In this document: in pieces, positions 1-28,973 of the stretch
Position numbering within the stretch: the stretch's first letter is position 1
How the letters are laid out: every line of letters begins with the position of its first letter
Source of the DNA: a virus
DNA: 28,973 nucleotides
Reading direction: 5' to 3' (one strand)
Virus record (IMG/VR): IMGVR_UViG_3300009159_000227
Location: 1-28,973 of that record
Translations under genes and position numbers: made by a program
Notes under the pieces: generated by a model
What the model was told of the DNA's origin: nothing
Database searches by the model: none
What the model saw: the letters and a program-made list of their open reading frames with translations, nothing else

Positions 1-157
1 AGTATATTTGTGTAACGGTATTTTTATAAACACAGACTATGGTTATGAATCTTATGTTCAAGTTGATGGATTTTCTGCGTGGACATGGAATAGTGTAACA
101 TCCACAGGTACTTGGACTGATTTAACTTCTGATTATCTTTCGGGATTATTGAGTTAA
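1..157 (+). CDS. 3' end of an unidentified protein, probably virion surface
   Basis: An open frame enters from the left edge (codons in phase with position 2) and ends at TAA 155-157, giving about 51 residues rich in Tyr, Trp, Ser, Thr and Gly, with DGFSAWTWN in the middle and a LSGLLS end. There is no start codon in the window, so this is the C-terminus of a larger gene. The aromatic, small-residue, beta-like composition and the position before a family of small Thr-rich surface proteins suggest a tail-fibre or other virion surface protein. I do not recognise a family and the function is open. Confidence 0.6.
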   Translation, partial: VYLCNGIFINTDYGYESYVQVDGFSAWTWNSVTSTGTWTDLTSDYLSGLLS

Positions 158-175
158 TATGTGTTCAACAGATTG

Positions 176-267
176 TATTTATTTTATAATAACCAACAAC
201 AACCTCAACAAATACGGAAACTTCAACTAATACACCGACTAATACTCAAACCACTACAACAACATAA
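176..267 (+). pseudogene. Decayed third copy of the Thr-rich surface-protein family (promoter and tail only)
   Basis: A TATTTAT box at 176-182 is followed by an open stretch at 193-264 that reads as a 24-residue Thr-rich peptide ([15 protein letters not shown] in its middle) and ends at TAA 265-267. This is the same low-complexity tail as in the gene at 348-971, but the globular N-terminal domain (start [13 protein letters not shown] in the two intact copies) is missing and there is a stop in frame at 190-192. The simplest reading is a copy of the 348/1032 family whose N-terminal coding part was deleted between its promoter and its tail. A frameshifted ORF from ATG 159 is the alternative. A weak AT-only inverted repeat (267-273 with 288-294) follows. 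Confidence 0.45.
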
Positions 268-321
268 ATCTTAATTAAGAAATAAAATAAGATTACTTTA
301 TAAAATTAGAGAAAATCGTAG

Positions 322-328
322 TATTTAT
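322..328 (+). promoter_or_regulatory. TATTTAT box, probable phage promoter element
   Basis: TATTTAT lies 19 bases before the ATG at 348, and its mirror ATAAATA follows at 332-338, making a small inverted repeat. The same box recurs in sense orientation before most transcription units in the window. It is inferred to be a -10-like element of a phage late promoter class. Confidence 0.5.
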
Positions 329-347
329 TAGATAAATAACATTTAAA

Positions 348-971
348 ATGGCATGTAGCAAATATACCTTAACAAATACAGGTTCCACAATTGTGAACTT
401 TAATTATAGAAGATGTGATGATACAATGTGGGAATACCAAGTTCAGTTGGGCCCAAATCAAACAAAAAATATTTGGGCAATTGATGGAACATATACAATT
501 GCAGATTATTTTAAACCTGAAATAGGACAAATAGTTGAAAGCGTATTCCCTCCTAATGCGCCAAATCCAACTCCAACACCGACTGCGTCTGTAACTACAA
601 CGCCAACAAACACACCAACTAATACACCAACAAATACGCAAACACCTACTAATACTCAAACACAAACTCCAACAGACACACCAAATATTACCACAACTCC
701 AACTAATACCGCAAGCGTAACTCCTACTAATACGGGGACTCCAACTAATACTACAAGTGTAACACCTACTAATACGGAGACTCCAACAAACACACCAACT
801 CCGACTAATACAGGAACTCCAACTAATACTGCAAGCGTAACTCCAACTAATACCTCAACAATAACTACAACACCTACTGAAACTTCTACTCCAACAAACA
901 CTCCAACTAATACCTCAACAATAACTACAACACCTACTGAAACTCCTACTAATACTCCTACACATTCATAA
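348..971 (+). CDS. Small surface protein with mucin-like Thr-rich tail
   Basis: The 207-residue protein has two parts. Residues 1-70 ([13 protein letters not shown]..., then YRRCDD, MWEYQV, TKNIW, IDGTYT) form a compact, probably beta-rich domain closely similar to the whole of the next gene at 1032. From about residue 72 to the end it is almost entirely Thr, Pro, Asn and Ser in TPTNT/TTTPT units, with Thr about every second residue. There is no signal peptide, membrane segment or catalytic motif. Similar Thr/Pro-rich stalks occur in phage fibres and in mucin-type glycoproteins. With four glycosyltransferase genes beginning 350 bases downstream, a role as a glycosylated decoration or fibre protein is plausible but inferred. 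The start is fixed by homology to the paralogue; the leader is A-rich with no Shine-Dalgarno. Confidence 0.75.
562..968 (+). repeat. Low-complexity Thr-codon repeat with an exact 45-bp direct repeat
   Basis: The region is made of variations on ACTCCAACTAATAC. The 45 bases at 840-884 recur exactly at 900-944 (period 60 bases), and a GCAAGCGTAACTCC unit occurs at about 711 and 832. These coding repeats can expand or shrink by slippage or recombination and probably make tail length vary between related phages. Confidence 0.85.
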
Positions 972-1007
972 AAAATATATTTAAATAAAAATAACAGAAA
1001 TAACGAG

Positions 1008-1014
1008 TATTTAT
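1008..1014 (+). promoter_or_regulatory. TATTTAT box before the second surface-protein copy
   Basis: TATTTAT sits 17 bases before ATG 1032, in nearly the same context (GAGTATTTAT) and spacing as the box before the first copy, so promoter and gene seem to have been duplicated together. Confidence 0.5.
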
Positions 1015-1031
1015 AATAAAATTGAAATAAA

Positions 1032-1247
1032 ATGTCATGTAGCAAATATACTTTAACAAACACAGGTTCAACGTCTGTGAACTTTACTTACAGAAGATGT
1101 GACGACTCAATGTGGGAATATCAAGTGGACTTAACACCCACTCAAACAAAAAACATTTGGTTAATTGATGGAACTTATACAGTCGCCGAATTATTCAAAT
1201 CAGAAATTTTATTAGTTAATGACGGAGCATTCCCTCCTACCACATAA
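1032..1247 (+). CDS. Small surface protein, tail-less paralogue of the preceding gene
   Basis: The 71-residue protein matches the N-terminal domain of the gene at 348 over its whole length: [44 protein letters not shown], then AFPP. It stops where the paralogue enters its Thr-rich tail. This shows the 70-residue domain can stand alone. Downstream bases (AAATAAAAATAACA) also match those after the first copy, so the duplication unit included flanks. It is followed by a strong hairpin terminator, marking the end of this small unit. The function is unknown; a virion decoration or fibre-tip domain is a guess from context. Confidence 0.75.
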   Translation: MSCSKYTLTNTGSTSVNFTYRRCDDSMWEYQVDLTPTQTKNIWLIDGTYTVAELFKSEILLVNDGAFPPTT

Positions 1248-1272
1248 AAGTTTTCAAATAAAAATAACAACT

Positions 1273-1306
1273 AACCCTCCACTTTTACGGAGGGTTTTTT
1301 ATTTTT
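1273..1306 (+). terminator. Intrinsic terminator
   Basis: AACCCTCC (1273-1280), an 8-base loop, GGAGGGTT (1289-1296), then a T-rich tract TTTTATTTTT. The 8-bp, GC-rich stem and the U-tract are typical of rho-independent termination. It closes the surface-protein unit. Confidence 0.85.
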
Positions 1307-1315
1307 GTAGTAAAA

Positions 1316-1323
1316 TATATTTA
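1316..1323 (+). promoter_or_regulatory. TATATTTA box abutting the glycosyltransferase run
   Basis: TATATTTA ends one base before ATG 1325, directly after the terminator. It is a variant of the TATTTAT box. If used, its transcript would be nearly leaderless, so its role is uncertain. Confidence 0.3.
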
Positions 1324-1324
1324 A

Positions 1325-2590
1325 ATGAAAATTTTTATTCAAATCGCGTCTTACAGAGACCCACAATTAGTTCCAACACTTAAAGATTTAATTGCAAACG
1401 CAAAACGACCAAAGAATTTAGTATTCTCAATTGCAAGACAATTTGCAGAAGAAGATGGATTCGACAACTTAGACGAATACAGAAAAGATAAAAGATTTAA
1501 AATTTTAGATATTCCATATCAAGAAGCCAAAGGTGTTTGTTGGGCAAGAAACCTAACACAACAACTTTATGATGGTGAAACTTACACCCTGCAAATTGAC
1601 TCACACATGAGATTTGTTAAAGATTGGGATGATATCCTAATCAAGATGATAAAGGGGTTACAGAAGGATGGATATGCAAAGCCTCTACTTACGGGTTATG
1701 TTTCATCCTTTGACCCCGAAAATGACCCAGCAGGTAGAGCTCCCGATGCTTGGAGAATGGCGTTTGATAGATTTATTCCAGAAGGTGCGGTATTCTTCTT
1801 ACCTGAAACTATTCCAGGTTGGAGAGAAATGAAGAAACCTGTAACAGCAAGATTCTATTCGGCTCACTTCTGTTTCACATTAGGAGAATTCTCAACTGAA
1901 GTTCAACATAATCCTGAATACTATTTCCACGGAGAAGAAATCTCTATTGCCGCAAGAGCTTACACATGGGGTTATGATTTATTTCACCCACACATTCCTG
2001 TAGTTTACCATGAGTATACTCGTAAAGGTAGAACAAAACAATGGGATGACGACAAGACTTGGGGGGAAAAGAATAAACACTCTCACCTTACTAATAGAAA
2101 ATTATTTGGTATGGATGGAGAAACTCAAGAAGGTCATGATGGCCCTTATGGATTCGGTACTGTTAGAACTCTTAAAGATTATGAAAAATATTCAGGTTTA
2201 TTATTTAAAAAACGTGCAATTGACAAGTATACGTTAGATAAAAACTATCCACCAAACCCATATAATTTTGAAACAGAAAAAGAATGGGAAGATAGTTTCT
2301 GTATGATATTCAAACACTGTATTGACGTAGGTTACTCAAGTGTTCCTGAAACTGATTATGAATTTTGGGTTGTTGCATTCCACGGTCCAAACGATGAAAC
2401 TCTATTTAGAAAAGATGCAGACAAAAATGAAATTGCAGGATTCATGAGAGACCCTGACGGATACTGTAAGATTTGGAGAGACTTCCAAACTGACATATTA
2501 CCAACTTATTGGGTTGTGTGGCCATATAGTACATCTAAGGGATGGTGTGATAGAATCACAGGACAACTAAATCATAACACACAGAGTTAA
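1325..2590 (+). CDS. GT60-like glycosyltransferase (polypeptide GlcNAc-transferase family)
   Basis: The 421-residue protein starts MKIFIQIASYRDPQLVPT and carries the hallmarks of the family Pfam calls Glycosyltransferase (GlcNAc), CAZy GT60-like: an ASYRDP start, CWARNL at 72-77, the metal/nucleotide site LQIDSHMRF (Asp-Ser-His, 92-94, a DXD equivalent), and FHGEEISIAARAYTWGYD (201-218) for acceptor and catalytic loops. Characterised members transfer GlcNAc from UDP-GlcNAc to Thr or hydroxyproline of proteins (Trypanosoma mucins, Dictyostelium Skp1). It is cytosolic, with no signal peptide. It leads four overlapping glycosyltransferase genes and lies just after a Thr-rich mucin-like protein, a plausible substrate (inference). 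The stop TAA overlaps the next ATG (TAATG). Donor and acceptor cannot be told from sequence. Confidence 0.8.
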   Translation: MKIFIQIASYRDPQLVPTLKDLIANAKRPKNLVFSIARQFAEEDGFDNLDEYRKDKRFKILDIPYQEAKGVCWARNLTQQLYDGETYTLQIDSHMRFVKDWDDILIKMIKGLQKDGYAKPLLTGYVSSFDPENDPAGRAPDAWRMAFDRFIPEGAVFFLPETIPGWREMKKPVTARFYSAHFCFTLGEFSTEVQHNPEYYFHGEEISIAARAYTWGYDLFHPHIPVVYHEYTRKGRTKQWDDDKTWGEKNKHSHLTNRKLFGMDGETQEGHDGPYGFGTVRTLKDYEKYSGLLFKKRAIDKYTLDKNYPPNPYNFETEKEWEDSFCMIFKHCIDVGYSSVPETDYEFWVVAFHGPNDETLFRKDADKNEIAGFMRDPDGYCKIWRDFQTDILPTYWVVWPYSTSKGWCDRITGQLNHNTQS

Positions 2591-3333
2591 TGAAATTTAA
2601 TGATATTCCCAAATTTGTTGTGAATTTGGAAAGGAGACCCGATAGGTTAGAAAAAGTTAAAAAAGAATTGGAGTATATTGGTTGGGATTATGAAATCTTT
2701 AAAGCAATAGACACAAATTCTTATATGGGCATCACTCGTTCAATTTTGGAAATAATTAAAATTGCTAAGGAAAGAAATTATCCTCGTGTAATGATTATTG
2801 AAGATGATATTGGTTTTATGCCGTATTCAAAAGATTTTTTAAACAAATTAGAAGAGGTTTGTGATGGTTTGGAGTTCGGAGTATTTAATTTATCTCCAAC
2901 TTTAAACCGATTTATTAATAGAAGTGAAACAAACGAGTTACTTCTTGATATGACTAATTTACCTATAAGACCTGAACATCTTAGAGACATTTATGCTTGT
3001 AATACTTTGATTATTGATTCATCGATTTATGATGAGATGTTTAAAATATCTGAAACAGCATTTCCAAGTGGAGATTTTTTTTACGCAATTGATGATTACA
3101 TTTTTCAATTTATAATTCAAAAATATCAAAGTTACTGTCCTATTTTACCGATTGCACCTCAAGGAAAAGATATTTCAAATATTTCAGATGGAGAGTACAA
3201 TAACTTTTATTTACAAACATATAATTGGAATTTGTATAGCCCTACAAAAATTCCTAGTGAATTTTTAGACCAATACAAAAACCAAGAAACAAAAAATAAT
3301 AACGAACACAAAAATTTTTACTATGTCAGTTAA
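2590..3333 (+). CDS. GT25-family glycosyltransferase
   Basis: The 247-residue protein has the family 25 layout: an N-terminal strand followed by VNLERRPDRL (11-20), a helix ending in AIDTNSYMGITRS where GT25 proteins bind the nucleotide sugar, and VMIIEDDIGF with the DXD-type EDD at 71-73. GT25 members include LPS beta-galactosyltransferases and protein (collagen-type) galactosyltransferases. The C-terminal half is less conserved, with the usual family length of about 250. It starts inside the previous stop (TAATG) and its end overlaps the next gene by 11 bases, so the genes are translationally coupled. Its role is probably to extend the glycan begun by a neighbouring enzyme (inference). Confidence 0.8.
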   Translation: MKFNDIPKFVVNLERRPDRLEKVKKELEYIGWDYEIFKAIDTNSYMGITRSILEIIKIAKERNYPRVMIIEDDIGFMPYSKDFLNKLEEVCDGLEFGVFNLSPTLNRFINRSETNELLLDMTNLPIRPEHLRDIYACNTLIIDSSIYDEMFKISETAFPSGDFFYAIDDYIFQFIIQKYQSYCPILPIAPQGKDISNISDGEYNNFYLQTYNWNLYSPTKIPSEFLDQYKNQETKNNNEHKNFYYVS

Positions 3334-4204
3334 ATTTATAACATCTATCTATAGTGATTTATTCGGAACGGAATTCGGAGGAAGGCCAGGAAGAGGTGGT
3401 CATTACAGATTTAGTCTATTGTCTATTTTAAAGATAACAGATGCGGATTTTTTATGCTATACATCAGATAGAGAAATAGAATCATTAAAACAATTTTTCT
3501 ATAATGAAAATAATATTTCACCCGATAAATTAAAGTTTAAAGTTTTTGATATTGCAAATACAAAATTCAAAGACTTAATCAATCAATATAAAGATATTGA
3601 GGGAACTAAAAAATCTGATAGATGTGTTGAAGTACAATATTCTAAATTTCATTGGTGGTGGGATGAGGATAAGTCTTATGACTATTATTATTGGATTGAT
3701 GCTGGTCTATCTCACTGTGGATTAATACCTTTAAAGTATCTAACAAGTGAACATCCACAAGGAAGATATTATGAAAGTTCATTATTTAACAATGATTTTT
3801 TAAAGAATCTTATTGAAGACACTAAAGATAAATTTGTCATTCTTGGAAAAGAAAATGATAGAAACTATTGGTCAGGAACTGTGGATAGAAAATGGTATAC
3901 TGACTTTGATAGAGGTTTACACATTATTGGTGGGTTATTTGGTGGACATAAAGATAAGTGGGATGAGGTTGTTAATCTTTTTGAAAATTATGTCGAACGG
4001 ATTATTACTGAAGACCAAGGAATTCCTCATGAAGAAAATGTCATGACTCTTATGTATTACAATCACAAAGAGTTATTTGAAAGAAAACATTTTGATATTT
4101 GGTGGTGTAGAGACAACGCACCTCAAGGAGTAACTGATGAGTTGTTTGAACAAAATAAAAGTTTTTATAGAATCTTAGAAGAATTTAATAGAATATATGA
4201 GTAA
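3323..4204 (+). CDS. HtrL/YibB-like putative glycosyltransferase
   Basis: The 293-residue protein resembles the HtrL/YibB family of GT-A-fold enzymes: YYYWIDAGLSHCG (121-133, with the Asp expected to bind the metal and nucleotide sugar), then IIGGLFGGHKDKW and ITEDQGIPHEENVM, the usual late motifs of this family. The related domain in the next gene has WIDGG and GGFFGGPKHT at matching places. No signal peptide or membrane segment is visible. It overlaps its upstream neighbour by 11 and its downstream neighbour by 8 bases. The family was long annotated as unknown in enterobacterial LPS loci, so the exact sugar is unknown. Confidence 0.6.
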   Translation: MSVKFITSIYSDLFGTEFGGRPGRGGHYRFSLLSILKITDADFLCYTSDREIESLKQFFYNENNISPDKLKFKVFDIANTKFKDLINQYKDIEGTKKSDRCVEVQYSKFHWWWDEDKSYDYYYWIDAGLSHCGLIPLKYLTSEHPQGRYYESSLFNNDFLKNLIEDTKDKFVILGKENDRNYWSGTVDRKWYTDFDRGLHIIGGLFGGHKDKWDEVVNLFENYVERIITEDQGIPHEENVMTLMYYNHKELFERKHFDIWWCRDNAPQGVTDELFEQNKSFYRILEEFNRIYE

Positions 4205-5870
4205 TATAACTTTAGTAACAGGTATTTGGGATATCGGTCGTGGAGAATTAACAGAAGGTTGGTCGAGGTCATACCAACATTATTTAGATAAATTTGAACA
4301 ACTATTAAAAGTTGAAGAAAATTTAATCATTTTTGGTGATGATGAGTTAAAAGATTTTGTTTTCAAAAGAAGAGAACAATCAAACACTCAATTTATTACA
4401 AGACCACTATCTTGGTTTAGAAACTCTGATTATTTTGATAAGATTCAACAAATTAGAAACGATGAAAGTTGGAAGAGTAGAGCGGGATGGTTATCCGAAT
4501 CAACTCAGGCTAAATTAGAAAACTATAATCCATTAGTCATGTCAAAGGTGTTTTTATTACACGACGCCAAAATTATGGACCAATTCAATTCTGAATATAT
4601 GTTTTGGATTGATGGTGGTTTAACCAATACCGTACACCCTGGATATTTTACTCACGATAAAGTTTTAGACAAGTTATCAAAATACATTTCTAAATTCTCA
4701 TTTATTTGTTTCCCTTACGATGCTGAAAATGAAATACACGGATTTGAATATAACAAATTAAATTCAATTGCGAGTAATAAAGTTAATAAAGTCGCTCGTG
4801 GTGGTTTCTTTGGAGGTCCTAAACATACTATTAGTGATATTAACGGAATTTATTATAATTTATTAATATCAACATTAAATGAAGGTTATATGGGTACTGA
4901 AGAGTCAATATTCAGTATTATGTGTTATAAACACGCCGACCTTATTAACTATTTTGAAATCGAAGGTAATGGTTTAATTGGTAAGTTTTTTGAAGATTTA
5001 AAAAATGATGAACTTAAACCTAAGTCAGAACATGTTGGTAGAGAGACAAGTAAATTAGATACTAACAAAGTCGGTTTATATGTTATTACATTTAATAGCC
5101 CTAAACAATTTAGAACCTTAATCGATTCTATGTTGGCCTACGACAAAGATTATATTTTAAAAACTCAAAAATATTTGTTAGACAATTCAAGTGATTTATC
5201 AACAACCGAAGAATACTCGGTAATTTGTGAAGAATTTGGTTTTCAACATATTAAGAAAGATAACTTAGGTATTTGTGGTGGTAGACAATGGATTGCAGAA
5301 CATTTTAATGAAACTGATTTAGATTTTTATTTATTCTTTGAAGATGATATGTTCTTTTTTCCGAATGAAGGAACTGTATGTAGGAACGGATTTAATAGAT
5401 ATGTTCCAAACTTATATTCAAAAACTTTACAAATTGTTAAGAATGAAAACTTTGATTTCTTAAAACTTAATTTTACAGAGTTTTATGGTGATAACGGTAC
5501 ACAATGGTCTTGGTATAACGTACCTCAAAGTGTTAGAGAAATTCATTGGCCAAACAAACAAAGATTACCTGAACAAGGTATTGACCCGAATGCCCCAAGA
5601 GCGGCATATAATGCAATCAAAACACATCAAGGAGTACCATATGTGACTGGTGAAGTTTATTATTGTAACTGGCCTCAAATTGTATCAAGAACAGGAAATA
5701 AAAAAATGTTTTTGGAAACAACATGGGCACATCCATTTGAACAAACGTGGATGAGTCATATGTATCAGTTAGTCAAAAAAGAAGAATTATATCCAGGATT
5801 GTTATTAATGACACCAACTGAACACGATAGATTTGAACATTATAACAGAGATTTAAGAAAAGAGTCATAA
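4197..5870 (+). CDS. Two-domain glycosyltransferase (HtrL/YibB-like plus second GT-A domain)
   Basis: The 557-residue protein has two catalytic-looking halves. Residues 1-270 are HtrL/YibB-like: ITLVTGIWDIGRGE at the start, YMFWIDGGLTNT (134-145), RGGFFGGPKH (201-210), GTEESIFS. After a Lys/Glu-rich linker, residues 290-557 begin a new Rossmann-like start, KVGLYVITFNSPKQFRTLID, continue with NLGICGGRQWIAEHF, and carry FFEDDMFFF with EDD at 382-384, like GT2/GT-A enzymes. The fusion suggests two sequential sugar transfers by one polypeptide. It is the last gene of the overlapping run. Which domain is active, and on what, is not visible from sequence. Confidence 0.65.
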   Translation: MSNITLVTGIWDIGRGELTEGWSRSYQHYLDKFEQLLKVEENLIIFGDDELKDFVFKRREQSNTQFITRPLSWFRNSDYFDKIQQIRNDESWKSRAGWLSESTQAKLENYNPLVMSKVFLLHDAKIMDQFNSEYMFWIDGGLTNTVHPGYFTHDKVLDKLSKYISKFSFICFPYDAENEIHGFEYNKLNSIASNKVNKVARGGFFGGPKHTISDINGIYYNLLISTLNEGYMGTEESIFSIMCYKHADLINYFEIEGNGLIGKFFEDLKNDELKPKSEHVGRETSKLDTNKVGLYVITFNSPKQFRTLIDSMLAYDKDYILKTQKYLLDNSSDLSTTEEYSVICEEFGFQHIKKDNLGICGGRQWIAEHFNETDLDFYLFFEDDMFFFPNEGTVCRNGFNRYVPNLYSKTLQIVKNENFDFLKLNFTEFYGDNGTQWSWYNVPQSVREIHWPNKQRLPEQGIDPNAPRAAYNAIKTHQGVPYVTGEVYYCNWPQIVSRTGNKKMFLETTWAHPFEQTWMSHMYQLVKKEELYPGLLLMTPTEHDRFEHYNRDLRKES

Positions 5871-5888
5871 CAATATATTTATTGTTAT
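5867..5888. repeat. Perfect 9-bp inverted repeat spanning stop and start codons
   Basis: ATAACAATA (5867-5875), spacer TATT, TATTGTTAT (5880-5888). The left arm contains the stop codon of the glycosyltransferase and the right arm contains the A and T of the next ATG. A TATATTTAT box (5874-5882) lies inside it. In RNA this AT-only hairpin would cover the start codon of the next gene; in DNA it could be an operator. Either use is inference. Confidence 0.6.
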
Positions 5889-6264
5889 GGAATTTTTTAT
5901 CAAACAGAATGCGACACTACCTGTATTAAAAATGCAAGTGGTAAAGGACGGTAGAGCAGGGTACTTACAACTAATGGAAGATTTAGAGGTTTCCACAATA
6001 TTTTTCACAATGATTGATGTGGAAACAGGAATTCCTAAAATTGTTTCAGCTCCATGTGAAATTGTTAATTTAATTTTACCTGAAGGTGCAACACCCGAAT
6101 ATTACATTTATTTTAAATTTACTGCAAGAGATACAAATACTCCTGGTAGATACTCAGGTCAGTTCTTAATTAAAAATGATGAAGGAAATCTAATACTTCC
6201 AATCAGAGAAGAATTGTATATTAATATCCAACCAAGTTTCATTTCGGAAACTGCTTGTTGCTAA
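5887..6264 (+). CDS. Small beta-rich protein, possibly BppU-like baseplate or virion protein
   Basis: The 125-residue protein begins MEFFIKQNATLPVLKMQVVK and contains DGRAGYLQLME, IFFTMIDVETG, YYIYFKFTARDTNTPGRYSG, FLIKNDEGN and LPIREELYINI. The pattern of a mixing-of-terms strand, an ATLP segment, a dT..GrY.g.F hairpin and a final I-rEeL-I strand recalls the beta-sandwich of BppU-type upper-baseplate N-terminal domains in phages, here as a stand-alone domain. It ends in a Cys-Cys pair. No catalytic motif is present. It lies between the glycosyltransferase run and the DNA polymerase, and its start codon is inside an inverted repeat. The structural role is likely but unproved. Confidence 0.55.
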   Translation: MEFFIKQNATLPVLKMQVVKDGRAGYLQLMEDLEVSTIFFTMIDVETGIPKIVSAPCEIVNLILPEGATPEYYIYFKFTARDTNTPGRYSGQFLIKNDEGNLILPIREELYINIQPSFISETACC

Positions 6265-6290
6265 GTTGACAATCTTATCAACCTCAATTA

Positions 6291-6297
6291 TATTTAT
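6291..6297 (+). promoter_or_regulatory. TATTTAT box before DNA polymerase
   Basis: TATATTTAT (6289-6297) lies 49 bases before ATG 6347, in an 82-base gap. The gap also holds two weak 5-bp hairpins (GTTGA...TCAAC near 6266 and TTCAC...GTGAA near 6311). The long leader is unlike the 15-22 bases seen at most other boxes and may carry translational control. Confidence 0.4.
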
Positions 6298-6346
6298 AGG
6301 TAAGGAAAACTTCACCGTGTGTGAAAGCTAATAACCCAACTATAAT

Positions 6347-9148
6347 ATGATATCCACAGAAGAAATTGAATCGTTCCTACACGGAAACGACCCCGAAGAA
6401 TTTATTGTCGCTATTGAATACGACTATCGCGAAAACTGCATCTACAAAATCAAAGAAATTCCTGGCAAAGGTAAAGAAATCCGAAAGGATACTTTTACAC
6501 CATTCGCATGGGTTGGTGATTTACGTAATCTAAAATTTTATAATGATTCCAAATCTGCTCAGAAAGAAGCAATGACCAAATATGGTATTGTGATTGAAAA
6601 GTTGGATACACATAAAGATGAACGTCTCGAAAAAGGTTTGATGTTTATGGTAAAATCCCTTAAAGGATACCGTGAACTTATTCAGTTTTTTAGAGATGGT
6701 GGATGTGACCCATGGGGCGATAAGACAAAAGAAAAGATTATGATTCTACCTCCTGTAGAACAATATCTTATTTCAAGAGAAAAAAGATTATTCAAAGGAT
6801 TTGAAAATTATGACCAAGTAACCCGACTTGTATTTGACTTAGAGACGACCTCTTTAGAACCAAAAGACGGTCGTATATTCATGATTGGAATTAAGACAAA
6901 TACAGGATACCATAAAGTTATTGAATGTATTGATGAATCTCAAGAGAGAGGTGCCATCATTGAATTCTTTAAAATTATTAATGAATTAAAGCCAAGTATT
7001 ATTGGTGGGTATAACTCAGCAAACTTTGACTGGCATTGGATATTTGAAAGATGTAGTATCTTAGGAATTGACCCAAAGAAAATCTGTAAGTCATTACACC
7101 CACAACATTCATTTACAAGAAAAGATAGTATGTTAAAACTTGCCAATGAGGTTGAGACATTTACTCAGACTTCTATTTGGGGTTATAATGTTATTGATAT
7201 TATTCACTCAGTTCGTAGAGCTCAAGCAATTAACTCAAACATTAAAGCGGCTGGTTTGAAATACATTACTCAGTTTATTGACGCTGAATCGCCTGACCGT
7301 GTATACATTGACCATTTGGATATTGGTCCTTTCTACTCAAAGAAAGATGATTTTTGGTTAAATACTCAAAATGGTAAGTACAAGAAGGTTGGTGTCGATT
7401 CAAAGATTGATGATGCTTGTATGAAGCGTAGTGATGTGTATATTAAAATTACGGGTGATAAGTTAGTTGAAATGTATCTTGATGATGACTTAGATGAAAC
7501 TTTACTGGTTGATAAAGAATTTAATCAAGGTTCTTTTTTACTTGCGGCAATGATTCCAACAACATATGAAAGGGTTTCAACTATGGGTACTGCAACTTTA
7601 TGGAAGATGTTAATGTTAGCATGGTCTTATAAACATAACTTAGCAATCCCTGCTAAACAATCAAAGACTGACTTTGTTGGTGGATTGTCTCGTTTATTAA
7701 AAGTAGGTTATTCTAAGAATGTATTGAAACTTGACTTTAGTTCTTTGTATCCATCCATTCAGTTAGTACACGATGTATTCCCTAAATGTGATGTGACAGG
7801 TGCAATGAAAGGTATGTTGAAATATTTCCGTGATACTCGTATTAAGTACAAACAATTGGCTGAGCAGTTTTATGAATCAGACCGTAAGAAGTCTGAATCA
7901 TATGGTAATAAACAATTACCTATTAAAATCTTTATTAACTCCATGTTTGGCGCATTGTCAGCTCCACAAGTATTTGCTTGGGGCGACATGTATATGGGAG
8001 AACAAATTACTTGCACAGGACGACAATATTTACGTCAGATGATTAAGTTCTTTATGTCCCGTGGTTACACTCCTCTGGTGATGGATACGGACGGTGTAAA
8101 CTTCTCCTTACCCGATGATGTGGAGGAAAGAAAGTATATTGGCCGTGGATTAAATTGGAAAGTAAAAGAAGGTAAAGAATTTACAGGACCTGAAGCAGAT
8201 GTTGCAGAATATAACGACACATTCATGAGAGGTGAAATGGCTTTAGATTGCGACGGTACTTGGCCATCATGTATTAATCTTGCTCGTAAGAATTATGCAA
8301 CTATGGATTATAAAGGTAAAATCAAACTTACTGGTAACTCAATTAAATCAAAGAAACTTCCGTTATACATTGAGGAGTTTTTGGATAAAGGTGTTAAGTT
8401 ATTATTACAAGGTAATGGAAAAGAGTTTGTCGAGTACTACTATGAATATCTTCAAAAGATATATGATAAAAAAATTCCTTTAAGTAAAATTGCTCAAAGA
8501 GCTAAGGTTAAGTTAACTATTGAGGACTACAAAAAACGATTAACTCAAAAGACAACTGCTGGTAATAGTATGTCTCGTATGGCTCATATGGAATTAGCAA
8601 TACAACAAAATCTTGGTGTTAACCTTGGTGATGTAATTATGTATGTTAATAATGGAACTAAAGCTTCACAAGGAGATGTTCAAAAAATGACTGTTAAACA
8701 AATCAAGGATGCTAATACTTTAAACACATTTAATGACTCTAAGGCAAAACTTATTACTGACGGTGTTATGATTAATTGTTATATGTTAGATAAAGATATA
8801 TTAGATAACGACCCAACTTTAACTGGCGACTATAATGTTCCAAGAGCAATTTCTACATTCAATAAAAGAATTGAACCTTTAATGGTAGTATTCAAAGATG
8901 AAGTTAGAAACGGATTAATTGTAGACAAACCTGAAGATAGGGGTATTTTTACAACATCACAGTGTGAATTAATTAATGGTAATCCGTTAGGTGATGGTGA
9001 CCAAGATAGTTTGGAAGAAGTAATGTCATTATCAGAAGGAGAACTCAAATATTGGGATAAGAGAGGACTCCACTCTGATTATATGTATAACTTAGCTGAA
9101 GATGGTTGGGAGGACAAATTAAGAGCCTTTGAGACCATCGGAAGATAA
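6347..9148 (+). CDS. 43: Family B DNA polymerase, T4 gp43-like
   Basis: The 933-residue replicative polymerase has a 3'-5' proofreading exonuclease. Exo I is LVFDLETTSL (Asp/Glu at 164/166), Exo II YNSANFDWHW (222-), and Exo III YLDDDLDE (377-), so proofreading residues are intact. Polymerase motif A is LDFSSLYPS (462-470), motif B KIFINSMFG (527-535), motif C VMDTDGVNF (DTDG at 580-583). A later NYATMDYKGKIKL corresponds to the KKRY/thumb-side motif. Its length is close to T4 gp43 (898). Motif C has DTDG where T4-type enzymes usually have DTDS, and motif B has Phe for the usual Tyr in NSxYG. It stands as its own plus-strand unit, and its last 30 bases overlap the convergent gene on the other strand. 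Confidence 0.95.
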   Translation: MISTEEIESFLHGNDPEEFIVAIEYDYRENCIYKIKEIPGKGKEIRKDTFTPFAWVGDLRNLKFYNDSKSAQKEAMTKYGIVIEKLDTHKDERLEKGLMFMVKSLKGYRELIQFFRDGGCDPWGDKTKEKIMILPPVEQYLISREKRLFKGFENYDQVTRLVFDLETTSLEPKDGRIFMIGIKTNTGYHKVIECIDESQERGAIIEFFKIINELKPSIIGGYNSANFDWHWIFERCSILGIDPKKICKSLHPQHSFTRKDSMLKLANEVETFTQTSIWGYNVIDIIHSVRRAQAINSNIKAAGLKYITQFIDAESPDRVYIDHLDIGPFYSKKDDFWLNTQNGKYKKVGVDSKIDDACMKRSDVYIKITGDKLVEMYLDDDLDETLLVDKEFNQGSFLLAAMIPTTYERVSTMGTATLWKMLMLAWSYKHNLAIPAKQSKTDFVGGLSRLLKVGYSKNVLKLDFSSLYPSIQLVHDVFPKCDVTGAMKGMLKYFRDTRIKYKQLAEQFYESDRKKSESYGNKQLPIKIFINSMFGALSAPQVFAWGDMYMGEQITCTGRQYLRQMIKFFMSRGYTPLVMDTDGVNFSLPDDVEERKYIGRGLNWKVKEGKEFTGPEADVAEYNDTFMRGEMALDCDGTWPSCINLARKNYATMDYKGKIKLTGNSIKSKKLPLYIEEFLDKGVKLLLQGNGKEFVEYYYEYLQKIYDKKIPLSKIAQRAKVKLTIEDYKKRLTQKTTAGNSMSRMAHMELAIQQNLGVNLGDVIMYVNNGTKASQGDVQKMTVKQIKDANTLNTFNDSKAKLITDGVMINCYMLDKDILDNDPTLTGDYNVPRAISTFNKRIEPLMVVFKDEVRNGLIVDKPEDRGIFTTSQCELINGNPLGDGDQDSLEEVMSLSEGELKYWDKRGLHSDYMYNLAEDGWEDKLRAFETIGR

Positions 9149-9454
9149 TATATACCAATTACCTGAGCAGAATCTAAATTCAACACAAGCGAATCGGTCC
9201 ATTACGATTTCATCGTAATCTTCGTCTATCTTACCCACATCGGGTTTGATAGTTAAGTTTGTCATTGTTTTTACCACTACGTGGTCAGTTGTTTTAGAAT
9301 CTAAAATGACTGTAGATTCTGCAACATTTCTAATAATAATACATTCTTCACCATTGGTTCTATATTCTCTTTCAGAAACAATTGAAATTTCAGATGTCTG
9401 AAGAACTTCGCCATTAATCAATCTGGTTGACGGTATTGTTTTAAGTATTGCCAT
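9119..9454 (-). CDS. Small conserved-looking phage protein, probably structural
   Basis: The 111-residue minus-strand protein starts MAILKTIPSTRLINGEVLQT and ends FRFCSGNWYILSSDGLKGS. The strand-rich pattern and the final VEFRFxxGNWYILSSDGL segment resemble small capsid/neck-associated or fibre-associated proteins of T4-like phages, but I cannot name a family. The 3' end overlaps the 3' end of the DNA polymerase by 30 bases (convergent). Its start is only four bases after the stop of the neck-protein gene and no TATTTAT box precedes it, so it is probably cotranscribed with that gene. Confidence 0.65.
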   Translation of the reverse strand: MAILKTIPSTRLINGEVLQTSEISIVSEREYRTNGEECIIIRNVAESTVILDSKTTDHVVVKTMTNLTIKPDVGKIDEDYDEIVMDRFACVEFRFCSGNWYILSSDGLKGS

Positions 9455-9458
9455 AATT

Positions 9459-10583
9459 TTAAATTACATATATTTGACGAGGCATTGCTCTAAACTTCAT
9501 TTGTTTGTTTAAGTTTTCGGCAATTAATGCTTCTCTTTCCATTACCTTATCAGGTCTCATTTTTGTTAACCATCCTTCAGCACCAATAAGTTCTTCTGTT
9601 AATTTAGATTTTTCATCTTTAGCTTCAGTAAGTAAACTCTGATAGTCCATTACGATTTCAGAATCAGGTGTTTTTAAATTACCACTATACTTACCTCTAA
9701 CTCTCGCTAAAGTTTCTTTACAATAGGCGGTAAACCATCTTCTTACCCATTGTTGACCTGGTACATTTAAATCAATCCAAGTCAATTCCTCAATAGGAAC
9801 ATCTGTAGGTAATTTAATAATGTCAGGGTTATTTTTAAGACAGTCAGCTCTACTATCAGGCTCAACATCATAATACCAATACCATACGGCTTTACCTACG
9901 TATGCATTATAATTAGACCAATTAAATTTACCGCCTGGTGTATTGTACAAATGAATTGCTTTTTTACCGTCAGGTAAACCTGTTATTCTATATGTTAATG
10001 AACCACCTAAGATTCTATTAAGGATATTAGCTTCTTGCATTCTAATCAAGTAATCAAAACCTGACATCATAAAATAAGACCCTTGGTAACCCATTTGTGC
10101 AAAACCCGCTTCGTTTGCTCCAAGTCCAACACCACCAAAACCACCAGCCATACCACCTAATCCAAATGCACTCCATGCTTGGTCACTGAACCATAATAAT
10201 TCATTAACCTCACGTCCTGCAGGAATTTCATAAGTTTGTTGGTTTTTCTCAAGTATAAAGTAATCTTTCTTTAAAACCCAAGGACCTTCAGTTTGAAGAC
10301 CTACAATTTTAGAATATGAATAACTAAATTGTTGTTCAAAATCCATAGTTCTAGTAACAAGAGCTCTTGCTACAGACCTTTCGTTCATATTTAAATTAAC
10401 AAGATTAACCCATTGAGAATCAATTAACCATTGAAGGATATATTCTTCATAATCCCCAATTGCTAACTCCATTAATGAGTCCATCATTTCATCCTCAAGT
10501 TCAACACTTCTAAGCGGTGCGCCGAGTTGATGTTTGATTCTCGTATAAATTTTACTTCTTTCTGGTTCTGGTATTGCTGACAT
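9459..10583 (-). CDS. 13: Neck protein, T4 gp13-like
   Basis: The 374-residue protein begins MSAIPEPERSKIYTRIKHQL and has an acidic helix (VELEDEMMDSLMELAIGDYEEYI), a central Gly-rich stretch (141-167, GLGGMAGGFGG...), PGQQWVRRWFTAYCKETLARVRGKYSG near residue 280-310, and a coiled segment AKDEKSKLTEELIGAEGWL. This layout matches the gp13 neck family of T4-like phages, which with gp14 and gp15 joins head to tail. T4 gp13 is about 309 residues; the Gly-rich loop may explain part of the excess. It is unusual in lying on the minus strand, about 3.4 kb from the gp14-like gene, with an SOD fusion and a helicase in between. Confidence 0.65.
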   Translation of the reverse strand: MSAIPEPERSKIYTRIKHQLGAPLRSVELEDEMMDSLMELAIGDYEEYILQWLIDSQWVNLVNLNMNERSVARALVTRTMDFEQQFSYSYSKIVGLQTEGPWVLKKDYFILEKNQQTYEIPAGREVNELLWFSDQAWSAFGLGGMAGGFGGVGLGANEAGFAQMGYQGSYFMMSGFDYLIRMQEANILNRILGGSLTYRITGLPDGKKAIHLYNTPGGKFNWSNYNAYVGKAVWYWYYDVEPDSRADCLKNNPDIIKLPTDVPIEELTWIDLNVPGQQWVRRWFTAYCKETLARVRGKYSGNLKTPDSEIVMDYQSLLTEAKDEKSKLTEELIGAEGWLTKMRPDKVMEREALIAENLNKQMKFRAMPRQIYVI

Positions 10584-10588
10584 ATCAA

Positions 10589-10595
10589 ATAAATA
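10589..10595 (-). promoter_or_regulatory. TATTTAT box before the neck gene (minus strand)
   Basis: ATAAATA on the plus strand is TATTTAT on the minus strand, five bases before the start at 10583. The spacing is much shorter than elsewhere, so use as a promoter is doubtful. Confidence 0.3.
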
Positions 10596-10607
10596 TCAAT
10601 TAGTTTA

Positions 10608-12137
10608 TTATATATCGTATAGTAACGAGTCAATTGGAAACACAAAGTTTCCGTTAACAATTTTTGGTTTTTTATCAAATACCAAAATATTTTTCCCTTT
10701 TTGAAAAATCATTAGGTCGGTATTATAAAGTTTAACACTTGCAGTTCCTTCTAAAGTTATTCCATCTTCTGAAACAATTTTATTTCTAAATGGTTTAACT
10801 TGAGCGGTATATGTTTTTCCGTCTTTAGTTATTTCCAAATCAACACCTTTAAGAGCATCTTTCTTACTTCCTAATTCACCAACTAATTCTACTTTAGCTT
10901 CTTTACCAAAATGTCTTTTTAATATTGCCGCCGTGATTTCTTCTCTCTTTGAACCTGCTTTATCTTTCTCAGTTAATACTCTTAAAAGATTAATTAATGT
11001 CGCACTTTGTTTATCAAAAATTCTAAACTTAAAGTGATTCAACGCAGCCACAAATCTTTCAACTTCTTTCTTTTGCTCAGCAGGAGTCTTACCCATAAAC
11101 TCTATAGGTTGTTTTCCTGTGGTTGCAACAATCACTCTGTTTAAGTCTTTCAATAAGATACAGAATGAAGTGTAATTAGTGTTCAATTTGTTTAATACTG
11201 ACCTCCCTGGTCCCTCAATATCGTATACTCCAGGTAGTTGGTCATTTTGTGGTTTTTCAATGTAATTCTCGTGAAATACCTCTTTCATAATTTTGTTGAC
11301 TCCATTCATATAAGTCCACTTAACATCAGGATTTACGTTGAATAACATTCTGTAAAATTCGTTTTCTGAAGAACTACACATCTCTGACTTACCTTCAGTT
11401 AACACTTGTTTCATCTCACGAGATTCTGTTAATTTTGTTTCAATTTTCATTTCATATAATTTTGTAACAAAATCCCAGTTAACTACTGTCCAAAAGTTTG
11501 AAATGTATTCATCTCTTTTGTTTTTGTATTTCAGATAGTAAGCGTGTTCCCACACATCTAAACCTAATAAAGGAAACCCACCACCCTCAATCACATTCAT
11601 TAATGGATTGTCTTGATTAGATGTGGACATAATTTTTAGAGTGTTTCTTGGTGTAAGAACCAACCAAGCCCATCCTGAACCAAAACGGTCCTTAGCAATT
11701 TTTTCAAATTCTTTTTTAAAATTTGTAAACGTCCCCCACTGTTTCGTGATTTTCTTATAAAGTTCCCCCTTTAATGGTTTTGAGTTAGGGGTCAACATAT
11801 TCCAAAACAATGCGTGGTTAAAAGCTCCACCTGCATTATTTCTTATGTCTTTATCAAAACGACTGATTGTCTTGATTATTTTTTCCAAATCTAAATCACC
11901 ATATTTCTTTTTTGATAAAGCGTCATTTAGTTTGTCTACATAACCTTTGTAGTGTTTGTTGTAATGAAAGTTCATTGTCTCTGAGTCAATAAACTGTTTC
12001 AGTGCTGAATAAGAGTAGGGTAATTTTTCAATCCCAATCTTTTTCATTTCGGCTATCAACAACTTTGTTTCTTTGTTAACGTGGTTTTCGTGTATTTGTT
12101 TTTCAAGTTGTTGGATTTGTTCTTCTATTTTTTTCAT
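10608..12137 (-). CDS. Mn-type superoxide dismutase fused to a nuclease-like C-terminal domain
   Basis: The 509-residue protein has, after a 35-residue helical start, a complete Fe/Mn superoxide dismutase domain (about 38-230): LPYSYSALKQFID, FHYNKHYKGYV, GGAFNHALFW, RFGSGWAWLV, NQDNPLM, LLGLDVWEHAYYLKYKNKR, WTVVNWDFV. All four metal ligands are present (His58, His108, Asp194, His198), with the second-sphere Tyr66. Gly near 104 and Gln in NQD follow the Mn-type pattern. A linker with two LTE sites (236-248) leads to 260 residues ending in a GVDLEI...YTAQVKPF motif (Asp433, Gln446, Lys448), shaped like a PD-(D/E)XK nuclease core with E399/E400 before it. SOD converts superoxide to peroxide and oxygen; the fused half may cut or bind DNA (inference). 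The family is normally about 200 residues. Confidence 0.85.
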   Translation of the reverse strand: MKKIEEQIQQLEKQIHENHVNKETKLLIAEMKKIGIEKLPYSYSALKQFIDSETMNFHYNKHYKGYVDKLNDALSKKKYGDLDLEKIIKTISRFDKDIRNNAGGAFNHALFWNMLTPNSKPLKGELYKKITKQWGTFTNFKKEFEKIAKDRFGSGWAWLVLTPRNTLKIMSTSNQDNPLMNVIEGGGFPLLGLDVWEHAYYLKYKNKRDEYISNFWTVVNWDFVTKLYEMKIETKLTESREMKQVLTEGKSEMCSSSENEFYRMLFNVNPDVKWTYMNGVNKIMKEVFHENYIEKPQNDQLPGVYDIEGPGRSVLNKLNTNYTSFCILLKDLNRVIVATTGKQPIEFMGKTPAEQKKEVERFVAALNHFKFRIFDKQSATLINLLRVLTEKDKAGSKREEITAAILKRHFGKEAKVELVGELGSKKDALKGVDLEITKDGKTYTAQVKPFRNKIVSEDGITLEGTASVKLYNTDLMIFQKGKNILVFDKKPKIVNGNFVFPIDSLLYDI

Positions 12138-12159
12138 AATTTTGGATTATCCATTACAT

Positions 12160-12166
12160 ATAAATA
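12160..12166 (-). promoter_or_regulatory. TATTTAT box before the SOD fusion (minus strand)
   Basis: ATAAATA on the plus strand (TATTTAT in sense) lies 22 bases before the start at 12137, within the spacing typical of this element here. It suggests the SOD fusion has its own transcript. Confidence 0.45.
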
Positions 12167-12178
12167 ATCCGTTTTTCA

Positions 12179-13933
12179 TTAATGTCGCAGCTTATTGATT
12201 CTTTGTAAAATTTCTTCAGCAGCATCTGCGGGATTTTGATTGTCTCCCATGACAGTTGATATTACTAATTTCTTGTTATTTAATATATCATAGATGATTC
12301 CCTCAATTGTATTTTCAAAAATAGGGTAATAAACTAATACATTATTTTTTTGTCCGTAACGGTAAGCTCGGTCTTCAGATTGTGCATGGTCTGATGGCAG
12401 GAATGATAAGTCATTCATAATAACAGCTTCGGCCGCGGTTAAAGTTATACCAACACCAGCCGCTTTAATGTTTCCTACAAAAACTTTAACTTTGGGATTT
12501 TCTTGGAATTGGTCAACACTAAATTGTCTACTTGTCTTTGACATTGAACCATCTAACTTAACTGCCGTTTTTCCAAAGTGTTCAGTAATTTTATTTAATG
12601 AGTCTGTAAAGTTACAAAATATGATAACTTTTTTATCTTGTTCAATAATGTTTTCGGCAATTTCAATTGTTTGTGTAATTTTTTCATCCGCAATAATTTG
12701 CCTTACCTTTGTCAATTTAGAAAATTGAACTGTTAATGATTTTGATTCGTCAGGGTTCTTATCGTACCAGTCATAATAGTCTCCCATTACCTCCTCATAT
12801 TGTTTTGATTTTAGTTTAAGATATACAGGTGTAATAATCTTATCGGGTAAATCTAAAACATTTTCTTTTAATCTTCTTAATATTGTCCCTGATGTTCTAT
12901 CTCTTAATTCTTCAAGGTTACTTGCGCCCATAACATTCCAAACTTTTCTTGGTCCTGCTTTGAATTGGTATCCTTCACAATATCTGATAACATAGGCCAT
13001 CCAATTTTTGCTCACAGGTGAATCAACCAAACTTAATAAGTTGAAATAATCAATTGGTCTTGAAGTCATTGGAGTACCAGTCAATAACCAAAGTCTATCA
13101 ACATTCTTAACAATGTCGTTAATTAATTTGGTTCGTTGGGCTTGAGCATTTTTGATGTAGTGAGCCTCATCAATAATTACCAAATCAAAGTTTGCTAAAA
13201 GAACTTGTGAGTCATCTTTTTTCTTTGGGTCATGAAAATTTTTAATGATATCGTAGTTAATAATAACAAAATCAGAATCGGTACTAAAATTCTTTCCTTC
13301 CGCAATATAAACTAATTTGTTTGAATAATTTTCAATCTCTCTTTTCCAATTAATTTTTAAAGTTGCTGGACAAATAATTAAAACTTTCTTTGACCCTGCT
13401 TCTAAGGCGGCAATAATTGTTGAAGTTGTTTTACCTAAACCCATATCATCGGCCAAGATAAACTTCTTATTCTCAACTAATTTTTGAATTGCCTCTTTTT
13501 GGTGATTCAATGGAGGTCTGTGGGAATATTTCTCGTAATCAATAACTACATTCTTAACTGTGTTATCTTTGATGACTGCAGCCTTAGGTAACCAAAAATC
13601 GTGAAGTTCTTCATTATCAAACACTTTACCCCAAATGTGAAACGCTTTTTCTTTTTCTGCTAATAACTTTTCTACCCAAACTTTTTCAGGAATTTGAGTG
13701 TATAATTTATCGTCAGCCAATTTCTGAGCGAAGTAAGCATCAAGTACCACCCACTTCTTTGCAACCTTTGGTTGTTTATCGTGGTTATTAATAATGTATT
13801 CGGACTGACTTCTTGTTGGGTAGAATTTTTTGTTAAGTTGTGACTTTCTTTTCAATTCTAACAAGTAGTTATTTCCACCTTCATAGGTTTCAAGTAACGT
13901 CATTGCCTTAGACTCTAAACTTATTTCTATCAT
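12179..13933 (-). CDS. SNF2-family DNA helicase/translocase (UvsW or SMARCAL1-like)
   Basis: The 584-residue superfamily 2 ATPase has a short unique N-terminus (1-140), then motif Q/I (NHQKEAIQ; DDMGLGKTT, Walker A 162-170), CPATLKINW (Ia), IIDEAHYIKN (DEAH 255-258), WLLTGTPM (III, 283-289), and in the second RecA domain FCNFTDS, LDGSMSK, GVGITLTAA and SEDRAYRYGQ (motif VI). The DDMGLGKT and AYRYGQ forms are of SNF2 type, closest in style to SMARCAL1-type annealing helicases. In T4-like phages UvsW does the matching job: fork regression, recombination and the switch of replication mode. It lies divergently from the gp14-like gene. All ATPase residues look intact. Confidence 0.85.
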   Translation of the reverse strand: MIEISLESKAMTLLETYEGGNNYLLELKRKSQLNKKFYPTRSQSEYIINNHDKQPKVAKKWVVLDAYFAQKLADDKLYTQIPEKVWVEKLLAEKEKAFHIWGKVFDNEELHDFWLPKAAVIKDNTVKNVVIDYEKYSHRPPLNHQKEAIQKLVENKKFILADDMGLGKTTSTIIAALEAGSKKVLIICPATLKINWKREIENYSNKLVYIAEGKNFSTDSDFVIINYDIIKNFHDPKKKDDSQVLLANFDLVIIDEAHYIKNAQAQRTKLINDIVKNVDRLWLLTGTPMTSRPIDYFNLLSLVDSPVSKNWMAYVIRYCEGYQFKAGPRKVWNVMGASNLEELRDRTSGTILRRLKENVLDLPDKIITPVYLKLKSKQYEEVMGDYYDWYDKNPDESKSLTVQFSKLTKVRQIIADEKITQTIEIAENIIEQDKKVIIFCNFTDSLNKITEHFGKTAVKLDGSMSKTSRQFSVDQFQENPKVKVFVGNIKAAGVGITLTAAEAVIMNDLSFLPSDHAQSEDRAYRYGQKNNVLVYYPIFENTIEGIIYDILNNKKLVISTVMGDNQNPADAAEEILQRINKLRH

Positions 13934-13951
13934 TTAAAATAAATGTTTGGG

Positions 13952-13958
13952 ATAAATA
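13952..13958 (-). promoter_or_regulatory. TATTTAT box, leftward half of a divergent promoter
   Basis: Minus-strand TATATTTAT ends 18 bases before the helicase start at 13933. It lies back to back with the rightward box at 13974-13980 in the 66-base divergent gap. Confidence 0.55.
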
Positions 13959-13973
13959 TAGTTGAAGTTTAAG

Positions 13974-13980
13974 TATTTAT
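13974..13980 (+). promoter_or_regulatory. TATTTAT box, rightward half of a divergent promoter
   Basis: AGTATTTAT ends 19 bases before ATG 14000, the same spacing as before the gene at 348. The two divergent boxes are 15 bases apart and might compete or share a regulator. Confidence 0.55.
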
Positions 13981-13999
13981 CAATAAATGGATTATTAAT

Positions 14000-14512
14000 A
14001 TGCAGAAATTAGTACCAATAACAAGATTAGGTAAATTCTTTGGTGCGGAAGATTATTCCCTTGACATCGGTATGGGTGAAGAGTGGTTGATTGGTGATAT
14101 GAATTTCACTGTGGTATTGTATCGAATAGACAGACAAAGAACAAAAACTGACGATGTTTATGGTGAAGTATTAGAAGATGGTATCCAATTTATGTCTCCT
14201 ATTCAATTGAATGGTTATGTTCAAATTTTGGCACCAACTAATAAGTTGTTAGGTTCGTCATTAGTTAAACAAGATGAGCCAGGTAATATGAAATTTTCAA
14301 TTTACCAAAAAACTTTAGATGATATGCAAGTTAACATCTTAATGGGTGATTACTTTGGATATTATGAAACAGAGGACAGAGTAAGATACTATACAGTAAT
14401 AGATGACGGATTAGTTAAGTCAGATAACAAACACAGTTACGGAGGCTACAAGCCTTTTTATAGGACTATCATGGCAACATATGTAAGTGAAAATGAATTC
14501 AGAGGATTATAG
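14000..14512 (+). CDS. 14: Neck protein, T4 gp14-like
   Basis: The 170-residue protein contains SLDIGMGEEWLIGDMNFTVVLYR, a DDVYGEV segment, GDYFGYYETEDRVRYYTVID and SDNKHSYGGYKPFYRTI, ending YVSENEFRGL. The closing GYKPFYRTI/ENEFRG pattern is typical of a neck/structural protein in the head-tail joining cluster of marine T4-like phages, often labelled gp14. Its position before the gp15-like gene supports this. T4 gp14 is longer (about 256), so the assignment rests on motifs and gene order. The stop at 14510-14512 is one base before the HNH start. Confidence 0.55.
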   Translation: MQKLVPITRLGKFFGAEDYSLDIGMGEEWLIGDMNFTVVLYRIDRQRTKTDDVYGEVLEDGIQFMSPIQLNGYVQILAPTNKLLGSSLVKQDEPGNMKFSIYQKTLDDMQVNILMGDYFGYYETEDRVRYYTVIDDGLVKSDNKHSYGGYKPFYRTIMATYVSENEFRGL

Positions 14513-14513
14513 T

Positions 14514-15134
14514 ATGAAAAAGTGTAGTAAATGTCATATTGAACAAGATATTTGTTTTTTTGGAAAAGATTCTAAAAGAAAAGATGGGTTAAGACTTTAT
14601 TGTAATAATTGCCGTAAAAAAGAAAGTCTTTATTATAGAATTAACAATAAAGAAAAAAGACAAAAAACACAAAAAAAATATAAAACATTAAATCCTGAAT
14701 ATTATTCAAATTATTATATTTCTCATAAAGAAGAAATTAAAGAATATAACAAAAATTATTACGAAACTAATAAAGAAAATTTAATTAATAAAATGTCACA
14801 ATATACTAGTAATAGAAAAAAAACGGACATTTTGTTTAAATTATTTCATGTTGTCAGGTCTAGGGTTTATAAAATTATTAAAATTAAAAGTATCAATAAA
14901 CAAAATAAAACTTTTGACATTGTTGGTTGTTCTCCAATCCAACTTAAAGAACATTTGGAAAAACAATTTAATGATGGGATGTCTTGGGATAATTATGGTA
15001 AATGGCATATTGACCACATAATACCATTATCATCCGCGAATAATGAAGATGAGGTTTACAAACTTTGTCATCATAATAACCTTCAACCTCTTTGGGCTGA
15101 AGATAACCTAAAAAAAAGTAATAAAATATTGTAA
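14514..15134 (+). CDS. HNH endonuclease with N-terminal zinc finger, probable mobile gene
   Basis: The 206-residue protein starts MKKCSKCHIEQ with a CxxC...CxxC zinc knuckle (CSKC, CNNC about 25 residues on), has a Lys/Asn/Tyr-rich middle, and ends with an HNH nuclease: KWHIDHIIPLSSA then HHNNLQPLWAEDNLKKSNK. The HIDH, N and H/N residues of the metal site are present. I chose ATG 14514, one base after the gp14 stop, over ATG 14487, which would overlap it by 26 bases and add nine unrelated residues. It is far more A-rich than its neighbours and sits between neck genes, as free-standing homing endonucleases do in T4-like phages. Its stop overlaps the next ATG (TAATG). Confidence 0.85.
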   Translation: MKKCSKCHIEQDICFFGKDSKRKDGLRLYCNNCRKKESLYYRINNKEKRQKTQKKYKTLNPEYYSNYYISHKEEIKEYNKNYYETNKENLINKMSQYTSNRKKTDILFKLFHVVRSRVYKIIKIKSINKQNKTFDIVGCSPIQLKEHLEKQFNDGMSWDNYGKWHIDHIIPLSSANNEDEVYKLCHHNNLQPLWAEDNLKKSNKIL

Positions 15135-16177
15135 TGCCATTACCAAGAGCACAAGTTAAACCAACGTTACCGTTAGTTCCACATAAAGTGTTGTCTGCTC
15201 GTAGAGAACAACTTTTGGAGTATATTAAATCTGACGGTACTTATCTTCCTAAATCAGTATTACATGCTGACTTAGATAAAGGTATGCTTAATTTTGTTAA
15301 GGAAGACCTTGAGGTTACTACTGCAGGTAAAACAGTTCCAATGTTGGATATCATTATTACAACTCAGAACTGGGCTCAATACACAGAGACGGCTATGTTT
15401 GTTGACCAAGATAACAATCCATCACCCCCATTTATTACAGTTGTTAGAAACCCTGATGTTAAGTATGGTAGTAATCCATCATTAATTTATACAATACCAA
15501 ACAGAAAACAATTCTACTATGCCTCAGTCCCAACTTGGAATGGTAATGAACAAGGTATGGATATCTACACAATACCGCAACCAATACCAGTCGATGTAAA
15601 ATATAGTGTAAAAATTGTTTGTAATAGAATGAGAGAACTTAATGAGTTGAATAAAGTAGTTATGCAAAAATTCTCATCAAGACAGGCTTATACTTTTATT
15701 AAAGGTCAATATGTTCCGATAGTTATGGACAATGTATCAAATGAATCACAATTAACAATCTCGGAAAGAAAATACTATATTCAAAGTTATGACTTCACAA
15801 TGTTAGGTTATCTAATAGATGAAGATGAGTTTGAAGTAAAACCTGCGATTGCTAGAGTTACTCAATTAGTGGAGATTGATACATCAACAAGAAGTCAAAG
15901 AAGAAAAAAATATCCACAAAATCCTGATGAAGTTGACATGAACTATTTGTTCGTTAGTGGTAATACAACATTAAGTGATGTGATGGATTATACTGCAAAT
16001 ATGAACTTAGTATCATCAAATAATATTGACACATTTGATGTGTATATTAATAATGATTACTATGGTAGTGACTTACAAAATATTCAGATAACAACCAATG
16101 ATATTTTAAGGATTGACGTTACAAAAAATAATAATACTCAAGAAGCGAATATCTTGTTCGAAAATAAGTTAGTTTAG
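15134..16177 (+). CDS. 15: Tail terminator/sheath-stabiliser-like protein, probably gp15-type
   Basis: The 347-residue protein contains LDIIITTQNWAQYTETAMF, TIPNRKQFYYASVPTWNGN, GMDIYTIPQPIPVDVKYSV, CNRMRELNELNKVVMQKFSSRQAYT and RKYYIQSYDFTMLGYLIDEDEFEVKPAI, a set typical of the gp15-region structural protein in T4-like environmental phages. T4 gp15 (272 residues) caps the tail tube and locks the last sheath ring. The C-terminal 70 residues, after an Arg/Lys-rich hinge, look like an added small beta domain. It is translationally coupled to the HNH gene and ends on the antisense small gene, with a 4-base overlap. The family is likely, the exact name less so. Confidence 0.6.
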   Translation: MPLPRAQVKPTLPLVPHKVLSARREQLLEYIKSDGTYLPKSVLHADLDKGMLNFVKEDLEVTTAGKTVPMLDIIITTQNWAQYTETAMFVDQDNNPSPPFITVVRNPDVKYGSNPSLIYTIPNRKQFYYASVPTWNGNEQGMDIYTIPQPIPVDVKYSVKIVCNRMRELNELNKVVMQKFSSRQAYTFIKGQYVPIVMDNVSNESQLTISERKYYIQSYDFTMLGYLIDEDEFEVKPAIARVTQLVEIDTSTRSQRRKKYPQNPDEVDMNYLFVSGNTTLSDVMDYTANMNLVSSNNIDTFDVYINNDYYGSDLQNIQITTNDILRIDVTKNNNTQEANILFENKLV

Positions 16178-16335
16178 TCTTCTCCGTATATATCTTTCTT
16201 CTCCTTACATTTTTCAATGATTAAATTTTCCAAAAATTTATAAATCTTTATTCCTCTCTTATCACAGTACTTTTTTAGTATCTCGTGTGATTCAGGGGAT
16301 ATTTTAATATTCTTTATTTCCTTCTTTATTTTCAT
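16174..16335 (-). CDS. 53-residue ribbon-helix-helix-like protein, antisense
   Basis: Minus-strand ORF from ATG at 16335 to TAA at 16174-16176, too short for routine gene calls. It reads a strand-like NIKISPESH, helix EILKKYCDKRG, turn IKIYK and helix FLENLIIEKCKEKK, the beta-alpha-alpha layout of Arc/MetJ/CopG DNA-binding proteins; it is strongly basic. It has its own TATTTAT box 35 bases upstream on the minus strand and is convergent with gp15, overlapping its stop by 4 bases. A regulator of the adjacent tail operon is possible (inference). Chance ORFs of this length exist, but the amphipathic helices and the box make it credible. Confidence 0.6.
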   Translation of the reverse strand: MKIKKEIKNIKISPESHEILKKYCDKRGIKIYKFLENLIIEKCKEKKDIYGED

Positions 16336-16370
16336 GGGCAGAAAAAAGGCAGAATTTATTCCTACCGTTT

Positions 16371-16377
16371 ATAAATA
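16371..16377 (-). promoter_or_regulatory. TATTTAT box for the small antisense gene
   Basis: ATAAATA on the plus strand lies 35 bases before the minus-strand start at 16335. It is back to back with the rightward box at 16415. Confidence 0.4.
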
Positions 16378-16414
16378 GATATACAAAAGTAAAGTTTTTT
16401 CATCTTATAATGAA

Positions 16415-16421
16415 TATTTAT
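16415..16421 (+). promoter_or_regulatory. TATTTAT box before tail sheath
   Basis: AATATTTAT ends 37 bases before ATG 16459. With the leftward box at 16371 it makes a second divergent arrangement, between the small antisense gene and the sheath gene. Confidence 0.5.
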
Positions 16422-16458
16422 CTATAAAATAAATCTGCATTAGAATAAAAATTAAATA

Positions 16459-19400
16459 ATGGCAACAGCACAAGCAAATCAAAAAGTATACGTATCACCA
16501 GGTGTCTACACATCTGAGACAGACTTATCGTTCGTGGCTCAGAGCGTAGGTGTTACGACATTAGGTCTTGTAGGGGAAACTATTAAGGGTCCTGCATTTG
16601 AACCTGTGTTCATTACAAACTACGACGAGTTCCAAGCTTACTTCGGTGGCACAGAACCTGTTAAGTTTTATAACACACAAATTCCTAAGTACGAAGCTGC
16701 TTACATAGCTAAATCTTACTTACAACAATCAAACCAATTATTTGTAACAAGAGTCTTAGGACTTTCAGGTTATGACGCAGGTCCTTCTTGGAGTCTTAAA
16801 TTAATCGCTAACGCTGACCCAACTACAATTGGATTAGATGGTGGTGGTACTCCTTGGTCTGCCGATTTTTCAGGAACTACAGGAGGGACAGTTACATTCT
16901 TAGACGCACTTCCTGATGAAGTACAAGCTAACTTAAATGTACAATATAGAATGGCTGATGGTAGTACATCAACATTACAAACAGATTTCAATACTTACTT
17001 GAGTGATATTTTCGTAAATGGTACTTCGGGGTCAACCGCAGTAATTTACGGAGCGATTGATTCAGCTGACTATGATTCATTAACAGGTTCAACATACACA
17101 GGTATTACTAATGCTTATGTTTGTGACTCACCAAATTTAGATTATAACGATTTATCTGCAAGTGATAATGATACTTGGTATTATGCTAACTTTAACTTAG
17201 ACAGTGGAAACGCTTACACAGGATATTCATTCTATTATAAATTTAATGCTGTAACGGGAGCATCAACTACGTATAGTGGTACTATTTCAGGTAACATCTA
17301 CTCATATACAGGAACTGCATATTCAGAGTTCAATAACATGGTTGTCGCAACTTTACGTTCAAGAGGTATCTCTTTATACGATAACAGTGCGGATAGTGAG
17401 AATCACGGACCAATTTATCAAGTAACAGGTCTTACTGATTTACAAATTGTGAGCACAGGTCAATACTCAGGTATTACTCAATCACCTTACGCAACATTCC
17501 TATTATCAGGTGTTACTAAAGCAGATGCTAACTCAGGAGAAAGAACTTCATTCTCATTTGAAACTTCATTATTAGCTTCATCTTCAAAATATCTTACTAA
17601 AGTATTGGGTGTTGACAACTTTGGAAAATCAAGATTTGAAGTTCCTGTGTTTGTAGAGGAAGCATATCAAGGTAGTCTTAACTATGCATATAATCAAGGT
17701 TATATTCGTGGTTTAAGTTCTGAATTAATAGCATTACCTGAAGCTAGAAGTCAAAACCCTAGTTCAATTGCTTGGAATTTAGAAAAGTATCAATCACCTG
17801 AAACACCTTATTTAGTTTCTGAATTGAGAGGTAATAAAGTTTATAACTTATTCAAGTTTATCTCAATCTCTGATGGAGATTCTGCTAACGTTGAAATCAA
17901 AGTTTCTATAGCTAACTTATCATTCAACAATATGTCGTTTGACGTTTTAGTTAGAAATTTTTATGATACAGATGCTAATCCAGTTGTAATTGAGAAATTC
18001 ACAAATTGTAATATGGACCCAGCTTCTAACAACTTTGTTGCTAAGAAAATTGGTTCATCTAATGGCGAGTTTGCATTAATTTCAAAATATATAATGATTG
18101 AATTGGCGGATGAAGCTCCGATTGATGCAATCCCTTGTGGATTCTACGGTTATACTCAAAGAGAGTATGAATCTGCTTCTAATCCTTCACCATACCCTAA
18201 ATTCAAAACTAAATATTATTATCCAGGTGAGGTTATTTATAATCCTCCATTCGGAACTGCTGCTGGTACATCAAATGCTGTAGAGTCGGCAGGAGATATA
18301 GTTAGAAGAAGTTATTTAGGATTCTCAACTCAATTTGGAATTGATGAGTCATTCTTAACATATAAAGGAAAACAAAATCCTATAGTTGGCTGGGAAACAG
18401 CAACTGATTCAGTTAAATGGAATTACTTAAGTAAAGGTTTCCACATGGACTCAGGTGCAACTGTTGTCACAATTGCTAACACATCAATATCTAGTGGTCA
18501 AACAGCATTTGAATGTGGTGTTGCAGATTTCAGAAGTGACCCACAAACTCAAGAAAATCCGTATTACTTCATTTACGCTAGAAAGTACACAGTATGTTTT
18601 GCTGGTGGATTTGACGGATGGGATATCTACAGAGAGTGGAGAACTAACCAAGATAGATTCCAATTGGGAGCTTCGGGTTTTTTAGCTGGCGCTTATCCAT
18701 CATCTAGATACCCTACTGCAACAGGTGACGGTATGTTCAAGAGAATAATTGTACAAAACAATACTCAAGATTTTGCAAACACTGACTACTACGCTTACTT
18801 ATTAGGTATCTTATCATTTGGAAATCCTGAGGCGACAAACATTAACGTGTTTGCAACTTCAAGTATTGACTATGTTAACAACTCAAACTTAGTAGAAGAA
18901 GCGATAGACATGATTCAATATTCAAGAGCTGATTCAGTTTACATTGCAACAACTCCCGATTACAGCATGTATACACCAGATTCAACGAGTTCTTTAGATA
19001 TCATCTACTCACAAGAGGCTGTTGATAACTTAAATAACACAGGTATTGACTCTAACTATACCGCAACTTATTATCCTTGGATATTAGTAAGAGATACAGT
19101 TAACAATACACAAATCTATTTACCACCAACAGGTGAAGTTTGTAGAAACTTAGCATTGACTGATAACATTGCATTCCCTTGGTTCGCATCTGCGGGTTAC
19201 ACAAGAGGTCTTGTAAACTCAATCAAAGCTAGACAAAAATTAACTCAACAAGATAGAGATACATTGTATCAAGGTAGAATTAACCCAATCGCTACTTTCT
19301 CTGATGTAGGAACTGTAATTTGGGGTAACAAAACTTTACAAGTTGCTGATACCGCACTTAACAGATTAAATGTTAGAAGATTGTTATTACAAGCTCGTAA

Positions 19401-19671
19401 GTTAATTTCAGCTGTAGCGGTTAGATTATTGTTTGAACAAAACGACCAAATCGTTAGACAACAATTCTTAGATAGTGTTAACCCTATTTTAGATTCAATC
19501 AGAAGAGACAGAGGTTTATACGATTTCCGTGTAACAGTTTCTTCTTCACCTGAAGATTTAGATAGAAATACATTAACAGGTAAGATATACTTAAAACCAA
19601 CAAAAGCTTTAGAATTCATTGACATTGAATTCTTTATAACTCCAACAGGAGCTTCGTTTGAGAATATCTAA
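16459..19671 (+). CDS. 18: Tail sheath protein, gp18-like
   Basis: The 1070-residue major contractile sheath subunit. The N-terminus is typical: VYVSPGVYTSETDLSFV..., VGVTTLGLVGET and PVFITNYDEFQAYFGG. The C-terminal third is the conserved sheath core: PWFASAGYTRG, KLTQQDRDTLYQGRINPIA, NVRRLLLQARKLISAV and DFRVTVSSSPEDLDRNTL, ending with a strand-rich tail that links neighbouring subunits. T4 gp18 has 659 residues; the extra 400 lie mainly between about residues 90 and 560, in a Ser/Thr/Tyr/Asn-rich region that would form the outward-facing protease-resistant and insertion domains. Strong hairpin terminator follows. Confidence 0.93.
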   Translation: MATAQANQKVYVSPGVYTSETDLSFVAQSVGVTTLGLVGETIKGPAFEPVFITNYDEFQAYFGGTEPVKFYNTQIPKYEAAYIAKSYLQQSNQLFVTRVLGLSGYDAGPSWSLKLIANADPTTIGLDGGGTPWSADFSGTTGGTVTFLDALPDEVQANLNVQYRMADGSTSTLQTDFNTYLSDIFVNGTSGSTAVIYGAIDSADYDSLTGSTYTGITNAYVCDSPNLDYNDLSASDNDTWYYANFNLDSGNAYTGYSFYYKFNAVTGASTTYSGTISGNIYSYTGTAYSEFNNMVVATLRSRGISLYDNSADSENHGPIYQVTGLTDLQIVSTGQYSGITQSPYATFLLSGVTKADANSGERTSFSFETSLLASSSKYLTKVLGVDNFGKSRFEVPVFVEEAYQGSLNYAYNQGYIRGLSSELIALPEARSQNPSSIAWNLEKYQSPETPYLVSELRGNKVYNLFKFISISDGDSANVEIKVSIANLSFNNMSFDVLVRNFYDTDANPVVIEKFTNCNMDPASNNFVAKKIGSSNGEFALISKYIMIELADEAPIDAIPCGFYGYTQREYESASNPSPYPKFKTKYYYPGEVIYNPPFGTAAGTSNAVESAGDIVRRSYLGFSTQFGIDESFLTYKGKQNPIVGWETATDSVKWNYLSKGFHMDSGATVVTIANTSISSGQTAFECGVADFRSDPQTQENPYYFIYARKYTVCFAGGFDGWDIYREWRTNQDRFQLGASGFLAGAYPSSRYPTATGDGMFKRIIVQNNTQDFANTDYYAYLLGILSFGNPEATNINVFATSSIDYVNNSNLVEEAIDMIQYSRADSVYIATTPDYSMYTPDSTSSLDIIYSQEAVDNLNNTGIDSNYTATYYPWILVRDTVNNTQIYLPPTGEVCRNLALTDNIAFPWFASAGYTRGLVNSIKARQKLTQQDRDTLYQGRINPIATFSDVGTVIWGNKTLQVADTALNRLNVRRLLLQARKLISAVAVRLLFEQNDQIVRQQFLDSVNPILDSIRRDRGLYDFRVTVSSSPEDLDRNTLTGKIYLKPTKALEFIDIEFFITPTGASFENI

Positions 19672-19682
19672 AATAATACAAT

Positions 19683-19706
19683 GGGGGTACGAATGTACCC
19701 CCTTTA
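19683..19706 (+). terminator. Intrinsic terminator after tail sheath
   Basis: GGGGGTAC (19683-19690), loop GAAT, GTACCCCC (19695-19702), then TTTA. The 8-bp stem is the most GC-rich spot around. The T-run is short, so termination may be partial and let the HAD gene be read at a lower level. Confidence 0.75.
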
Positions 19707-19712
19707 GCCAAT

Positions 19713-20543
19713 ATGAAACAACAAATTAAAGAAGGATTTAAAAATGAGGGTACTCCAGATATGAAGTACTATGCATTTGATTGGGATGATAACATTGTTC
19801 ACATGCCAACAAAGATTATTTTAAAGTCTGAAGATGGTGATGAAGTTGGGATGAGTACTGAAGATTTTGCGGAATATAGAAGTGAGATTGGAAAAAACCC
19901 ATTTAATTACAAAGGTGAAACAATTGTTGATTTTGCAGAAGATGCTTTTAAAAACTTTAAAACCGCTGGTGACAAAGACTTTTTAGTTGATGCAATGAGA
20001 GCAAAATTAGGTCCCGCATTTAATGATTTTAAAGAAGCTATTAACAATGGTTCAATTTTTTCTATAATTACTGCGAGAGGTCATAATCCTAATACATTAA
20101 AACAAGCCGTTTACAATTACATTATAGACGGATTTAATGGAATAGACAAAGACCATTTAGTTAAGAATCTAAAAAAATATAGAACATTTGCTGATGAAGA
20201 CGATATGACTGATGATGAATTAATCAAGTCATATTTAGAGATGAATAAGTACCACCCTGTTTCTTTTGGGGACGACTCTGGAGCGGTTAATCCTGAGGAG
20301 GCAAAAGTAGAAGCGATGGAAGATTTTGTTTCTTATATTAAAGGTATGTCTGGAGTATTAAATAAGAAGGCATTTTTAAAGAATGATGTATCTAATAATT
20401 TTATTCCTAAACAACCTAGTATTGGATTTTCAGATGATGATATAAGAAATGTAGAAGTAATGAATAAACATTTTAAAAATAAACCAGATAATATAGTTAA
20501 AACTTATTCTACTGCAGGAGGAATTAAGCAAGAATATAAGTAA
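19713..20543 (+). CDS. HAD-superfamily phosphatase
   Basis: The 276-residue protein has the HAD motifs in order: motif I YAFDWDDNIVH (nucleophile Asp23, general acid Asp25), motif II IFSIITARGHN (Thr120), and a motif IV-like SFGDDSG (186-189) or SDDDIRNVEVMNKH (240-), with a cap segment between. This class removes phosphate from nucleotides, sugars or DNA ends. T4 Pnkp and other phage HAD enzymes act on nucleic acids, but the substrate here cannot be read from the sequence. It lies between sheath and tube genes with only a weak terminator before it and a TATTTAT box after it. No nearby gene explains its presence in a tail operon. Confidence 0.75.
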   Translation: MKQQIKEGFKNEGTPDMKYYAFDWDDNIVHMPTKIILKSEDGDEVGMSTEDFAEYRSEIGKNPFNYKGETIVDFAEDAFKNFKTAGDKDFLVDAMRAKLGPAFNDFKEAINNGSIFSIITARGHNPNTLKQAVYNYIIDGFNGIDKDHLVKNLKKYRTFADEDDMTDDELIKSYLEMNKYHPVSFGDDSGAVNPEEAKVEAMEDFVSYIKGMSGVLNKKAFLKNDVSNNFIPKQPSIGFSDDDIRNVEVMNKHFKNKPDNIVKTYSTAGGIKQEYK

Positions 20544-20595
20544 TTAATAATTCTTTCAAAATTAAAGTAAATAGAAAAATTTTTGAGAGTTACTA

Positions 20596-20602
20596 TATTT
20601 AT
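20596..20602 (+). promoter_or_regulatory. TATTTAT box before tail tube
   Basis: TATATTTAT (20594-20602) ends 37 bases before ATG 20640, at the same spacing as the sheath promoter, so the two abundant tail proteins share a leader design. Confidence 0.5.
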
Positions 20603-20639
20603 TAGATATAAACACAGAAAACAAAAAAATTAAAATAAC

Positions 20640-21128
20640 ATGGCTGATTTATTAATGAAAATGCCGATACCTTACGAACCAAAACGTCAAAATCGTTTCA
20701 TTCTAAGGTTTCCATCAAGTTTAGGTATTAACGAGTGGTTTGTAGAAACAGCGTCAAGACCACAGATTGCTATTAACCCAGTAGAGGTACAGTTTTTAAA
20801 TACTTCAACATTCGTTGCAGGTAGATTCAAATGGAATCCAATCAACGTACAATTTAGAGACCCAATCGGTCCATCGGCAGCTCAAGCTTTAATGGAGTGG
20901 GTTCGTTTACACGCTGAATCTGTTACAGGTCGTATGGGTTATGCAGCAGGTTATAAGAAAGATATTGACTTGGAGATGTTAGACCCAACTGGAGTTGTTG
21001 TTGAGAAGTGGATTCTTTATGGAACATTCTTAACAAACGTTAACTTTAACGCATTGGATTACAAGTCAGACGCTTTAGCAACAATCACGGCTACATTACA
21101 AATGGATAGATGTGTGTTAGTTTATTGA
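20640..21128 (+). CDS. 19: Tail tube protein, gp19-like
   Basis: The 162-residue protein is almost exactly T4 gp19 size (163). It has the tube-protein layout: PKRQNRFILRFPSSLGINEWFV, ASRPQIAINPVEVQFLN, FKWNPINVQFRDPIGPSAAQALMEWV, then LDPTGVVVEKWILYGTFLTNVNFNALDYKSD and a last strand ATITATLQMDR. Hexameric rings of this protein stack to form the inner tail tube. It follows the sheath and precedes the gp26-like protein and the tape measure, the usual order. Confidence 0.92.
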   Translation: MADLLMKMPIPYEPKRQNRFILRFPSSLGINEWFVETASRPQIAINPVEVQFLNTSTFVAGRFKWNPINVQFRDPIGPSAAQALMEWVRLHAESVTGRMGYAAGYKKDIDLEMLDPTGVVVEKWILYGTFLTNVNFNALDYKSDALATITATLQMDRCVLVY

Positions 21129-21175
21129 TTTTTTAATAAAATACGTCTAACCATTTATAAAATAATTTATTATAC

Positions 21176-21183
21176 TATATTTA
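21176..21183 (+). promoter_or_regulatory. TATATTTA box before the gp26-like gene
   Basis: TATATTTA lies directly upstream of the 10-bp hairpin at 21183. It is a variant of the TATTTAT box, so the transcript would begin with or inside the hairpin. Weak support on its own. Confidence 0.3.
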
Positions 21184-21218
21184 ACCGTAAAGCATAAACA
21201 CTTTACGGTTATTTTTTT
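21183..21218 (+). terminator. Hairpin and T-tract running into the next start codon
   Basis: AACCGTAAAG (21183-21192), 8-base loop, CTTTACGGTT (21201-21210), then ATTTTTTT up to ATG 21219. A perfect 10-bp stem with a U-tract is a classic intrinsic terminator for the tube transcript. Because the U-tract touches the next ATG, it also forms the leader of the gp26-like gene. Confidence 0.8.
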
Positions 21219-21962
21219 ATGGACAATCAAACATCAGACTACGGTCAACAAAATTTTACACTTCCTCATGACGTGGTACCTTTACCATCGGGGGGGATTT
21301 TTTACAAAAACAAAAAGAAATCTTTAAAAGTTGGATATCTAACTGCCTCAGATGAGAATATATTAATGGGCGGTGGTGCCGATTTGACTCTTAACTTATT
21401 AAGAGCAAAAATCTATGAACCTGATATGAGGGTAGAAGATTTAATTGAAGGGGATATTGAAGCAATCTTAATCTTTTTAAGAAACACAGCTTTCGGACCT
21501 GAAATGACATTAAATCTTACAGACCCAACAACAAACAAACCATTCCAAACAACAGTTTTGTTAGACCAATTACAAATTATTAATGGTCAAACACCAAGTG
21601 AAGATGGAACTTTTACAACAACTTTATCAAAATCTCAAGCGGTTGTTAAAGTTAAACCATTATCATATGGCGAAATTATGGAAATCACAAGAATGGCAGA
21701 CTCATATCCACAAGGAAGAGTTGTTCCAAAAATTACGTGGAGAATGCAGAAAGAAATAGTAGAAATAAACGGTAGTTCAGATAAGGCAGAAATTTCAAAG
21801 TTTATTGAGTCAATGCCAATTATGGATTCAAAAGAATTTAGAAACTTTATGAATCAAAATGAACCAAGATTAGATATGAAAAGAGTAGTTATGACCCCAT
21901 CAGGAGAAAAATTGACAGTAAATGTCGGTTTAGGGGTAGACTTTTTTCGTCCTTTCTTCTGA
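21219..21962 (+). CDS. 26: gp26-like baseplate/tail-assembly protein (zero frame)
   Basis: The 247-residue protein resembles the T4 baseplate family (gp26/gp51 group): LPHDVVPLPSGGIFYKNKK, KVGYLTASDENILMGG, LRAKIYEPDMRVEDLIEGD, AILIFLRNTAFGPEMTLNL, SYGEIMEITRMADSYPQGRV, and a LGVDFFRPFF end. The PSGGxxY, LlegD and fLRnxafGpe motifs are the family signature. It sits between tube and tape measure, the place of tail-assembly chaperones in many tailed phages. It stops abruptly at TGA 21960-21962, while a well-formed 50-codon extension continues in the +1 frame, so the full gene product may be 293 residues. In T4-like proteins this end is normally longer, which supports either a frameshift or a sequencing indel. 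Confidence 0.65.
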   Translation: MDNQTSDYGQQNFTLPHDVVPLPSGGIFYKNKKKSLKVGYLTASDENILMGGGADLTLNLLRAKIYEPDMRVEDLIEGDIEAILIFLRNTAFGPEMTLNLTDPTTNKPFQTTVLLDQLQIINGQTPSEDGTFTTTLSKSQAVVKVKPLSYGEIMEITRMADSYPQGRVVPKITWRMQKEIVEINGSSDKAEISKFIESMPIMDSKEFRNFMNQNEPRLDMKRVVMTPSGEKLTVNVGLGVDFFRPFF

Positions 21963-22101
21963 TTATAGGAAAGGTCAAATTGATGAGTTTTATTATTTAA
22001 ATAATTTAATGAAGATAACTTATCAAGATTTTGAGAAAATGCCAATTTTTATTAGGAAATATTTATTGGACAAATGGATTGAAGAAAACAAGAAGGACTA
22101 A
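21949..22101 (+). CDS. +1-frame extension of the gp26-like gene
   Basis: In the +1 frame the sequence is open from 21940 to TAA 22099-22101. From the putative slip it encodes VLSSDYRKGQIDEFYYLNNL, then MKITYQDFEKMPIFIRKYLL, then DKWIEENKKD. The MPxxxRKYLLDKWIEE helix and a Tyr-rich helix before it look like real protein, not chance. There is no good start: the only internal ATG (22009) has no leader. Candidate slip sites are TTT.TTT.CGT (21942-21950), where tRNA-Phe on TTT can move +1 to TTC, and TTC.TGA at the stop. A base miscount in the T6 run is the alternative. The stop lies in the stem of a 12-bp hairpin. Confidence 0.6.
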   Translation, partial: VLSSDYRKGQIDEFYYLNNLMKITYQDFEKMPIFIRKYLLDKWIEENKKD

Positions 22102-22118
22102 AAAAATTAGTCCTTCTT
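22090..22118 (+). terminator. Hairpin terminator before tape measure
   Basis: AAGAAGGACTAA (22090-22101), loop of five A, TTAGTCCTTCTT (22107-22118): a perfect 12-bp stem that includes the stop codon of the +1-frame extension and is followed by TCTATTTATAT. The T-tract is weak, so it may act as a partial terminator or RNA-processing/protecting hairpin. Confidence 0.65.
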
Positions 22119-22119
22119 C

Positions 22120-22126
22120 TATTTAT
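22120..22126 (+). promoter_or_regulatory. TATTTAT box before tape measure
   Basis: CTATTTAT begins two bases after the hairpin and ends 18 bases before ATG 22145, the typical spacing. Hairpin then box then gene mirrors the arrangement at 1273-1325. Confidence 0.5.
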
Positions 22127-22144
22127 ATAGAAACCTATTAATAT

Positions 22145-23974
22145 ATGGCAGACATTAATGATAGTTTAGACGGCTTTCAAGAAGCGGCAAACAAATTCAA
22201 AAATCCTTTAGGTTCTATGGCGGAAACTATTGGTTTAATGGTTGCAGCAACCGATGCGTTAAACAAGAGTTTTGTTCAAGGTAGAGTAAGGATTGAGGAG
22301 ATGAATGTTGCCATTGCTCAATCGGTTGCTAGTGTAAGTAGGTTAGGTGGTTCCATAACTGATGTTGTAAGAACATTAGATGGTATTGGAGCTGGTGCAA
22401 GACGAAATCTTATTGCAAACGAAGAAACCGTAAGTAAAATATTTGCAGCTTCTCAAATATTAGGGACAGATGCCAAGACATTAACTGAGGCATTTGGACA
22501 AGTAGGTTACGACGTATCACAAGTTGGAGTCAATTTAGAAAAATCCATTGCTTATATTCAAAGTATTGGTTTAAATTCTAAAACGGTTACTGCGGACGTA
22601 TTAAAGAATATGGATGCAATGTCCAAATTTAATTTTAATGACGGAGTTCAGGGATTAACTAGAATGGCGGCTCAGGCTTCAATGTTGAGGATAGATATGA
22701 AAACAACTTTGGACTTTGCAGATAAGTTAATTAGTCCTGAGAATGCAATTAATACGGCTGCGGCTTTCCAAAGATTAGGAGTTGCAGTTGGTGATTTAGG
22801 TGACCCACTTAAATTAATGAACGATGCTTTAAATGACCCAGGCGCAATTCAAGATAGTTTAATAAATGCGACTAAACAATTTACTTATTTTGATGAAAAA
22901 ACACAATCGTTTAGAATTAACCCTCAAGGTTTATTAACGATAAGAGAACTTAGTAAAGAAACAGGTATTGGTGCGGGTGAATTATCTAAAATGGCTTTAT
23001 CTGCAGCAGATTTAGATAAAAGACTTTCTACAATTAGTCCAAGTTTGAATTTTGAAAGAGAAGAAGATAGGACATTCTTAGCTAATTTGGCGGTAAAACA
23101 AGGCAATGATTATGTTGTTCAAATTAAAAATGACCAAGGTGAAGTTGAATTAACAAAAAAATTAGGAGAAGTAACCCAAGAAGAATTAAAAAAATTAAGA
23201 GAACAACAAGACCAAGCACCAAAAACTTTAGAAGATATTCAAAGAAGTCAATTAAGTGTTTTACAAATAATTAATGCTGATGTTAAAGCAATACTTGCAG
23301 CGCCAAGTTATGGCGCGGCATCTGCAAGACAAGTAACTAGTAATGTTGAAGGATTTAGAAGAATATCTACTGGATTAACTGGAGGTTTACAACGTAACTT
23401 ACCAAAGACTGAAGAAGTTAGAACTGCGGTAACTTCTACTTTAGAGTCAATGAAAGACTTATTTACCCTTAAAGGTGAAGGAAAAATAAGTGCGGATGAC
23501 TTTTCTCAAAAGTTAAAAGTGTTTGAGGATAATTTAATTAATAAAGCAAAAAATGTAGGTCCTGAAGCTTTAGATACATTAAAGACAGTTCTTAAAGATG
23601 CTTCTAAAAGTGCTTATGGTGGTAGTGGATTAGAAACTGAATTTAGAAGATTTGCAACTACATTTACACCATCAGATGCATCTAAAAGTGGTAGTGTTAA
23701 AGTACAGACACCTGCTGGTGGACAAAAGGCACAACCTATAACAAGAAGTAGTATTTTTGGAGCCCAAAATACTCAGTCAAGTTTACCGCAAACAAAAGTT
23801 AATTCTCAAATTAATAAAACCGTAGATTATACTGGCACGGTAACATTCAAAGTAGACGCACCGTCGGGAGTTAGTACTCAATATTTAACTGAATTTTTGA
23901 ACAGTGAAAAATTCAAAGAAATGATTTACAGTTATGTTGAAGAAAAAAACAAGCAGAAGGGAGTTACAAGATAA
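22145..23974 (+). CDS. 29: Tape-measure-like protein (gp29-type)
   Basis: The 609-residue, mostly helical, Ala/Ser/Asn-rich protein begins MADINDSLDGFQEAANKFKN and has long helical stretches such as GLMVAATDALNKSFVQG and IFAASQILGTDAKTLTEAFG of tape-measure type. An acidic/Gln middle (GEVTQEELKKLREQQDQAP) is followed by a Ser/Gln-rich linker and a beta-like end TVTFKVDAPSGVSTQYLTEFLN. Its size is close to T4 gp29 (590), which sets a tail near 100 nm, so a similar tail is expected. It follows tube and gp26-like genes. There is no lytic or protease domain. T4-type hub assignment is by position and size, not by a signature motif. Confidence 0.65.
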   Translation: MADINDSLDGFQEAANKFKNPLGSMAETIGLMVAATDALNKSFVQGRVRIEEMNVAIAQSVASVSRLGGSITDVVRTLDGIGAGARRNLIANEETVSKIFAASQILGTDAKTLTEAFGQVGYDVSQVGVNLEKSIAYIQSIGLNSKTVTADVLKNMDAMSKFNFNDGVQGLTRMAAQASMLRIDMKTTLDFADKLISPENAINTAAAFQRLGVAVGDLGDPLKLMNDALNDPGAIQDSLINATKQFTYFDEKTQSFRINPQGLLTIRELSKETGIGAGELSKMALSAADLDKRLSTISPSLNFEREEDRTFLANLAVKQGNDYVVQIKNDQGEVELTKKLGEVTQEELKKLREQQDQAPKTLEDIQRSQLSVLQIINADVKAILAAPSYGAASARQVTSNVEGFRRISTGLTGGLQRNLPKTEEVRTAVTSTLESMKDLFTLKGEGKISADDFSQKLKVFEDNLINKAKNVGPEALDTLKTVLKDASKSAYGGSGLETEFRRFATTFTPSDASKSGSVKVQTPAGGQKAQPITRSSIFGAQNTQSSLPQTKVNSQINKTVDYTGTVTFKVDAPSGVSTQYLTEFLNSEKFKEMIYSYVEEKNKQKGVTR

Positions 23975-24003
23975 TTTTTACTTCAAAAAAAATACAATCA
24001 ACC

Positions 24004-24010
24004 TATTTAT
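24004..24010 (+). promoter_or_regulatory. TATTTAT box before the giant baseplate gene
   Basis: CCTATTTAT ends 15 bases before ATG 24026. The 51-base gap after the tape measure holds nothing else visible. Confidence 0.5.
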
Positions 24011-24025
24011 TAAGAAACGTTATAG

Positions 24026-27000
24026 ATGGGTAGTCCATTAGATTTAATTAACACAGAAGGATTTAGAAAAAAACTTATTACGAGAAACTTAACACCTTAT
24101 GCTAAGTCTCCTAATCAAGCTACGCTTCCTATCAATACTGAATATGTACAATCAGATACATCTGTTCAAGATAGTCCTGACCAGTTAATTGACCAACCAA
24201 CATTTGCAAACAAATTATATCCATTAAATCAATATGGTAACGAAGGTGGGTACGAACAAGTACCCGACCCAGGTTCTTTAATGAATACCAAATCTAACGA
24301 AGGTGAGTATGGTTTTCAAGATGCCCATATTATAGACCAAGCAGGACCTGAATCAAAGAATTGGAAAAAAATCAATCCATATAGTAATGGGTCAAGTAAT
24401 CTTCTTGATTCAGCAAACTTTTTTGCAAGTTTAGACCAACCAACAAGTGGGATTGGATTATATAATAATCAACCGTATCCAAACTTTAATCCATCATCTT
24501 ATAGTTCAATATCAATATTATTAAATAAAGACCCTCAAGGTAGTGATGGATTATTAAGTTCGGATTCATATATTGCTAGATTAGGCGCAAAAACTTTAAG
24601 AAAAGAATTTGAAGAAAGAATTGGCAGACAAATTATTCAAGATACAGTTGGTAGAGCTAACGTTTTTAATGTTAGAAGTGGAACGGATATTTTAGGACTT
24701 GCAACAGGAAGAGTACCATTAATTGAACCTAATTACAAAATTACCCTTTTGGCAAATCCAATAACAGCCGCCGCTGATTTTGGGTTACGATTGGCAGGTA
24801 GTGTAATACCACTTTCATTAATTCCTGGTTCATATTTTGATACTAGTATCAATTCAAAACAACCAACAACTATTCAACAACTTAATAATGCGTTTAAGAA
24901 AACTGCCACAGGTAAGTTCTTTACAAGATTATTAGGTGCTGATAAGACAGGTAGTCAAATAATGTATAACAACATGGGTGGTGGACAAAAATCCGCCCTA
25001 TTCAATAACATTGACTACAATAGATACAAACCAAATTTTGATAGAACTTTATTTGATAGAGTTGCAGGAGTACTTGTCGGGTCTACAACAAACAATAGTG
25101 ATTTTTATGTCGGCTCAACAACTTCTGACCCGTCAAGAGTTTTTTCTCCTGGTGGTGATTTACCTGTTAACTCTTATGGACAAGAGTTACAATCTCCTGT
25201 TTATGGACCTTCTGAGTTGGCACAATTATATGAAGGGCCAAGTAAAGAAATTAGATTGGGGGCCAACGGACCAACGTATAGTGATGGTGGTGGTATTGAA
25301 GGAGGATTTACTTGGGTGTCTCCAAAGTACAAAGGTAATGCTGGTAAGAAAGTTGGAGTTGGTGGATTGATTACTAATCAAGACCAAGACTTTAAACCAT
25401 CGTCATATGACTCTACAGAGTCAACTAATAGAGAGTATAGAGATGGGTCAATACTTGATGATACTCAACGTATTATTGATAGTCAACCTCAAGGTGGTAG
25501 AAGACTACAACATGTTGGAAATGCTATTGACCAAGTTAGTAAAGTATTTAACGACGGATATAAAGAAATAACAAAAGGTTCTAAAGTATTATCTTATGTT
25601 GGGGCGATAGGACAAGAAGTTGGTACGGAGTATTGTAGGGTTTTTGCTAAAGACGTTCCATATCTTCAGTATAATGATTTACAAAAAACTGATGGTACGG
25701 TTACCGAGAATAGAAGATTCTCATATTCTGTATTAGATAAGACTTACAATCTTAATATGTATCCAAATAAACAAGAAGGAGGTCAAGACTCGTCAAATTT
25801 AATTGGTACTGTAAATAATGCTTATGCTAAAAAATATATGTTCTCAATAGAGAATTTAGCATGGGCGACATCAAACACACCTGGTTTGGCGGTTTCTGAC
25901 TTAGCGGTATGTGAGAGAGGTCCAAATGGTGGAAGGGTAATGTGGTTTCCACCTTACGATTTAAAATTTAGTGAGACTGTTTCTGCAAACTGGAAACCGA
26001 ACGATTTTATTGGAAGACCTGAGCCAATTTATACTTATGCCAGCACAAATCGAGGTGGAAGTTTATCTTGGAAAATTATAGTTGACCATCCATCAGTATT
26101 AAACGTTATTGCAAATAAAGTATTAAGTAAAGAAACTAATAAAACTAGAATTGATAGTATTATTGAATCATTCTTTGCTGGATGTAGAAAATATGACTTA
26201 TATGAATTAGCTAAGAAATATTACACTATTAATCCAAATGACTTATTCCAAATTCAACAAGCCATTACTTCTAAAGAATTAACTAAAGAAGAATTACAAT
26301 ATGCAGTTAGCACTGTTGCTACAATTCCTCAGGTATCACAAGCAACTGGAGGAAATACCTCTAATAGTGAACTTCAAAAATTTATAAATTATGGATTTTA
26401 TTTTAACAATGACGTTCCAAGCCCTACTACAGTAACTTATCAAACAACATATACAAATTATATTGGGCAAAAAGATGATTATAGGAGAATATCACCATCT
26501 ACTGCTGAACAAACAACATCATTTTTTGATAATGTTGTTACTCCAAATAAAACAAAAATTGATGAACTTATTGCATTAATTGAAAAACAATTAAGTAATA
26601 GTACTGAAGGAACTATTTCAATAGTTATTAATGGTACTGCTTCAGCTTTGGCTTCAGTTACTTACAATGATAAATTATCTGCGAGAAGAATTGAGTCTGC
26701 TATTTCATATTTTAAAAGTAGTCCAAAATTACAAAAATGGTTAGGTACTAGATTATTAGTAAATGCTGGAAAAGCTTTGGGTGAAAGAGCTGAAGTATTA
26801 GTGTATGATGCTAAAAATAAACTATTTGTTCCTAATATATCAGTATCATGTACTGATGGTGACCAAGATAATCAAGCACAAAAAAAGGCGATTTATACTA
26901 CCAAGGCAATGGCTTGTAGAAGAGCTTATATTTCAAGTATTAAATCAACAATTCAAGAACCAATTCCACAACCACAACCACAAAAAACTACAGTTGTTAC

Positions 27001-28973
27001 TGGAAATGTTGTAACAAAAACAGAAGTGGTACCTGTGATTGAAGAAAAATATGTTCAGAAAGATAATATAACTAAAAAAATAGTTAGAGCTCTTATCTCT
27101 GAATGTGATTACTTTGAAACTATTAAGGAAGAAACTCCTATGGTTTATGATAACTTAAAAGAAAAATTAAAGTTTTTTCAACCAGCGTTTCATTCAACAA
27201 CTCCTGAAGGTTTAAATAGTAGATTAACATTCTTACAACAATGTATGAGGCCTGGCGATACTATACCTACAATTAAATCTGTAGGTGGTAAAGATGTATT
27301 AGAATATAATAATGCAACTAACACAGCATTTGGTGCACCACCAGTATTAATATTAAGAGTTGGTGACTTTTATAACACAAAAATTATACCAACAAGCTTA
27401 AGTATTACTTATGAAAATTTAGATATTAATCCTGAAGGTATTGGTGTACAACCAATGATTGCTAACATTACAATGAATTTTCACTTTGTGGGCGGAAGTG
27501 GTTTAAAAGAATCTGTTGACAAGTTACAAAATGCATTAACATTCAATTATTACGGTAATACGGAAATGTGGGACGAAAGAGCTGATGTAACCGACCAAAG
27601 TTATAAAGTTATTGATAAAGACTTTTTGGCATCTATTGGTAGTCCTGCGCCACCAACAATTAACCAAGCGGATGTCAATAATAGTTTATCTAATAATAAT
27701 ACTATTGGAACTATTACTGGTGACAGAATAACAACCGCAGGTGAAACAGGTACTATTTCGTATACTTCATTCATGGATAAGTTTTTATCAGAAACTCAAA
27801 ATTATTTTACAAATATAGTCAATAAAAATAGAGAGGTGACAAGACAGTATAATAATGGAGTACGACAATTATGGACAGTCCAAAGAAATTATCAAAAAGG
27901 TCAATTTAAATCCAACGATAAAGAAACTATTTTATTTGGAAAACCAATTAACATTGAACAAAATTTGAATATTGTTTTTGGTAATTTTGCTGATAACATT
28001 ACCGCAACAAATTCAAATCAAGATAAATTTATGAGTTATATTTCTGACCCAACTTTAAATTTATCAATAAAAACAATAAGAACTATAAAAGAAAATTATT
28101 TGAATTTTGTAAAAAATAAAAGAGGTACGTTTCCAAATGCGATTACACAAGTAATTCAAAGTACTGTTAACGCTGAACAAAATTATTTACAATATATTAG
28201 TAGAGCTAATACAATATCTTATGATGCAGTTGCAAATTTAGGTACTGATGGTTTACAAGTTCCAAATGCAAATACAATTGTATATGATATTACTGGTACT
28301 AACGGAGTATTTGATAAAACTTACTTAAATACTTTGAATGAAATGGGTGCAGATATTGATAAAATTCAAGAAGGGTTAACCGCTTTTGATGACATGTGTT
28401 CCATTGGAAATACATTTACATATAATGGTACCTCTTATAAAGGATATTTTTTCTATGGTGATGCGGGTGAAAAAACAGATTATAGTACTTTAATGAGCCA
28501 AGTATTTCAACCATTTAGTCTTGATAGTAATTTTGATAATCTTTCATTTAAAAGAGAATATATGATATTATCCGATGATGTTGTAGATATTAAGAAATAT
28601 GAAACATTTAAAAATACAATAATAGGTAATATTATAAGTGATAAAAACAATATTGATAACAGTAGAGTCGGCGAAGGGATTTCAACTTTATTTGACAATT
28701 ATTGGGTAAAAATTGCAAGACCATTATTTATAAGTGAGAATAATATCACTATTGCATATATAGATAGTATGGAAAGAGATAATTTAAAAAACTTTATCAA
28801 ATTCACACCTTTCCCTTCTAAACCAAGAGTTTTATCCTATACTATAGGAGAAAGTGCAAATAAAAATTACCAAGCACAATTGATACAGTCATTAGGTGCA
28901 ACAACAAATATTAACTCATCAACAAGTACATGGAACGATTTGTTGGGTGGAAGTACCGCTTATATAAGTAAAG
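24026..28973 (+). CDS. Giant baseplate/tail protein with an OmpA-like insert, 3' end beyond window
   Basis: Open from ATG 24026 (MGSPLDLINTEGFRKKLITR) to the window end, at least 1649 codons with no stop. Around residues 605-690 it has FSIENLAWATSN, CERGPNGGRVMWFPPYDLKF, FIGRPEPIYTYAS and LSWKIIVDHPSVLNVIANKV, a set found in large baseplate proteins of T4-like environmental phages. Residues about 845-980 resemble an OmpA/MotB domain: GTISIVINGTASALASV, YNDKLSARRIESAISYF (the N..LS..R helix), then a Pro/Gln linker. At about 1115-1180 ITYENLDINPEGIGVQPMI and LQNALTFNYYGNTEMW are typical tail-protein signatures. It is the last gene visible in the tail operon. It probably forms a baseplate wedge or hub part; the exact T4 equivalent is unclear. 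Confidence 0.75.
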   Translation, partial: MGSPLDLINTEGFRKKLITRNLTPYAKSPNQATLPINTEYVQSDTSVQDSPDQLIDQPTFANKLYPLNQYGNEGGYEQVPDPGSLMNTKSNEGEYGFQDAHIIDQAGPESKNWKKINPYSNGSSNLLDSANFFASLDQPTSGIGLYNNQPYPNFNPSSYSSISILLNKDPQGSDGLLSSDSYIARLGAKTLRKEFEERIGRQIIQDTVGRANVFNVRSGTDILGLATGRVPLIEPNYKITLLANPITAAADFGLRLAGSVIPLSLIPGSYFDTSINSKQPTTIQQLNNAFKKTATGKFFTRLLGADKTGSQIMYNNMGGGQKSALFNNIDYNRYKPNFDRTLFDRVAGVLVGSTTNNSDFYVGSTTSDPSRVFSPGGDLPVNSYGQELQSPVYGPSELAQLYEGPSKEIRLGANGPTYSDGGGIEGGFTWVSPKYKGNAGKKVGVGGLITNQDQDFKPSSYDSTESTNREYRDGSILDDTQRIIDSQPQGGRRLQHVGNAIDQVSKVFNDGYKEITKGSKVLSYVGAIGQEVGTEYCRVFAKDVPYLQYNDLQKTDGTVTENRRFSYSVLDKTYNLNMYPNKQEGGQDSSNLIGTVNNAYAKKYMFSIENLAWATSNTPGLAVSDLAVCERGPNGGRVMWFPPYDLKFSETVSANWKPNDFIGRPEPIYTYASTNRGGSLSWKIIVDHPSVLNVIANKVLSKETNKTRIDSIIESFFAGCRKYDLYELAKKYYTINPNDLFQIQQAITSKELTKEELQYAVSTVATIPQVSQATGGNTSNSELQKFINYGFYFNNDVPSPTTVTYQTTYTNYIGQKDDYRRISPSTAEQTTSFFDNVVTPNKTKIDELIALIEKQLSNSTEGTISIVINGTASALASVTYNDKLSARRIESAISYFKSSPKLQKWLGTRLLVNAGKALGERAEVLVYDAKNKLFVPNISVSCTDGDQDNQAQKKAIYTTKAMACRRAYISSIKSTIQEPIPQPQPQKTTVVTGNVVTKTEVVPVIEEKYVQKDNITKKIVRALISECDYFETIKEETPMVYDNLKEKLKFFQPAFHSTTPEGLNSRLTFLQQCMRPGDTIPTIKSVGGKDVLEYNNATNTAFGAPPVLILRVGDFYNTKIIPTSLSITYENLDINPEGIGVQPMIANITMNFHFVGGSGLKESVDKLQNALTFNYYGNTEMWDERADVTDQSYKVIDKDFLASIGSPAPPTINQADVNNSLSNNNTIGTITGDRITTAGETGTISYTSFMDKFLSETQNYFTNIVNKNREVTRQYNNGVRQLWTVQRNYQKGQFKSNDKETILFGKPINIEQNLNIVFGNFADNITATNSNQDKFMSYISDPTLNLSIKTIRTIKENYLNFVKNKRGTFPNAITQVIQSTVNAEQNYLQYISRANTISYDAVANLGTDGLQVPNANTIVYDITGTNGVFDKTYLNTLNEMGADIDKIQEGLTAFDDMCSIGNTFTYNGTSYKGYFFYGDAGEKTDYSTLMSQVFQPFSLDSNFDNLSFKREYMILSDDVVDIKKYETFKNTIIGNIISDKNNIDNSRVGEGISTLFDNYWVKIARPLFISENNITIAYIDSMERDNLKNFIKFTPFPSKPRVLSYTIGESANKNYQAQLIQSLGATTNINSSTSTWNDLLGGSTAYISK

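Follow-up and report, generated by a model that had tools for sequence, protein, structure and literature searches.

Why would a phage join a superoxide dismutase (SOD) to a nuclease-like domain in a single gene? The question is raised by a locus in the virus record IMGVR_UViG_3300009159_000227 of IMG/VR, whose whole stretch of 28,973 nucleotides was analysed and is referred to here as the window. In this locus, the SOD and a C-terminal part are read through in the same frame, forming one open reading frame of 509 aa. The features of the locus are collected in Table 1.

Table 1. Features of the SOD-nuclease locus. Positions are those of the window and residues are numbered on the 509-aa protein.
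Feature	Position	Strand	Basis
SOD-nuclease fusion gene, 509 aa	10608..12137	(-)	Single open frame; 80 distinct fused homologues; low dN/dS
N-terminal extension, residues 1-30, ending I-(T/S/A)-E-30 before Met31	12048..12137	(-)	Invariance; predicted helix
Fe/Mn superoxide dismutase domain, residues ~31-230; H58, H108, D194, H198	11448..12047	(-)	Pfam, PDB sequence search, invariance
Interdomain linker, residues 231-248; prohead-protease-like sites LTE-238/S and LTE-248/G	11394..11447	(-)	Conservation; low pLDDT
Helical region, residues 249-390	10968..11393	(-)	AlphaFold2 helices; no Pfam or PHROGs hit reaching cut-off
PD-(D/E)XK-like nuclease core (predicted), residues 391-509; E399, D433, Q446, K448	10611..10967	(-)	AlphaFold2 and VIA-align, invariant residues
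SNF2/UvsW-type DNA helicase, before the fusion gene	12179..13933	(-)	Pfam; PHROG DNA helicase, 3e-113
Head-tail adaptor Ad2-like protein, after the fusion gene	9459..10583	(-)	phrog_211, E 2e-10
TATTTAT promoter-like motif, 23-29 nt upstream of the fusion start codon	12160..12166	(-)	Window sequence

The recurrence of the fusion was analysed in IMG/VR, where scans with the full protein found 228 relatives and those with the C-terminal profile no fewer than 324, the best 80 per scan being fetched. In this fetched set, the fusion is full-length in 219 loci from many metagenomes, which represent 80 distinct sequences, some contigs having been fetched repeatedly. All intact copies in the 219 loci carry the SOD and the C-terminal part in a single frame; where a match is partial, it lies at a contig end or belongs to a separate SOD or nuclease protein of another phage. 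The full-length identity between the window protein and its relatives from the first scan is 67-83%, and over the nuclease part it falls to 57%; within the fused family, divergence of the nuclease part reaches about 50% identity. With pairwise dN/dS values of about 0.04 in the SOD and 0.08-0.10 in the C-terminal part, both halves are under strong purifying selection. A frame error can be ruled out by the one open frame with its low dN/dS, in agreement with the preliminary description of this DNA, which had held that the fusion is not a frame artefact. That description had also named misassembly between the two halves as a possible refutation and a search for the same fusion in other viral contigs as a check; the search found at least 219 loci, and the recurrence in 80 distinct sequences rules out an assembly chimera. 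The SOD-nuclease gene is carried by a large family of T4-like environmental phages. PADLOC matched the fusion to no defence family.

The N-terminal half is a complete SOD of the Fe/Mn family, predicted from its sequence features to be of the Mn type. Both Pfam domains, spanning residues 36-226, score above their cut-offs (Sod_Fe_N, E 3.4e-22, 79.1 bits, cut-off 27; Sod_Fe_C, E 1.3e-40, 138 bits, cut-off 20.9), and the top PDB sequence match is the Mn-SOD 2cdy (E 4.1e-58). The four metal ligands His58, His108, Asp194 and His198 are invariant in 81 aligned rows. Moreover, Gln175 and the pair GG103-104 are Mn-type features, and the Mn SOD model of NCBIfam outscores the Fe model. The complete SOD with four ligands and Mn-type second-sphere residues that had been read from the window is thus confirmed by domain scores, invariance and Gln175 with GG103-104. 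The half shares with SodFM enzymes of the Mn type both Pfam domains, the ligands, the Gln and the Gly-Gly, and differs from them in a 30-residue N-terminal extension, a 280-residue C-terminal addition and a virion-type promoter motif, in a phage gene. Stand-alone SOD genes are present in other phages. As the domain is that of a normal Mn-type SOD, the gene could be a host-derived auxiliary metabolic gene, an ordinary SOD acting in the infected cell whose fusion is incidental; we consider this very unlikely, since the fusion is found without exception although the identity of the nuclease part falls to about 50%, and since the linker sites described below are invariant.

For the C-terminal 261 residues (249-509), none of Pfam, PHROGs and NCBIfam gave a family that passes the cut-off, and no nuclease family was found for them in NCBIfam, PHROGs or the PDB sequences. 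DUF6602 and ABC-3C MC4 were rejected as assignments, since their Pfam scores, with members scanned singly, lie under the curated cut-off. The AlphaFold2 model of these residues, built with 19 relatives in the alignment, has a mean pLDDT of 92.9, and over its last 117 residues it folds into an alpha-beta-beta-beta core (in the numbering of this model, helix 131-165 and strands 166-170, 186-190 and 193-201). When residues ~393-509 were compared using VIA-align, the Hjc Holliday junction resolvases were the best matches (Z 8.4, rmsd 3.4, 99 residues), followed by I-Ssp6803I (Z 7.3), with NhoI and RecU lower; these Z values are moderate, near the level that the tool itself grades as middling. The best E-value in a Foldseek search of the PDB was 0.013. 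The likeness to Hjc is one of fold only, as no Hjc family was matched by sequence in Pfam, PHROGs or the PDB. Residues E399, D433, Q446 and K448 are invariant in 19 aligned full-length proteins and are placed in the expected core elements. According to the model, the C-terminal part ends in a Holliday-junction-resolvase-like PD-(D/E)XK core and is a predicted nuclease. The preliminary description had proposed a PD-(D/E)XK-like core with Asp433, Gln446 and Lys448, and had treated structure prediction as the place where this could fail; the predicted fold came out nuclease-like, with Hjc at Z 8.4 and these residues invariant. The shared features with Hjc, RecU and I-Ssp6803I are the core, in which E, D and QxK each lie where expected, and moderate structural matches, and the differences are the lack of a sequence-family match above cut-off and an extra helical region of 140 residues.

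In the (D/E)xK motif a Gln stands where Asp or Glu is usual, and the fold similarity to PDB entries is moderate. Both points would fit a different reading, in which only the SOD works as an enzyme, while the PD-(D/E)XK fold of the C-terminal part is catalytically weak or has a structural role, as a module for binding DNA or the head core. We regard this as improbable. The four core residues are invariant and are conserved in distant homologues, the dN/dS of the C-terminal part is about 0.10, and the active endonuclease I-Ssp6803I is among the best structural matches. I-Ssp6803I likewise has Gln at the acidic position of (D/E)xK.

Homologues outside the fused family were also found. The C-terminal family occurs without SOD in two huge phages: LR756501, of 735 kb, has a protein of 290 aa (profile E 9e-18), and LR745206, of 634 kb, has one of 251 aa (E 7e-10; L249:2494-3249 (+)). 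The C-terminal part can therefore stand alone. All four core residues are also kept in the homologue L082, and D and QxK are kept in the LR745206 homologue in a profile alignment. The N-terminus of the latter, MKKFTEYIKE/S (here and below, a slash marks a putative cut), resembles a short capsid-targeting sequence. Several genes adjoining it begin similarly, with M-K-x-F/Y...NE(S/D), perhaps as a common capsid-targeting signature. With the L082 protein as query, no stand-alone C-terminal homologues were found in IMG/VR. The C-terminal profile gave no match in GTDB genomes, and so a bacterial source or host was not found.

Two protein models resemble the C-terminal model. UniProt A0A6J5L953 (501 aa, uncultured Caudovirales phage) is annotated solely as SOD, and its model matches the C-terminal model with a TM-score of 0.91 at 34% identity; on this ground it is probably the same fusion, already in UniProt under the name of SOD. 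Additionally, a domain of A0A8D9CCA0 (BFVD; 1113 aa, uncultured marine phage) matches the C-terminal model with a TM-score of 0.86, and the remainder of this protein may be further cargo.

The linker between the two halves carries two short motifs. When the whole protein was scanned for [LIM]xE[AGST], the motif was found at 236 and 246 in 33 of 33 representatives, and at no other position was it complete. In the 81 aligned rows, the glutamates of both sites (E238, E248) never change. Position 236 holds Leu or Ile, and position 246 holds Leu, Ile or Met; between these and the Glu, the residue is variable (T/A/L/M/V/S in the first site, S/T/N/K/M in the second), and the residue that follows is Ser, Thr or Asn after E238 and Gly, Ala, Ser or Glu after E248. 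In neighbouring genes, we counted 3 conserved [LIM]xE[AGST] sites in ~2,640 aa, with middle residues hardly varying, and two sites in an 18-residue linker are therefore unlikely by chance. A Poisson estimate gives ~2 in 10,000, a guide only as the linker was picked post hoc. Conserved [LI]xE copies also occur within folded proteins, such as the helicase and the polymerase. In the full-length model the linker has low pLDDT (below 50 at 236-239), in a shallow alignment with which the SOD part is also poorly modelled. The two sites match the signature of the T4 gp21 prohead protease, which would cut after each Glu. The preliminary description had not mentioned them. In the N-terminal extension, a predicted helix of low pLDDT in the same model, I28, E30 and M31 are invariant in the 81 rows. 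These 30 residues, which end in IxE-30 followed by Met, are unlike the 10-residue targeting sequence of T4, and are possibly a propeptide or a capsid-targeting sequence.

As the window is a fragment without protease and capsid genes, the evidence on these comes from a relative that carries the fusion, the 182-kb contig of locus L007 (G001). It encodes an S77 protease of the gp21 type (PF03420, E 1.7e-23) and a Gp23-type capsid protein. Among cultured phages, the closest relatives by capsid infect Flavobacterium and Microcystis. Of the 18 contigs in which the protease was looked for, this was the one that had it; the remaining 17 are mostly short fragments. T4 gp21 cleaves Alt at ITE-6 and LTE-619 (PMC5694885); it also trims its own chain by 9 residues and gp23 by 65 (PMC9958956). 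In G001, the protease begins with MKQLRILE/A, the capsid protein has LINE/A at residue 60, the protein g88 encoded beside the capsid gene begins with MKKNRISE/A, and a scaffold candidate has conserved LGES, LKES, INES/LSES and LIES sites. The site rule in these head proteins, with the cuts placed by motif, is the same as in the fusion linker. Across the G001 proteome, N-terminal [LIM]xE[AGS] is enriched about two-fold (p 0.003) and is modestly associated with the promoter motif TATTTAT (p 0.012); owing to the small size of both effects, they are not among our main arguments.

Further proteins with such sites were observed. The G001 protein g59 (G001:85919-86545, 208 aa), with relatives in L173 and L174, has up to five conserved [LI]xE[AGS] sites and is probably a component of the prohead core that undergoes heavy processing. 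A polyphosphate kinase 2 (L170:6933-8030 (-), equal to G001:177933-179030; PF03976, E 2.9e-70) has LxE/IxE sites at its N-terminus (MRLLSEIERIQSVMGIIKE/A) and a TATTTAT motif, and is possibly another packaged enzyme. In the Pseudomonas jumbo phage PA5oct, the SOD EST35_0261 has the N-terminus MNDSIKKYISIAE/A, with IAE/A ahead of the SOD domain, and its record is flagged ESI-MS/MS. The same flag is carried by GTP cyclohydrolase, FtsH and similar metabolic proteins nearby, and it is therefore no proof of an internal head protein.

The gene setting bears on when the fusion is made and where it acts. Of 221 fetched copies of the fusion gene, 215 have TATTTAT upstream. In G001, TATTTAT(A) lies upstream of 48 genes, against 15 for the antisense motif, mostly 10-30 nt from the start codon, and among these genes are those for the sheath, tube, portal, protease and the fusion. 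From its position, the motif is probably a late promoter in these phages. It is unlike the T4 late promoter TATAAATA, which has 7 matches in the window, not above chance. The window also encodes a tail sheath protein (16459-19671 (+), 1070 aa), in which the sheath match is confined to about 795-1068. For the helicase that precedes the fusion gene, a ZorD-type identity was rejected, as the PADLOC matches are explained by the shared SNF2 domain.

This helicase gene lies directly before the fusion gene on the same strand, the nuclease core is closest to the junction resolvases Hjc and RecU, and the fusion is kept in all homologues of the fused set. These observations would suit an uncut bifunctional enzyme inside the cell, in which the SOD guards DNA near a junction-resolving nuclease that works with the UvsW-type helicase before packaging. 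Such an enzyme is the main rival to a role as head cargo and we think it unlikely, as it leaves unexplained why two protease-type sites stay invariant while the linker around them varies, and why there are nuclease homologues without SOD, and as the fusion gene has a promoter-like motif of its own, of the virion-gene type. The linker sites and the homologues without SOD likewise speak against one joined, redox-linked nuclease, a reading offered in the preliminary description. For another of its readings, an antidefence protein delivered with the genome, the delivery is supported by the linker sites, the gp21-type protease, the motif in head proteins and the virion-gene promoter motif.

We therefore favour, with somewhat better than even confidence, a fusion that is a head-packaged precursor of two enzymes, which would be cleaved inside the prohead and brought into the host along with the genome. 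The precursor would be synthesised, probably late in infection, and then taken into the prohead core, where the gp21-type protease would cleave behind E238 and E248, with E30 as a possible third site. A SOD of ~24 kDa and a nuclease of ~30 kDa would be retained in the head and pass into the host together with the DNA, like IPI and Alt of T4. The SOD would then clear superoxide near the DNA, both inside the particle and at an early stage of infection, and the nuclease would target host DNA, competing DNA or branched DNA. Keeping both as a single precursor until head closure could limit damage to phage DNA in the producing cell.

T4 packages and ejects Alt and the restriction inhibitor IPI, and foreign proteins, including EcoRI and staphylococcal nuclease, have been packaged in T4 via a targeting sequence (PMC9026906). 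The fusion resembles Alt and IPI-III in its [LI]-x-E processing motif (ITE and LTE in Alt), in the gp21-type protease and T4-type capsid of a close relative, and in a promoter motif common to virion genes. It differs in its cargo of SOD and nuclease with sites between two folded enzymes, in the lack of a clear 10-residue targeting sequence, and in being known from sequence. Giant viruses of eukaryotes carry SOD in their virions, such as the Cu,Zn-SOD of Megavirus, which is thought to resist redox stress (PMC9405923). These too are viral SODs, reported in particles; they are unrelated Cu,Zn enzymes, without a nuclease, from viruses of eukaryotic hosts.

Mn-SOD, the PD-(D/E)XK fold and head cargo processed by gp21 are each of a known kind. 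In the open-access literature we found no description of a SOD-nuclease fusion or of a head precursor that yields two enzymes. More tentatively, and with rather less than even confidence, we propose that the fusion is a head polyprotein, one prohead precursor that the maturation protease splits into two injected enzymes, SOD and nuclease. If so, joining the two would keep the nuclease under control, supply both enzymes in equal dose and link protection from oxidation with the attack on DNA at the start of infection, and the prohead protease would be a polyprotein protease that releases two enzymes. Phages would then bring a defence against oxidative stress as protein cargo of the particle, one-to-one with an injected nuclease, and the reason why phages carry SOD would become directly testable. 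To our knowledge, almost no injected enzymes of uncultured huge phages are known, and conserved [LI]xE[AGST] sites together with the virion-gene promoter motif would, if the proposal is true, provide a sequence rule for finding them.
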